Origin: Pseudomonadota bacterium
GTDB taxonomy: Bacteria; Pseudomonadota; Gammaproteobacteria; Xanthomonadales; Rhodanobacteraceae
NCBI GenBank assembly: GCA_029561145.1
Contig: JAKQJM010000026.1
Coordinates: 1 to 59,512, forward strand
Direction: 5' to 3'
Length of the DNA: 59,512 bases
The first letter of the stretch is position 1; every line of letters begins with the position of its first letter. Below, piece after piece: positions 1 to 59,512 of the stretch. The notes beneath the pieces are model-generated. The model searched no databases. It was not told the DNA's origin and saw nothing but the letters and a program-made list of their open reading frames with translations. Position numbers and translations under genes: made by a program.

Positions 1-1
1 T

Positions 2-835
2 GATCTGTCATTGCCGAAAGCTGCCTCGGTCGTCTCCGCCGCGCCGCTGCAGCGCACGCCTGGCCAGACCAGTTATTTCGAGCTGATGCGCGAGCGAGCG
101 CGCACCCTGAATGCCGACTCGGCCAATGCGATCCTGCGCTATTACACGGATGAACTTAAGCGCAACCCGGAGCGCAACTCGCTCGCTAACCGTTATGGTC
201 ACGCGCTCGCACTGGTACGTGCGCGGCAGCCGGCCAACGCCGTCGAGGAGTTCAATGCCCTGGTCAGCGAGTATCCGGGCAGTCCCGTATTCGGCCTGGG
301 CCTTGCCGATGCCGAAGACCAGGCCGGCAGGAAGGATTCCGCCTTCAGGCACTACGAGCAGTTGAGCACCAACTATCCAGGCAACCGCGCGATCGCGCTG
401 GCGTTCACCGAAGCGCTGCTTTCACGGGACGATGCGAACTCGGCACGTCGCGCCCAGGACCTCCTGCGTCCGCTGCTCGCCCGCTATAGCGAAGATCCCG
501 ATCTGCAACGCAGCTTCGCGCGCGCCAACGAGCTCGGTGGAGACAAGGTGCGCGCAGCCGAAGCCTACGCGGAATGGGCTTTCCTCAATGGTCGCACCGA
601 GGACGCCCTCAATCAGCTCAAGACACTGTCGGGCAAACAGGACCTGACCTACTACCAACGTGCGCGGGTCGATGCGCGGATCACCGCAATGACCCCGATC
701 GTGCTTGATCTGCGCAAACGCGAACGACGCGAGGACGATACCGCCGACAAGGGCGGCCTCTCCACTTCACTGCGTTGCCCTAACCAGAACTGCCCGGACA
801 TGTCATCGCGACGTAACATTCCTCGGTTGCAATAA
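2..835 (+). CDS. BepA-like M48 metalloprotease, C-terminal TPR part (5' truncated by window edge)
   Basis: The reading frame is open from the left edge and encodes 277 residues. The visible part is a run of TPR-like helix pairs (roughly residues 45-200) ending in a [11 protein letters not shown] stretch like the C-terminus of BepA/YfgC, the periplasmic protease-chaperone of outer-membrane beta-barrel assembly. The M48 catalytic domain with its HExxH motif would lie upstream, outside the window, so the assignment rests on the TPR half only. The last 35 or so residues are Cys/Arg-rich and look unconserved. The stop codon lies inside the probable Pho box of phoB. An unrelated TPR protein is the main alternative. 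Confidence 0.7.
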
Positions 836-844
836 AGCTGTCAC
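827..844 (+). promoter_or_regulatory. Probable Pho box (PhoB operator) upstream of phoB
   Basis: The sequence reads TTGCAAT-AAAG-CTGTCAC and is followed by AAG. The downstream half is a perfect CTGTCAC repeat; the upstream half matches 4 of 7 bases, and the A-rich spacer has the usual 11-bp periodicity. It lies 38 nt before the phoB GTG and overlaps the stop codon of the preceding gene. This fits autoregulation of phoB-phoR-ppk-ppx under phosphate limitation. The site was found by eye. Confidence 0.55.
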
Positions 845-881
845 AAGGAGTCCATCGCGGCCTCCAAACCCCAGGGACCTC

Positions 882-1571
882 GTGCAAAAGCGTGTTCTGA
901 TCGTAGAAGACGAACCGTCCATCCGCGACATGGTGGCTTTCGCCTTGCGCAAGGCCGGGATGGAAGCGATCCACGCGGCCGACGCGCGCAGTGCGCAAAC
1001 CGCGATCGGTGACCAGATTCCGGACCTGATCCTGCTCGACTGGATGCTCCCGGGCATGACCGGAATCGAACTCGCACGCCGCTTGCGTCGCGAAGATCTG
1101 ACCCGCGATGTGCCGATCATCATGTTGACCGCGCGCGGCGAGGAAACCGATCGCGTCAACGGACTCGAAGCCGGTGTTGACGACTATGTGGTCAAGCCGT
1201 TTTCAGCCCGTGAGCTCGTCGCGCGGATCCGCGCCGTCATGCGCCGCACGCATGGAGAAGATACCGAAGGGGTAATCGAGATTGCCGGCCTGCGCATGGA
1301 CAGTTCTGCCCATCGGGTCTTCGCCGGAGACCAGATCGTACCGATCGGGCCGACCGAATACCGTCTCCTGCATTTCTTCATGACCCACCCCGAACGCGTC
1401 TATTCGCGCAGCCAACTGCTCGATCACGTCTGGGGCGGAGGAGTCTACGTCGAGGAACGCACGGTCGATGTGCACATCCGCCGCCTGCGCATGACCCTGG
1501 CACCGCATGCGATGGATGACTTCGTCCAGACCGTGCGCGGTGCGGGATATCGATTCTCGTCAAACGTGTGA
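882..1571 (+). CDS. phoB: Phosphate regulon response regulator PhoB
   Basis: Cytoplasmic response regulator of 229 residues, the normal length for PhoB. It has a receiver domain (about 1-120) with acidic residues ED at 9-10, phospho-acceptor Asp53 in the LLDWMLPG context and the VKPF lysine, followed by an OmpR-type winged-helix DNA-binding domain (about 130-229). I chose the GTG at 882 because the protein then begins [12 protein letters not shown], as PhoB proteins do, and an AGGGA lies just upstream; the frame is open further upstream but that part is not PhoB-like. Its stop overlaps the phoR start by 4 nt. It should activate phosphate-starvation genes, probably including its own operon through the Pho box at 827-844. 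Confidence 0.95.
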
Positions 1572-2632
1572 AGAAGCAGACCACTCGCCGCCGCGCCCAG
1601 TTGTTCGGACTGCTTCGCGCATTTCGCGATGCCGCGGGTGCCTTGCCGGATGCCCTCGTCGCCATAGGCGATGAACAGCGCATCCGCTGGTTCAACACGG
1701 CGGCAGGCAGCATGCTCGGGCTTGACTACCCGCGCGACCTCGACGCACGCCTCGACGAAGCCGTATCGATTCCTGGCCTTGGCGCGTGGATGGCAACAGG
1801 CGGCATCGACACGCTGACCGACGTGACCGCGCCGGGCGATCCGGAGCAGCACTTGAGCCTGCGCCTGATTCCCTACGCGGACGGGCACGCGCTGCTGCTC
1901 GTGCGCGATGTCAGCCAGATCCTGCGCCTCGAAAAGATGCGCCGTGACTTTGTGGCCAATGTCTCGCATGAATTGCGTACGCCACTGACCGTCGTCCACG
2001 GCTACCTCGACCTGATCGAGCCGGAGCAGATCCCCGAGTTCGAGTCGATCATTCGCGAGCTGCGCAGCCAGTCGCGACGCATGACCCAGATCGTCGAAGA
2101 TCTGCTGACCCTGTCGCGGCTTGATGCCGAAGACGAATTGCCAAAATCCAGGGTTGCGATCCGCCCGCTGGTCACCACCCTGCATCGGGACGCCGAGGGC
2201 CTCAGCCGCGGGCGCCACACGATCTCGTCGAGTATCGAAGGCATCCACGACCTGCAAGGATCGTCACGCGACCTCTACAGTGCTTTTTCGAATCTGGTCA
2301 GCAATGCCGTACGCTATACGCCGGTTGGCGGTCGCATCCACATTGTCTGGTCGAGCAGCGAACTCGGCGCAAGGCTCAGCGTGACCGATACCGGACACGG
2401 GATTTCACCCCAACACCTGCCACGCCTGACCGAGCGCTTCTATCGCGTGTCGACGAGCCGTTCGCGCGAGACCGGTGGCACCGGCCTCGGCCTTTCGATT
2501 GTCAAACACGTGCTGCAGTTGCACGATGCACATCTTGAAATCAAGAGCGAAGTCGGCGTCGGCAGCACATTCTCGTGCGTATTCGGAGCCGAGCATCTAT
2601 TGTCGCCGGAGTTTCCGGCGGAGGAATCCTGA
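1568..2632 (+). CDS. phoR: Phosphate regulon sensor kinase PhoR, lacking the N-terminal membrane segment
   Basis: Histidine kinase of 354 residues beginning at a GTG that overlaps the phoB stop. Domains in order are a basic linker and PAS domain (about 15-115), a HisKA dimerisation domain with His134 in [10 protein letters not shown], and an HATPase_c domain with the N box [17 protein letters not shown] and the GGTGLGLSI loop. Typical PhoR is about 430 residues and starts with one or two membrane helices. Here the protein starts at the basic linker just before PAS, with no hydrophobic segment, and no room upstream because phoB occupies it. It is therefore predicted to be cytosolic or peripherally attached. 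Ppk follows 1 nt after its stop. Confidence 0.93.
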
Positions 2633-2633
2633 A

Positions 2634-4790
2634 ATGAGTGTGCCGCTGGTTGATCCCCTTGCCTCCGGAACGAGCACGGGACCTGGCGCCGAAGTGCCGG
2701 AAATGTCCGGCACCGACGAAACAAGCGGACCGGATTTCAGTGATCCGGCGCTGTATCTCAATCGGGAACTCGCCCAGATCGAATTCAATTTCCGTGTCAT
2801 GGCGCAGGCCGAGGACAAACGCAATCCGCTGCTCGAACGCGTTCGCTACATGTGCATTTCATGCACGAATCTGGACGAGTTCTTCGAAGTGCGCGTTGCC
2901 GTGCTCAAGCATCACCACGCCTTTGGCGATAGCCAGCCACGCGCGGACGCAATGTCGATCAGTGATGTTCTCAGCAAGATCCGCGAACGCACGCTCGCCC
3001 TCGTCGAACGCCAGTACGCCTGCTGGAACAACGCGTTGTTGCCGGAACTCGCGCGCGAAGGCATTCGATTCCTGACCCGTAGCGCCTGGACCGTCAAGCA
3101 GAAGCGCTGGCTGCAAGGCTATTTCCGCAACGAGACGCTGCCGGTGTTGTCCCCTCTGGGACTCGATCCTGCGCACCCGTTTCCGCGCATTCTCAACAAG
3201 AGCCTGACCTTGGCCGTCGTGCTCGCCGGGAAGGATGCATTCGGACGTGAAGGACACATGGCCCTGCTGCGCGCGCCGCGTTCGTTGCCGCGCATCATCC
3301 GATTGCCTGACGAAATTGCCGACGGCGGCACGGCATTCGTCTTCCTCTCCGATCTGCTCCACGAGTTCATGGATGAGCTGTTCCCCGGCATGCAGGTCAA
3401 GGGTTCGTACCAGTTCCGTGTCACGCGCAACAGCGAACTCGTCGTCGACGAAGAAGAAGTCGAGAACCTGGCACTGGCACTGCGCGATGAATTGCGCGGA
3501 CGCGGCTACGCCAAGGCGGTACGTCTGGAGGTGGGCTCGAACTGTCCGCGTGCGATCACGAGCCTGCTCGAACAGAACTTCGAACTCTCCGATCAGGATG
3601 TCTACCTTTGCGACGGGCCGGTCAATGTCAGTCGCAGCGTCGCGATCTACGACCAGGTCGATCGTCCCGACCTCAAGTTCCCGGCCTTCGTGCAACGAAC
3701 CAATGCAACAGTCGTCCAGGGCGACAGCCTGTTCACGGCCATCCGCGAACGCGACATCCTGCTGCACCATCCATTCGAATCATTCAGCACGGTCAGCGAA
3801 CTCGTGCGCCAGGCCAGCGTCGATCCCGATGTACTGGCCATCAAGCAGACCCTGTATCGCGCCGGCAACGATTCGCAGTTGGTCGATCATCTGGTCGAGG
3901 CTGCGCGCGCCGGCAAGGATGTCACCGTCGTCGTCGAACTTCGCGCACGCTTCGACGAGGAAGCCAATCTGCGCCTTGCCAACCGGCTGCAGGAAGCCGG
4001 AGTCCAGGTTGTATACGGCGTGGTCGGCTACAAGACCCATGCGAAGATGATGCTGATCGTGCGTCGGGAGTCGGGTGGGCTGCGTCGCTACGTCCACCTG
4101 TCGACCGGCAACTATCACCAGATCACTTCGCGGATCTACACGGACTTCGGCCTGATGACGGCCGACCGGGAAATCGGCGAGGACGCCCATCTCCTCTTTC
4201 TGCAGTTGTCCGGGCTTGGACCGATCATCAAGCTCAAGCACCTGCTGCATTCGCCGTTCACGTTGCACGGCGCCCTGATGGACAAGATCAAGCGTGAAAC
4301 CGCGCATGCCAGGGCGGGCAAGCCAGCCCGGATCATTGCCAAGATCAATGCATTGAACGAACCGGCCGTGATCAAGACGCTGTATGCGGCATCGTGCGCC
4401 GGCGTAAGCATCGACCTGATCGTGCGTGGCGCCTGCACCTTGCGACCCGGCATTCCCGGCGTTTCGGAGAACATTCGCGTACGTTCGATCGTGGGGCGGT
4501 TTCTCGAACACAGTCGCGTATATTGGTTCCAGAACGAGGATGCGCCGGAAATCTACTGCTCGAGCGCCGACTGGCTGGATCGCAACCTGTTGCGTCGTGT
4601 CGAGACCTGTTTTCCGATACGTGATCCGAGACTGGCAACCCGCGTGTTCAAGGAATCGCTGCAGAACTATCTGGCCGACAACACACAGGCATGGCTGCTC
4701 GAATCGGATGGGAGCTATACGCGCGTGACACCCGGCGATGAAAAGCCCTACTCCGCGCAACTGGCCCTGCTGAAAAAACTCTGCTCGTGA
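2634..4790 (+). CDS. ppk: Polyphosphate kinase 1
   Basis: Enzyme of 718 residues that reversibly polymerises the ATP gamma-phosphate into polyphosphate at the membrane. The N-terminal domain carries YLNRELAQIEFNFRV (about 38-52). The two catalytic histidines of PPK1 are visible as His469 (KTHAKM) and His488 (YVHLSTGNY), 19 residues apart as in E. coli. The ATG at 2634 follows the phoR stop by 1 nt. The frame is open upstream inside phoR, but those residues are not PPK-like. The first 35 residues are a Gly/Pro/Ser-rich extension before the conserved core. The ppx start overlaps the stop by 4 nt, so polymer synthesis and breakdown are co-transcribed with the phosphate regulators. Confidence 0.96.
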   Translation: MSVPLVDPLASGTSTGPGAEVPEMSGTDETSGPDFSDPALYLNRELAQIEFNFRVMAQAEDKRNPLLERVRYMCISCTNLDEFFEVRVAVLKHHHAFGDSQPRADAMSISDVLSKIRERTLALVERQYACWNNALLPELAREGIRFLTRSAWTVKQKRWLQGYFRNETLPVLSPLGLDPAHPFPRILNKSLTLAVVLAGKDAFGREGHMALLRAPRSLPRIIRLPDEIADGGTAFVFLSDLLHEFMDELFPGMQVKGSYQFRVTRNSELVVDEEEVENLALALRDELRGRGYAKAVRLEVGSNCPRAITSLLEQNFELSDQDVYLCDGPVNVSRSVAIYDQVDRPDLKFPAFVQRTNATVVQGDSLFTAIRERDILLHHPFESFSTVSELVRQASVDPDVLAIKQTLYRAGNDSQLVDHLVEAARAGKDVTVVVELRARFDEEANLRLANRLQEAGVQVVYGVVGYKTHAKMMLIVRRESGGLRRYVHLSTGNYHQITSRIYTDFGLMTADREIGEDAHLLFLQLSGLGPIIKLKHLLHSPFTLHGALMDKIKRETAHARAGKPARIIAKINALNEPAVIKTLYAASCAGVSIDLIVRGACTLRPGIPGVSENIRVRSIVGRFLEHSRVYWFQNEDAPEIYCSSADWLDRNLLRRVETCFPIRDPRLATRVFKESLQNYLADNTQAWLLESDGSYTRVTPGDEKPYSAQLALLKKLCS

Positions 4791-6328
4791 AGAAATCCGG
4801 CTTCCCAGACGAGATCCAGGACGGCGACCTGATTGCCGCTGCCGATATCGGCTCGAACAGCTTTCATCTCGTCGTTGCGCGTTACACGCATGGTGAACTG
4901 CGCGTCATCGACCGCCTGCGCGAAAGCATCCGCCTCGCCGCCGGCCTGCGCAAGGATGGAACCCTGGCACGCGACAAGCGCGAGGCGGCATTCGCATGCC
5001 TGTCGCGATTCGGACAGCGTCTCGCCGGATTCGAGGCCAGCCGCGTTCGTGCCGTTGCGACCAACACGGTTCGCCAGCTGAGTACTCCACAAGCCTTTCT
5101 CCTGCCCGCAGAAACCGCGTTGGGCCACCCGATCGAAGTCGTCTCGGGACGCGAGGAAGCGCGCCTGATCTATCTGGGCGTAGCGCACGGCCTGCCGCTG
5201 ACCGACGAGAAGCGCCTGGTCGTGGATATCGGCGGGGGAAGCACGGAATTCATCATCGGGCGTGGGTACGAGGCGCTCGAACGCGAGAGCCTGCAGGTCG
5301 GCTGCATCGCGAGCACGCTGCGCTTCTTCGAGGATGGAAAGATCACGTCGCGCCGCTGGAAACAGGCACAATCCGAGATCGCTGTCGAACTGCAGCAGTT
5401 CGGGGCGCACTACCGTGAACGCGGCTGGAGCGAGGCCATCGGCTCGTCCGGAACGATGAAGGCGATCGGCGGCATCGTGCAGGCCAGCGGCTGGAGCGAT
5501 CAAGGCATCACCGCCGAATCGCTGGCGACGCTTCGCGAAGCGCTGTTGCGTGCGGGGAGTACCGAGCAGTTGAGCCTGCCAGGACTGTCCAGTGACCGCG
5601 TCGGCGTCATTGCGGGTGGCGTGGCCATTCTCGATGCGATCTTCACCACGTTTGATCTCGCCCGGATGAATGTCTGCGAGACGGCCATGCGCGAAGGTCT
5701 GCTGTACGACATGCTGGGACGCGCGCTGCACACCGATTCGCGCGGCACCAGCATCGGTGCGCTGGCCGAGCGTTATGGCATTGATCCGGCCCAGGCGAAC
5801 CGGGTCAGTGACACCGCCGGGCAGTTGTTCGAACAGGCTGCCTCGGGCTGGTCGCTGGACGCACAGGCCCAGGAGATGCTTCATTGGTGCGCACAGGTGC
5901 ACGAGATCGGTCTGGCGATCGCGCACAGCCAGCATCACGTGCACGGCGCGTACATCATGGCCAATTCCGACCTCGCCGGATTCAGCCGCCAGGAGCAGGC
6001 ACAGTTCGCTTGCATCCTGCGCTCCCATCGTCGCCGGCCAGATGCCGACACACTGCGCAATCTGCCACCACGCATGCAGCCGGTGACCCAACGACTTACC
6101 GCCCTGCTCCGTCTGGCAACCCTGTTGCATCGAGCCCGCAGCGACGAGCAACTTCCACCGATTCGCCTGTCCACCAACGAATCACAGATGATCCTGGAAC
6201 TACCGGCAGGCTGGCTCGAGAACCATCCGCTGACGCGCATCGATCTTGAGCAGGAGCGTGACCACCTCAAGCAACTGGGTATCAAGCTTGTGGTCGGCAA
6301 GGCGGTCAATCGAAGCGCAGCCGCCTGA
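4787..6328 (+). CDS. ppx: Exopolyphosphatase (Ppx/GppA family)
   Basis: Protein of 513 residues of the ASKHA phosphatase family, which releases orthophosphate from polyphosphate or hydrolyses pppGpp. The phosphate-1 motif AADIGSNSFHLVV lies near residue 20 and the phosphate-2 motif VVDIGGGSTEFIIG near 147. The C-terminal third is the helical HD-like domain found in long Ppx/GppA proteins (about 320-500, with HEIGLAIAHSQHHVH). The GTG start overlaps the ppk stop. Because ppk is adjacent, Ppx is more likely than GppA. A strong hairpin at 6391-6422 closes the operon. Confidence 0.94.
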   Translation: MKKSGFPDEIQDGDLIAAADIGSNSFHLVVARYTHGELRVIDRLRESIRLAAGLRKDGTLARDKREAAFACLSRFGQRLAGFEASRVRAVATNTVRQLSTPQAFLLPAETALGHPIEVVSGREEARLIYLGVAHGLPLTDEKRLVVDIGGGSTEFIIGRGYEALERESLQVGCIASTLRFFEDGKITSRRWKQAQSEIAVELQQFGAHYRERGWSEAIGSSGTMKAIGGIVQASGWSDQGITAESLATLREALLRAGSTEQLSLPGLSSDRVGVIAGGVAILDAIFTTFDLARMNVCETAMREGLLYDMLGRALHTDSRGTSIGALAERYGIDPAQANRVSDTAGQLFEQAASGWSLDAQAQEMLHWCAQVHEIGLAIAHSQHHVHGAYIMANSDLAGFSRQEQAQFACILRSHRRRPDADTLRNLPPRMQPVTQRLTALLRLATLLHRARSDEQLPPIRLSTNESQMILELPAGWLENHPLTRIDLEQERDHLKQLGIKLVVGKAVNRSAAA

Positions 6329-6385
6329 AAAGCCGATGACCGGAGCCTTCTCCCGCGATTGATCCAGCCCGTATATGCCGCTCGC

Positions 6386-6422
6386 CCTGAGCCCTTCGAA
6401 GAAGAAACTTCTGCCGAAGGGC
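6386..6422 (+). terminator. Hairpin after ppx; contains one copy of an interspersed palindromic repeat
   Basis: An 8-bp perfect stem GCCCTTCG/CGAAGGGC (6391-6398 with 6415-6422) encloses an inner AGAAG-AAA-CTTCT stem. No T-run follows, so Rho-independent termination is uncertain. The left arm with its flank, CCTGAGCCCTTCGAAG, is a variant of the repeat also seen inverted at 11453-11525. Confidence 0.45.
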
Positions 6423-6510
6423 GTCATCAATCGTTCATTTCCAACCGGTTCTCCCAGCCGCGACGAGAGCTTATGATGAGCGGACTTTCCCGTCCCGAGG
6501 ATCCGTTCTC

Positions 6511-7170
6511 ATGCCGCATCTTTTCCGAAACAAGATCGTCCTGGCTGTCCTGCCATTTGCGCTCACCGTGCTGCTGCCGCTCACTGGATTCGCCCAGACC
6601 AAGCCCGCTGCGAGAGAGCCTGCCGGCAAACCCGAAGCGGCGGCACCCGCTGTCGCGGCGGTCAACCCCAAAGCCCTGATCAAGACCAGCCTCGGTGATA
6701 TCACGGTCGAGCTGAATGCGGAAAAGGCGCCGAAAAGCGTCGAGAATTTCCTGCAATACGCGAAGGAAGGCTTCTACAACGGCACGATCTTCCATCGCGT
6801 CATCAACAACTTCATGATCCAGGGCGGCGGATTCACTCCTGATCTGCACCAGAAGCCGACCAAGCCGTCGATTCAGAACGAAGCGAAGAATGGCCTGTCG
6901 AATCTGCGCGGCACGATCGCGATGGCGCGCACACCGGATCCGAACTCGGCGACCGCGCAGTTCTTCATCAACCTGGTCGACAACCGCAACCTCGATTTCG
7001 TCAGTGACGAACGTGCCGAAACCTGGGGCTATGCCGTGTTCGGCAAGGTCGTCGAGGGCATGGACGTCGTCGATGCGATCAAGGTTGTGCCGACCGGCCC
7101 CAAAGGTCCGTTCCGCAGCGACGTGCCAACCACCGATGTCGTTATCGAAAAGGTCGAAATCCTGCCCTGA
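6511..7170 (+). CDS. ppiA: Peptidyl-prolyl cis-trans isomerase, cyclophilin type, periplasmic
   Basis: Protein of 219 residues with a signal peptide (about 1-29, a hydrophobic core ending in GFAQ), an Ala/Pro-rich linker to about residue 52 and a cyclophilin domain. Active-site segments [27 protein letters not shown] and [15 protein letters not shown] are present. It should catalyse proline isomerisation of exported proteins in the periplasm. The ATG at 6511 is chosen because it opens the signal peptide. It stands alone between the ppx hairpin and a repeat block. A second, leaderless cyclophilin lies at 44940-45458. Confidence 0.93.
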
Positions 7171-7191
7171 TCTGTGATCTGCAATCTCTGC

Positions 7192-7371
7192 TTTTCCTTC
7201 TCCAGTCGCACGGGGGAAGCCGACGCAGAGAGAGGAGCGGTATTCGCCCCGAGTCGGTTATTCCTTCTCCCGCTACGCGGGAGAAGGTCCCGCAAGGAAT
7301 GGGGTATTCACCCCAAGTCGACTGTTCCTTCTCCCGCCACGCGGGAGAAGGTCCCGCAGGGGGATGAGGGG
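7192..7371. repeat. Three tandem copies of a palindromic intergenic repeat
   Basis: This fills most of the 319-bp gap between ppiA and lpxH. Copies begin at about 7192, 7261 and 7324. The second and third contain an 11-bp perfect stem (CCTTCTCCCGC, 3-nt loop, GCGGGAGAAGG at 7263-7287 and 7327-7351) followed by GTCCCGCA; the first has decayed. The arms resemble the CTCTCCCGC-type intergenic palindromes common in high-GC proteobacteria. The hairpins could act as terminators or mRNA stabilisers. No gene is supported here. Confidence 0.75.
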
Positions 7372-7489
7372 CTTTCCACCCTGACACCTTTCTCCAAGCG
7401 GCGATGCCAATGTTCATGCGAGACGCCGCCAATGCTCCTGCAGATCCGCACATGAGACGACCACGCGACACTGCTGCCGGTCCGCTTCG

Positions 7490-8224
7490 ATGACGACACT
7501 CTTCATTTCGGACCTGCATCTCGACCTCGTCCGACCCGACATCATCGAGATTCTCGAGCGCTTCATTGCCAACGAAGCGATCTACGCCGACGCACTGTAT
7601 ATCCTCGGAGACCTGTTCGAAGCCTGGATCGGAGATGATTCGGAGGACGAAACAGGACAACGCTTCATCGCAGCAATGAAGCCGATGCGCGAAGCACGGC
7701 GACCCTGCTTCTACATGCACGGCAACCGCGATTTCCTGCTCGGCGAGCGCTTTGCGAAAGCAGCCGGGATGACCCTGCTGCCCGATCCGTCAGTCGTTGA
7801 CCTCTACGGGGTTCCTACCCTGCTCATGCACGGCGACAGCCTGTGCGTAGATGACACTGCATACCAGGCGTTCCGCACGCAGTCGCGCTCACCCGGCTGG
7901 CAGCGTCCATTCCTGGCTCGCACCCGCGCCGAACGGCAGGCTTTCGCGGAACAGGCTCGAAAGGAGAGCCAGCGACATACCGCAGCCGAGCAGAATGCGG
8001 CGATCATGGACGTCAACGCCGATGCCGTGGTCAATGCGCTGAACAGGGCGGGAGTGCGTCGTCTCATCCATGGGCATACCCACCGGCCCGCCATTCATGC
8101 CCTCGATATCGACGGAAAGCCGGCTCATCGCATCGTGCTCAGCGACTGGTTCCAATCCGGTGAAGTGCTTCGTGTCAGTCAGGACGACACCGAATCTAGG
8201 CTCTTCCTAGAGAAATTGCATTGA
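7490..8224 (+). CDS. lpxH: UDP-2,3-diacylglucosamine pyrophosphatase LpxH
   Basis: Peripheral membrane metallophosphoesterase of 244 residues, the usual LpxH length. It converts UDP-2,3-diacylglucosamine to lipid X and UMP in lipid A synthesis. The metal-binding motifs are all visible: SDLHLD (7-12), GDLFEAWIGDD (about 41-51), GNRDFL, HGD and HGHTHRP (about 194-200). The ATG at 7490 places the first motif at the normal distance from the N-terminus. It is monocistronic, and the next gene converges on it. Confidence 0.95.
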   Translation: MTTLFISDLHLDLVRPDIIEILERFIANEAIYADALYILGDLFEAWIGDDSEDETGQRFIAAMKPMREARRPCFYMHGNRDFLLGERFAKAAGMTLLPDPSVVDLYGVPTLLMHGDSLCVDDTAYQAFRTQSRSPGWQRPFLARTRAERQAFAEQARKESQRHTAAEQNAAIMDVNADAVVNALNRAGVRRLIHGHTHRPAIHALDIDGKPAHRIVLSDWFQSGEVLRVSQDDTESRLFLEKLH

Positions 8225-8311
8225 GCAGGTCAATGTACTGCGCTGGTCAGGATCATCGCCAGGGTCTCCGGTCAATGCACCAACCCACGGGTCGCATTTC
8301 CACGCAGTATT

Positions 8312-8332
8312 ACGGACGGCAATCGCGTCCGT
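8312..8332 (+). terminator. Possible terminator hairpin after lpxH
   Basis: A 7-bp perfect stem ACGGACG/CGTCCGT with a 7-nt loop lies in the 123-nt gap between the convergent lpxH and the next minus-strand gene. There is only a short T-run afterwards, so it is a weak candidate. Confidence 0.35.
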
Positions 8333-8347
8333 CCGTTTCCCGCTGCA

Positions 8348-9751
8348 TCACTTCGCAACGACCTTCTGCGGGCTGGTGAATTTCTGCTTCTTTCCTTTAT
8401 TGAATACGATGTTGATGTAGTACCAATAAGTCTTGCCAGCTGCAGCAGTATTGTCACGCCACTGATAGCTCGATCCCACTTCCGGATCGCCTTCAAGCCG
8501 CTCGATTATCTTGTCGCTGATACGATGGAAATTTCCATTCTCGGAATCTGAACGGTAGATTTCGTAACCATAGATATCGTACTCGTTGGCAACCTGCCAT
8601 TTGAGCAATGGTCCGGCACCTTCCGGCGTCTTCATCTGCGTCGGTTGTGCCTTGGCTTTCGGATGAGCAACCGAGGTCTGCAGCACCGAGGAAATCGATT
8701 CGGGTTGGACCTCACGCGCCTTCATGTCCTCGGCCAGGTCGCGAATCTGCGTATCCTTGCCGATCCCGATCGCTCCAAAACGTATGAACAACGTCCGGTC
8801 GTAGTCCGGCAATTCCACCTCAAGTGTCCCGCCCGTCACTCCGCGCATATTCATCGGCGGATATCTGACTTTGAGGTTCTTGCACGAGGATGACGGTACC
8901 GCGCAATCCGTAACCTCGGTTATAACCGACGCACGGCTCTTGGCGACAATTTTCCCGACATTCAGCGGCTTGCCGGTCACATCGGTAAGGACATCAGTAA
9001 GTTCCGCGGACTGCCCCTCCCGCAAGAGACCGAAATCAAGGGGATCGGATGCGGGTACCACAAACCCGCGGGATTGACCTCGCAGATGAAATGCGACTTT
9101 CGGCTGCAGGGCATTGTCTGTCGTGACAAGGAGCTTCTCATCAAAGCTGGACCATGGCGCATCGCTCCGGCTGGTCAGCCTGAGCGCCATCCCATCTGCG
9201 GTTACCTGCGCATCAACATAGGCGCTAGGCTTGTCCACACCAACGAGTCTTACTTGAACTCCGGGTCTCGTCTCCACGTCGATGACTTTCTCGGCCCTGG
9301 TATTCGGCTCGAAGATTCCGAAATCAATGTCCGCGACGGATGGGAGCACCAACCAATCCGCGTACCCTCGAATGACGAAGCCGTCGATGGGTTCTTTCTT
9401 GCCTTTTGCATACACGTCGAAATAGCGGGCAATACGACCGGTCTCGGAATCGAGCGTCGCCTCCACGGAGACGTTGAATTTTCCACCGACGTTCACGGTG
9501 ACCGCCTTGAACTTGACGGCAACACCATCAGGCTCACGCGGCAAGACACGATCGACCTGGATCGGATCAGAGCTACGATTTATGCCAACAACATCCACAT
9601 GAATCCTTGCGTACGGGTTGGTCTGGCCGAACTCGACGCCCGTGAATTCAAATGTGCCGGAAGGGGGGGCGGGCAATATCGATTCGGCACCGACCACCGT
9701 GCTGGCGAACGAAAGCAAGCCCAGAATAAAAGCGTATTTGATATTTCGCAT
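8348..9751 (-). CDS. Secreted protein with DUF1573/ASH-like repeats and a C-terminal fibronectin III-like domain
   Basis: I do not recognise this gene by name. The 467-residue product has a signal peptide (about 1-22, ending VVGA). The middle contains two segments of the form DFGIFEPNTRAEKVIDV and DFGLLREGQSAELTDV, typical of ASH or DUF1573 immunoglobulin-like domains. The C-terminus (about 385-467; YGYEIYRSDSENGNF and KTYWYYINIVF) looks like a fibronectin type III domain. A Cys pair lies at TDCAVPSSSCKN. It is probably a periplasmic or surface adhesion or scaffold protein. The DNA is visibly more AT-rich than its neighbours. A terminator hairpin abuts the start codon and leaves no clear Shine-Dalgarno sequence. 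Confidence 0.8.
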   Translation of the reverse strand: MRNIKYAFILGLLSFASTVVGAESILPAPPSGTFEFTGVEFGQTNPYARIHVDVVGINRSSDPIQVDRVLPREPDGVAVKFKAVTVNVGGKFNVSVEATLDSETGRIARYFDVYAKGKKEPIDGFVIRGYADWLVLPSVADIDFGIFEPNTRAEKVIDVETRPGVQVRLVGVDKPSAYVDAQVTADGMALRLTSRSDAPWSSFDEKLLVTTDNALQPKVAFHLRGQSRGFVVPASDPLDFGLLREGQSAELTDVLTDVTGKPLNVGKIVAKSRASVITEVTDCAVPSSSCKNLKVRYPPMNMRGVTGGTLEVELPDYDRTLFIRFGAIGIGKDTQIRDLAEDMKAREVQPESISSVLQTSVAHPKAKAQPTQMKTPEGAGPLLKWQVANEYDIYGYEIYRSDSENGNFHRISDKIIERLEGDPEVGSSYQWRDNTAAAGKTYWYYINIVFNKGKKQKFTSPQKVVAK

Positions 9752-9754
9752 ATG

Positions 9755-9782
9755 AAAAAGCCCACGTGACCAGCACGTGGGC
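9755..9782 (-). terminator. Rho-independent terminator downstream of the secreted protein gene at 9810
   Basis: Read on the minus strand, a 9-bp perfect stem GCCCACGTG/CACGTGGGC with a 5-nt loop is followed by TTTTT. It lies 28 nt after the stop of the upstream gene and ends 3 nt before the ATG of the 8348-9751 gene. It could work as a terminator, or as an attenuator for that gene. Confidence 0.75.
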
Positions 9783-9809
9783 TCGATTTCCTCAAATCAG
9801 ACGCAGTGC

Positions 9810-10337
9810 TTATTCGACAGAGAAATTCTGAAGAGATACCGGGAGACGCGGGACGGCAATCGTGACCGGTCCGCACTGTCCAGCCGTAAACGACGTAACA
9901 GCGAGGAAATACTGACCTGCTGGACGGCCTTGAACAGAAATCGTTTCCGACCCACCAGCTCCGTTGCTGTCTGCTTCGACAGGGCAAGGCGCCGAATCAG
10001 CGCAGGCACCTTGCAACAGCGCTGCATACATGTCGTACGTAGCAGCAGACGTCGAAATCACGAAATTCTGCTCAGCGGCTGTTGCTCCACCAATCGCGCC
10101 TGGACCGAGGGTGACCGACCAGATCGCATCGGTAGCCGCGCTGGTTGTCGCCGAGCTGCACATTGCGCCGAGCTGATTGGTCACACTGCAGGTATCGAAA
10201 TTCGTGATTGGTGTCGTCAGGCTGTTTGCACCGGTAAGTGCTATTGCGCCAGCACTCGCGGTACAAGTCTGAGCAGAAACAGATCCGGCAGCGAAACAAC
10301 CCGCCGCAATGATCGAACACGCCAATAGATTCTTCAT
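9810..10337 (-). CDS. Small secreted protein, unknown function
   Basis: The 175-residue product has a signal peptide (about 1-23, cleavage after SVSAQ) and a mature region rich in Ala, Thr, Ser and Gly with six cysteines. The segment GRPAGQYFLAVTSFTAGQCGPVTIAV resembles the closing strands of pre-peptidase C-terminal (PPC-like) beta-sandwich domains. I do not recognise a family with confidence. A GGAG lies 8 nt before the ATG. It is 42 nt downstream of another secreted protein gene and is followed by a strong terminator, so the two probably form one transcript. Base composition is lower in GC than the surrounding housekeeping genes. Confidence 0.75.
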   Translation of the reverse strand: MKNLLACSIIAAGCFAAGSVSAQTCTASAGAIALTGANSLTTPITNFDTCSVTNQLGAMCSSATTSAATDAIWSVTLGPGAIGGATAAEQNFVISTSAATYDMYAALLQGACADSAPCPVEADSNGAGGSETISVQGRPAGQYFLAVTSFTAGQCGPVTIAVPRLPVSLQNFSVE

Positions 10338-10379
10338 TGTGTCACTCCAAAAAGTTAAAGCCTGACAAGTAATTGATTA

Positions 10380-11132
10380 TTAGTGGCCGATGAACGTCTG
10401 GCGACGCGAGTCGAACTGATCGAAGTAGACAAAACTCGTATTGGTAAAGTTCTGGCGATAGAAGGTGTTCGCATTCACGAGACCCAACGTAGCCTGATCG
10501 ACGCCAGTCCAACCCGCATTTGCCAAGCCGGAAAGAGTGCCGGTCGGGGTGCCATCTACGGTCGAAGCCGAGACGTTACTGACCCAATAACGCAGCGAAC
10601 CCGGCGATCCGACCGTAAGATCGATCTCGACGCGATTTGCACCAGCTTGGTTGGGAAGCGGCACATCGATTTGCTGGTACTGACTTCCCTGATTGGTGTC
10701 GCCGGCAGACAAGCGAAGAATTGAAGCAGAACCATTACCCGTCAACGTCGCAAAAACCATGCGGCTAGTACCGCCAGCAGGCGCGGTAGCACCCAGCACC
10801 GAGAAGCCAATCACGTTCCGGTTTGCCTGAGTCAGAGAAAGGCCCGATACGTCGACAACGAACTGCGCGCGATAGCGGGTTTCATTCGCCGGAGTCTGGT
10901 CGAGGACGAATGCCTTCGCACCCGTAGAACCATTTTGATTCAGCGCAGTTTGAAGGCGGCAGGTCGTGGTGTCATACCCGCCCGTAACGCTGGATGCAGT
11001 ACCTTGCAGCGTGGAAACCAGGCTCCACGGCGGCGAAAGGCTGGCCGGGCACTGTGCCATGGCGGCGCCAGCAGCGGCGAAACCCACGAGACCAACGACC
11101 GCCATCGACAATGTTTTCATCTTTGCATTCAT
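10380..11132 (-). CDS. Secreted protein, unknown function
   Basis: The 250-residue product starts MNAKMKTLSMAVVGLVGFAA, a signal peptide ending near AMAQ. The mature part is rich in Ser, Thr, Asn and Gly. Alternating strands such as RYRAQFVVDVSGLSL, RMVFATLTGNGSASI and NRVEIDLTVG suggest an all-beta, lectin-like or jelly-roll fold; this is inference. The frame is open 98 codons further upstream, but ATG 11132 has a good GGAG and starts the signal peptide. A sigma70-like promoter lies at 11222-11251. The C-terminal FVYFDQFDSRRQTFIG segment is close to the style of surface-protein tails in this group. Confidence 0.75.
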   Translation of the reverse strand: MNAKMKTLSMAVVGLVGFAAAGAAMAQCPASLSPPWSLVSTLQGTASSVTGGYDTTTCRLQTALNQNGSTGAKAFVLDQTPANETRYRAQFVVDVSGLSLTQANRNVIGFSVLGATAPAGGTSRMVFATLTGNGSASILRLSAGDTNQGSQYQQIDVPLPNQAGANRVEIDLTVGSPGSLRYWVSNVSASTVDGTPTGTLSGLANAGWTGVDQATLGLVNANTFYRQNFTNTSFVYFDQFDSRRQTFIGH

Positions 11133-11221
11133 GAGTGTTTCTCCAGGATTGTCCGGGCAGGGTGGGTCCCCTTCCCCATTACGCATTGCAAAATGGTCTT
11201 GCCAATGCCTGAACCGGTCGG

Positions 11222-11251
11222 AGCATAAGGAGTAAGCCCTTTCCTCGTCAA
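11222..11251 (-). promoter_or_regulatory. Possible sigma70 promoter for the secreted protein pair
   Basis: On the minus strand, TTGACG (-35) and TATGCT (-10) are separated by 18 nt, about 90 nt upstream of the ATG at 11132. The match is 5/6 and 4/6. Found by eye. Confidence 0.4.
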
Positions 11252-11820
11252 CAGGTTCCACGCGCAAGCTTGACCGACTTGTCAGAACATGTGGTGAGCA
11301 TGGGAGCCTGTTCTGCCGGGTGTTCGACCGTTCAGCCCCAAGGCCTGCCACGTCCACGCTGCAATAGACGCAGTCGAGGTGACAATCCGGACACTCGGGG
11401 CTATTGATACGACATACGGCCCGCAAATCGTTTGAACACCGTTCCGGCTGAACCTTCGACGAGGCTCAGGACAGGCCTGTCAAAGCCCAGCTGTGGCGAG
11501 CCTTCGACGGGCTCAGGACGAACGGCATTTACGGGCCGGGAGATTCTCCCATCAGCGGAAGAACGGGCAGCCCTGTCGTCATCCCGCTTGAAGGGCCAGT
11601 TGAAAAGCATCGCGGTTGATGCCGACTCCGATGCGGGGCGTTCTCGACCGCCGTTCCCGACCGGGTCCTTCCGAGCCATCCCTGGATCCGCGCCGCCTGC
11701 ATCCATGCGGTCGTCATCGCGGTTCGGAACCGCCCCTCGCCGGCGGGCGGGCGGATCTCATTGACACACATGCGAGTGGATGACGAGAATCGCGGTCCCC
11801 CTGTCACCTGCCCGCCCTGA
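11252..11820. other. Gene-free intergenic region with interspersed repeats
   Basis: This stretch lies between divergently transcribed genes. It holds two copies of a palindromic repeat (11453-11525) and a possible plus-strand promoter, TTGACA at 11761-11766 with GAGAAT 18 nt later, 31 nt before the glycosyltransferase start. Open frames in it translate to RPEPVEG-type repeat peptides or Arg-rich sequence and I do not support any as a gene. Confidence 0.5.
11453..11525. repeat. Two direct copies of the CCTTCGACGGGCTCAGG-type interspersed repeat
   Basis: Copies start at 11453 (CCTTCGACGAGGCTCAGGAC) and 11501 (CCTTCGACGGGCTCAGGACG, followed by AACGG). Read through in one minus-strand frame they give the familiar RPEPVEG and SLVEG peptides. 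A related inverted copy is at 6386-6401. Such elements are widespread, non-coding and intergenic in proteobacteria. Confidence 0.75.
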
Positions 11821-12549
11821 TTGAACCCGCTCGTTTCCGAAGATTGTCTGGCCGTCATCCCTGCCCGTGACGAAGTCGCCACGGTCGGCGATGTCGTCGC
11901 CGGTGTACGTGCGTCGCTGGGCTGCCGGGTCCTGGTCGTCGATGACGCGAGCACCGATGGAACCTCGGCAGCGGCCCGCGCGGCAGGCGCGGAGGTCCTC
12001 ATGCTGCCGGTCGGACTGGGCGCCTGGGGTGCCAGCCAGGCGGGGATCCGGTACGCCGCCCGCAATGGCTTTCGCGTGGTCATCAGTCTTGATGCAGATG
12101 GACAGCACAAGCCTGAATCGCTTCCCCTCCTGTTCGAACGTTACCAGGGCAGCGGCGCGAACGTGGTCATCGGCACGTGCATCGAACGCCTCAGCATGCC
12201 CAAGCGGATCGCGTGGCAATATCTGCGTGTGCTCACCGGATTGCGCCTGCGCGACTTCACTTCGGGCCTGCGCCTCTATGATGAAGCCGCGATCCTTGCG
12301 CTGGCGGCTCCCGAGGCGAGCCTGCTGGACTACCAGGACGTTGGAGTATTGATGCTGCTTTCCGCCAAAGGACTCAAGATCGTCGAGACGCCCGTCCCGA
12401 TGCGTGCGCGCATCGAGGGGCACTCGCGCGTGTTCGCCTCGTGGGCCGTGGTCGTCCGCTACATGTTCAACACCACCATCCTGTGCATCTCACGCCTCGA
12501 TCTCGGCAATCGAGTCGTCAATGCGTTGCCGCGCGGAGCGGATCGCTGA
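11821..12549 (+). CDS. Glycosyltransferase family 2 (dolichol-phosphate mannosyltransferase-like)
   Basis: The 242-residue product has a GT-A fold: VIPARDE near the N-terminus, VLVVDDASTDGT around residues 38-49 and the DxD-containing SLDADGQHKPE around 90. It ends without the membrane helices of GtrB-type enzymes. It probably transfers a sugar from a nucleotide sugar to a lipid or polysaccharide acceptor on the inner face of the membrane. The start is taken as TTG 11821; the in-frame codon just before it is a stop, so no longer form is possible. The next gene (DUF2304) overlaps its stop by 1 nt, a pairing often found with GT2 enzymes. Confidence 0.88.
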   Translation: MNPLVSEDCLAVIPARDEVATVGDVVAGVRASLGCRVLVVDDASTDGTSAAARAAGAEVLMLPVGLGAWGASQAGIRYAARNGFRVVISLDADGQHKPESLPLLFERYQGSGANVVIGTCIERLSMPKRIAWQYLRVLTGLRLRDFTSGLRLYDEAAILALAAPEASLLDYQDVGVLMLLSAKGLKIVETPVPMRARIEGHSRVFASWAVVVRYMFNTTILCISRLDLGNRVVNALPRGADR

Positions 12550-12956
12550 TGCTCGACGCCCAGATCACGGCAGCGATCCTCGGCGTCGCCCTCGCGGGCG
12601 CGATATTCTTTCTGGTCCGTCGCGACCACCTGCATGGCCCCTTCGCGGCCTGGTGGCTGATGGTGGCGGCAGCAACCCTTATCCTCGGGACATTTCCCTC
12701 GCTGGTCATCTGGCTCGGCAAACTCACCGGGATCAACTATGCGCCGGTGTTGCCGATCATCATCGGACTGTCATTGGTACTGCTGCGCCTGCTCAAGCTC
12801 GATATCGATCGATCACGCCAGGAGCGCCAGATGCGTCGACTGACGCAGAAACTGGCGATCCTCGAACAGGAACTGGATCGATTGCGCGCGGACATCCCGT
12901 CGAAGCGAGGGTCCGGACTGCCTTCGGGTCCGGACGGTGATCGCGGCACGCCGTGA
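12549..12956 (+). CDS. DUF2304 family small membrane protein
   Basis: The 135-residue product has three predicted membrane helices (about 5-22, 35-55 and 62-80) followed by a charged, probably coiled-coil tail (RSRQERQMRRLTQKLAILEQ) and a Gly/Pro-rich end. It matches the layout of DUF2304 proteins, which accompany GT2 glycosyltransferases in polysaccharide loci; their biochemical role is not established to my knowledge. The ATG overlaps the last base of the upstream stop. It probably acts as a membrane partner of the preceding enzyme. Confidence 0.8.
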   Translation: MLDAQITAAILGVALAGAIFFLVRRDHLHGPFAAWWLMVAAATLILGTFPSLVIWLGKLTGINYAPVLPIIIGLSLVLLRLLKLDIDRSRQERQMRRLTQKLAILEQELDRLRADIPSKRGSGLPSGPDGDRGTP

Positions 12957-12962
12957 TCGCTC

Positions 12963-14096
12963 ATGCGCATCCTGCACATCGGCAAGTACTACGCACCCCA
13001 GCGCGGCGGCATCGAGAGGCATCTGCAGGATCTTGCCGAGTGGTTTGCCCGTAACGGGCATTCGGTAGGCGCTCTCGTGCACCAGTCTCACGGTGTATGG
13101 CGCACTACCCGCGAAACCATCAATGGCGTGGCCGTTCGCCGCGCAGGTTGCCTGGCCACGATGCTGTATGCCCCGATCAGCCCGAGCCTGCCCTGGCTGC
13201 TGCACAAGGCGCTGGGCGAGTTGCGGCCTGAACTGCTGCATTTGCACCTGCCGAATCCGTCGTGCTTCGCCGCCCTGTTGAGCCCACGGGCGCGTGCCTT
13301 GCCCTGGGTGGTGCATTGGCATGCCGATGTTTCGCCGGACATGCCGGATTGGCGCGTGCGTGCCGCGTACCGCCTCTATCGACCGTTCGAGCAAGCTGTG
13401 CTCGCAAGAGCCGCAGCGATCGTCGTCACCTCTCGCGCCTATCTCGATGCGAGCGAGGCATTGATCCGCTGGAAGAAGAAAGCCGTAGTGGTCGGTCTCG
13501 GCATCGACGAACAATCGCAAACCGGATGCGATCCTCCCGCATGGCCGAATCCCGCGTCATTGCGCCTGCTCGCTGTCGGACGTCTCAGTCATTACAAGGG
13601 GCACGCGGTCTTGTTCGAGGCACTTGCCCGACTCGACGATGCGAGTCTCCTCGTCATCGGCGAAGGCGAGGAAAAATCCCGTCTGCAGGAGCAGGCGGAA
13701 CGACTTGGCATCGGCGATCGCGTTTCGTTTGCCGGCGAGGTCGATGACGCCGGCCTGCTCGCCGCCTATGCCTCCGCAGACGCGCTCGTGTTGCCTTCGC
13801 TGGACCGCAGCGAGGCATTCGGCATCGTGCTGATCGAGGCGATGCGCGCGGGACTGCCGGTGATCGCGAGCGACATCCCCGGATCAGGCGTCGGCCATGT
13901 CGTCGTTGATGGCGTGACCGGGTTGCTCGTCACGCCAGGGGCGGCCGACGAACTCGTCGCAGCAATCAATCAGATCGATGACCCGGCGAATCGAGCCCGC
14001 TTGGGGTCAGCGGGCAGGCAACGCTGGCAGGACCAGTTCACCCTTCAGCAGTCGGCGCAATCGATCGAGCGGATCTATCGGGACCTGACAGCCTGA
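12963..14096 (+). CDS. Glycosyltransferase family 4
   Basis: The 377-residue product has a GT-B fold. The N-terminal domain opens with ILHIGKYYAPQRGGIERHL, characteristic of GT4 enzymes of polysaccharide synthesis. The C-terminal nucleotide-sugar domain has LLAVGRLSHYKGHAVLFEAL (about 200-220) and the retaining EX7E motif in SEAFGIVLIEAMRAGLPVIA (about 280-299). It should be a retaining cytosolic transferase adding hexoses to a lipid-linked glycan. The ATG is 6 nt after the DUF2304 stop, so the three genes form an operon. Its last 59 nt overlap the 3' end of the convergent membrane protein gene. Confidence 0.92.
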   Translation: MRILHIGKYYAPQRGGIERHLQDLAEWFARNGHSVGALVHQSHGVWRTTRETINGVAVRRAGCLATMLYAPISPSLPWLLHKALGELRPELLHLHLPNPSCFAALLSPRARALPWVVHWHADVSPDMPDWRVRAAYRLYRPFEQAVLARAAAIVVTSRAYLDASEALIRWKKKAVVVGLGIDEQSQTGCDPPAWPNPASLRLLAVGRLSHYKGHAVLFEALARLDDASLLVIGEGEEKSRLQEQAERLGIGDRVSFAGEVDDAGLLAAYASADALVLPSLDRSEAFGIVLIEAMRAGLPVIASDIPGSGVGHVVVDGVTGLLVTPGAADELVAAINQIDDPANRARLGSAGRQRWQDQFTLQQSAQSIERIYRDLTA

Positions 14097-15477
14097 CATC
14101 GGCAAGCAACAAGGCAAGCAGGCTGAATACGACGGGCACGAGGTGGAGGATCAGCCGGTTCGAGCTGGTGAAGTTCTCGGCCCACGCCGAAGCGTCGGTG
14201 AAGAAGAACAGAACGAACAGGAAGCTGGCACATGCCAGCAGGAGCAGCCCGACCAGTCCCGCAGCACGTTCCGCCACAAGCACGCGCCTGCGCAGCACAA
14301 CGACAAGGGGCAGAACGTACCAGAGCAAATGCCAGTTCGGCAGCGTGAACAGGACCGACAACATTTCGCTCCCGACCGGGCGCCAGTAAAGATCGAGGGT
14401 GCCAAGCAAAGGAATGTCCACTTTGGCCCAGGCCATGTGCACCCAGCCCAGGCCGATCACCGGCAACGGGAACCCGCCGAGGGCAATGCCGATGCAGGCA
14501 AGCCCGCCGACGACGGCGACAAGCATCCAGCGCCAGCGTCTCGGCAACAGGTTCAGGACGAGAATGACGGAGAAGGCCAGCAACCATACCGCCCCCTCGA
14601 GCTTGATCAGCGGCATGCAGCCCGCGAACACGAGTGCCAGCAACAGCTGGCCTGCTTCCCTGCGTTGCAGCCAGCGCAGCCAGCTCAGGACGGCCATGCC
14701 AAATACGGCGGCAAGCCACAGATCCGCGTAGCCGGCCAATGCGGCATGCGCGTCAAGCAGCGGAAGTGAAAGCAGGCCATAGGTCAGCAACATCGCGAGC
14801 CCTGGCCGGATGCCAAGCACGCGCCAATGACCGTAGCTGGCCAGACCCAGGGCACCGAGGACGCCGGTCCAGGCAGCATTGATCAGCGGTTCGTTCCAGC
14901 CTCCTGCAGCACTGGCGAACCAGATCTGGACCCAGGCCAGCAACTCCGGGTAATTCCAGACGCCTGCCGTGCGGATTTCGGTAGCGCTCGGAGCCAGCCA
15001 CTGCTGCATGGATTCGTAAGGAACATGGTGACCGAGCAGGAACCAGGATTTCGGTTTGACCGCCCAGGCCGACCACGCATCCCACGGAAACGTCGGACGC
15101 AACAGGGCTTCGTCGAACAGGACATCGAGACGCAGGAATATGGCCAGCAGCAATATCCACCAGATCAATCGCCGGCCCATGTGCATCGGCGCCGGCAGGA
15201 GCGCCGGGAACACGCGTCCCCGGAACACGACTGCAGCAAGCCAGGCCAGCATCGCAATGGCCGCCAGCCATGGTGCCGCCCGCGAGAACGCATTGGCCGT
15301 ATCGGAGGAAGCAACAAGGCAGGAAATCCCTGCGGCAAGGAACAAGCCAAGCAGGAACCCGCTTCCCGCTGCCCCAGCGAGTCCGCCGCGATCCCTGACG
15401 CCGCCACCGACAGCAAGACAAATGCCGGTGCCGGCGAACCACGGCAACAACCAGGCAAGGAAATAGCCGAGACTCAT
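14038..15477 (-). CDS. Polytopic membrane protein, possible GT-C-type glycosyltransferase
   Basis: The 479-residue product has about eleven to twelve hydrophobic segments. A loop after the third or fourth helix carries FPWDAWSAWAVKPKSWFL, similar in style to the acidic DxW loops of GT-C (Dol-P-sugar-using) transferases; the family assignment is inference. Its start overlaps the stop of the upstream gene by 4 nt, so it is the last gene of a minus-strand trio. The final 19 residues are coded within the end of the convergent GT4 gene and look unconserved (RSARSIAPTAEG). Close association with glycosyltransferase genes supports a role in surface glycans. Confidence 0.75.
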   Translation of the reverse strand: MSLGYFLAWLLPWFAGTGICLAVGGGVRDRGGLAGAAGSGFLLGLFLAAGISCLVASSDTANAFSRAAPWLAAIAMLAWLAAVVFRGRVFPALLPAPMHMGRRLIWWILLLAIFLRLDVLFDEALLRPTFPWDAWSAWAVKPKSWFLLGHHVPYESMQQWLAPSATEIRTAGVWNYPELLAWVQIWFASAAGGWNEPLINAAWTGVLGALGLASYGHWRVLGIRPGLAMLLTYGLLSLPLLDAHAALAGYADLWLAAVFGMAVLSWLRWLQRREAGQLLLALVFAGCMPLIKLEGAVWLLAFSVILVLNLLPRRWRWMLVAVVGGLACIGIALGGFPLPVIGLGWVHMAWAKVDIPLLGTLDLYWRPVGSEMLSVLFTLPNWHLLWYVLPLVVVLRRRVLVAERAAGLVGLLLLACASFLFVLFFFTDASAWAENFTSSNRLILHLVPVVFSLLALLLADVRLSGPDRSARSIAPTAEG

Positions 15478-16655
15478 GGCCTGCTCCGCGTGCGCAGGAC
15501 AATCAGCCGATCACGCCGATAAACGACATCACCGTGAAATGCGAGCGATCCGATTTCGAGGTTTCCCGTGTTCCTGTCGAACTTCCATCCCGGCGTGTCA
15601 TACACGACGACCAGGGTGTCGTCTGGCAACGGCGCATCGGCATTCGTCGCGGTTGCCTGTACGAGCACCGCCACGTTGAGCGGCAGCAGGTGATAGACAA
15701 GACGTAGCGCGGAATAGCTTGAATTCGAATGCACGAGTATCCGCGAATTCCCGGGCAGATCGCGCAAGGCCGATTTGAGTTCGCGTGCCGTCGCGACGAT
15801 GTCGGGATCGGCCGAGTGAAGCTCCTGCTCCGGCCATTCATATCCGGCGTACAGGCTTTCGGTTGCCGAGTGACGCCAGTGCAAGCCCGCATACCATTGC
15901 AGGTCGAGCACGATCCAGCCCAGCACGAACGCACAGAACGCCAACCGCAGCAACGCCGCGCCGCGTGCCCTGAGGAAAACGATCGCCCAAACCAGCACCA
16001 AGCCGATGGCCAGGGCGAGGCAGAGAACCAGCGATTGCGCGCGGGGCGTATTGGTATCGCGTCCGAGCGCATGCACCGAACGCTGGCTCCACGGCCATTG
16101 ACCCAGCCAGTCGGTGCGCAATGCGGCGAGATCACCGTGCCACGAACGTGACGACAGGCTTGCGTCGACCAGCGTGAACGGCTGGAACCCCTGCATCGGC
16201 GGAACGATCTGCGGGGTCGGATATTCGGCGAACGCAATTTCCGTAATGCGTCCGTTCCATTCCGGCACCGAACCCAGGTCGAACCATGCGTCCTCGCCAC
16301 CTGGCCAGGGCAGCGACACGACGCTGACGTCCTCGCTGCCCATGCGTCGAAACACGAGCGACAGTTCGAGCGTGTGCGGGAACTGCTCGAACCGGTATCG
16401 AAGGATCGGGTTCTCCGCTGCGTCGACGCCATTCAACGCTACCGACTGCAGCGCGGTCCTTTCGTCGCCAACCGCGCCGATGCGCAACCTGCCCTCGTCC
16501 TGCGCAGCGCCGCCCATGACGACACGGAATTCCGAGCCCATCCAGTTGCGATGCTGGTCCGAAAAGAACGGCGCCTGCCAACTGATTCCTGCTGCCCAGC
16601 AAAGCAATGCGCCAATACTGATCAGACAAGCCAGGCTGAACAGGAATCTCCTCAT
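15474..16655 (-). CDS. Membrane protein of unknown function
   Basis: The 393-residue product has an N-terminal membrane anchor (about 3-22), a periplasmic beta-rich domain (about 25-225) and two closely spaced membrane helices (about 229-275). A C-terminal domain follows, with alternating strands and helices (NSRILVHSNSSYSALRLVYHLLP; DDTLVVVYDTPGWKFD). I do not recognise a family. The ATG at 16655 is chosen because it opens the anchor and overlaps the upstream DUF455 stop by 4 nt; the longer open frame upstream is Arg-rich and lies within DUF455 coding sequence. It is translationally coupled to the 479-residue membrane protein downstream, which suggests the two act together. Confidence 0.75.
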   Translation of the reverse strand: MRRFLFSLACLISIGALLCWAAGISWQAPFFSDQHRNWMGSEFRVVMGGAAQDEGRLRIGAVGDERTALQSVALNGVDAAENPILRYRFEQFPHTLELSLVFRRMGSEDVSVVSLPWPGGEDAWFDLGSVPEWNGRITEIAFAEYPTPQIVPPMQGFQPFTLVDASLSSRSWHGDLAALRTDWLGQWPWSQRSVHALGRDTNTPRAQSLVLCLALAIGLVLVWAIVFLRARGAALLRLAFCAFVLGWIVLDLQWYAGLHWRHSATESLYAGYEWPEQELHSADPDIVATARELKSALRDLPGNSRILVHSNSSYSALRLVYHLLPLNVAVLVQATATNADAPLPDDTLVVVYDTPGWKFDRNTGNLEIGSLAFHGDVVYRRDRLIVLRTRSRP

Positions 16656-17458
16656 GCGGCGAGCGTCCCGAGGTGGGCCAGTTCGCTGACGGTGAATCCG
16701 GCCAGGGCGCGCGCATCGTTGTTGAATGGTCCGCGCAGACTTCCGCGCATGTGGGTGTCGATCAGGCCGGTGAACGTGGCCTGCGGCTCGAGTCCGCTCT
16801 CGGCACAACACCAGGAAAACCAGCGCGATCCTGCTGCGACATGAGCCACTTCTTCCTGCAGGATGATTTCAAGGATGTCGGCCGTGGCGTGATCGCCGAC
16901 CTTGCGCAATCGCTGGATCATGCCAGGCGTCACATCAAGACCGCGCGCTTCGAGTACGCGTGGCACCAGGGCCATGCGCTGCAGGCAGGATCCCGCAGTG
17001 ATGACGGCCATCTCCCACAGTCCGTTGTGCGCGTCGAAATCGCCGTAGCCATGCCCGAGCTCGCCGAGTCGACGGTTGAGCATGGCGAAATGACGGGCTT
17101 CGTCGTCGGCGACACCGACCCAATCCGCATAGTAGGCATCCGGCATGCCCCGAAACCGGTAGACAGCGTCCCAGGCCAGGTTGACCGCATTGAATTCGAT
17201 ATGCGCGATCGCATGGATCAGGGCCGCCCTGCCTTCAGCCGTACCGAGACCTCTCTGTGGAAGTCGGCGCGGCTCGATCAGTTGGGGCCTGCAAGGTCGA
17301 CCCGGTTCATCGATCGGTTCAGCAGTCGAGTGCGCTTCAATCGGCAACCGGCCTTCACGAAAGGTCCTCGCATGGAAATGCGTCAATTCGAGCTTCCGGG
17401 CGGGATCGTCGGCACCTAGACATTGGCGCGCGGCTGTAAACAGATCGCCTGGCTGCAT
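16652..17458 (-). CDS. DUF455 family ferritin-like protein
   Basis: The 268-residue product is helical and carries ferritin-like ligand motifs: AHIEFNAVNLAWDAVYRF (about 85-102), DDEARHFAMLNRRL (about 117-130) and LQEEVAHVAAGSRWF (about 203-217), which provide Glu and ExxH ligands for a di-metal site. DUF455 members are annotated as ferritin-like and some as tRNA- or rhamnose-related; I do not assign a reaction. It is the first gene of a trio with two membrane proteins (4-nt overlap). The ATG at 17458 gives a normal-length N-terminus. Confidence 0.85.
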   Translation of the reverse strand: MQPGDLFTAARQCLGADDPARKLELTHFHARTFREGRLPIEAHSTAEPIDEPGRPCRPQLIEPRRLPQRGLGTAEGRAALIHAIAHIEFNAVNLAWDAVYRFRGMPDAYYADWVGVADDEARHFAMLNRRLGELGHGYGDFDAHNGLWEMAVITAGSCLQRMALVPRVLEARGLDVTPGMIQRLRKVGDHATADILEIILQEEVAHVAAGSRWFSWCCAESGLEPQATFTGLIDTHMRGSLRGPFNNDARALAGFTVSELAHLGTLAA

Positions 17459-17560
17459 GAGATGGACCGATCCTCGAAAAGCCGCCGATACGGTTCGGCG
17501 GCCCCGGATTCTGCCGGATTCCGCATGTGCATGACAGCAGAGCCATCACGCAATTGGCGT

Positions 17561-19039
17561 TCAACCGGCCTGTCGCCGCTTGTCCTTGGCCTCATCGGAT
17601 CGCGAAAACTCAAGCTGGTCGAGATAAGTCGGCTCGACGCCGGTCACGTATTCTCCGGAGAAGCATGAAGTATCGAACTCATGCAGTTTTTCGTTGCCTT
17701 CGGCAATCGATGCGATCAGATCGGACAAATCCTGATAAACCAGCCAGTCGGCGCCAAGCGCTGTTTCGATCTCTTCCTCGGTGCGTCCGTGGGCAACGAG
17801 CTCGGCAGCGGTCGGCATGTCGATGCCGTAGATGTTCGGATAGCGGACCGGCGGGGCCGCAGACGCGAAGTACACCTTGTGCGCACCGGCCTCGCGCGCC
17901 ATCTGGATGATCTGCTTCGATGTCGTCCCTCGCACGATCGAGTCATCGACCAGCAGCACGTTCTTCTTGCGGAATTCCAGTCCGATCGCGTTGAGCTTGC
18001 GGCGCACGGATTTCACGCGCTCGCTCTGCCCGGGCATGATGAAGGTCCGCCCGACGTAGCGATTCTTGACGAAACCCTCGCGCATCGGCACGCCCAGCAC
18101 CTGGGCCAGCGACGAGGCGGCCGTTCGCGACGTGTCGGGTATCGGTATCACTGCATCGATGCCGTGTCCGGGCTTGAGTCGCTGGATCTTGGTGGCAAGT
18201 CGCTCGCCCATGCGCAGGCGCGCCTTGTACACGGATACATCCTCGATCATCGAATCCGGCCGGGCCAGATAGACATACTCGAAGATGCATGGCGTGTGCC
18301 TGGCGGGCTCGGCGCATTGACGCGTATGCAGCACGCCGTCCGGCGAGATCAGGACGCCCTCGCCAGGCGCGACATCACGGAGCAGGCGAAAGCCGAGGAT
18401 ATCGAAGGCGACGGATTCCGAAGCAACGGCATACTCCTTGCCATCCGGTGTTTCGCGCTCGCCGAGAACGAGAGGACGGATGCCGTGCGGATCGCGGAAT
18501 GCGAGCAATCCGTAGCCGAGCACAAGCGTCACTACCGCGTAACCACCGACACAGCGGCCATGAACTCCAGCCACGGCCTTGAAGATATTGTCGTGCGACA
18601 ACGCCATGCGTTCCTGGATCTGCAACTCGTGGGCGAGAACGTTGAGCAGGAATTCGGAGTCGGAATCGGTATTGATATGGCGTCGGTCGTCCTCGAACAT
18701 CTCGCGGCGCAAGGTGTCGGTATTGACCAGATTGCCGTTGTGCGCGAGCGCAATGCCATACGGCGAATTCACGTAGAGGGGCTGTGCCTCGTTGCTGCCT
18801 TCCGAGCCTGCCGTCGGGTATCGGCAATGGCCGATACCGATGTTGCCGCGCAGGCCAAGCATGTTCTCGCGCTGGAATACATCCTGGACCAGACCATTGC
18901 CCTTGTGCAGGCGCAGGCGCGATCCATCGACGGTTGCGATGCCTGCGGCATCCTGGCCGCGATGCTGCAATACGGTCAGGGCGTCGTAGAGCGCGGACGC
19001 GACTTCGGACTTGCCGACGACTCCAATGATTCCGCACAT
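17561..19039 (-). CDS. purF: Amidophosphoribosyltransferase
   Basis: The 492-residue product catalyses the first committed step of purine synthesis (PRPP plus glutamine to phosphoribosylamine). After removal of Met1 the N-terminal nucleophile is Cys2 in MCGIIGVVG. The glutaminase domain has [21 protein letters not shown] and HNGNLVNT. The C-terminal phosphoribosyltransferase domain has the PRPP loop [16 protein letters not shown] (about 362-377). cvpA ends 8 nt upstream, the classic cvpA-purF arrangement. The start is fixed by the required N-terminal Cys. Confidence 0.97.
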
Positions 19040-19047
19040 GATTCAGT

Positions 19048-19623
19048 TCACCGCGTAGAAGAAGGTTTTGGATCTTGCGCAACCGGCGCAGCCGGATTCA
19101 GAACGCCATCTGCAGCCGATGGCAGCGCGACGATCGCCGGCTCAAGGTAACGCGCCACATTTTCCGGCAGATACGAGGTAACCAGATGCGCGCCACGGTC
19201 GAAGGTCGGCAGGAGTCGTGACGACTGCCACCAGTCATCACGGACCACCGGCGTGAATCGCATCAGGATTACCAGCAACACAACCAACGCAGCACCGCGC
19301 ACGACGCCGAACACCATGCCAAGCAGACGATCGGTACCCGATAGGCCACTGCCATTGACCAGCTTGCGCAGCAGATAGCTCACGATTGCACCGGCAATCA
19401 GCACGCCGATGAAACAGAGGGCGTAGCCCAGCAATACACGGACGGACGGCACCGAGATGCTGGCGGAAAACCGGTCTGCAAGGGCTGGACCAAACAGCCA
19501 GGCGACCCAGAAAGCCAGAACCCAGCAAACCAGGGCCATGACCTCACCGACAAAACCTCGCCACAATCCGACAAGTATGGACAGGGCAAGCGTCGCAATG
19601 ATCGCGTAGTCGAACCAGTTCAT
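19048..19623 (-). CDS. cvpA: CvpA family inner-membrane protein
   Basis: The 191-residue product has four predicted membrane helices (about 4-22, 30-50, 64-86 and 102-125) and starts MNWFDYAIIATLALSILVGLWRGF, typical of CvpA, named for colicin V production. Family members affect envelope tolerance to bile salts and similar stress, by a mechanism I cannot infer here. The last 60 residues form a hydrophilic tail. It is placed between the SPOR protein gene (10 nt) and purF (8 nt) and probably shares their mRNA. Confidence 0.92.
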   Translation of the reverse strand: MNWFDYAIIATLALSILVGLWRGFVGEVMALVCWVLAFWVAWLFGPALADRFSASISVPSVRVLLGYALCFIGVLIAGAIVSYLLRKLVNGSGLSGTDRLLGMVFGVVRGAALVVLLVILMRFTPVVRDDWWQSSRLLPTFDRGAHLVTSYLPENVARYLEPAIVALPSAADGVLNPAAPVAQDPKPSSTR

Positions 19624-19633
19624 GGTTCCGCCA

Positions 19634-20551
19634 TCACGGCTGGCTGACGACCAGACCGTCCAGTTTCATCTTCTCCTTGATGCGATCGCGCAGCTTTTCA
19701 GCATTGCCGCGATCGACTTCGGGGCCGACGCGCACGCGCCAAAGAGTCTGGTTTTCCGCGCTGAACTTGTCGACAAACCCCGCAAAACCGCCCGTCTGCA
19801 GGCGAGCACGCAACTTGTTTGCATCTTCTGCAGTGGTGAATGCACCGAGTTGCACCGCCCAACCGCCGACGCGCGTGGCAGGAACAGGGCTCGCAGGCAC
19901 ATCCGCCTTGGCATCCTCGGCCAGCCCGATGACGCTGCCGGGCACATCGCTGCGGATCTGCTTGATGCGAATGCGCGCTGCCTCGGCTTCGGCGCGATCA
20001 GCAAATGGACCGACTCGCACGCGCTGTGCCGACTTTCCCTTGAACTCGGCCGTCTCCGCGAATGCTGGAAATCCGCTGCGCTTGAGTGTCGCCACCAGTT
20101 CGTCCGCATTCTTCGACTCGGCATACACGCCGAGATGTACGAGGAAACTGCCCTTGGCCGCCTTTCCGGCATCCAGTTGTTCCGGGGTCGCGGGCCTGGG
20201 CGCCTCTTTCGGAACTTCGCTTGAAGCGGGAGGAGCTGCCTCGGCAGCGACCGGCGGCTTGATCGTTTCAGGCAGTGCATCGACGCGCGGCGCAACCTTG
20301 GTATCGACTGTCGCCACGGGTTCGGGCGTGACGACGACCGGGGCCGCTTGCTTGCCAGGATCCTGACTGGTCGCGTCCACGGGCATCACCCGGGTCTCGA
20401 ATTCCCGATCGGGAAGCGGTGGAATTTCCATGTCGACCGTTGCCGACTCGCGCTTCGGTCCGCTGCCACTGAACAGCATCGGCACAAAGATGATCGCCAG
20501 TGCAATAAGCACCACGGCTCCAAGAAGGCGTTGTTTCAAGGCGGGTTCCAT
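19634..20551 (-). CDS. SPOR domain protein (DedD-like), cell division
   Basis: The 305-residue product has an N-terminal membrane anchor (about 8-25), a Pro/Ala-rich periplasmic linker (about 30-130) and two SPOR repeats (about 133-210 with FLVHLGVYAESKNADELVATLKRSGFPAF, and 225-305 with WAVQLGAFTTAEDANKLRARLQTGGFAGF). SPOR domains bind septal peptidoglycan lacking stem peptides. DedD of E. coli has one SPOR domain in the same folC-dedD-cvpA-purF context; two here are unusual compared with that relative. The ATG at 20551 opens the anchor. Confidence 0.88.
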   Translation of the reverse strand: MEPALKQRLLGAVVLIALAIIFVPMLFSGSGPKRESATVDMEIPPLPDREFETRVMPVDATSQDPGKQAAPVVVTPEPVATVDTKVAPRVDALPETIKPPVAAEAAPPASSEVPKEAPRPATPEQLDAGKAAKGSFLVHLGVYAESKNADELVATLKRSGFPAFAETAEFKGKSAQRVRVGPFADRAEAEAARIRIKQIRSDVPGSVIGLAEDAKADVPASPVPATRVGGWAVQLGAFTTAEDANKLRARLQTGGFAGFVDKFSAENQTLWRVRVGPEVDRGNAEKLRDRIKEKMKLDGLVVSQP

Positions 20552-20691
20552 GGGAATCGGCGCACGGAGAAGACCCGGCGATTATACCAACCGATTGCAC
20601 ACAACGCGGCTTCTCATCCTTCGCCGGAATTCAAGCCTGCCACATGGCCGCGAGCGGCCCGAATCCTGCGCAATGGCTGCTGACCACCGAA

Positions 20692-22002
20692 TCAACTTTC
20701 CTGCGTGGCGAAAGCAGGAAGCCTCATGGCGACCGAGAGCGCCGTCGACGCGACAAGAAATGAACCGAACGCAAGCACCCGATCGCCCGGTTGCGCCGTC
20801 GCCAATGCCGCATCGAGCGCCGATTCGACCGAGTCGTGGATGCCGGCGACAGCCGGGTCTCCTGCTGCACTGACACGCCGCATCAATTCTTCACGATCCA
20901 GCCCGCGTGGACTCACGTCGGCCAGGGAGGCCAATCGCCACGCCGAGACCAAACCAAGCAATGGCGCAACGATCCGCTGGACGTCCTTGTCGGCCAATGC
21001 CCCGAACACTGCAATGGTTCGACCACTCGGCGGGTTTGCGCCCAGCCATTCAGCCAGCACGGCGGCGGCCTGGGGATTGTGCGCGACATCGACGACCAGC
21101 TCGGGCGGACCCGAAAAGCGCTGCAGGCGTGCGCGCACACGGGCATCGACCACGCCATGCGCGATCGATGCCGGCGTCCAGCCGATGCGATCACGCAGCG
21201 CATGCAGGGCCGCGATCGCAGCGGCGGCATTGGCGAACTGGCACGAAGCCGCCAGGGTTGGCAAAGGCAGGACCAGTCGCTCGGACCCTGATTGCCATGT
21301 CCAGTCCGTCTCGCGACGTGCGTACCGATAATCCATCCCGGCCGCGACCATGCGCGCCCCGATTCGTCGTGCTTCCGAGGACAGGCTCGCCGGAGGCTGC
21401 GCCTCGCCGATGATCGCGGGGCGATCTGCGCGGAAAATGCCGGCTTTCTCGCGCGCGATCGATTCACGATCATTGCCGAGCCAATCCTGGTGATCGAGGT
21501 CGACCGTGGTCACGATCATCGCATCCGCATCGATCAGGTTGACCGCATCGAGGCGTCCGCCGAGACCGACTTCCAGAAGGGCGACATCGAGGTCCTGTTC
21601 GGAAAACAGCAGGATCGCCGCAAGCGTGCCGAACTCGAAATAGGTGAGCGCGATCTCGCGACGCACCGATTCGATGCGCGCAAACGCGGCAATCAGGGGC
21701 GCATCGTCGGCATCGACCCCCGCAATGCGCACGCGTTCGTTGTAGCGCAGCAGATGCGGCGAAGTGAACGCACCCACGCGCAATCCGGCGTCAGCAAGCA
21801 TCGCCTCGAGAAATGCGACCGTCGATCCCTTGCCGTTCGTGCCTCCCACGGTGATGACGGTGCGCCCAGGCCGCGGCGATCCCAGGCGCATCCAGACCTC
21901 GCGCACGCGCTCAAGACCGAGCTCGATCTCGCGCGGGTGGACGCGCAACTGCCATGCAAGCCAATCATCGAGCGTCAGCAACGGGGTCTGATTCGGCGAC
22001 AT
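20692..22002 (-). CDS. folC: Bifunctional folylpolyglutamate synthase / dihydrofolate synthase
   Basis: The 436-residue Mur-ligase-family enzyme joins dihydropteroate with glutamate and extends folate polyglutamates. The P-loop TVGGTNGKGSTVAFLEAM lies at about 50-67; LEVGLGGRLDAVNLIDADAMIVTTVDLDHQDWLG is the conserved metal and folate region (about 145-178); and VDVAHNPQAAAVLAEWL starts the C-terminal domain. A 140-nt gap separates it from the SPOR gene, where accD does not occur. The rhomboid gene ends 19 nt upstream. Confidence 0.95.
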   Translation of the reverse strand: MSPNQTPLLTLDDWLAWQLRVHPREIELGLERVREVWMRLGSPRPGRTVITVGGTNGKGSTVAFLEAMLADAGLRVGAFTSPHLLRYNERVRIAGVDADDAPLIAAFARIESVRREIALTYFEFGTLAAILLFSEQDLDVALLEVGLGGRLDAVNLIDADAMIVTTVDLDHQDWLGNDRESIAREKAGIFRADRPAIIGEAQPPASLSSEARRIGARMVAAGMDYRYARRETDWTWQSGSERLVLPLPTLAASCQFANAAAAIAALHALRDRIGWTPASIAHGVVDARVRARLQRFSGPPELVVDVAHNPQAAAVLAEWLGANPPSGRTIAVFGALADKDVQRIVAPLLGLVSAWRLASLADVSPRGLDREELMRRVSAAGDPAVAGIHDSVESALDAALATAQPGDRVLAFGSFLVASTALSVAMRLPAFATQES

Positions 22003-22021
22003 GGCCTGATCTTCGAGGGAC

Positions 22022-22660
22022 TCAGCGCATCAGGATGCGGCGCGGCTTGAACGGCAAGCGTCCGCGCCAGTACTGGATGATCAGGTAACCGGCAGCCATG
22101 CCGCCCAGATGGGCGAAATGCGCCACGCCCTCCTGACTTCCGGTGACACCCAGAAAGAGCTCGATCAAGCCATAGCCGGTGACGAAGACCCAGGCCGGCA
22201 TCGGAATCGGCGGAAACAGCAGCATGATGCGCTGGTGCGGAAACATCATGCCGAACGCCAGCAAGAGGCCGAATACACCGCCCGAGGCGCCGAGCGTCGG
22301 ATAGTAATCGCCGGTGATCAGATGGATGACCATCAACTGCGCGATCGCCGCACCGACCACGCAGGCCAGGTAGTAGAACGCGAACGGTCGCGAGCCGAAC
22401 AGGTTCTCGATGGCCCCGCCGAACATCCACAGCGCGAGCATGTTGAACAGCAGGTGATCCCATCCGCCGTGCAGGAATCCATAGGTGACGAGTTGCCAGA
22501 TCTCGAAGCCGATCGATCCGCCTTGCTGCAGGTCGATCGAGCCGAGCGGCCACAGCGCGAAATAGATCAGCATCGGATCCGGAAACACCTGCTGCAGCAG
22601 GAAGATGGCCACGTTGGCGATCAGCAATGTGCGCGTGACGGGAGGAAAATCGATCGGCAT
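22022..22660 (-). CDS. Rhomboid family intramembrane serine protease
   Basis: The 212-residue product has six membrane helices. The catalytic serine is in the GASGGVFGLLLAFG helix (about 125-138) and the catalytic histidine in FAHLGGMAAGYLI near the C-terminus. The supporting NMLALWMFGGAIENLFGSRPFAFYYL segment matches the HLLFNM and loop-1 region of bacterial rhomboids. It should cleave membrane proteins within the bilayer; the substrate is unknown. ATG 22660 is preferred over an in-frame start 42 nt upstream because the protein then begins just before the first helix. Confidence 0.92.
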   Translation of the reverse strand: MPIDFPPVTRTLLIANVAIFLLQQVFPDPMLIYFALWPLGSIDLQQGGSIGFEIWQLVTYGFLHGGWDHLLFNMLALWMFGGAIENLFGSRPFAFYYLACVVGAAIAQLMVIHLITGDYYPTLGASGGVFGLLLAFGMMFPHQRIMLLFPPIPMPAWVFVTGYGLIELFLGVTGSQEGVAHFAHLGGMAAGYLIIQYWRGRLPFKPRRILMR

Positions 22661-22756
22661 CCGGAATCCTGGCAGGCACGCGTGGGTGGCGGTGGACGGC
22701 AAGTTGAACCCCGCAGATCGAGTCCAATGCGCGGGGTTTCAACCGTTGTCGACAAC

Positions 22757-23122
22757 TCAATCCGCTTCCGGGGGCGCCCAAAGTCCGGCATCGAGATCGC
22801 GCTGCCAGCCAAATCTGCGCAAGTCGACGCGATTGCCCGCGACAAGCACTCCTTCGGCCTTGAGTCGACGCTTCTGTTCGAGGAAATCCCTGCTGCGCGG
22901 TACAAATGCCAGCCGTCCATCCGCACGCAACACGCGGTGCCATGGCAGCTTCGCCTCGTCACCCGCTTCACGCAGCACGCGCCCGACCAGGCGTGCGCGC
23001 CGGGGCAGGCCTGCACGCGCGGCGATCTCGCCGTAACTTGCAACGTGTCCGCGCGGGATGGCAAGTATGGCCTTGCGAATTGTCTGGTGCTCGGGCTTCA
23101 GGGCGGTTTGTGCTGACTTCAT
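22757..23122 (-). CDS. Alkyltransferase-like protein (ATL), MGMT homologue without the acceptor cysteine
   Basis: The 121-residue product matches the DNA-binding domain of O6-alkylguanine-DNA methyltransferase: IPRGHVASYGEIAARAGLP is the helix-turn-helix lead-in and ARLVGRVLREA contains the arginine finger. The PCHRV active site is replaced by PWHRV, with Trp61 in place of Cys, which is the hallmark of ATL proteins. ATLs bind O6-alkylguanine and hand it to nucleotide excision repair rather than removing the alkyl group. It is a single gene; the 96-nt gap to the rhomboid gene shows nothing clear. Confidence 0.9.
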   Translation of the reverse strand: MKSAQTALKPEHQTIRKAILAIPRGHVASYGEIAARAGLPRRARLVGRVLREAGDEAKLPWHRVLRADGRLAFVPRSRDFLEQKRRLKAEGVLVAGNRVDLRRFGWQRDLDAGLWAPPEAD

Positions 23123-23169
23123 GATTGGCTCAAGCTAGCATGAGCGACAGCTGATCCAAGGAGAATATC

Positions 23170-23574
23170 GTGCAGAGTTTTGAACAGATCCGCTCGCATG
23201 CCGGCAACCTGCACGCCTTGCGCACAAATGATCCCTACCTGATCAGTTTTGACCTGACCTTGGCACATGGCCGCCATCAAGGCATCTACCTCGCCGAAAT
23301 GGAGGGTGATGACGGGCTCAAGTATCTGCGCGTCTCCACTCCGATAGGTCCTGCCACCGGTGTCGATGCAACACGTTGCATGCGCTTCAACTGGGAGCAG
23401 CGTACCGGCTATCTGGCGATCAGCGACCTCGATGGATCGCCCTATCTTCACCTGATTGAAAACCGCCCCTATCAGCTGCTCCAGGCCAATGAGCTGGACC
23501 GCCTGATCAAGGAACTTGGCCAGCTCGGAGATCGCCTCGAACAGGCATTGTCGACCGGCGGCGACGCGTTCTGA
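23170..23574 (+). CDS. Small cytoplasmic protein, tentative YbjN/type III chaperone-like fold
   Basis: The 134-residue product has no signal peptide or membrane helix. The pattern of short strands followed by an amphipathic C-terminal helix (ANELDRLIKELGQLGDRLEQAL), together with DGLKYLRVSTPIGP, resembles YbjN-like and type III secretion chaperone-like proteins, but I am not confident of the family. The GTG start is well supported: AAGGAGA lies 5 nt upstream. It is divergent from the ATL gene and convergent with the Pit transporter, so context gives no function. Confidence 0.75.
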   Translation: MQSFEQIRSHAGNLHALRTNDPYLISFDLTLAHGRHQGIYLAEMEGDDGLKYLRVSTPIGPATGVDATRCMRFNWEQRTGYLAISDLDGSPYLHLIENRPYQLLQANELDRLIKELGQLGDRLEQALSTGGDAF

Positions 23575-23688
23575 CGGGATTTTCGGGAGCGCCTTTGCGC
23601 CGCAATCCTTCTTCCAATCCGGACAAGCTTTTGCCCGTGAACGGGCTCCTGCCACACAGCGCTTACTGTCGTGGAGCTTCAGCCGCGA

Positions 23689-24819
23689 TCAGGCCAGATT
23701 CAGCGCCTGCAAGGCGCGCACCATCAGCCACGCCAGCAGGGCAGTGACCGGGATCGTCAGCAGCCAGGCCCAGACCATGCGCTCGACGACCGTCCACTTG
23801 ATCGCCGAAAAGCGTTTCGCGGCGCCGACGCCCATGATCGCCGACGAAATATTGTGGGTCGTCGAGACCGGAATACCGAAATGCGAAGCCGCCAGGATCA
23901 CGCTGGCGGAGGCCGTTTCCGCCGCAAACCCGTTGACCGGGTGCAGCTTGACCAGCTTGTGGCCAAGCGTGCGGATGATGCGCCAGCCGCCCGCCGCCGT
24001 GCCGGCCGCCATCGTGATCGCGCAGACAATCTTGATCCAGGTCGCGATCGTGAACTGCCGATCGGGATCTTCGTGGATCTGCAGGAACGACAGCCAGCCT
24101 GGAAGATCGTCGAGGGCGCCGCTGGAGGTTGCTCCGACCAGGGCGAGCGCAATGATGCCCATTGTCTTCTGGGCGTCGTTCATGCCGTGCGACAGGCCCA
24201 TCGCGCTGGCGGAAAAGATCTGGGCCTTGCTGAAGAAACCGTTGAGCACGCGCGGGCGCGACAGCTTCTGCAGACGGCCGGAACGTGACGAGAGCAAGCT
24301 CACGAAGGCGAAGATGGCTCCCATGATGAGGAATCCGAGCACGAATCCGAGCAACGGCGAACTGAACATCGGCAGCACCACTTTCGGCAGCAATCCCTTG
24401 CCCTGCCAGAAATGGTCGCCACCCTGCCACCAGATGATCGCGTCCCAGTTGTCGTGCGCGGCTGCCAGCGCAGCGCCGCAAAGGCCTCCGACCAGGGCAT
24501 GCGAGGAACTCGAAGGCAGTCCCCACCACCAGGTGATCAGGTCCCAGACCACCGCGCCGAGCAGCGCGCATATCAATACCTGAGGTGTTATCGCGACGAC
24601 GCCCGAATCGACCAGTCCGGATGCGATCGTCTTGGCAACGGCGGTACCCCATAGTGCGCCGACAAGATTGGTGCATGCGGCAAGCAGTACGGCCTGTGCC
24701 GGGCTCAATACCTTCGTCGCGACAACCGTGGCGATCGAATTTGCGGTGTCGTGGAAACCGTTGATGTACTCGAAAACGAGCGCAACAGCGATGACCAGCA
24801 GGACCAGGCTCAAGGTCAC
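23689..24819 (-). CDS. Low-affinity inorganic phosphate transporter, PiT family
   Basis: The 376-residue product is an inner-membrane transporter with about ten to eleven helices. The duplicated PiT signature is visible as GFHDTANSIATVVATKVLSP (about 21-40) and GMNDAQKTMGIIAL (about 200-213). Further conserved segments are SSSHALVGGLCGA and PVSTTHNISSAIMGVGAAKR. It should import phosphate or a metal-phosphate complex with protons. It starts with GTG 24819, preceded by AGGAA, 22 nt after the DUF47 gene, a standard PiT partner. No Pho box was seen before the pair, consistent with constitutive low-affinity uptake. Confidence 0.94.
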   Translation of the reverse strand: MTLSLVLLVIAVALVFEYINGFHDTANSIATVVATKVLSPAQAVLLAACTNLVGALWGTAVAKTIASGLVDSGVVAITPQVLICALLGAVVWDLITWWWGLPSSSSHALVGGLCGAALAAAHDNWDAIIWWQGGDHFWQGKGLLPKVVLPMFSSPLLGFVLGFLIMGAIFAFVSLLSSRSGRLQKLSRPRVLNGFFSKAQIFSASAMGLSHGMNDAQKTMGIIALALVGATSSGALDDLPGWLSFLQIHEDPDRQFTIATWIKIVCAITMAAGTAAGGWRIIRTLGHKLVKLHPVNGFAAETASASVILAASHFGIPVSTTHNISSAIMGVGAAKRFSAIKWTVVERMVWAWLLTIPVTALLAWLMVRALQALNLA

Positions 24820-24841
24820 GTCGGATTCCTCGGCAGTCTGG

Positions 24842-25471
24842 TCAGGAGTTCTTCAATGCAACCTGATACACCACATTGCCGGCATCGCGACACCGATCAA
24901 TGGCTTTTTCGAGCAGTTCGAAAAGATCCTTGCGCACCATCAGCATCGCCGCATCGGCCTGTTTCGAGAAGAGGTCGCCATAGAGCACGAGCAGCAGGCG
25001 ATCGGCTTCCGATTCGATCGACTGCATGCGCTCGTTCAGGCCATGCATGACATCGAGTTTCATGCCTCCCCTGAGCTGCCCGACCATCTCCACGATGACT
25101 TCACAGGCACGCTCGAGCATCGCGGCCTGCGAGCTGTAGTCGATATCCGCAAGTCGATCGGAGAACAAGGCGTGGCGCTCGGCGAACTTCTCGACCGTCT
25201 TCGGGATCTTGTACAAGGCGCCGGCCAGCGCCTCGATGTCTTCGCGCTCAAGCGCGGTGACGAACGTGTTGACCAGTTCCTGGTTGATTTGCGCGAAAAG
25301 ATCCTTCTCTCGCTTGCGCGCAACGCGGAACTTGTCGAGCGCCGGAATTTCGAGCTCGTCGGCAAGCATCGCTCCGAGGGCTCTCGCACTGAGCAAGGCG
25401 GCTTCGGCGCTGGCTTCAAGCAAGCCGTAGAACTTGTCACCCTTGCCGAAAATGGTTTGCAACGAGAACAT
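24842..25471 (-). CDS. DUF47 family PhoU-like protein, partner of the Pit transporter
   Basis: The 209-residue helical protein begins MFSLQTIFGKGDKFYGLLEASAE, typical of DUF47 (TIGR00153) proteins, and shows the repeated acidic ExxxD metal-binding pattern of PhoU folds (SIESEADRLLLVLYGDLFSK near residues 146-165). Members are encoded next to PiT transporters and are thought to regulate phosphate uptake. ATG 25471 is chosen because it matches the family start; 40 further codons upstream are open but unlike the family. It lies 22 nt upstream of the transporter gene in the same operon. Confidence 0.9.
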   Translation of the reverse strand: MFSLQTIFGKGDKFYGLLEASAEAALLSARALGAMLADELEIPALDKFRVARKREKDLFAQINQELVNTFVTALEREDIEALAGALYKIPKTVEKFAERHALFSDRLADIDYSSQAAMLERACEVIVEMVGQLRGGMKLDVMHGLNERMQSIESEADRLLLVLYGDLFSKQADAAMLMVRKDLFELLEKAIDRCRDAGNVVYQVALKNS

Positions 25472-25608
25472 GGACGCCGCTCCGATACGATTGAGCAATG
25501 CCGCGAGTGCTCGGATTGCGACGTCGGTCGCGAGCTGGCGGACAGCGAATATTACCGTATTGTTGCGGCACGGAATCCTTGTAGAGCGCAAATGCTCCGA
25601 AGTCGGCC

Positions 25609-26370
25609 CTAGTCGCCGCGAGCGAGACGCGCCATTCGCTGGGCATCGGCAAGTATGCCGCGCAGCACGCGGAGCTCACGCTGATCAAGCGAAGCCCTCA
25701 GGAACAGACGGCGAAGGCGCTGCATGATGGTCCGCTCGGATCGACCTTTGTGAAAATCGATGTCACGCAGCGTGCTTGCCAGATGCTCGAAGAACCCCTC
25801 GAGTTCGACGCTGGATGCCGGGATATCGCGATTGGATGGGCGCGCTGGCGCATCCGACAGCACGGCCATGCGCATCTCGTAGGCGATCACCTGTACCGCC
25901 TGGGAAAGGTTGAGCGAGGAATAGGACGGATCGCTGGGAATGTGCACGGCGGCATGGCACAGCTTGATCTCGTCATTGCTCAGGCCAGAGCGTTCGTTAC
26001 CGAAGACGAACGCCACTTCGCAACCTGCCGTGATCGCATCGAGGGCGCGAGCGGCCGCGACGCGCGGCGACCATTCCTCCAATGCCACGCCGCGAAGCCT
26101 GGCCGTCGCACCGATCACAAGGCTGCAATCGGCGATGGCTTCGGGCAGATCGTTGGTGCAGATCGCCGCCTCGAGCACATCATCGGCGCCAGCGGCCAGC
26201 ACATGCGCGTCGATATGCGGAAACTGCTCCGGCGACACCAGCGACAGCCGCCGCAGGCCCATGGTCCGTATCGCCCGGGCCGCGCTGCCGATGTTTCCCG
26301 GGTGCGAGGTATGGGAGAGCACGAAACGCAGCTTGCGCAGCACTTCGTCGGCGAGTACCGCCTGATTCAT
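25609..26370 (-). CDS. trmJ: tRNA (cytidine/uridine-2'-O-)-methyltransferase TrmJ
   Basis: The 253-residue SPOUT enzyme methylates the ribose at position 32 of tRNA. Motif 1 is HPGNIGSAARAIRTMGL (about 23-39), motif 2 FVFGNERSGLSNDEI (about 117-131) and motif 3 IPSDPSYSSLNLSQAVQVIAYEMR, which forms the knot that binds SAM. A C-terminal helical extension (about 170-253) matches TrmJ rather than TrmL. ATG 26370 is supported by a perfect GGAGGG upstream; a much longer open frame upstream is not conserved. It is divergent from suhB. Confidence 0.93.
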   Translation of the reverse strand: MNQAVLADEVLRKLRFVLSHTSHPGNIGSAARAIRTMGLRRLSLVSPEQFPHIDAHVLAAGADDVLEAAICTNDLPEAIADCSLVIGATARLRGVALEEWSPRVAAARALDAITAGCEVAFVFGNERSGLSNDEIKLCHAAVHIPSDPSYSSLNLSQAVQVIAYEMRMAVLSDAPARPSNRDIPASSVELEGFFEHLASTLRDIDFHKGRSERTIMQRLRRLFLRASLDQRELRVLRGILADAQRMARLARGD

Positions 26371-26484
26371 TGATATTTCCCTCCGATTTGGCGGCCTGTC
26401 GGCGGATTTGGTAATCTTCCGCGCCGCGCGCGACCTGATCGTGATCGCATTGCTCTTTTTCAGTCCACTTCCGATGGAACCAAC

Positions 26485-27285
26485 ATGCCTAGACCCGCGG
26501 TAAACGTGGCGGTGCGCGCTGCGCGCGCCGCAGGCCAGATCATCCTTCGCTACATGAATCGCCTTGAAGGCCTGGCGGTTGTCGAAAAGCAACGCATGGA
26601 TTTCGCCTCGGAAGTCGACCGCGCCGCCGAGGCCGAGATCATACGCGAGCTGAAACGGGCTTTTCCCGCTCATGCGATTCTTGCCGAGGAATCAGGCGCC
26701 CAAGGCAAGGGCAAGCATGTCTGGGTCATCGATCCACTGGATGGCACGCACAACTACCTGCGCGGCTTCCCTCATTTCTGCGTATCGATCGGCATGCTGG
26801 AAAACGGTGAGCCGATGCATGCCGTCGTCTACGACCCGCTGCGTGACGAGTTGTTTACGGCGAGCCGAGGCGATGGAGCCTATCTCAATGATCGGCGCAT
26901 CCGCGTGAGTCCCCGGACGGAACTCGGTGGCGCCTTGCTCGCGACCGGATTCCCGTATCGCCAGCGTGCCCACCTCGATCCCCAGCTGGACATGACGCGC
27001 GCGCTGCTCGCTGACGCCGAAGACATCCGGCGCACCGGGTCCGCGGCGCTTGACCTGGCATACGTCGCCAACGGGCGCCTCGATGGTTACTTCGAGATCG
27101 GATTGAAACCCTGGGACATGGCAGCAGGTTGCCTGCTCGTGCGCGAGGCTGGCGGCCGCTATTGCGACTTCGTCGGGCGCGACGGCATCCCCGACACCGG
27201 AAACCTCGTCGCCGGCGGCCTGAAAGTCGTCGAAGGCATGGTCAAGGCGATTGCGCCGCAGCTGACGCCTGCGCTCTCGCGCTGA
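26485..27285 (+). CDS. suhB: Inositol-1-monophosphatase (SuhB)
   Basis: The 266-residue product is a Mg-dependent phosphatase with the two family signatures: EESGAQ followed by [24 protein letters not shown] (about 68-105) and [21 protein letters not shown] (about 210-230). Besides dephosphorylating inositol-1-phosphate, SuhB binds the rRNA antitermination complex in E. coli; divergent placement from trmJ is common in gammaproteobacteria. The ATG at 26485 begins [20 protein letters not shown], as in homologues. A strong terminator follows. Confidence 0.95.
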
Positions 27286-27315
27286 ACTTGTTCCTGGCGC
27301 CACTGAGCAACGCAT

Positions 27316-27344
27316 AAAAAAAGCCCGGCTTGCGCCGGGCTTTT
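27316..27344. terminator. Bidirectional terminator between suhB and the OmpA-type gene
   Basis: A GCCCGGC/GCCGGGC stem with a 4-nt loop is flanked by an A-run on the left and TTTT on the right. It lies between two convergent genes and can terminate both. Confidence 0.9.
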
Positions 27345-27375
27345 CTTGTCACTGGAAGAAGTGACGTCTGACTGC

Positions 27376-28434
27376 TTACTGGTTACCGACCGAAAGCTCG
27401 GTGCGACGATTGCGTGCGCGGCCTTCCTTGGTGTCGTTCGTGTCGATCGGCTTGCTCTCACCGAAGCCGACAACGCCAGTGATCTGGCTGGCGCTGACGC
27501 CATGCGAGGTCAGGTAGTTGTAGACGATCTGGGCGCGACGCTCGGAAAGCTTCTGGTTGTACTCGTCGCTACCGATCGAGTCGGTATGGCCGTCGAGCTC
27601 AACGCGGACGTTCGGGTTGCGCGTCAGGACGTCAACCGCCTGATCGAGGATCGCAATCGAATCCGCCGTCGGTTCCTGCAGGGTCGGCGAGATATCCGAC
27701 TCGCTCGAACGCGGACGATCGAACTTGAAGTTGACACCACGCAGATCGATGACCACCGACGTATCAGCCGGCGTTTCCGGAGCCGCTTCCGGCGGCGACG
27801 GCGGCGGCGGCGCCGCTGCAGCTTCCGGCTCGACCGGCGCGCTGCCACCAAAACCGATCGTCAGACCGATCGAGGCGATGCCGTCGACGTAGTGGTTGTG
27901 GTCTTCAGCACCCGGGAACTGCCCACGCAGGCTGTTGTTGTCGTGGTCATAACGGGCAGCAAGCTCGCCACGCAGGGCGATGCGGTCGTTGAAGTTGTAC
28001 TGGACGCCACCACCGACCGTAGCCATCGGATCCCAACCATCATTCTGCACGGTGCCCGAATAGGCTGCGTGATGAAGGAAGCCGAGACCACCCAACACGT
28101 ACGGACGCCAGACCGAACCCTGTTCGCCGAAGAACCAGCGACCGGTCACGCCGACGCTGGCGCTTTCCCACTCACGACCAGAGCGGAACGAGCTGTTCTT
28201 GAAATCCGCGTCATTGATGGCGTATTCCGCATCGACGGAAAAATTCGGGTTGACCCACCAGCCGATGCCGAGGCCCGTATACAAAGAAGAATCCGTGTCA
28301 CGGTTGCTGTCGGAAAAGACGACACCGACGCGTGGAGCGATGTACCAGCTTCCATCCTGCGCGTGGGCAACGGAAACGCCTCCACCGATCATGGCGACAG
28401 CGATCAGCGCACTCAATGCCTTGTGTTTCATCAT
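27376..28434 (-). CDS. OmpA family outer-membrane protein
   Basis: The 352-residue product has a signal peptide (about 1-25, ending VAHA), an OmpA-like eight-strand beta-barrel domain (about 26-190, GSWYIAPRVGVVFSD onward), a Pro/Ala-rich hinge (about 192-220) and an OmpA C-terminal peptidoglycan-binding domain (about 225-345) with RVELDGHTDSIGSDEYNQKLSERRAQIV. It probably links the outer membrane to peptidoglycan. The tandem ATG ATG at 28434 and 28431 follows an AGGA; I chose the first. The 222-nt upstream region is AT-rich around 28550-28620 and likely holds the promoter, but I see no clean -35/-10 pair. Confidence 0.93.
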   Translation of the reverse strand: MMKHKALSALIAVAMIGGGVSVAHAQDGSWYIAPRVGVVFSDSNRDTDSSLYTGLGIGWWVNPNFSVDAEYAINDADFKNSSFRSGREWESASVGVTGRWFFGEQGSVWRPYVLGGLGFLHHAAYSGTVQNDGWDPMATVGGGVQYNFNDRIALRGELAARYDHDNNSLRGQFPGAEDHNHYVDGIASIGLTIGFGGSAPVEPEAAAAPPPPSPPEAAPETPADTSVVIDLRGVNFKFDRPRSSESDISPTLQEPTADSIAILDQAVDVLTRNPNVRVELDGHTDSIGSDEYNQKLSERRAQIVYNYLTSHGVSASQITGVVGFGESKPIDTNDTKEGRARNRRTELSVGNQ

Positions 28435-28656
28435 TGCAGATTCCTCATTTTTGTTAGATCCAGACTCGACCGACATGGTGCCACCCAAGAAGCCGGCACC
28501 CGGTTGACCGACATGATACGACGATTCACGGATTGGCGAACAGGATATTAACAATCAATTCGCCACCCTGTCTGAACGTGAAATTTCAATGCATTTTCTT
28601 TAAATTCAACAAGTTAGGCTGATTGAATCATGAATGCCGCGTTAAGCGCGGTCGCG

Positions 28657-30108
28657 TCACATCGCAAACAAATTCAAAAGATGATGGATCGGCATCGCTT
28701 CGAAGGTCGATGGATCCTTGCTCGCGGCGAGGATCCGGGCAACGTTGGGCGCAGGCAATTGCGCAGTCACGGCCGCCTCGAACTTCCTGAGCAACACCGG
28801 AATGCCCTCGTCGCGACGCCTGCGATGGCCGATCGGATAGTCGATCGAGACCTTCGACGTGGCGCTGCCATCCTTGAAGAAAACCTGCAGTGAATTGCCG
28901 ATATAACGCTTGTCGGGATCGAAATAGTCCCTGGTGAACCCGGGGTTCTCCTTCACATTCATTTTTGCGCGCAGTGCATCGATGCGGGCATCTGCGGCGA
29001 CGTCGTCATTGTAGTCGTCCGCAACGAGGCGACCGAAGATCAGCGGCACGGCGACCATGTACTGGATGCAGTGGTCGCGATCGGCGTAATTGGCCAGGGG
29101 TCCGGTCTTGTCGATGATGCGCACGCCGGCTTCCTGGGTCTCGATCTCGATGCGCTCGATATCCTCGAGCCGCGCGGAAACCTCGGCATGCAGTTGCATC
29201 GCGCATTCGACCGCGGTCTGGGCGTGGAACTCGGCCGGAAAGCTGATCTTGAACAGGACGTTCTCCATCACATAGCTGCCGAACGGGCGCTCGAACTCGA
29301 ATTCCCGGCCCTTGAACGCGATGTCATAGAAGCCCCAGGTTTTTGCCGAGAGCGCCGACGGATAACCGACGACGTTCTTGTCGACAGCGTTGAGGGCATG
29401 CGTCACGGCGCGCCGACAGGCATCGCCGGCCGCCCAGCTCTTGCGTGGTCCCGTGTTCGGTGCGTGTCGGTAGGTCCGCAGGACGCCGTTGTCGATCCAG
29501 CTATGCGAGATGGCATTGATGATCTGTTCGCGGCTGCCACCGAGCATGGCGGTAGCGACCGCCGTCGATGCAAGGCGAACCAGGATGACGTGGTCAAGTC
29601 CGACCCGGTTGAAGCTGTTCTTGAGCGCATAGCAGCCCTGGATCTCGTGGGCCTTGATTGCCCAGGTCAGGACGTCGCGAACGGTCAGCGGAGTGCCGCC
29701 TTCCCGCTCCGCCTTGCGCGAGAGGTAATCGGCAACCGCCAGGATCGCACCGAGATTGTCGGAAGGATGGCCCCATTCCGCAGCCAGCCAGGTATCGTTG
29801 AAGTCGAGCCAGCGGATCTGCGTGCCAATGGCGAATGCTGCCTGCACCGGATCGAGTTCGTGACTCGTTCCGGGGACACGCACGCCGCCAGGAAGCACGG
29901 CGCCTGGCACGATCGGCCCAAGATGCTTGACGCAATCGGGGAACTTCATTGCAAGCATCGAGGTAGCCAGCGAGTCGAGCAACATGTAGCGCGCCGTGTC
30001 GTAGGCTTCCTGCGAGTCGATGACGTAGTCGGCCACATAGTTGGCGATGTCGACCATCGGCTGGTCGGGATCCGGCCGTACGGCCGAGCGGATGTCATGT
30101 CCGGACAT
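28657..30108 (-). CDS. prpD: 2-methylcitrate dehydratase PrpD
   Basis: The 483-residue product is exactly the length of E. coli PrpD and shares its features: VADYVIDSQEAYDTARYMLLDSLA near the N-terminus, the conserved LDFNDTWLAAEWGHPSDNLGAILAVADYL (about 100-128) and YPIGHRRRRDEGIPVLLRKF near the C-terminus. It is the cofactor-independent enzyme that dehydrates 2-methylcitrate to methylaconitate in propionate breakdown. It lies about 6 kb from prpB-prpC, with fadH divergent from it. No acnD, prpF or prpR is present in the window. Confidence 0.93.
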   Translation of the reverse strand: MSGHDIRSAVRPDPDQPMVDIANYVADYVIDSQEAYDTARYMLLDSLATSMLAMKFPDCVKHLGPIVPGAVLPGGVRVPGTSHELDPVQAAFAIGTQIRWLDFNDTWLAAEWGHPSDNLGAILAVADYLSRKAEREGGTPLTVRDVLTWAIKAHEIQGCYALKNSFNRVGLDHVILVRLASTAVATAMLGGSREQIINAISHSWIDNGVLRTYRHAPNTGPRKSWAAGDACRRAVTHALNAVDKNVVGYPSALSAKTWGFYDIAFKGREFEFERPFGSYVMENVLFKISFPAEFHAQTAVECAMQLHAEVSARLEDIERIEIETQEAGVRIIDKTGPLANYADRDHCIQYMVAVPLIFGRLVADDYNDDVAADARIDALRAKMNVKENPGFTRDYFDPDKRYIGNSLQVFFKDGSATSKVSIDYPIGHRRRRDEGIPVLLRKFEAAVTAQLPAPNVARILAASKDPSTFEAMPIHHLLNLFAM

Positions 30109-30301
30109 GAAGGATTTCCAGTGGAAAGAAGAGGGATCGCCGAACCATCGGGACGGGTTCGCGAAACACCCTATTGTGCCAGATGCCCCGGATTCCTACC
30201 TCCCGAATGACACCGGCTCGCGCCGTTTCGAGGCGCGGACCGGAACCTGACCTGGCATCACGCAGAATCGATGCCCACAGCACGACTTGCCGACTCGGTG
30301 A

Positions 30302-32362
<2,061 letters not shown>

Positions 32363-32528
32363 CGCCCAGCGCCGCATTCAACGCGGCCCGCGGCTCCGAG
32401 CCGGACGTTGCCGAGTCTGCACCACGCCCTGACGAACCGTCGACTGGTTCGCACTCCGCTGTGCGAGCATGTCTCTTTTCAGCACGGAATTGCGTACTAG
32501 GATCGATCGATCAAACGGGAGCAAAGCC

Positions 32529-35453
32529 ATGTCCAGCATGTCGCGAGTATCAAGACCCACTTCAAGCCTGATCGCGATCTGCACGATCATGCTCAGCGCC
32601 GTCAGCGCGGAGGCGGCGGTCGGAACCTGGAGCACGGCCGGACCTTACGGCGGATCCGACAATGTGCTCCTCGTTTACGAGGCGGGGCCGAGCACCCTGT
32701 TCGCCGCCGGGCGCGGTGGTCTGTTCCGCAGCCTCAGCAGCGGCAACGCCTGGCAAAGGATCGAGGTTGGCTTGCCGGAATCGTATTCCACGCAGAACCT
32801 CGTCGCCGCAACCAGTACGCCGGTCCTCTATCTGTCCACGTACCACCAGTTGTTCCGGTCAGGAAACGGAGGAGATCTCTGGGTGCCCATTGGATCGCCG
32901 ACCCCTGCGGGCAATTCCATCAGTGATATCTCGCTGCGGCGCGCGACCAGCAACAGCATCGCGATCGCCGCCACGAATGGCGCCTACGTTTCCACCAACG
33001 GCGGCAGCACCTGGACCGGGCCGGGCGCATCGGGAACCAGCGCCTACTTCAGCAAGATCCTGTTCGCTGCCGACGGATCCCTCTATCTCGGTGTCGACTA
33101 CGCGGATCCAGCCAATTTCGGTGGAGCAATCCTGCTGAAGAGCACGGATGGAGGAGCGAGCTGGCTACCCCTGCCGAACCAGCCTCCAGGCCTGTTCGGT
33201 GTAAGCGTTCTGGTGGCTTCACCCGCCGATCCACAGCGACTTTATCTCAGCGACGGCGGGATTGTCGTGACCAGTGGCAACGGGGGCGCAACCTGGAGTT
33301 CGCTGAGCCTGCCGACGGCTGGCGCCGGATGCGGAGTAGTCCAGACCATTTCACCGCACCCGACCAATGCACTCTCCGTCTTTGTCGGATGCCGCAACAA
33401 CGGGGTGAGCTTCGCCGCAGATGCAAGCGCGCCCGTGTGGACTACCTGGACCACCGCCAACGGCCTCAGCTCGAACGGCACCGATCCGGTTCAAGCCAGC
33501 GCCATCGCAGTACATCCAGGGTTTCCGGCAACTGGCACGCTGTGGACCGGCACGTTCGACGGTGGTCTGTTCAGGTCAACCAACGGTGGTACGACCTGGA
33601 GCACCATCAATAGCGGTTTCGAGTCGGTCAACATCCGCGCGCTCGCCCCGCATCCAGTCGATGTCAATCCGTCGGGCGCCGTTGTGTTGGCTGGATACGG
33701 CGACTCCTTCACGACGACGACACCGATCTACAAGTCATCCAATGGTGGCACGAACTGGCTGACGTCCATGACCGGCCTCAATGCCGAACAGATCCGCTCG
33801 ATCACGATCGATCCCACCACCGTCGACAACGACCAGTTCACGAGCGAGAACTTCACCGTGTATGCGGCGGGAAGGTCCGAGCGCATCCCGACGCTGGCGA
33901 GCAAGGACGGCGGCATCTACAAGAGCACGGATGCCGGCAACACGTGGACGACGATCGATAACGGGATTGCGCTGGTGAACGGCGTGCGCGACATGGGAAC
34001 AGTCCGCAGCATCGCGGCCGATCCGCGTTCATGCGCCGCGCCACCGGCCAGTGGTCCGTGTCCGATCGGAAGTGGTCCTCTGCAGACCCTGTTCGCGGCG
34101 GGTGCGGGACGCCCGAATTTCAGCGCGCCGGGCCTGCCGAACCTCTCGTCGCGGATCTACAAGAGCACGAACGCCGGCGCACTGTGGACCGCATCCGAGA
34201 GCGGATTGCCCCTGCCACAGGATCTCGGTCCGGCTGGCGCGGGCAATTTTGCGTTGATGGGCGGCATCGTCCCTCTCGTGTTCGATCCTTCCAATACGCA
34301 GACGATCTACATCGGCAGCTTTCTTTCCTGGAATAGCACAGCGGTCGGGGCAACCGAGCCCACCCTGGCCAACGGGGTTTTCAAATCGACCAATGGCGGC
34401 GCGAGCTGGACGCATGCGAGCAACGGGCTGCCTCACGTGCTCTCGCCGGCCAGCTCCCAATACGACGTGCTCGCGCTTGCGATCAACCCTGCCAATCCGC
34501 AGGTCCTGTACGCGGGTGTCATCAACTTCTACTCGTCGACTGTTGCGGGGCGTGTCTTCAAGACCATCGACGGCGGCGCCAACTGGTTTGAGTCGAGTAC
34601 CGGAATTGCCGGCCAGGATGTGCGCGCGCTGTATCTGGATCCGATGGATCCCACCGGCGAAACGCTTTACGCGGGGACCGGCGGCGACGGTGCCAATCCA
34701 GGCGGTGTCTACGTAACGACGAATGGCGGAGCGAACTGGAATTCGCTGAGCATCGGCCTGCCCGCCGATGCAGTCACCGCGCTGGCCATGCCGGCACGCA
34801 GCGTCGGCTCTGCTCCCAGGATCCTTGTCGGTACGAATGCGGGCGTCTGGGACTACACAGGCGCACCGGATCCGGATTCCGACGGATCTCCGTCGCCCGT
34901 CGAGAACAGCGTCCTTGCGGGTGACGGGAACGCGGATGGAACTCCCGACGCGAGCCAGGCCACGGTGGCCTCGCTGTCGGGACCGGGCAGCGCGATTGCC
35001 GCAACCACGCAAAGTCCACAAGGTTCGATTGTCCAGGTAACCGTCGCGATCGTCCCGGAAAACGGCGGCTGCACCCAGCTCAATGACAGCACGACGCTGC
35101 TGGCCGACCTGTACCCACCCGACCCGATTGGCGCGTTGGGCAGCCACGCACCGTGGGGACTGGTCAGCTTCTCGTTGCCTGGCTGCAGCCATGCCAGGGT
35201 GCGCGTGACCTTCCACGGCGCCAACTTCACTGCGGCTTCGAAATGGAGAAACTACGGTCCACGCATTCCGGGAGACGCGACGTCGTTCGGCTGGTATTCG
35301 TTCACCGGCGCCCAGCGCATCAATGCCCAGACCTGGGAACTGTCGATCGATGCGAGTCGACAGGGCAACTACCGCAATGACGGCGACAACATCCTCTTCG
35401 TCGGCGGACCCGGCGAGCTTCCGGACCTGATCTTCGACAACGGCATCGAATGA
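32529..35453 (+). CDS. Large secreted beta-propeller protein with BNR/Asp-box repeats
   Basis: The 974-residue product has a signal peptide (about 1-30, ending AEAA) and about twelve Asp-box motifs of the form NGGxxW or DGGxxW (for example NGGSTWTGP, DGGASWLPL, NGGTTWSTI, DGGANWFES), spread from about residue 75 to 770. These predict one or two sialidase- or VPS10-like beta-propellers. The C-terminal 200 residues begin with an acidic DPDSDGSPSPVENSVLAGDGNADG linker, which resembles a Ca-binding thrombospondin type 3 turn, and end in PDLIFDNGIE. No enzyme active site could be identified. It is probably an extracellular or surface protein. A hairpin terminator follows. Confidence 0.85.
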   Translation: MSSMSRVSRPTSSLIAICTIMLSAVSAEAAVGTWSTAGPYGGSDNVLLVYEAGPSTLFAAGRGGLFRSLSSGNAWQRIEVGLPESYSTQNLVAATSTPVLYLSTYHQLFRSGNGGDLWVPIGSPTPAGNSISDISLRRATSNSIAIAATNGAYVSTNGGSTWTGPGASGTSAYFSKILFAADGSLYLGVDYADPANFGGAILLKSTDGGASWLPLPNQPPGLFGVSVLVASPADPQRLYLSDGGIVVTSGNGGATWSSLSLPTAGAGCGVVQTISPHPTNALSVFVGCRNNGVSFAADASAPVWTTWTTANGLSSNGTDPVQASAIAVHPGFPATGTLWTGTFDGGLFRSTNGGTTWSTINSGFESVNIRALAPHPVDVNPSGAVVLAGYGDSFTTTTPIYKSSNGGTNWLTSMTGLNAEQIRSITIDPTTVDNDQFTSENFTVYAAGRSERIPTLASKDGGIYKSTDAGNTWTTIDNGIALVNGVRDMGTVRSIAADPRSCAAPPASGPCPIGSGPLQTLFAAGAGRPNFSAPGLPNLSSRIYKSTNAGALWTASESGLPLPQDLGPAGAGNFALMGGIVPLVFDPSNTQTIYIGSFLSWNSTAVGATEPTLANGVFKSTNGGASWTHASNGLPHVLSPASSQYDVLALAINPANPQVLYAGVINFYSSTVAGRVFKTIDGGANWFESSTGIAGQDVRALYLDPMDPTGETLYAGTGGDGANPGGVYVTTNGGANWNSLSIGLPADAVTALAMPARSVGSAPRILVGTNAGVWDYTGAPDPDSDGSPSPVENSVLAGDGNADGTPDASQATVASLSGPGSAIAATTQSPQGSIVQVTVAIVPENGGCTQLNDSTTLLADLYPPDPIGALGSHAPWGLVSFSLPGCSHARVRVTFHGANFTAASKWRNYGPRIPGDATSFGWYSFTGAQRINAQTWELSIDASRQGNYRNDGDNILFVGGPGELPDLIFDNGIE

Positions 35454-35460
35454 CGAAGAC

Positions 35461-35493
35461 CCGACGCCCCTGCACGACATGCAGGGGCGTCGG
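35461..35493 (+). terminator. Long hairpin after the beta-propeller gene
   Basis: A 14-bp perfect stem (CCGACGCCCCTGCA with TGCAGGGGCGTCGG) and a 5-nt loop start 7 nt after the stop codon. A T-run is missing, but the stem is very stable. Confidence 0.7.
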
Positions 35494-35673
35494 GGATTAG
35501 CCCGCTCGATCGAATCAAGGCAAGCGCCGGCGCAACACTGCTGTTTCGGGAACATGCAGAAATCCGCGAGGGTGTACGGACCCGCCGCGACCTCGAATCA
35601 TCCGCAGCGCGGACTTGAAATCGAGGCACACTGGAGCCACGCTCCGAGACCCACTTCTCTGAGGACCCTCCCG

Positions 35674-36282
35674 ATGAAGCTCTACTACCTGCCGGGCGCG
35701 TGTTCACTGGCCGACCATATCGTTCTCGAATGGATCGGCAAGCCGTACGAGGCCGCTGCCGTGCCACGCGAACAGCTCAAGAAAGAATTCCTCAAGATCA
35801 ACCCGAACGGTGCGGTACCCGCGCTCGATGTCGATGGCTGGATCCTTACCCAGAACGTCGCGATCCTCAACTACCTGGCAGACTCGAATCCGCAAAGCGG
35901 GCTTGGTGGCGATGGTTCGCCGCGCAGTCGCGCGGAAATCAATCGCTGGCTCACCTTCGCCAATGCCGACGTGCATCCGAGTTTTGGCCCGTTGTTCGGG
36001 TCGACGGCTTATCTTGAAGACACGACGGTGATCGACAGGACCAGGGACGCTGCAAAAATGAAACTGCGCGGCCTGTTTGAAAAGGCGGACGACCGGCTCA
36101 AGGGACGCGATTGGCTGGCGGATTCACGCTCGATCGCCGATCCGTATCTCTATGTCACCCTGCGCTGGGCGCGGAAATTCGGCGTCGATCTGGCAGGCCT
36201 GCAGGAACTTGCCCGGTTCTTCGATCGAATCGAGGCTGATCCGGCCGTGCAAAAAGTGCTCAGGGACGAAGGCATCGCCTGA
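35674..36282 (+). CDS. Glutathione S-transferase
   Basis: The 202-residue product starts MKLYYLPGACSLADHIVLEWIGKPYE, the thioredoxin-like N-terminal domain of beta-class bacterial GSTs with Ser11 near the usual Cys10 region. It also has NPNGAVPALDVDGWILTQNVAILNYLAD, containing the cis-Pro and glutathione-binding residues. The all-helical C-terminal domain contains the N-capping box SIADPYLYVTLRWA. It probably conjugates or reduces electrophiles in the cytoplasm. ATG 35674 is preceded by GAGGA. It sits alone between two terminators. Confidence 0.92.
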   Translation: MKLYYLPGACSLADHIVLEWIGKPYEAAAVPREQLKKEFLKINPNGAVPALDVDGWILTQNVAILNYLADSNPQSGLGGDGSPRSRAEINRWLTFANADVHPSFGPLFGSTAYLEDTTVIDRTRDAAKMKLRGLFEKADDRLKGRDWLADSRSIADPYLYVTLRWARKFGVDLAGLQELARFFDRIEADPAVQKVLRDEGIA

Positions 36283-36307
36283 TACAGCAAATGACCGATG
36301 AAATGCG

Positions 36308-36334
36308 AAAAGGCCGCGTATTGCGCGGCCTTTT
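36308..36334. terminator. Bidirectional terminator between the GST gene and prpC
   Basis: AAAAGGCCGC pairs with GCGGCCTTTT across a 7-nt loop between two convergent genes. The A-run and T-run make it effective on both strands. Confidence 0.9.
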
Positions 36335-36351
36335 CATTTCTGCAATCACGA

Positions 36352-37500
36352 TCAGCGCTTGTCGATCGGGACGAATTCGAGATCCTCCGGACCGGTGTAG
36401 TTCGCGCTCGGGCGGATGATCTTGCCGTCGATGCGCTGCTCGATCACATGTGCGCTCCAGCCAGCGGTGCGCGAGATCACGAACAGCGGCGTGAACATCG
36501 CCGTCGGCACGCCCATCATGTGATAGCTCACCGCGCTGAACCAGTCGAGGTTCGGGAACATCTTCTTGATCTCCCACATCGTCGATTCGAGCCGCTCGGC
36601 GATATCGAACATCTTCGTGTTGCCCTGCTCGGCGGAAAGCTCGCGGGCGACTTCCTTGATGACCTTGTTGCGTGGATCGCTGACCGTGTACACGGGATGG
36701 CCGAAGCCGATCACGACTTCCTTGCGCTCGACCCGCGCGCGGATGTCGGCCTCGGCCTCGTCTGGCGTGTCGTAGCGCTTCTGGATCTCGAACGCCACTT
36801 CGTTCGCACCGCCATGCTTCGGGCCGCGCAGGGCGCCGATACCACCCGCGATGCTCGAATACATGTCGCTGCCGGTGCCCGCGATCACGCGCGAGGCGAA
36901 GGTCGACGCGTTGAATTCATGCTCGGCGTAAAGGATCAGCGAAGTGTGCATGGCCCGCGTCCACGACTCGCGCGGGGCCTTGCCGTGCAGCAGGTGCAGG
37001 AAATGCCCGCCGATCGAATCGTCGTCGGTTTCGACATCGATGCGCTTGCCGTTTACCGCAAAGTGATACCAGTAAAGCAGGACCGAGCCGAGCGATGCCA
37101 TCAGCCGGTCGGCGATATCGCGCGCGCCGGGATGGTTGTGGTCGTCCTTCTCGGGCAGCACGCAACCCAGCACGGAAACGCCAGTGCGCATGACGTCCAT
37201 CGGATGCGCCGAGGCAGGAATGTGCTCGAGCACGGTCTTCAACGATGCCGGGATCCCGCGCAACGACTTCAGCTTGATCTTGTACGCCGCCAGTTCGGCC
37301 GTGGTCGGCAACTTGCCGTGCACGAGCAGATGGGCGATTTCCTCGAACTCGCAGGTGGTGGCGACATCGAGGATGTCGTAGCCGCGGTAGTGCAGGTCGT
37401 TGCCGCTGCGGCCAACCGTGCAAAGCGCGGTGTTGCCGGCGGCTACGCCGGAAAGTGCGACCGATTTCTTCGGCTTGAAGGGGACTACAGGTTCGCTCAT
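36352..37500 (-). CDS. prpC: 2-methylcitrate synthase
   Basis: The 382-residue citrate-synthase-family enzyme condenses propionyl-CoA with oxaloacetate. Residues typical of PrpC over citrate synthase are visible: [28 protein letters not shown] at the N-terminus, [15 protein letters not shown] (about 266-280), and the C-terminal [11 protein letters not shown]. Catalytic histidines lie in GPKHGGANE and GHPVY. The start at 37500 has GGAG upstream. prpB lies 154 nt upstream on the same strand, so both probably share a transcript or regulator. The short length excludes hexameric GltA. Confidence 0.93.
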
Positions 37501-37654
37501 TGCTGCTCCGTACTTGTCGATGTCGGCGGCGCTGGGTTCGCGCAGCCGGGTAGTGGGAAGCGGCGCGCTTCAGGCGCTGACGCGTTCGTCGTTGAATGCG
37601 CGGCACGTCGCGACCGTCGCGACGGCGGGTATCGTGTTCAGTCGGTAGCTCGCC

Positions 37655-38548
37655 TCAGTCCTCGGTCCTGCTGCTGGCGAAAAGCGTATCGAGCTTGTCC
37701 TCGTAGGCATGGTAGTCGAGGTAGTCGTACAGTTCGGCGCGCGTCTGCATCGTCGGCACCGCGGCTTTCTGCGTACCATCGCGGCGCACCGTCTCGTAGA
37801 AATTCAGGGCGGCCTTGTTCATCGCGCGATACGCACCACAGCAATACAGCACGATGTCGACGCCGGCCGAGCCCAGTTCGTCGGTGGTGAACAACGGGGT
37901 CTGGCCGAACTCCGTGATATTGGCGAGGATCGGTACCTTCACGGCGTCCTTGAACTGGCGGTACTGCTCGAGCGTGTAGATCGCTTCGGGGAAGATCATG
38001 TCGGCGCCCGCCTCGACGCAGGCGACAGCGCGCTCGATGGCCGCTTCGACGCCTTCCACCGCGATGGCATCGGTGCGCGCCATGATCACGAACTCCGGAT
38101 CGTGGCGCGCATCGACGGCCGCCTTGATCCGATCGACCATCTCGTCCTTCGGCACGATCGCCTTGCCGGGTCGATGGCCGCAACGCTTGGCGGCGACCTG
38201 ATCCTCGATGTGCAAGGCGCCTGCCCCGGCCTTGATCAGCGAACGGACCGTGCGCGCGATATTGAAGGCGCCACCCCATCCGGTATCGACATCGACCAGC
38301 AACGGCAGGTCGCAGACATCGGTGATGCGCCGGATATCGGTGAGCACGTCTTCCATCGAGCTGATGCCGAGATCGGGCATGCCGAGCGAATTCGCCGCGA
38401 CACCACCGCCGGACAGGTAGATCGCCCTGAATCCCGAGCGTTTCGCCATGCGCGCCGCATAGGCAGTGATGGTTCCGACCACCTGAAGCGGGTTTTCCTC
38501 GGCAACGGCGGTGCGAAAACGCGCACCCGCGGAATTAGGCTGGCTCAT
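37655..38548 (-). CDS. prpB: 2-methylisocitrate lyase
   Basis: The 297-residue enzyme of the isocitrate lyase/PEP mutase family splits 2-methylisocitrate into pyruvate and succinate. The catalytic loop [14 protein letters not shown] is present, as is [19 protein letters not shown], which binds Mg. ATG 38548 is chosen because it is preceded by GGGAGAG and the family starts there; an in-frame start 24 nt upstream is less likely. It lies upstream of prpC and downstream of a TPR protein gene (61-nt gap). Confidence 0.95.
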
Positions 38549-38609
38549 CGGCTCTCCCGTCAAAGCGTCCATTTTACCGCACAGCGGAGAGCGCCGCAGG
38601 CGGGACGAA

Positions 38610-40271
38610 TCATCTTGCCATGTACTGTCGCGCTTCCTGCATCGCAGGCAGATCGTTGTCTGCGCGGTGCCAGATCTTGAGCAGCTTCGCGTAGGTCGAA
38701 GCGGCAGCCGCGTGGTCCTTCAGCGCGTCCTCGGCCCGAGCCAGACCCAGCAAGGACAACGCCCTGTTCGGCGCCGCCTTGAGCGACTTCCTGAACTCCT
38801 CGGCGGCATCGTCAGGCTTGCCACTGGCGAGCAGGATTTCGCCCAGCAGTTCACGCGGCGGCTTGATCGTGACCGGCGGGCCGAAATCAAAAGCAAGCAT
38901 GTCCATCCTTGTCGCCGCCCGGCCAACGCGTTGAATGGCCGCGTCGACGTCGCCACGCCTGAATGCGATCGCGCCGTCGAGGTCGTCGCGCAGAATCGTC
39001 AGGTAATCGAGCAATTGCATTGCTTCGCCATCCGGGCTGGTCGCGTCGACGATGCGCGACAGCGCCTGCAGCGATTCGGTCGCTTGAGCGAAGTCATCGC
39101 GCTGGGCTGCCGCATAGCCCGACGCAAAGACCGCAACGGCATTCGAATAGTCGCCATCGTGATGATCGGCGGCGAGTTGGACGGCGGCCCCGTTCCAGTC
39201 CCCGGATTCGATCACGGTGGTCGCCCGCATCGTTGGCAGGGAATCGTGGAAACGATCCGCCAGCGTGGCGGCCTCCTTGCCGCCGGTGGCCTTCAGGCCG
39301 GCGTCTCCGGTCCGCTTGCAGCTCAACAGCAATGCATTGGCCTCACGTCGACGGCCTTGCTGGAAGTATCCGTAGAGCAGCCATTCGTTGTAGTGAAAGC
39401 AATGCACTTCCGGTTTGCCGCGTTCGCGGGCATGCGCGTAGACGACGCGCACCGCCTCCTCGTTCGCCTGGATCAGGTCATCCCAGAGGCCCAGGGCGAT
39501 GAAAATATGCGAGGTCATGTGCTGGGCATGACCGGCATCCGGAGCGATCTTCGACAGCGCGCGAGCCGCTTCGATGGCACCCGCCGCGTGCTCCGGGTCG
39601 TCCATCCCATGAATCCAGTAATGCGCGGCGCCGGGATTCTGCGGGTTCCTCCGGAACATGCGCTCGGCGATTGCAGCGGCCTGCAGATAGTCCGGCACGT
39701 TGCGCACGCCTTCGCTGCGCCCTTCGAGCGCCAACGCATGGAACAACTGCGCCTGGTCATCGTCCGGATATTTTGTCGCCATGGCTTGCATGGCCTTGTC
39801 GTAGCGCGCGTCCCGCTCGACCTTGTTGCCCGAACCGGAGTACAGGATCTCGACGGCGGAAAGGTAGTCCTTCTCACGCGCGGTCTTCGCCTTTTTTGCG
39901 CGCTCGGCCGGCGCTTCGCCAAGTTTCCGCAGCGCCTTGCGACCGGCTTCCTCATCAAGCTGGTTCCAGAGCGGATGATTGTGCGTCATCGCCTCGCCCC
40001 ACACCGCCATGACGAAATCCGGTTCGAGCGACTGGGCCTTGATGAACGCTGCAGCGGCGTCCTCGTATTCGAACAGATGCAGGAGCAAGGCTGCACGCTC
40101 GAATTGGGCCTGCGCTTCGTGCGAATTCGCCGATGTTGGGAAAACCAGCGCGCCAAGGCCGGCGCTGGGAGAGGGACCCTGCACTTCGTGGGCAGACAAG
40201 GAGCCGATTGTCATGGCCATGGCAATGCCGATCGGAAGAACCTGGCGCAGGAATGCGTGCAACGAGATCAT
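38610..40271 (-). CDS. Exported TPR protein, unknown function
   Basis: The 553-residue product has a signal peptide (about 1-28, ending SLSAHE) and is otherwise helical with tetratricopeptide-like repeats across its length, clearest at the ends ([51 protein letters not shown]). The middle keeps [25 protein letters not shown] and [27 protein letters not shown], which look conserved rather than degenerate. Such proteins usually hold protein complexes together in the periplasm. The second ATG (40271) is chosen because AGAGG lies 8 nt before it; the ATG at 40277 is too close. No specific function can be assigned. Confidence 0.82.
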
Positions 40272-40333
40272 GGCCATTGCCTCTCAGGTGAACGATGGTC
40301 GATGCCGGGCCGGCTCACGATCCAGCCTGCCGG

Positions 40334-41527
40334 TCAGTGGTCTTGCTCCAATTCGGTGGCGACCCTGCTCCGCGCGAATCTCAACACGAGGTAACCCAGA
40401 ATGCCAGCGACCAGGGATCCGCCGAGGATGCCCAGCTTCACTTCACCTTGCAGCACCGGGTGTTCGGCAAAGGCAAGCAGGCCGATGAACAGGCTCATCG
40501 TGAAGCCGATCCCGCAGAGCAGCGCCACTCCACCCATCTGCATCCAGGATGCAGCGTGCGGCAGTTGCGCGAGGCGGCAACCGATGGCGATCCCGGAGAA
40601 GCCGAACACACCGATGATCTTTCCACAAAGCAGGCCAAGCGCCACGCCCAGGGTGAGCGGCTCGACGAGATCGGCGACGCTCAATCCGGCAAACGAAAGC
40701 CCCGCATTGGCAAAGCCGAACAGCGGAATGATCAGCATCGGCACGACGCGGTGCAGCGAATTCTCAAGCGCCATCAGCGGTGGATCCCGGGATTCACTGA
40801 CGATGCGCAATGGAATCGTCAGCGCCAGGGCGACGCCGGCAAGTGTGGCGTGCACTCCCGAGCGCAGCACGAAGAACCAGAGGATCGCGCCCAGCAACAG
40901 GTACGGCCAAAGCCGTGCGACTCCGCTCCTGTTGAGCATGATCAGCGCAACGAGGACCGCGCCGGCGAGCGCAAGATTCAGCACGGAAAGTTCGCTGGTG
41001 TAGAACAACGCGATGATCACGACCGCACCGAGGTCATCGATGATCGCGAGCGCGGTCAGGAAAACCCTGATTGATACGGGAACCCGCTTGCCGAGCAACG
41101 ACAGTACGCCCAGCGCGAAGGCGATATCGGTCGCCGTCGGGATCGCCCAGCCGCGCAGCGCGGCGGAATCGTCCCGATTGAATGCGACATAGATCAGGGC
41201 CGGCACGATCATTCCGCCGAGCGCGCCGATGCCGGGCAGCAGGCGCCGCGGCCAGCTCGACAAATGCCCGACGAGTATTTCGCGCTTGATCTCGAGCCCA
41301 ACGAGCAGGAAGAAGGCGACCATGAAGCCGTCATTGATCCAGTGCAGCACGCTCATCGGGCCGAGGTTCGCCTGCAGCGACTCGAAGTAGATCCCGGACA
41401 GCGGCGAGTTGGCAACGACCAGCGCCAATGCCGCCGCGGCCATCAACACGAAGCCCCCCGATGCTTCGCCGCGCATGAACTCGCTGATCACGATCACCGG
41501 CCTGCGCAGGATCGGCGTCTGCCGCAT
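40334..41527 (-). CDS. nhaA: Na+/H+ antiporter NhaA
   Basis: The 397-residue inner-membrane antiporter has about twelve helices. The key residues of the family are visible: Asp134 in [17 protein letters not shown] and the catalytic pair Asp164-Asp165 in [17 protein letters not shown], matching E. coli Asp133 and Asp163-164. It exports Na+ in exchange for two protons and supports alkaline pH and salt tolerance. It is located 127 nt after mdh. No nhaR-like regulator is adjacent. The ATG at 41527 gives an N-terminal tail of normal length. Confidence 0.95.
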
Positions 41528-41654
41528 CAGTCGTTACCCGCCGGTGCGCGTCAGGTACAGCAGTTCACCTGCGAACGCAGCAACTGCGCCGCGCGGTGCC
41601 CGGAAATCCCGTGATCCCGGCGATCCCGGCACCACGGGTTCATCGCGTTGGCTT

Positions 41655-42638
41655 TTATTTCGCAAAAAGCTGCTCGACAGCGGCGCGCTCCTCGCGCAGT
41701 TCCTTGTCGGTCGCATCGATGCGGGATTGCGAGAATGCGTTGATCTGGAGACCCTTGACGATCTCGTACTTGCCATTGGAGACCGTCACCGGGTAGCCGA
41801 AGATCACGCCCGGTTCAACACCGTAGGAACCATCCGACGGGATGCCCATCGAGACCCAGTCGCCCGCGGCGGTGCCGAGTGTCCAGTCGCGCATGTGGTC
41901 GATCGCGGCTGAAGCGGCCGAGGCGGCCGAGGATGCCCCGCGCGCCTTGATGATCGCGGCGCCGCGCTGCTGCACGAGCGGAATGAACGTGTCTGCATAC
42001 CAGGCCTGGTCGACCAGCGACAGCGCCGGCTTGCCCTTGACGGTGGTCTGGTGGATATCGGGATACTGGGTCGAACTGTGGTTGCCCCAGATCGTGACCT
42101 TGGCGATATCCGTATTCAGTGCTCCGGTCTTTTCGGCGAGCTGACTGATCGCGCGATTGTGGTCGAGACGGACCATCGCGGTGAATCGCCCCGGATCGAG
42201 ATCCGGTGCGTTCTGCTGCGCGATCAGGGCATTCGTATTGGCCGGATTGCCAACCACCAGTACCCGCACATCACGCTTGGCGTGGTCATTGATCGCCCGG
42301 CCCTGCGGAGCGAATATCGCGCCGTTCGCCTCGAGCAGGTCCTTGCGCTCCATGCCTGGCCCGCGCGGACGCGCACCGACCAGCAAGGCATAGTCGACAT
42401 CCTTGAAAGCGACATTGACGTCGTCGGTCGCAACCACGCCATGCAGGGTCGGGAACGCGCAGTCGTTGAGCTCCATGACGACGCCGTTGAGCGCGGGCAG
42501 CGCCGGCGTGATTTCGAGCAGATGAAGGATTACCGGCTGATCCGGGCCGAGCATGTCGCCGGCGGCAATACGAAACAGCAGGGCGTAACCGATCTGGCCG
42601 GCGGCGCCGGTGACGGCAACACGAACGGGAGCTTTCAT
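41655..42638 (-). CDS. mdh: Malate dehydrogenase
   Basis: The 327-residue NAD-dependent enzyme of the TCA cycle belongs to the long LDH/MDH group common in Burkholderia and Xanthomonas. The NAD fold has [25 protein letters not shown] (residues about 6-30). The catalytic Asp and His are in [15 protein letters not shown] and [11 protein letters not shown], and the mobile loop has [20 protein letters not shown] short Ala/Ser-rich repeat ([15 protein letters not shown], about 236-250) is the family's helical insert. The start has GAGG upstream. It is a single gene. Confidence 0.97.
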
Positions 42639-42668
42639 TGCATCAACCTCGCAGGAGTCTGTGGATTG

Positions 42669-43040
42669 TCATGGAGAGGACGAGTCGGAAACCAGGTTCG
42701 CGGCGACCAGCAGGTCCCGCGAACGCTCGGGTGAATAGCCGTGCAGGACGCTGTCGCCGATCAGCAGGATTGGCACGCCACGCCCATTGACGAGGTCGTA
42801 GGCGCGTCGGCCCTCGCGCTTCGATTCGACGTCGATATCGACGTAGTCGACGCCCCATCCAGCGAGGTCGTTGCGCAGCTTCCGGCAATAGCCGCAACTC
42901 GAGGTGGACAGCAGCACGACCGGCGCATCACCGACCACCTCGCGGACTTCGCTGATGTCGGCGCTGGGCGAACAGGCAGCGAACAGGAGCAGCGAAAATG
43001 CCAGTCCGAAGGAACGCAGCATGTGCAGTCGCCGCATCAT
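42669..43040 (-). CDS. Glutaredoxin-like lipoprotein
   Basis: The 123-residue product has a lipobox (LLLFAAC, lipidated Cys23) and a thioredoxin-fold domain with the redox pair CGYC (Cys49 and Cys52), followed by the cis-Pro segment GRGVPILLIGDSVLHGYSPE. A glutaredoxin domain exported as a lipoprotein is less common than the cytoplasmic form and suggests disulfide chemistry in the periplasm. The start overlaps the stop of the aminotransferase gene by 4 nt, indicating co-translation. An internal start at Met7 would also keep the lipobox. Confidence 0.85.
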   Translation of the reverse strand: MMRRLHMLRSFGLAFSLLLFAACSPSADISEVREVVGDAPVVLLSTSSCGYCRKLRNDLAGWGVDYVDIDVESKREGRRAYDLVNGRGVPILLIGDSVLHGYSPERSRDLLVAANLVSDSSSP

Positions 43041-44233
43041 GCAAGCTCGGCAAAGAATTCCTGGAAGCGCTGCAAACCCGGCGCAAGCTGGTCAGCCGGA
43101 CAGGTATAGGAGATGCGCAGTGCCAGCGGATCACCGAATGCACTGCCCGGGACACAGGCCACACCCTTCGCATCAAGCAGGAAGGCGCAGAAATCCACAT
43201 CGTTGTTGATCACGCGCCCGTTGTGGGATTTGCCGAACGCGCCGGAAATGTTCGGGAACGCGTAAAACGCCCCCTGCGGCCGCGGACAGACCACTCCCGG
43301 AATGGCGGTCAGCGCCGCGTAGACCTGGTCGCGGCGCGCAGCAAACTCCGCGTTCTTTGCGATCGGGATATCCTGCGGCCCGCGCAACGCAGCGACCGCA
43401 GCCGCGTTGACGACCTCGGGAACATTGGTGATGTGGTTCGAATTGAGGGTAACCACTGCATTCGCGACAACCTCGGGAGCAGCGATGAAGCCGACGCGCC
43501 AGCCAGGCATGCCGTAGGTCTTCGAAATCGAATCGACCTGGATGACGCGATCGCGCAATTCGGGACGCGCCTGCACGAAGTTGTGATAGCCGACGCCATC
43601 GAAAACCATGCGGTTGTAGATGTCGTCGCAGATGATCCAGACGTCCGGATGCCTGACCAGCACGTCGGCGAGCGCGCTGATCTCTTCCCGGGTATAGACC
43701 ATGCCGGTCGGATTGGAAGGATTGTTGAACAGGAACAGCTTGGCCCCGGGCAGCGCTGCATCGAGCTGGGCGGGCGTCAACTTGTAGTTCTGCGCGGACG
43801 AACACGGCAGCAGGCGCGGTTTGACGTCGAGTATCTCGGCCATGTCGAGATAGGTCGTCCAGTAGGGCACCGCGAACACGATCACGTCGCCCGGATCGAG
43901 CAATGCTTCGCCGAGGTTGTAGAGCATGTGCTTGGCGCCAATCGCGGTGGCAATGTTGCTGCGCTGGTACCCGGTGAGGCCCGCCTGCTCAAGATGCTCG
44001 ATATAGGCATCGAGCAGCGCTTCCGGCCCACGGTTGGAACCGTACTGGCCGCTGTCCTTTTCCAGCGCATCGCGAACGGCCTGGTAGACGTGTGGCCCCG
44101 GAAGAAAATTCGGGACCCCGATCGAGAAGCTGATGATGTCGCGCCCGGCGGCCTTGAGCTGCTTGGCCTTTTCGGCAATCAGCATGATCGCACTGGGCTT
44201 GGCGCGACTCATGCGCGTCGCAAGATGCGGCAT
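43037..44233 (-). CDS. Pyridoxal phosphate aminotransferase, class I/II (aspartate aminotransferase-like)
   Basis: The 398-residue fold-type I enzyme shows the PLP-lysine segment SISKTYGMPGWRVGFI (about 235-250), FNNPSNPTGMVYTREE (substrate- and PLP-binding Asn), and CDDIYNRMVFDG with the Asp that pairs with the pyridine nitrogen. The C-terminal Arg in ALRISYTCPADQL binds the substrate carboxylate. This group covers aspartate, aromatic and related aminotransferases; substrate choice cannot be read from the sequence. ATG 44233 is preceded by AAGAGG. It is the first gene of an operon with the glutaredoxin-like lipoprotein. Confidence 0.9.
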   Translation of the reverse strand: MPHLATRMSRAKPSAIMLIAEKAKQLKAAGRDIISFSIGVPNFLPGPHVYQAVRDALEKDSGQYGSNRGPEALLDAYIEHLEQAGLTGYQRSNIATAIGAKHMLYNLGEALLDPGDVIVFAVPYWTTYLDMAEILDVKPRLLPCSSAQNYKLTPAQLDAALPGAKLFLFNNPSNPTGMVYTREEISALADVLVRHPDVWIICDDIYNRMVFDGVGYHNFVQARPELRDRVIQVDSISKTYGMPGWRVGFIAAPEVVANAVVTLNSNHITNVPEVVNAAAVAALRGPQDIPIAKNAEFAARRDQVYAALTAIPGVVCPRPQGAFYAFPNISGAFGKSHNGRVINNDVDFCAFLLDAKGVACVPGSAFGDPLALRISYTCPADQLAPGLQRFQEFFAELA

Positions 44234-44444
44234 GGAAACCTCTTGATGGGTGAATGGGGAGGTTGCGGGAAAAAGCACGTGATTTTAGCACAGCGATGCT
44301 CGGTTGCCGGGGCATCCGCGAACCCGCCAGCTCCCGTTCCGGCACGAAATGTCGGACGCATGTGCAAAATCTTGCAAGGACTCGGCAGACGACTGCATTC
44401 GCGGCTAAAGTGTGAGCCGCCAATCCCTTATCGAGGCACAGCCC

Positions 44445-44714
44445 ATGGACATATTCGGTAGTAACCACGGCATCATCATGACCATCATCATCGGCCTGCT
44501 GGTCGGCTTTGTCGCCAAGATGCTCAAGCCTGGCAAGGACCCTGCCGGATTCATCATCACGATATTGATCGGCATCGCCGGCTCGTTCATCGCAACCTTC
44601 GTCGGCAAGTTCCTGGGCTGGTATCAGCCCGGCGAGACGGCCGGATTCATCGGCTCGGTGCTCGGTGCGATCATCCTGTTGGTCCTGTACGGGCTGGCGA
44701 CGCGCAAGCGCTGA
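44445..44714 (+). CDS. GlsB/YeaQ/YmgE family membrane protein (transglycosylase-associated)
   Basis: The 89-residue product has three membrane helices (about 9-28, 35-56 and 66-84) with glycine-rich packing (ITILIGIAGSFIATFVGKFLG and GSVLGAIILLVLYGLA). It matches the small GlsB/YeaQ/YmgE family, often stress induced and of unknown mechanism. ATG 44445 is preceded by GAGG; an in-frame GTG 33 nt upstream is less likely. It is divergent from the aminotransferase gene and followed by a stable hairpin. Confidence 0.88.
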   Translation: MDIFGSNHGIIMTIIIGLLVGFVAKMLKPGKDPAGFIITILIGIAGSFIATFVGKFLGWYQPGETAGFIGSVLGAIILLVLYGLATRKR

Positions 44715-44728
44715 GGTCAGCGCTCGAT

Positions 44729-44755
44729 ATCCCCTGGAACGCTGTTCCAGGGGAT
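44729..44755 (+). terminator. Hairpin terminator after the GlsB/YeaQ family gene
   Basis: A 12-bp perfect stem ATCCCCTGGAAC/GTTCCAGGGGAT with a 3-nt loop begins 15 nt after the stop. No T-run follows. The remaining 184 nt up to the convergent cyclophilin gene hold nothing else I recognise. Confidence 0.65.
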
Positions 44756-44939
44756 CACCGCTATCGACCGGGAATCGAATCGCTTTGGCGGCGCGGCATT
44801 CGCTGCAAGGTGGCGGCTGGCCAGGCAGACGACGTCGCTGACCGGCGAAACGGGATCCCGACCACTCCGCTGAACGCTGAACCTGCGCGCTCCGATCCAG
44901 GATCGAACGCTCGCGGCATCTCGATCACGCAGGAGCGTA

Positions 44940-45458
44940 TCAGGCCGCGTCGAGTACCGCGTTCCACTTGTCGAGCTGCGGTTTCGCTTTTTCGAACAAT
45001 GCGGTCGTGTCGCCCTCGATCGTGATGGATTCGATCGTGTCGCCGCCACGGATCGCATCGACGACCTTCTGATCGGCCGGGCCATCGACCATGCCGAACA
45101 CGGTGTGCTTGCCGTCGAGCCAGGGCGTGGCGACGTGGGTGATGAAGAACTGGCTGCCATTGGTGCCGGGACCCGCATTGGCCATCGACAGCACGCCGCC
45201 GGCGTTGTGCTTCAGCGTCGGCACGAACTCGTCCTCGAATCGATAACCGGGACCGCCGGTGCCGCTGCCGTTCGGACAGCCGCCCTGGATCATGAAATCG
45301 GGAATCACGCGATGGAAGTTCAAGCCGTTGTAATAGCCGCGCATGGCGAGATTGACGAAGTTCGCCACCGTGATCGGGGTCTTGTCGGCAAACAGATTGA
45401 CCCGGATCGGCCCCTTCGATGTCGTGAACAGGGCGATCAGGTGGGAGGGTGAATTCAT
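44940..45458 (-). CDS. ppiB: Peptidyl-prolyl cis-trans isomerase B, cyclophilin type, cytoplasmic
   Basis: The 172-residue product has no signal peptide and begins directly with the cyclophilin fold. [31 protein letters not shown] carries the catalytic Arg and Phe/Met/Gln residues; [25 protein letters not shown] is the second conserved block. It should help fold cytosolic proteins. GGAG lies upstream of ATG 45458. Residues 150-172 form a slightly longer C-terminal tail than in E. coli PpiB. Confidence 0.94.
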
Positions 45459-45862
45459 GTCGGAGCTCCGGATTGCGAACGGACAAGCGTATACGATTTC
45501 CGTGCCGGTTGCGGACCGGCAGGAGCCGAGCGCCTGGCCCCCCCTGCAGGGATGGCAAACGCCCTGTCCGCCTTCATCGATACGCGCCTGCCAGCCGCTT
45601 CAATGAATTGCGGTTCGTCGCTGACGCGGATTCGCAGGCCGTCGATATCCCTGGCCGTAGCCAGGATTACGCCCAGCCCCCACCGGCGCCGATCACGACT
45701 GTCGTCCACCAACGAATGGTGCGCCGCATCAATCTTGCCTGCGATCCGCGCCGGACCGAGCGCCAGACACAAATTCCGGGCATAATAGGCGGCTGCCAAG
45801 CACCCTATGGCACCCCATTCCTTCCCAGCGACGGCCCATCACGAGGTCGCCCGGTAATCCGC
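45459..45862. other. 404-nt divergent intergenic region between ppiB and typA
   Basis: The stretch contains the promoters of two divergent genes but no clean -35/-10 pair. CATAAT at 45781-45786 is a possible -10 for typA without a matching -35. Open frames on both strands translate to Arg-, Pro- and Ser-rich sequence with no motif, and none has a convincing ribosome binding site. Confidence 0.5.
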
Positions 45863-47692
45863 ATGTCTATCGAAAAACTCCGCAATATTGCGATCGTCGC
45901 GCACGTCGACCATGGCAAGACGACCCTGGTTGATTGCCTCCTGAAGCAATCCGGCACCTTCAGCGAGCGCACCGTGCTTGCCGAACGCGTGATGGATTCG
46001 AACGATCAGGAAAAGGAGCGTGGCATCACGATCCTGTCCAAGAACACCGCGATCACCTGGCGCGACAACCGCATCAATATCGTCGACACGCCCGGACACG
46101 CCGATTTCGGCGGCGAAGTCGAGCGCGTGCTGTCGATGGTGGATACCGTGCTGATCCTTGTCGATGCGATGGATGGCCCGATGCCGCAGACGCGGTTCGT
46201 CACCCAGAAAGCCTTCGAGATGGGCTTCAAGCCGATCGTCGTGATCAACAAGGTCGACCGCCCCGGCGCGCGTCCCGACTGGGTGCTCAATGCGACGTTC
46301 GACCTGTTCGATCGTCTCGGAGCGACCGATGAGCAGCTCGACTTCCCGGTTGTCTACGCCTCGGCGCTGCACGGCTATGCCGGGCTTGAAGCCGACGTGC
46401 GCGAAGGCGACATGACACCGCTGTACGAAGCGATCATGAAGCACGTGTCGCCGCCGCAGGTCGATCCGGACGGTCCGTTCCAGATGCGCATCAGCCAGCT
46501 CGACTACAGCAACTATGTCGGCCTGATCGGCATTGGCCGCATCCAGCGCGGCAAGGTGCGCACGAACATGCAGGTCGCCGTCGTCGACAAGGATGGCAAG
46601 AAGCGCAACGCAAAGGTCCTGCAGGTGCTCGGTTTCATGGGACTGGAGCGGCGCGAAGTGGCCGAGGCCGAAGCGGGCGACATCATCGCGATCAACGGCA
46701 TCGAGGGCCTCGGTATTTCCGACACGATCTGCGCGCCGGAAGCGCCCGAACAGTTGCCCGTGCTGCACGTCGATGAGCCGACGATCAGCATGACCTTCCA
46801 GGTCAACAACTCACCTTTTGCCGGGGTCAAGGACCACAGCGGCGGCAAGTTCCTGACCAGCCGGCAGATCCGCGAGCGACTGCTTCGCGAAACACTGCAC
46901 AACGTCGCCATGAAGGTCGAGGAAACCGAGGATCCGGACAAGTTCAAGGTGTCCGGCCGCGGCGAACTGCATCTGTCCGTGCTGATCGAAACGATGCGCC
47001 GCGAGGGTTACGAGCTCGCCGTGTCGCGCCCCGAAGTCATCATCAAGGAAATCGACGGGGTCCTGCAGGAACCGTATGAACAACTTGTCGTCGACATGGA
47101 AGAGCAGTTCCAGGGTGGCGTCATGGAACGCCTCGGCATGCGCCGCGGCAAGCTCGTCAACATGGAACTCGATGGGCGCGGCCGCGCCCGCCTCGAGTAC
47201 ATGATTCCGGCACGCGGCCTGATCGGCTTCCAGACCGAGTTCCGCACGGTCACCGCCGGCACCGGCCTGCTGTTCCACGTTTTCGATCACTACGGCCCAC
47301 GTTCCGAAGGCGCGATCGCCAAACGCCAGAACGGCGTCATGATCTCGAATGGACAGGGCCCGTCGCCCGCGTATTCGCTGATCAGCCTGCAGGAGCGCGG
47401 ACGCCTGCTCATCAGCGAAGGCGACGAGATCTACGAAGGCCAGCTTGTCGGCATCCACGCCAAGGACAATGACCTCACGGTCAACGCCCTGCGCGCCAAG
47501 CAGATGACCAATATCCGCGCTGCCGGCAAGGATGAAACCGTGCAGCTGACTCCGCCGATCAGGATGTCGCTCGAACAGGCGCTCGAGTTCATCGAGGACG
47601 ACGAACTTGTCGAAGTCACGCCGAAGCACATCCGCCTGCGCAAGAAGCATCTGACCGAGAACGATCGCAAGCGCGCCTCACGCGCCGCCTGA
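45863..47692 (+). CDS. typA: Translational GTPase TypA/BipA
   Basis: The 609-residue ribosome-associated GTPase has the full G-domain motif set: G1 AHVDHGKTT (about 13-21), G2 in KERGITI, G3 DTPGHADF (about 76-83), G4 NKVD (about 130-133) and G5 SAL. Elongation-factor-like domains and the TypA-specific C-terminal domain follow. [28 protein letters not shown] is typical. TypA acts in ribosome assembly and in stress and cold responses. ATG 45863 gives the family's normal length; the longer open frame upstream is not conserved. The PP-loop gene starts 7 nt downstream. Confidence 0.97.
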
Positions 47693-47699
47693 TCGGTCC

Positions 47700-49289
47700 G
47701 TGCCGACCCCGCTCCTGCTCGCCTGGAGCGGCGGAAAGGATTCCCTGATGGCACTGGATCGGTCGCCTGCCGATCCGGAATGGGCGGCAAGAGGCTTGCT
47801 GGCTACGCTGGATCGAACGGGCGACCGCGTGGCCATGCACGACGTGCGCGGCGATCTCCTGCGCGAGCAGGTCGATGCGCTTGGCTTCCCGCTGATCGAG
47901 ATGGCCATCGAGAGTTCCGCGTCGAACGTCGCCTACGAGTCCGCTCTGGGATCGGCACTCGACGAGGCACGCACACGAATACCGGGACTGGACCACATCG
48001 CGTTCGTCGATCTTTTCCTCGCCGAACTGCGCGCATGGCGCGAAGCATCGCTGGATCGAATCGGCTGGAACACCGTCTTTCCGCTCTGGCACACACCGAC
48101 CCGCGAACTGGCCGACGCGTTCATCGCGCCCGGTCATCGGGCACTGGTAACCACCGTCGACCTCGAACAATTGGATGGCGGGCACTGCGGGCGCGAATTC
48201 GATGCCAGTTTCCTGGCCGACCTGCCCGCTTCGATCGATCCGTGCGGTGAGAGCGGCGAATTCCACACGTTTTGCCACAACAGCCCCTTGTTCGACAGGC
48301 CGCTGGTGCTCGAACGCCGGGAAATGACGACACGAACGGGGCGATTCCACTACATCGATCTTCACTGCGCTGACCAGGCGCCGGAACTGCCCGGACGATC
48401 ACTGCATCCGTGCAGGAACACGCAACGTATATCGGATCATTGCAATTATCCCACGCGTGCGACCATGTCGAAGCACATCGCGAGCACTTCTCGCTGCACG
48501 CTCCACCGGGCGCTGTCCATTTGTTCATTGCTCGCTGGCCTGGCCATTTCGGGCCGTTGTGTCGCTCATGCGCCCATCGAGCACTACGAAGGCACCGCCT
48601 TCGATCCAGCGGGACGTGCGCTCTACACCGAATCGCACTGGAACCGTGGCAGCGCCGACGACAATACGCGCGTGATCCTTTTCAAGTGTCCCGATGGCAA
48701 GGCATTCGCGCGCAAGCACGTGGAAGATGCGGGCGAGGCGCAGGCGCCGCTGTTCGAGCTCGATGACCACCGCAGCGGCTATCGTGAAGGCGTGCGCAAG
48801 GCGGCGAACGGAAAGCGCGAAGTGTTCGTCCGCCGGAGCCGGGATCAGCCCGAGCAGACCGCCCTGATCGCATCGAAGCCTGGGCTTGTCATCGACGCGG
48901 GGTTTGATCGCTTCATCGTCAGGCATTGGGATGAACTCGTCGCGGGCGGCAAGCAGAGAGTGGAATTCCTCCTCCCGAGCAGGATGCGGACCTATTCGTT
49001 CGTTCTGAATCCGCTCGGTGCCGACTCGATCGACGGCCTCCCCGTACAGCGCTTCCGGCTCGAACTCGACGCATGGTTCGGTTTCGTCGTCCCTTCGATC
49101 GATGTGGCCTACGCCAGTGACACGAAGTTCATCCGCGAGTACGCGGGCGTCTCGAACATCCGCGACAACCGCGGCAGGAACCTCAGGGTGCGCATCGACT
49201 TTCCGCCCGCTTCCCGATCGAGCAATGCGAGTGCGCAGGATCTTGCCGCCGCCGAGACGATCCGTCTCGGCGGCGACTGCATGCTTTGA
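47700..49289 (+). CDS. PP-loop ATPase (Dph6-like) reading frame continuous with a downstream secreted protein
   Basis: This single uninterrupted frame of 529 residues looks like two genes joined. Residues 1-222 are an adenine-nucleotide alpha-hydrolase domain of the diphthine-ammonia ligase-like group, with PP-loop LLAWSGGKDSLMALD (6-20) and the family C-terminus DPCGESGEFHTF...FHYIDL. Residues about 223-255 are Cys/Arg/His-rich and look like translated leader. From residue 256 (ATG 48465) a complete signal peptide and a secreted protein follow. No stop codon separates them, although related single-domain proteins end near residue 225. GTG 47700 lies 7 nt after typA. Either the stop was lost, giving a fusion, or the sequence has an error here. 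Confidence 0.7.
   Translation: MPTPLLLAWSGGKDSLMALDRSPADPEWAARGLLATLDRTGDRVAMHDVRGDLLREQVDALGFPLIEMAIESSASNVAYESALGSALDEARTRIPGLDHIAFVDLFLAELRAWREASLDRIGWNTVFPLWHTPTRELADAFIAPGHRALVTTVDLEQLDGGHCGREFDASFLADLPASIDPCGESGEFHTFCHNSPLFDRPLVLERREMTTRTGRFHYIDLHCADQAPELPGRSLHPCRNTQRISDHCNYPTRATMSKHIASTSRCTLHRALSICSLLAGLAISGRCVAHAPIEHYEGTAFDPAGRALYTESHWNRGSADDNTRVILFKCPDGKAFARKHVEDAGEAQAPLFELDDHRSGYREGVRKAANGKREVFVRRSRDQPEQTALIASKPGLVIDAGFDRFIVRHWDELVAGGKQRVEFLLPSRMRTYSFVLNPLGADSIDGLPVQRFRLELDAWFGFVVPSIDVAYASDTKFIREYAGVSNIRDNRGRNLRVRIDFPPASRSSNASAQDLAAAETIRLGGDCML
48403..48433 (+). promoter_or_regulatory. Putative ECF sigma promoter, copy 1
   Basis: TGCATCCG (48403-48410), 15 nt, CGTATATC (48426-48433). 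All 16 bases and the spacing are identical to the element at 51214-51244. It lies 31 nt before ATG 48465 and inside the apparent read-through tail of the PP-loop gene. The CATCC -35 and CGTAT-like -10 fit ECF promoter style. Confidence 0.7.
48465..49289 (+). CDS. Secreted protein of unknown function, probable independent gene in the ECF regulon
   Basis: The 274-residue product starts MSKHIASTSRCTLHRALSIC, a signal peptide with the hydrophobic core LSICSLLAGLAISG and a probable cleavage after CVAHA. The mature domain is mixed alpha/beta with KCPDGKAFARKHVEDAG, LDAWFGFVVPSIDVAY and RIDFPPASRS; I recognise no named family. It is in frame with the PP-loop gene upstream, but its own signal peptide and the putative ECF promoter at 48403-48433 argue that it is a separate gene. 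The next genes are a DUF4345-like membrane protein, the ECF sigma factor and the anti-sigma factor. Translation initiation has no clear Shine-Dalgarno sequence. Confidence 0.7.
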   Translation: MSKHIASTSRCTLHRALSICSLLAGLAISGRCVAHAPIEHYEGTAFDPAGRALYTESHWNRGSADDNTRVILFKCPDGKAFARKHVEDAGEAQAPLFELDDHRSGYREGVRKAANGKREVFVRRSRDQPEQTALIASKPGLVIDAGFDRFIVRHWDELVAGGKQRVEFLLPSRMRTYSFVLNPLGADSIDGLPVQRFRLELDAWFGFVVPSIDVAYASDTKFIREYAGVSNIRDNRGRNLRVRIDFPPASRSSNASAQDLAAAETIRLGGDCML

Positions 49290-49345
49290 TCCAGCTCGGT
49301 CGATGATGTCTACTCCGTTTCCTAACAAGCCGATGGAAGCCCGCC

Positions 49346-49723
49346 ATGACCGCCGCCTATCTCTGGATCAACGCCGTGCTCTATGCCCTGTTGGCCATCT
49401 GGTGCACATTGATGCCGGCAAGGACCTCGCAGTCGATCGGCTTCCTCGAGTTGTCGAGTTCAGGCCAGTCCGAGTACGCCGTGATCTACGGGGGCATGCA
49501 GTTTGGCTTCGCCTTCCTGTTCGCCTGGTCCGCCATGAGCGGGAACCATCGATTCGGCCTGGTCTTCTCGCTGGCCATCTACGTGCCGATCCTGCTGTTC
49601 AGGATTGTCAGCGTGGTGCGCTACTGGCCGGTTTCCACGACCACCCTCGCCACGGGCACACTCGAAATCGTGCTGACGGCATGCGCCATCCTGCTCTGGC
49701 TCGGTTCCCGCACGATCGACTGA
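49346..49723 (+). CDS. Small membrane protein, DUF4345-like
   Basis: The 125-residue product has four predicted membrane helices (about 4-24, 44-66, 72-92 and 98-120), with MQFGFAFLFAWSAMSGNHRFG between helices two and three. The layout fits DUF4345-type proteins; the assignment is tentative. It lies 56 nt after the secreted protein gene and 71 nt before the sigma factor gene, all on one strand, so it is probably part of the same transcript. It could sense or respond to membrane stress, but nothing in the sequence shows this directly. Confidence 0.75.
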   Translation: MTAAYLWINAVLYALLAIWCTLMPARTSQSIGFLELSSSGQSEYAVIYGGMQFGFAFLFAWSAMSGNHRFGLVFSLAIYVPILLFRIVSVVRYWPVSTTTLATGTLEIVLTACAILLWLGSRTID

Positions 49724-49794
49724 TCAGGAATGGTGAAAGACCGCGGAATCTTGTACGGTCTGAAACAACTGGCGAATCGAATCCGGGGTTGTCC

Positions 49795-50358
49795 GTGGCT
49801 GAGGCTGAATCACGTCCAGAAAGCAGCGACAGGCTGAACGACGTGCTGCTCGCCGTGGCTGGCGGTGACAGCGCAGCCTTCGAGAATCTCTACCGTACAA
49901 CTTCCGCGAAACTCTTCGGCATCTGCCTGCGCGTCCTTCCGCAGCGGGCCGAAGCCGAGGAGGTGCTGCAGGAAGTCTTCCTCGGCATCTGGCGCAAGGC
50001 CGGGCAGTTCGATGCGACTCGTGCGAGTGCCATGACCTGGCTGTCGATGATGACTCGGAACAAGGCGATCGATCGCTTGCGCGCCAACGCCAGTGCGCGT
50101 GCGCAGACGCCGATCGAGCTCGACGAGATCGAGGACGCTTCGACCGCCAGCGAGGTCGCCGAGATCGCGCAGGACAGGGAGCGCATCAACGCCTGCCTCG
50201 ATGAACTTGATGCGCCGCGACGCCAACTCGTCCGCGTCGCTTTTTTTGAAGGGGCCAGCTATGAAGAACTCGCGGAACGCAGCGGCAACCCCCTCGGCAC
50301 CGTGAAGAGCTGGATTCGTCGCAGCCTGATCAAGCTGAAAGCCTGCCTCGAGCGATGA
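49795..50358 (+). CDS. ECF RNA polymerase sigma factor
   Basis: The 187-residue product has sigma region 2 (about 15-85; AAFENLYRTTSAKLFGICLRVL, EEVLQEVFLGIWRK and the DNA-melting segment MTWLSMMTRNKAIDRLR) and region 4 (about 125-185; SYEELAERSGNPLGTVKSWIRRSLIKLKACL, a helix-turn-helix). Regions 1.1 and 3 are absent, as in ECF factors. The partner with an RskA-like anti-sigma domain points to the SigK/RskA-type ECF groups, whose promoters have a CATCC-like -35, in keeping with the elements found here. GTG 49795 is the preferred start; TTG 49789 is possible. The anti-sigma gene overlaps its stop by 4 nt. Confidence 0.9.
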   Translation: MAEAESRPESSDRLNDVLLAVAGGDSAAFENLYRTTSAKLFGICLRVLPQRAEAEEVLQEVFLGIWRKAGQFDATRASAMTWLSMMTRNKAIDRLRANASARAQTPIELDEIEDASTASEVAEIAQDRERINACLDELDAPRRQLVRVAFFEGASYEELAERSGNPLGTVKSWIRRSLIKLKACLER

Positions 50359-51077
50359 ACACGATCGATACGCGAAACGATCCTCCTCCGGGCGACATGG
50401 CCGCGGAATACGTGCTCGGCGTACTCGATGCACGAGAGCGACGCGCGGCCGAATCACGCATTGCCAGCGACAACGGCTTTGCGCGTGAAGTCGCTTTCTG
50501 GGAGTCTCGCTTCATGCCGTTGATGACCGAGATCTCGGCGGTGCCGGTCCCTGACTACGTCTGGACGCGGATCCGTTCCGCACTCGATCTCGCGCCGACA
50601 AGGCGGGGCCAGCAACAGCAATCCGGAATATGGGGAAGCCTCGCGTTCTGGCGCTGGATTGCCACGGCGGCATCTGCTGCGGCAGTGGCTTGCGCAATCC
50701 TCCTGTTCAACCCACCGACCACGGTGGAGCCGGTCGCTTCACTACCGATGGTCTCGACGCTTGCCGACGACAGCGGCGTTCCCGGGTTCGTCGCGATCGT
50801 CGATCGCTCCCGGGCCAGCATGACGATCACACCCCTGACCAGCGCACCTGTCGATGGCCGTGCCCACGAGCTCTGGCTGATCCCGGAAGGCCGGGCACCC
50901 GTCTCGCTCGGATTGCTCGACGCATCGCGCGCGCAGATCGTCAGGATTCCGGATCCGCTGCTTGTCGACGTCCGCAGCGGCGCGTTGTTCGCAGTCACGC
51001 TCGAATCACCCGAAGGCGCGCCGCATGCGGCACCCGCCGGGCCAATCGTCGCCAAGGGCGGAGTCGCCTCGCTGTAG
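50355..51077 (+). CDS. Anti-sigma factor, RskA-like
   Basis: The 240-residue product has a cytoplasmic anti-sigma domain (about 12-70; AAEYVLGVLDARERRAAESRIASD), a single membrane helix (about 96-117) and a periplasmic beta-rich RskA domain (about 130-240; RAHELWLIPEGRAPVSLGLLD). Its N-terminal helix lacks the HxxxCxxC zinc motif of ChrR/ZAS proteins, so it is not a ChrR-type sensor. It should hold the upstream sigma factor inactive until its periplasmic part is modified or proteolysed. The ATG overlaps the sigma stop, giving matched synthesis. Confidence 0.88.
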   Translation: MNTIDTRNDPPPGDMAAEYVLGVLDARERRAAESRIASDNGFAREVAFWESRFMPLMTEISAVPVPDYVWTRIRSALDLAPTRRGQQQQSGIWGSLAFWRWIATAASAAAVACAILLFNPPTTVEPVASLPMVSTLADDSGVPGFVAIVDRSRASMTITPLTSAPVDGRAHELWLIPEGRAPVSLGLLDASRAQIVRIPDPLLVDVRSGALFAVTLESPEGAPHAAPAGPIVAKGGVASL

Positions 51078-51213
51078 CAGCGATCAGGATCGCGACCTGG
51101 ATGTCGACACCACATGCCCGATCCACCTGAGCAAAGTTCCAATGCGATGAACGTGCTCGCCCGTTGGTGGGCATTGCATCGGCCGACTCCGAAGGGAGTC
51201 CTTCAGATCGACA

Positions 51214-51244
51214 TGCATCCGACGATCCTCGGGACACGTATATC
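51214..51244 (+). promoter_or_regulatory. Putative ECF sigma promoter, copy 2, for the lipid-modification operon
   Basis: TGCATCCG (51214-51221), 15 nt, CGTATATC (51237-51244), identical to the copy at 48403-48433. The spacer sequences differ while the two boxes do not. It lies 33 nt before ATG 51278 of the desaturase. Nothing else stands out in the 200-nt gap after the anti-sigma gene. Confidence 0.7.
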
Positions 51245-51277
51245 AGGACAGAATTACGGATCCGGACTTCCTGCCTG

Positions 51278-52243
51278 ATGTCGATCGAGCCCAGCAAGCC
51301 ATCCATGCCTGACTCGCAGAGCCGGATCGCGCGTACCTTGCGTCGCTGGTTCGACACCTCCGACGACGCGCCGCTCAATGACGATGCCGATCGCATCGAC
51401 TGGCTGCGCACGATTCCGTTCATCGCCATGCACGTGGCATGTTTCGCCGTGATCTGGGTCGGGTTTTCGTGGATCGCCCTGGTCGTCGCCAGCCTCCTCT
51501 ATGCCGTGCGCATGTTCGCCCTGACCGGCTTCTACCATCGCTACTTCGCGCATCGCGCATTCCGCACTTCACGCCCTGTGCAATTCTTCTTCGCCGCGAT
51601 TGGCGCGATGTGCGTGCAGCGCGGTCCGCTCTGGTGGGCGGCGCATCATCGTCATCATCATCGGCACACCGATACGCCTGAAGACATGCATTCGCCTCGC
51701 CAGCACGGATTCCTGCGCGCACACATGGGCTGGTTCCTGACACCGCGCGGCTTTCGCACGAACTGGGATGCGATCCCTGACCTGAGGGGATTGCCGGAAT
51801 TGCGCCTGCTCGATCGATTCGATCTGCTGATGCCGATCCTGCTGGCGACCGGCCTTTACTTTCTTGGCGACTGGCTTGGCATTTCCCATCCGGAACTCGG
51901 CACGAGCGGCGCGCAGATCCTGGTCTGGGGGTTTTTTGTTTCGACGGTCGTGCTGTTCCACGCCACAGTCACGATCAATTCGCTGGCCCATCAGTTCGGC
52001 ACGCGCAGGTTCGAGACGCGCGACGACAGCCGCAACAACTGGATGCTGGCCCTGATCACATTCGGCGAAGGCTGGCACAACAACCATCACCATTTCCCCG
52101 GCTCCGCACGGCAGGGATTCCGCTGGTGGGAGATCGACCTGACCTGGTACGGCCTCAAACTGCTGGCCGCAGTCGGTCTGGTCCGTGAACTCAAGCCCGT
52201 CCCGGTGGCATTGCTCCTGCGGCGCCCAGCGAGAACTGCGTGA
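51278..52243 (+). CDS. Membrane fatty acid desaturase (acyl-CoA delta-9 type)
   Basis: The 321-residue product has four or so membrane helices and the three histidine boxes of the di-iron desaturases: HRYFAH (about 88-93), HHRHHHRHTD (about 125-134) and EGWHNNHHHFPGSARQGF (about 264-281). It should introduce a double bond into a saturated acyl chain using O2 and a reductant. ATG 51278 is chosen over a longer open frame because it follows the putative ECF promoter at the right distance; Met10 is an alternative. Its stop overlaps the next start by 1 nt, the first link of a seven-gene operon. Confidence 0.9.
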   Translation: MSIEPSKPSMPDSQSRIARTLRRWFDTSDDAPLNDDADRIDWLRTIPFIAMHVACFAVIWVGFSWIALVVASLLYAVRMFALTGFYHRYFAHRAFRTSRPVQFFFAAIGAMCVQRGPLWWAAHHRHHHRHTDTPEDMHSPRQHGFLRAHMGWFLTPRGFRTNWDAIPDLRGLPELRLLDRFDLLMPILLATGLYFLGDWLGISHPELGTSGAQILVWGFFVSTVVLFHATVTINSLAHQFGTRRFETRDDSRNNWMLALITFGEGWHNNHHHFPGSARQGFRWWEIDLTWYGLKLLAAVGLVRELKPVPVALLLRRPARTA

Positions 52244-53487
52244 TGCGAATTGCCGTGATCGGATCAGGAATCGCAGGACTCGGCAGCGCGTGGATGCTTT
52301 CCCGAACACATGAGGTCGTGCTGTTCGAGAAGAACAAGACTCCTGGCGGACATACCGACACCCACGATATTCATCTGGGTGGGCAACGCCACGCGGTCGA
52401 CACGGGCTTCATCGTTTTCAATCATGAGCACTATCCGCTGCTGACCCGATTGTTCGCCGAGCTGGGCGTGCAGACCCAACCCACTACCATGAGCTTCTCC
52501 GCTCATGAGGAGGGTTCCGGCCTCGAATACAACGCCGGCAGCCTGGCCGGATTGTTCTGCCAGCCGCGCAACCTGACCAGTCCGCGTTTCTGGCGCATGC
52601 TCCGCGATCTGCGTCGCTTCTATCACGAAGCGCCGGAGCTGCTGTGCCAGACACCGCCCGGACCGACGCTCGGCGAGTATCTGCAATCGAACCGGTATTC
52701 GCCCGCATTCCGTGATTTCCATCTCGTGCCGATGGCATCGGCACTCTGGTCGTCGCCGTCGCGAGGTATCCTCGAATTCCCTGCCATTGAACTCGTTCGC
52801 TTCATGGCCAACCACCATATGCTGCAGATCAGCGGGCGGCCGGAATGGCGTGTCGTCAGCGGCGGATCGCAGCGCTACGTCGATGCCATGCGCAGGCGCT
52901 GGAACGTCGAGGAACGCCTCGACTGCCCTGTCCGCAGCGTGCGTCGACACCTGGCTCAGGTCAATGTGCACAGTGCCGCCGGCATCGAACCATTCGACCA
53001 GGTCGTCCTGGCCTGCCATTCCGACGATGCACTTGCCTTGCTCGGCGATGCAAGCGAGACCGAGCGCGCGATCCTGGGCGACCTTGGCTATCAGGACAAT
53101 GATGTCGTCCTGCATACCGACGCCGGTGTCCTTCCTGTGCATCGCCGCGCATGGGCAGCGTGGAATGCATACATTCCCGCCGATCATGATGCCCCGTGCT
53201 CGGTCAGTTACTGGATGAACGCCTTGCAGTCGATTGAGTCGAGTGAGCCGCTGATCGTCAGCCTCAATCGCAGCCAGCAGATCTCTCCCGAAAGGATCCT
53301 GCGTCGCATGACCTATCGCCACCCCGTGCAGACCCTGGCTTCGGCAACCGCACGTCGGCGCAAGACCGAAATCCAGGGCAAGCGCGGAATCTGGTTTGCC
53401 GGCGCCTATTGGGGATACGGTTTCCACGAAGACGGCTTGCGCAGCGCGATCGAGATCGCGGATGCATTGGGAGCCAATAGCGCATGA
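52243..53487 (+). CDS. FAD-dependent oxidoreductase, flavin amine oxidase-like
   Basis: The 414-residue product has an N-terminal dinucleotide fold (AVIGSGIAGLGSAWML, residues 4-19, followed by LFEKNKTPGGHTDTH, which ends in the FAD-binding motif) and a C-terminal FAD segment WFAGAYWGYGFHEDGLRSAIEIAD. It belongs to the group encoded next to DUF1365 and cyclopropane-synthase-like genes, several of which act on methylated or unsaturated acyl chains. Start choice: ATG 52243 overlaps the desaturase stop by 1 nt; the GTG 3 nt earlier is equally open. DUF1365 starts 4 nt before its end. Confidence 0.9.
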   Translation: MRIAVIGSGIAGLGSAWMLSRTHEVVLFEKNKTPGGHTDTHDIHLGGQRHAVDTGFIVFNHEHYPLLTRLFAELGVQTQPTTMSFSAHEEGSGLEYNAGSLAGLFCQPRNLTSPRFWRMLRDLRRFYHEAPELLCQTPPGPTLGEYLQSNRYSPAFRDFHLVPMASALWSSPSRGILEFPAIELVRFMANHHMLQISGRPEWRVVSGGSQRYVDAMRRRWNVEERLDCPVRSVRRHLAQVNVHSAAGIEPFDQVVLACHSDDALALLGDASETERAILGDLGYQDNDVVLHTDAGVLPVHRRAWAAWNAYIPADHDAPCSVSYWMNALQSIESSEPLIVSLNRSQQISPERILRRMTYRHPVQTLASATARRRKTEIQGKRGIWFAGAYWGYGFHEDGLRSAIEIADALGANSA

Positions 53488-54362
53488 CACGACTCGCTGC
53501 CCCGCACATCCGAAACGCTGCGGCACACCCTCTCGGCGAAGGCGCCTCTACGACGGAGAATGCGGTGTCTCACGGATCGAGCACGCACGAACTCGCCAGC
53601 GCCATCTATGCAGGCAAGGTGCAGCATCGTCGGCATGCGCCACATGCGCATGCATTCTCGTATCGCACAGCCATGCTGTACCTCGACCTCGCCGAGCTGG
53701 ACAGGGTCTTTGCAAGACGCTGGCTCTGGTCAAGCCGGGCCCGCAACCTCGCCGAGTTCCGTCGCAGCGACTATCTCGGCGACTCCAGGCAATCGCTCGA
53801 CGACGCAGTGCGCATGCGCGTCGCCGACGCGATCGGCCGTGCGCCGGAAGGCCCGATACGCCTGCTCACGCATCTTCGCTACTTCGGCCACAGCTTCAAT
53901 CCGGTCAGCTTCTACTACTGTTTCGAGGCCGACGGAAAGACGCTCGATGTCGTCGTCGCCGAGATCACGAATACGCCGTGGAAGGAGCGGCACGCCTACA
54001 TCCTCCCGGTTGCGACAGCGGAGCATCACGGCATCTCGATGTCATGGCATTTCGCCAAGGCATTCCATGTATCGCCATTCATGGCGATGCAGCACGACTA
54101 CAGATGGCGGCTGATAGCGCCGGGCAAGTCCCTGCTCATCCACATGGACGTGCTGGATCGCAGTCCCGACTGCCGCCGCAGGTTTGACGCCACGCTGGCC
54201 CTGACACGCCAGTCGATCACCGCCGCGAACCTCGCCCGGATCCTGTTGCGTTTTCCTCTGATGACGACACGGATTGTCGGCGCGATTCATTGGCAGGCGC
54301 TGCGTCTGTGGTTGCGCGGCAACCCCGTCCACGATCATCCAGACAACAACAAGGCTGCCTGA
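53484..54362 (+). CDS. DUF1365 family protein
   Basis: The 292-residue product carries the family hallmark LRYFGHSFNPVSFYYCFE (about 131-148) and NTPWKERHAYIL (about 163-174), then HVSPFMAMQHDYRWR. DUF1365 proteins occur almost only beside flavin amine oxidase-like and cyclopropane-synthase-like genes; I know of no proven reaction. The first 30 residues are a poorly conserved, hydrophilic extension, so a later start cannot be excluded, though ATG 53484 gives the 4-nt overlap typical of this operon. The methyltransferase gene begins 2 nt after the stop. Confidence 0.9.
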   Translation: MTRLAAPHIRNAAAHPLGEGASTTENAVSHGSSTHELASAIYAGKVQHRRHAPHAHAFSYRTAMLYLDLAELDRVFARRWLWSSRARNLAEFRRSDYLGDSRQSLDDAVRMRVADAIGRAPEGPIRLLTHLRYFGHSFNPVSFYYCFEADGKTLDVVVAEITNTPWKERHAYILPVATAEHHGISMSWHFAKAFHVSPFMAMQHDYRWRLIAPGKSLLIHMDVLDRSPDCRRRFDATLALTRQSITAANLARILLRFPLMTTRIVGAIHWQALRLWLRGNPVHDHPDNNKAA

Positions 54363-54364
54363 GC

Positions 54365-55657
54365 ATGAACACCCGCGACATCACGACTTCCGATTCTTCG
54401 GAGATCCTGGCAGGGGCTGCGCGTAGCGATGCCCCGCTGCTCGATCGCATGCTGCGCAAACGCATGCTCGACATGCTCAGGGGTTTGCGCGATTGCCGCA
54501 TCACGATCGAGGAGGGCAACGGGACACACGTGCTCGGTACTCCGGCGGGCATGGCCAGTGACACCCTTGTCGCGCATGTCCGCATCCATGACTCTTCGTT
54601 CTACCGCCAGGTCGGCTTGTACGGCAGTGTCGGCGCTGGCGAAGCCTACATGGACGGCCTCTGGGACTGCGACGATCTGGTCGTGCTGACGAGGATCCTC
54701 GTGCGCAATCGCGATCGTCTTGATGCGATGGAGGGTGGCGTTGCGCGGATCGGCTGCGGCCTCCTGCGTGCATGGGGCGCGCTGATGCGGAACACGCGCA
54801 AGGGCAGTCGTCGCAACATCGCTGCGCACTACGATCTTGGCAACGACCTATTCAAATTGTTCCTCGACGACAATCTCATGTACTCGTCGGCAATCTATGA
54901 AAGCGAAGACGAAACCATCGACGTGGCATCGGCACGCAAGCTCGATCGCATCTGCCGGAAGCTACAGCTCGGCCCGCAGCATCATGTGCTCGAAATCGGC
55001 ACTGGCTGGGGGGGATTTGCCCTGCATGCGGCTACACATTCCGGTTGCCGGGTCACGACGACGACGATTTCGCGCGAACAGCATGATCTCGCCCGAAAGC
55101 GCATCGATGCGGCTGGCCTGAGCGACCGCGTGACCCTCCTGCTGGAGGACTATCGCGACCTCAAGGGCAGCTATGACCGCGTCGTTTCGATCGAGATGAT
55201 CGAAGCGATTGGCCACCAGTACCTCGATTCCTATTTCCGCACCGTCAATCGCCTGCTGAAGCCCGATGGCATGGCCTTGATCCAGGCGATCACGATCGAG
55301 GATCATCGCTACAAGCAGGCCCTCAAAGCGGTCGATTTCATCAAGCGCCACATCTTTCCCGGGAGCTTCATCCCCTCGATCAGCGTGATGGGCAGTGCGA
55401 TCGGGCGCAACAGCGACATGAAGCTCTACAACCTGGAAGACATTGGGCCGAGCTATGCGCTGACCCTGCGCGCCTGGCGCACACGCTTCCTCGATCGCAT
55501 CAGCGACGTGCGCGCCCTCGGCTATCCGGAGCGCTTCATCCGCATGTGGGTTTTCTACCTGACCTACTGCGAGGGTGGCTTCCTCGAGCGCTCGATCGGT
55601 GATGTACAGATGCTGTTGTGCAAACCCGCGGCGCGTCCCCGGCAATATGCGCCGTGA
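54365..55657 (+). CDS. Cyclopropane-synthase-like SAM methyltransferase with an altered active site
   Basis: The 430-residue product has an N-terminal helical lipid-binding region (about 1-145) and a SAM-binding Rossmann domain with VLEIGTGWGGFALHAA (about 206-221), then RVTTTTISREQ. Compared with E. coli Cfa, the bicarbonate-site cysteine (Cys139) is Ser175 in MYSSAIY, and the histidine equivalent to His266 is Gln307 in ALIQAI. Glu280 is kept, but the following His is Ala281. Such a site fits a group that methylates unsaturated chains without forming a cyclopropane, as in methyl-branched or furan fatty acid pathways; that is inference. ATG 54365 follows the DUF1365 stop by 2 nt. Confidence 0.9.
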   Translation: MNTRDITTSDSSEILAGAARSDAPLLDRMLRKRMLDMLRGLRDCRITIEEGNGTHVLGTPAGMASDTLVAHVRIHDSSFYRQVGLYGSVGAGEAYMDGLWDCDDLVVLTRILVRNRDRLDAMEGGVARIGCGLLRAWGALMRNTRKGSRRNIAAHYDLGNDLFKLFLDDNLMYSSAIYESEDETIDVASARKLDRICRKLQLGPQHHVLEIGTGWGGFALHAATHSGCRVTTTTISREQHDLARKRIDAAGLSDRVTLLLEDYRDLKGSYDRVVSIEMIEAIGHQYLDSYFRTVNRLLKPDGMALIQAITIEDHRYKQALKAVDFIKRHIFPGSFIPSISVMGSAIGRNSDMKLYNLEDIGPSYALTLRAWRTRFLDRISDVRALGYPERFIRMWVFYLTYCEGGFLERSIGDVQMLLCKPAARPRQYAP

Positions 55658-55727
55658 TCGACATGACCCCTGTTACAACGACGCCTGTTCTCATGCAGAT
55701 TCCACGCACCGGCCGAGTGCAAACGGC

Positions 55728-56282
55728 ATGAGGAACGCAATCAACTTCGTCGCTTTCCAGCTGGTCTGGTTCGCTGCGGTCGGCGGCGCGGCACATTCGC
55801 TCTGGTGGGCGGGGCCTGCGGCGTTCCTGTTTTTTGCCGCTTATCACCTGCGTCGTGGAGTGCGCGCACGCGGCGATCTCAGGTTGATGGTGCTGGCTCT
55901 TGGACTCGGTTTCGTCACGGACACGCTGATGGCGGCTACCGGCATGTCGAGCTATTCCTCCGCGGTCCCGCCCGCGCCGCTCGCACCGCTCTGGATACTT
56001 TCGTTGTGGGCAGGATTCGCCTTCACCCTCAATCATTCGATGCACTGGCTGACGGCACGCCCGCTGCTCGTATCTCCGCTCGCCGCGATCCTCGGACCAC
56101 TGTCCTACTACGGCGCCAGTCGCGTATGGGGCGCCGTCACGATCACGGCGCCGCTGATGCATGCTGTCGGCCTATTGGGCCTGTGCTGGTTGCTCTCGAT
56201 GGCCGTGCTGAGTCTTGCCGCACGACGTTTCGCGCGCGCTCCCGATGATTCCGTTGCAATGCCTTTGATGAGGTCGCCATGA
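55728..56282 (+). CDS. DUF2878 family membrane protein
   Basis: The 184-residue product is almost entirely hydrophobic, with about six membrane helices and the conserved-looking turn LWILSLWAGFAFTLNHSMHWL (about 96-116). DUF2878 proteins accompany DUF1365 and cyclopropane-synthase-like genes in proteobacteria; their role is unknown to me. ATG 55728 is chosen because the first helix starts there; the upstream open frame lies inside the previous gene's end. A 70-nt gap precedes it, and the next gene overlaps by 4 nt. Confidence 0.88.
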   Translation: MRNAINFVAFQLVWFAAVGGAAHSLWWAGPAAFLFFAAYHLRRGVRARGDLRLMVLALGLGFVTDTLMAATGMSSYSSAVPPAPLAPLWILSLWAGFAFTLNHSMHWLTARPLLVSPLAAILGPLSYYGASRVWGAVTITAPLMHAVGLLGLCWLLSMAVLSLAARRFARAPDDSVAMPLMRSP

Positions 56283-57064
56283 GCGATACCGTCTTGATCG
56301 CGATCGTTTGGGTCGGTGCCAGCGCGATCATGGTCGGCGGCTGGTTTTACCAGCGCCGCACGCGCAATGCCGGCATCGTCGACGTGTTGTGGTCGGCCTG
56401 CATGGCGGTGAGCGCCATGTTCTATGCAATCACCGGCTCCGGCGCATCCCTGCCGCGCCTGCTCGTCGCTGTACTCGGCGCAAGCTGGGGGTTGCGTCTC
56501 GCCTGGCATCTCTGGTTGCGCGTGAGCCGTGAGGACGAAGATGGCCGTTATGTCCAGTTGCGCAAACGCTGGAATGACGACCAAAGCAAATTCCTCGCTT
56601 TCTTTCTCGTCCAGGGCCTGTTCACCGCCCTCTTCTCATTGCCATTCTGGATCGCTGCGCACAACCCGACCGAAGCCTGGACGGTCTGGACCTCGCTCGC
56701 CGTCAGCACGTGGATCATCGCGCTGGTTGGCGAATGGATCGCCGACCACGAACTGGCGCGCCATCGCGCCGACCCTTCGATGAAGGGCAAGACCTGCCGT
56801 CGCGGCTTGTGGAAAGTCTCGCGCCATCCAAATTACTTCTTCGAGTGGCTGCATTGGTTCGCCTATGTGTTCCTGGCAGTCGGCACCGGCAGCGGAGGAG
56901 TACTGGCGAGTCTTGCCGGCCCCGCGTTGATGCTCGCGACATTGTGCTGGGTCACCGGCATTCCCTACACCGAAGCACAAGCGCTGCGCACACGCGGCGA
57001 CGACTACCGCGACTATCAACGCACGACCAGCGCCCTGATTCCGTGGCTTCCGCGCAAATCCTGA
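56279..57064 (+). CDS. DUF1295 family membrane protein (steroid 5-alpha-reductase-like)
   Basis: The 261-residue product has about six membrane helices. The C-terminal part carries the family signature LWKVSRHPNYFFEWLHWFAYVFLAVG (about 179-204) and a late YTEAQALRTRGDDYRDYQRTTSALIPWLP, resembling isoprenylcysteine methyltransferases and steroid 5-alpha-reductases. It may reduce or modify a lipid double bond. The ATG overlaps the DUF2878 stop by 4 nt. In related clusters this family sits next to the same genes, which supports one pathway. Confidence 0.9.
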   Translation: MSDTVLIAIVWVGASAIMVGGWFYQRRTRNAGIVDVLWSACMAVSAMFYAITGSGASLPRLLVAVLGASWGLRLAWHLWLRVSREDEDGRYVQLRKRWNDDQSKFLAFFLVQGLFTALFSLPFWIAAHNPTEAWTVWTSLAVSTWIIALVGEWIADHELARHRADPSMKGKTCRRGLWKVSRHPNYFFEWLHWFAYVFLAVGTGSGGVLASLAGPALMLATLCWVTGIPYTEAQALRTRGDDYRDYQRTTSALIPWLPRKS

Positions 57065-57089
57065 CACCGTTTCGATCGAGGATCCGATC

Positions 57090-58184
57090 ATGAGCAGCCA
57101 AACCCTTGCAGCAGAATCGATGGATGGTGAATCCGGCATCGAACGCGAAAGTACCCTGACGCGATGGGCCGAGCGTGGCCGCATCCCGGACGGCCTGCTG
57201 CGCCTGGGGATCCGTCGTCAGTGCTCGGCGCGCCTGATCGAAGAACATGCCTTGGGAGTCGAAGCTACCGCCGAGCGCCAGCGTATGCGCATCGACGAGC
57301 TTCGCGGCAGCCCGATCGCGATCGAGACCGATGCGGCCAACGCGCAGCACTATGAGCTGCCGCCGCCGTTCTTCAGACTCTGCCTTGGTCGGAACCTCAA
57401 ATACAGCGCGTGCTACTGGGATGCCGGCACGCCCGATCTCGATGCCGCCGAGGCGCGAATGCTCGTTCTGTACGGCGAACGCGCCGAGCTGGCCGACGGC
57501 CAGCGCATTCTCGAACTCGGCTGCGGCTGGGGTTCATTGACGCTGTGGATGGCCGCCCGGTATCCGAACGCACGAATCACCGCTGTCTCGAATTCGTGCC
57601 CACAACGAGAGTTCATCGAGGCGCTTTGCCGGGAACGCGGACTCGACAACATCGAGATCATCACCGTCGATGTCAATCAGCTCAGCCTCGACGAGCAGCG
57701 CTTCGACCGCGTGGTGTCGATCGAGATGTTCGAGCACATGCGCAACTACGAACACCTGCTGCAACGCATCGGCTCATGGCTGGCACCGGGCGGCAAGCTT
57801 TTCGTCCACATTTTCTGTCACAGGAGCCTCGCATATCCCTTTGAAACAGCAGGCACGGACAACTGGATGGGTCGCCACTTCTTCACGGGTGGCCTGATGC
57901 CGGCCGCCGATACCCTGCTCCATTTCCAGAAGCACATCCAGATCGAGGAACGCTGGCTACTCCCCGGCACACACTACGAAAAAACCGCCAATGCCTGGCT
58001 GTCGAATCAGGACCGGAATCGCCAACAGGTCCTGGGAATCCTGGCTGCGACGTACGGCTCCGAATCGGCACGGCTCTGGCATCAGCGCTGGCGCATGTTC
58101 TGGATGGCCTGCGCGGAGTTGTTCGGCTATGCCGATGGCTCCGAGTGGCTGGTCGCCCACTATCGGTTTGCACGACAGCGATAG
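57090..58184 (+). CDS. Second cyclopropane-synthase-like SAM methyltransferase with an intact bicarbonate site
   Basis: The 364-residue product has SAM motif ILELGCGWGSLTLWMAARYPN (about 139-159). Unlike the paralogue at 54365, all the Cfa bicarbonate-site positions are kept: Cys108 in KYSACYW, Glu215-His216 in EMFEHM, and His240 in LFVHIFCH. The short N-terminal region (about 1-85) resembles coclaurine N-methyltransferase-like members of the superfamily more than classic Cfa, so the substrate might not be a phospholipid. It lies 25 nt after DUF1295 and ends the operon; the M64 peptidase gene starts 65 nt later. Confidence 0.9.
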   Translation: MSSQTLAAESMDGESGIERESTLTRWAERGRIPDGLLRLGIRRQCSARLIEEHALGVEATAERQRMRIDELRGSPIAIETDAANAQHYELPPPFFRLCLGRNLKYSACYWDAGTPDLDAAEARMLVLYGERAELADGQRILELGCGWGSLTLWMAARYPNARITAVSNSCPQREFIEALCRERGLDNIEIITVDVNQLSLDEQRFDRVVSIEMFEHMRNYEHLLQRIGSWLAPGGKLFVHIFCHRSLAYPFETAGTDNWMGRHFFTGGLMPAADTLLHFQKHIQIEERWLLPGTHYEKTANAWLSNQDRNRQQVLGILAATYGSESARLWHQRWRMFWMACAELFGYADGSEWLVAHYRFARQR

Positions 58185-58249
58185 CGATGGCCGTTCGATG
58201 GCATCCTATTGCAACCGATGCCCATGAGCGGCACCACCAGGCTTCAATC

Positions 58250-59512
58250 ATGTCTTTTTCCAGACTCCTGTTTCTTTCTCCCTTCCTGCTTCTCGCATCG
58301 CTGGCCGCCACCGCGGCGCAACCTGGCACGCTGCGTGTCGACTACATGCACAGCGGCAACGCGTTGCAGGACATCTACAGTCTCGACAAGATCGTCAAGG
58401 AACCGTTGCCGTGGCCTGGCAACCTCGACCAGCGCATCGATGGCCTCAACCGCGGCGCGTATTTCTTCGAGGTCGTGGAACCGACCTCCGGCGCGATCCT
58501 TTATTCGCGCGGTTTCAGTTCGATCTTCGGCGAATGGCGGACCACGCCGGAGGCGCGCCAGCAAAACCGGAGCTTCAGCGAATCGCTGCGCTTTCCGATG
58601 CCCGGCCAGGCGGTACGGATTCGCCTGTACGCACGCGACGACCGCAACGAATTCTCGATGGTCTGGACGCTCGATGTAGACCCTGCCGACACCGATGTGC
58701 GATCGGCGCACGCTCCCCTGGCTTCGCCGGTTGTGGCGATCCGCAGCAATGGCGATCCGCAGGACAAGGTTGATCTGCTGATCCTCGGCGACGGCTACAC
58801 CGAAGCCGAACGCACGAGGTTCATCGCCGATGCGCGCCGACTGAGCGACGCGCTGTTTGCAGTCTCCCCGTTCAAGGATCGCGCGGGTGATTTCAACGTG
58901 TGGGCGTTGATGGCGGCCGCACCGCAATCCGGAGTCGCTCGTCCGTCGAGCGGCATGCATCGATGGACGCCCCTCGGCACACGCTATGACGCCTTCGGCA
59001 GCGAGCGCTATGTGCTTACCTTCGAGAACCAGGCCTTGCGCGAACTCGCGCAGAACGCGCCATACGAGTTCGTCGAGATCCTTGTCAACAACGAGACCTA
59101 TGGTGGCGGCGGCATCTACGGCCTGTACAGCACCGCGGCGGCGAAAAGCGAATGGGCGCCGTATCTGTTCGTCCATGAATTCGGCCACCATTTCGCCGGC
59201 CTCGCCGACGAGTATTACACCTCGCCAGTGAGCTATGAGACTGGCGGCACCATGCGCCGCGAGCCCTGGGAGCCCAACGTGACCGCCCTCCACGACCCGG
59301 CTCGGCTGAAATGGCGTGACCGCGTTGCCAGCGACACAGCGCTGCCGACAGCCTGGCCCAAGGAGGCATTTGAAACGCACCAGCGCGAGTACCAGAAAGT
59401 ACGGGCTGACTTGCGCGCACGGAAGCGCCCCGAAAGCGAGATGAACGCCTTGTTCCATCGGGAACAACGCATCGAGGACGAACTCTTCATGTCCTCCGCG
59501 AACAAGACCCGG
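58250..59512 (+). CDS. Secreted M64 family zinc metallopeptidase (3' truncated by window edge)
   Basis: The frame is open from ATG 58250 to the end of the window (421 residues) without a stop. It has a signal peptide (about 1-24, ending ATAAQ), an N-terminal beta-sandwich (about 25-165) and a catalytic domain starting VDLLILGDGYTEAERTRF (about 180-197). The zinc motif HEFGHHFAGLADEYY (about 309-323) is the extended HExxHxxxGLxDE signature of M64 (IgA peptidase) enzymes. The last 50 residues are charged and insert-like. It is separated from the lipid operon by 65 nt, so it may be read through from it. Start has only a weak ribosome binding site. Confidence 0.9.
   Translation, partial: MSFSRLLFLSPFLLLASLAATAAQPGTLRVDYMHSGNALQDIYSLDKIVKEPLPWPGNLDQRIDGLNRGAYFFEVVEPTSGAILYSRGFSSIFGEWRTTPEARQQNRSFSESLRFPMPGQAVRIRLYARDDRNEFSMVWTLDVDPADTDVRSAHAPLASPVVAIRSNGDPQDKVDLLILGDGYTEAERTRFIADARRLSDALFAVSPFKDRAGDFNVWALMAAAPQSGVARPSSGMHRWTPLGTRYDAFGSERYVLTFENQALRELAQNAPYEFVEILVNNETYGGGGIYGLYSTAAAKSEWAPYLFVHEFGHHFAGLADEYYTSPVSYETGGTMRREPWEPNVTALHDPARLKWRDRVASDTALPTAWPKEAFETHQREYQKVRADLRARKRPESEMNALFHREQRIEDELFMSSANKTR

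What the first reader, a model, noticed from the sequence alone, without database searches (positions are those of the whole stretch)
48403..51244. Identical bipartite ECF-type promoter element at two sites flanking the sigma/anti-sigma pair
Seen: TGCATCCG-N15-CGTATATC occurs at 48403-48433 and 51214-51244, on the same strand, with all 16 box bases and the spacing identical and the spacers different. The two elements sit 31 and 33 nt before plausible ATGs (48465, 51278). The sigma factor and anti-sigma genes lie between them. Known: ECF factors recognise two conserved boxes about 15-17 nt apart, and M. tuberculosis SigK, which is paired with RskA, uses a CCATCC-type -35. Inferred: this is the target of the local ECF factor. 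One copy drives the secreted protein, DUF4345, sigma and anti-sigma genes (autoregulation); the other drives the lipid operon.
Basis: partly seen in the sequence, partly recalled or inferred. Interest (0 to 1): 0.85.

Follow-up and report, generated by a model that had tools for sequence, protein, structure and literature searches.

The report
SigK-type promoter pair beside lipid operon
Two copies of one promoter signal probably let a SigK-like stress sigma factor switch on both its own gene and a neighbouring set of membrane-lipid genes; this is a new member of a known kind, but some related bacteria appear to run the same lipid genes with a different sigma factor tied to light stress, which hints at what the poorly understood SigK system senses.

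Summary
Confirmed: TGCATCCG-N15-CGTATATC lies at 48403-48433 and 51214-51244, 31 and 33 nt before ATGs that flank a sigma/anti-sigma pair. Such a pair alone is not significant (shuffled windows hold about 15 comparable matches), but comparison settles it. In 80 loci chosen by sigma similarity, TGCATCC-N16-CGTAT (one spacer of 17; at most 1 mismatch) precedes 37 of 37 homologous desaturase genes and 16 of 16 homologous secreted-protein genes, on the coding strand, with a start codon 27-37 nt later; boxes hold, spacers vary. Where the lipid operon is inverted, moved or unlinked, the element goes with it. The sigma factor is SigK-like (nearest solved structure SigK, both SigK cysteines kept); the anti-sigma carries RskA_C. 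Transcription was not tested. Beyond the finding: in one genus, taken to be Stenotrophomonas, 74 of 91 genomes hold the operon; 22 have a SigK-type sigma linked to it and 49 an ECF11-type, none both. The two regulators seem exchangeable, so SigK-RskA may sense a photooxidative or lipid-oxidation signal. New member of a known kind.

The parts
48403..48433 (+). Upstream promoter element P1: TGCATCCG (-35-like) N15 CGTATATC (-10-like)
   Evidence: conserved before the homologous secreted-protein gene in 16 of 16 cases in the 80 loci
48465..49289 (+). secreted-protein gene, no family found; homologues follow the element elsewhere
   Evidence: no Pfam hit up to E 1; homologues; secretion judged by eye from the N-terminus
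49346..49723 (+). small protein, DUF4345-like below the curated cut-off (E 0.013)
   Evidence: kept beside sigma in L062, L063, L172, L173, L176
49795..50358 (+). ECF sigma factor, SigK-like (start GTG 49795 or TTG 49789)
   Evidence: Sigma70_r2, Sigma70_r4_2; best solved structure 4nqw SigK E 4e-31; Cys134 and Cys184 in line with two cysteines of SigK
50355..51077 (+). anti-sigma factor with RskA_C domain
   Evidence: PF10099 E 2.9e-18
51214..51244 (+). Downstream promoter element P2: TGCATCCG N15 CGTATATC
   Evidence: conserved before the homologous desaturase in 37 of 37 cases in the 80 loci
51278..52243 (+). fatty acid desaturase, first gene of the lipid operon
   Evidence: PF00487 E 1.7e-24
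52240..53487 (+). FAD oxidoreductase, UfaD-like by domain
   Evidence: PF01593, PF13450; UfaD described as having a predicted NAD-FAD-binding domain
53484..54362 (+). DUF1365 protein, UfaO-like by domain
   Evidence: PF07103 E 7.2e-83; UfaO homologues contain DUF1365
54362..55657 (+). cyclopropane synthase-like methyltransferase
   Evidence: PF02353 E 3.1e-78
55626..56282 (+). DUF2878 protein (start not settled)
   Evidence: PF11086 E 1.2e-37
56279..57064 (+). DUF1295 protein
   Evidence: PF06966 E 1.3e-67
57090..58184 (+). second cyclopropane synthase-like methyltransferase
   Evidence: PF02353 E 1.3e-34

Best explanation
The two elements are promoters of the SigK-like ECF sigma factor encoded between them. 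RskA-like anti-sigma holds the sigma factor; on an envelope or oxidative signal it is released, RNA polymerase starts at P1 (48403-48433) and makes more secreted protein, DUF4345-like protein, sigma and anti-sigma (autoregulation), and at P2 (51214-51244) and makes the membrane-lipid operon 51278-58184 (desaturase, UfaD-like, DUF1365, two cyclopropane synthase-like enzymes, DUF2878, DUF1295). Shown here: the sequences, their conservation with a narrow spacing to the start codons, and their movement with the target genes. Inferred: recognition by this sigma factor, co-transcription, the signal and the lipid product.
For: Element before 37 of 37 desaturase and 16 of 16 secreted-protein homologues in 80 loci found by sigma similarity alone, none antisense, against 8 of 85 sigma genes, 2 of 38 ufaD and 0 of 81 anti-sigma genes; 117 elements against 5 for the reversed pattern over 1.33 Mb. 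In 69 of 69 elements before these genes (80 loci plus 11 regions, window left out) an in-frame start codon lies 27-37 nt after CGTAT; mean spacer identity 37% in the 68 with spacing 16. The desaturase is not right after the anti-sigma in 9 of 37 loci, 2 of them inverted, and keeps the element in all 9; unlinked desaturases in G020 and Rhodanobacter sp. C05 have it 33 and 31 nt before the ATG. In D. immobilis the secreted-protein gene is not found but an exact element remains ahead of DUF4345-sigma. Sigma is SigK-like with both cysteines. No sigma in the own genome is closer to the ECF11 query than the window's own. SigK of M. tuberculosis is described as autoregulated via Rv0449cp, and the SigK locus includes UfaA1.
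Against: No transcript, start site or sigma-dependence was measured in this organism. Only 2 exact elements are in the genome; the 5 other hits with one mismatch are at background. In 20 genomes without the sigma (at E 1e-20) the forward pattern with one mismatch also exceeds its reverse, 204 against 62 hits (my sums), so the reversed control understates chance. An ECF11 sigma factor uses TGATCC-N16-CGTA, so the motif is not private to SigK types. In the extra 11 regions 1 of 11 desaturases (L176) and 1 of 7 secreted-protein genes (L177) lack it. In 7 of the 20 ECF11-linked Stenotrophomonas-group loci the desaturase has no element within 400 nt, though the gene ahead of it does. 7 of 9 other same-genus genomes lack the sigma at E 1e-20.
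Confidence: 0.9

Rival explanations
1. The elements are real ECF promoters, but a second ECF sigma factor encoded elsewhere (for instance an ECF11 type) uses them as well as, or instead of, the local one.
For: The ECF11 consensus TGATCC-N16-CGTA from ChIP-seq in P. syringae differs little. In 49 of 74 operon-bearing genomes of another genus an ECF11-type sigma sits beside the same operon, and locus L182, labelled ECF11 by best tblastn score (its anti-sigma was not scanned), has the exact element before the desaturase.
Against: In G000 the best match to the ECF11 query is the window's own sigma (E 2e-23); the next is E 3e-12, and only 5 sigma genes reach E 1e-6. SigK-linked Stenotrophomonas-group loci have T after CGTA in 10 of 10 matches, while ECF11-linked loci vary there.
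Confidence: 0.07
2. The two sites are a chance or duplicated sequence without promoter function.
For: Shuffled windows hold about 15 such 8+8 entries.
Against: Conservation across genera with variable spacers and narrow distance to the start codon.
Confidence: 0.01
3. The sites bind a transcription factor next to ordinary promoters.
For: A bipartite conserved site could in principle be an operator.
Against: Not palindromic, strand-specific, 27-37 nt before a start codon in 69 of 69, in the -35/-10 layout of ECF promoters; a consensus scan of 47600-59512 found one sigma-70-like site, at 52397, none by either element.
Confidence: 0.02

Closest known systems
SigK-RskA of the Mycobacterium tuberculosis complex and Yersinia enterocolitica (PMC7509140 introduction and passages, PMC10540498 passages)
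   Same: SigK-like sigma with both cysteines, anti-sigma with RskA_C next to it, autoregulation through an upstream promoter, lipid gene ufaA1 and neighbours in the regulon; fasciclin genes (MPT83-like, a likeness I recall) follow the element in related proteobacterial loci
   Different: here an extra desaturase, DUF2878 and second methyltransferase; lipid operon behind its own copy of the element; a secreted protein of unknown family beside the sigma gene
sigma-Ec/ChrR and operon smlt2375-2367 of Stenotrophomonas maltophilia (PMC11832516, passages and section 3.6)
   Same: same order of lipid genes, where named, behind a periplasmic protein gene; 165- to 697-fold up without ChrR in one RNA-seq run, reverted without sigma; a MEME box upstream of both transcripts
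RpoE-ChrR (ECF11) of Rhodobacter sphaeroides with ufaD/ufaO (PMC7380195 and PMC6852236, passages and one results part)
   Same: UfaD- and DUF1365-type genes under an ECF sigma factor
   Different: sigma and anti-sigma of another type; singlet oxygen signal not tested here

Membership tests
SigK-RskA type ECF system | sigma factor closest to SigK | tested here: met
   4nqw SigK E 4e-31 against 2q1z RpoE E 9e-23. The NCBIfam SigK model scores 166 bits, under its 226 cut-off; the best NCBIfam model is an unnamed sigma, 243 bits, under its 267 cut-off
SigK-RskA type ECF system | adjacent anti-sigma with RskA_C | tested here: met
   PF10099 67 bits, cut-off 29
SigK-RskA type ECF system | two redox cysteines (133/183 in SigK) | tested here: met
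   Cys134, Cys184 invariant in 8 of 8 aligned and in line with SigK cysteines 50 residues apart
SigK-RskA type ECF system | autoregulatory promoter | tested here: inconclusive
   element present and conserved; transcription not measurable here
SigK-RskA type ECF system | MPT83-like fasciclin gene in the regulon | tested here: inconclusive
   no fasciclin hit among the window genes scanned; the rest of the genome was not searched. Six genes behind the element in relatives, picked by eye, all hit fasciclin
ECF11-ChrR | anti-sigma with ChrR cupin domain | tested here: not met
   window anti-sigma has RskA_C and no cupin hit; cupin found in L214, L215
Furan fatty acid pathway (UfaM, UfaD, UfaO) | enzymes of these families that make a furan fatty acid | not testable with these tools
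   domains agree; product unknown, UfaM role of either methyltransferase not tested

The most novel reading that the evidence does not exclude
SigK-RskA and ECF11-ChrR are interchangeable controllers of one conserved membrane-lipid operon: evolution has exchanged them several times behind almost the same promoter. SigK-RskA, whose signal is described as unknown, would then sense the same class of signal as ChrR, namely singlet oxygen or oxidised membrane lipid.
Probability: 0.35. Interest if true: 0.72.

Novelty: new member of a known kind. Interest (0 to 1): 0.48.

Why it matters
The element gives a sharp, testable promoter for a SigK-type regulon in environmental proteobacteria and ties a lipid operon to it. 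More broadly, finding the same operon beside SigK-RskA in some species of a genus and beside ECF11-ChrR in others turns the open question of what SigK-RskA senses into a direct comparison: the ChrR branch is known to answer singlet oxygen, so the SigK branch can be tested for the same.

Tried and rejected
Looser pattern GCATCC-N14-18-CGTA in the own genome: no excess over the reversed control, dropped as a regulon finder. One-mismatch genome scans: about background in the own genome, high also in 20 genomes without the sigma. Chance test of the pair inside the window: not significant by itself, so I rested the case on comparison. A third target in Dokdonella (exact element 81 and 71 nt before the ATG of one secreted-protein gene in G002 and G006): the own genome holds only a 38% homologue on C50, and no strict element lies outside the window's contig, so not claimed. 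Sigma-70 promoter scan 1 hit (shuffles 2.6), terminator scan 8 (shuffles 7.0): nothing to build on. Anti-sigma against solved structures: no hit. Papers: Veyrier 2008 on the SigK regulon is not held, so the mycobacterial consensus was not checked. Full-text searches pairing SigK/RskA with cyclopropane, singlet oxygen, ChrR or furan fatty acids (in the last 12 of 49 papers listed) showed, by listing, no paper on the exchange in this operon; PMC7074977 does raise a possible gain of a sigK-rskA-like locus in R. capsulatus. That library only.
Full report
What was checked. The window is the whole of contig C104 of a 3.6 Mb draft genome of 149 contigs. Its nearest named relatives by sigma are Dokdonella (L062, L063, 78-79% identity). 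TGCATCCG-N15-CGTATATC is exact at 48403-48433 and 51214-51244 on the plus strand, 31 and 33 nt before ATG 48465 and ATG 51278. A strict core, GCATCCG-N14-16-CGTATA, occurs in this genome only at these 2 places, with 0 for the reversed pattern.

How much is chance. Taken as any same-strand pair of sites sharing 8+8 bases at spacing 13-19, such coincidences are common: 60 of 60 shuffled windows had some, mean 15.1 entries, range 5-31; the real window has 55, of which 21 come from one direct repeat. The pair alone is therefore weak evidence.

Comparison. A scan of one-genome-per-species contigs with the sigma protein gave 229 relatives, of which the best 80 were kept. These loci were chosen by the sigma protein, not by the element. 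I searched them with the window's proteins and with TGCATCC-N15-17-CGTAT, up to one mismatch. The element stands within 400 nt upstream, on the same strand, of 37 of 37 desaturase homologues (34 exact; 36 with spacing 16, 1 with 17) and 16 of 16 homologues of the 48465 protein (13 exact), with 0 antisense. Other genes: sigma 8 of 85, anti-sigma 0 of 81, ufaD 2 of 38, DUF1365 0 of 37, cmas 0 of 36, DUF2878 0 of 24, DUF1295 1 of 35, second methyltransferase 1 of 35, DUF4345 1 of 2, dph 0 of 2. Over 1.33 Mb there were 117 elements against 5 for the reversed pattern. 43 of the 80 loci hold no desaturase in the stored DNA. Related species are not independent, and the reversed control is lenient: over 20 genomes without the sigma (at E 1e-20; 20 of the 37 such genomes seen there) the forward pattern at one mismatch has 204 hits and the reverse 62 (my sums from the table). 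Either background gives less than one chance hit per thousand upstream regions (my arithmetic).

The anatomy is that of a promoter. In 69 elements before these two genes (53 in the 80 loci, 16 in 11 further regions that partly share species with them; window left out) an in-frame start codon lies 27-37 nt after CGTAT in 69 of 69, most often 31 (25 cases); bins of equal width at 38-48, 49-59 and 16-26 hold 5, 10 and 11, with at most the first four start codons kept per gene. In the 70 elements with spacing 16 (window included), which were picked with at most one mismatch, GCATCC and CGTA do not vary; the first base is T or C, the base after CGTA T, C or A; spacers agree at 37% on average. In the extra 11 regions 10 of 11 desaturases and 6 of 7 secreted-protein genes have the element.

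The element belongs to the target genes, not to the sigma gene. The desaturase is not right after the anti-sigma in 9 of 37 loci: opposite strand in L107 and L110, ahead of sigma in L105, L112, L126 and L130, further away in L080, L082 and L087; all 9 keep the element. Two desaturases away from the sigma, in G020 (about 300 kb off) and in Rhodanobacter sp. C05 (another contig), have it 33 and 31 nt before the ATG. In Dokdonella immobilis (L063) the secreted-protein gene is not found, yet an exact element remains ahead of DUF4345 and sigma, as expected if it also serves the sigma gene.

Which sigma factor. The protein at 49795-50358 has ECF regions 2 and 4. Its best solved structure is SigK of M. 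tuberculosis, 4nqw, E 4e-31; RpoE of R. sphaeroides is at 9e-23. Cys134 and Cys184 are invariant in 8 of 8 aligned relatives and in line with two cysteines of SigK 50 residues apart; the role of SigK cysteines 133 and 183 is described in PMC7509140 (introduction read). The anti-sigma has RskA_C and no cupin hit. No sigma of this genome is closer to the ECF11 query than this one. In other loci the element precedes genes of other families. Ten such genes, picked from the list, were sent to Pfam: six chosen by eye all have a fasciclin domain (a Xanthomonadaceae metagenome genome, Rhodanobacter, Burkholderia, a Rhizobiaceae genome, Pseudomonas, an alphaproteobacterial metagenome genome), two are methionine sulfoxide reductases (SelR), one an AhpC-type peroxiredoxin, one DUF6134. 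The mpb70/83 locus and the sigK locus with UfaA1 are the two known parts of the SigK regulon (PMC10540498, passages); that MPT70/83 are fasciclin-like I recall. The mycobacterial SigK consensus was not read (the 2008 paper is not held).

What the operon is likely to do. The order desaturase, FAD oxidoreductase, DUF1365, methyltransferase, DUF2878, DUF1295, methyltransferase matches the listed products of smlt2374-2368 of S. maltophilia where these are named. Those rose 197- to 507-fold without ChrR and fell back without sigma-Ec, in RNA-seq done once with qRT-PCR checks; the paper also derived a box upstream of both transcripts (PMC11832516, section 3.6 read; figures are not held). In R. sphaeroides UfaD and UfaO (DUF1365) make furan fatty acids (PMC7380195, passages and results part 1). 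That the window's operon makes such a lipid is inference.

Beyond the finding: exchange of regulators. Its loci fall into two kinds. In 10 of the 30 loci returned (of 74 with the desaturase) a SigK-type sigma and anti-sigma lie ahead of the desaturase; in 20 a sigma about 33-41% identical to the window's is divergent from it. For one locus of each kind I tested more: L067 has RskA_C and a sigma nearest 4nqw; L215 has a ChrR cupin anti-sigma and a sigma nearest 2q1z, with an oxidoreductase-like gene next (the cupin also in L214). Over 91 genomes, 74 hold the desaturase (E up to 1e-60), 23 the SigK-type sigma and 62 the ECF11-type (both E up to 1e-40). Cross-table of the 74 (linked means same contig within 5 kb): 49 have ECF11 linked and no SigK type; 22 have SigK linked (10 of them with ECF11 elsewhere); none has both linked; the 3 others, G180, G203 and G239, are drafts of 130 to 510 contigs. 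One further genome has ECF11 without the desaturase, 16 have none of the three. A tree of 79 desaturases, labelled by nearest sigma in the stored DNA, needs at least 4 label changes on well-supported branches; L180 is labelled ECF11 although a SigK type lies further along. Near SigK types the base after CGTA is T in 10 of 10 matches, near ECF11 types G 22, C 18, T 12, A 6 of 58 (chance matches not removed). ECF11 in P. syringae uses TGATCC-N16-CGTA (PMC5507510, passages): the same spacing from ATCC to CGTA, which would make exchange easy. In 7 of the 20 ECF11-linked loci the desaturase itself has no element within 400 nt, only the gene ahead of it (my count).

Why that may matter. PMC7509140 and PMC9861118 call the SigK signal unknown or obscure. 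R. capsulatus has a singlet-oxygen-induced pair closer to SigK-RskA than to RpoE-ChrR, and its authors already ask whether it was acquired as a sigK-rskA-like locus (PMC7074977). The same paper lists a fasciclin gene, RSP_1409, in the R. sphaeroides RpoE regulon, so the two regulator types share that kind of target too. Light raised two putative SigK targets in M. kansasii, though not dipZ between them (PMC9861118). With the exchange seen here, a shared signal class is a fair, untested hypothesis.

Verdict. The exchange is the part worth following.

Noticed in passing
47700-49289: One open frame runs from a Diphthami_syn_2 gene through promoter element P1 into the secreted-protein gene with no stop between; in L062 the first gene stops before the element. 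A one-base difference near the end of the first gene seems to be the cause, real or a draft error.
   Followed up: partly
L032 and L033, element at 1501: Two genomes of the window's genus (G002, G006) have an exact element 81 and 71 nt before the ATG of the same secreted-protein gene, a possible third target; the own genome has only a 38% homologue.
   Followed up: partly
L183-L212 and the genus of G121: The same lipid operon sits beside SigK-type sigma in some genomes and ECF11-type in others, in none of 74 beside both.
   Followed up: yes
L073, L105: Records titled Bacillus subtilis and Eremiobacteraeota carry loci like those of Stenotrophomonas and Dyella (the L073 desaturase fragment is identical to that of G243); probably mislabelled or contaminated.
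   Followed up: no
7261-7356: Near-identical sequence repeated 64 bases apart.
   Followed up: no
L072, L094, L098, L099, L117, L119, L122, L129, L131, L132, L133: Fasciclin-like genes follow the same element next to SigK-RskA-type pairs, with the start codon 46-51 nt after CGTAT instead of about 31. Only L072, L094, L099 and L132 of these were sent to Pfam; the others are judged by eye.
   Followed up: partly
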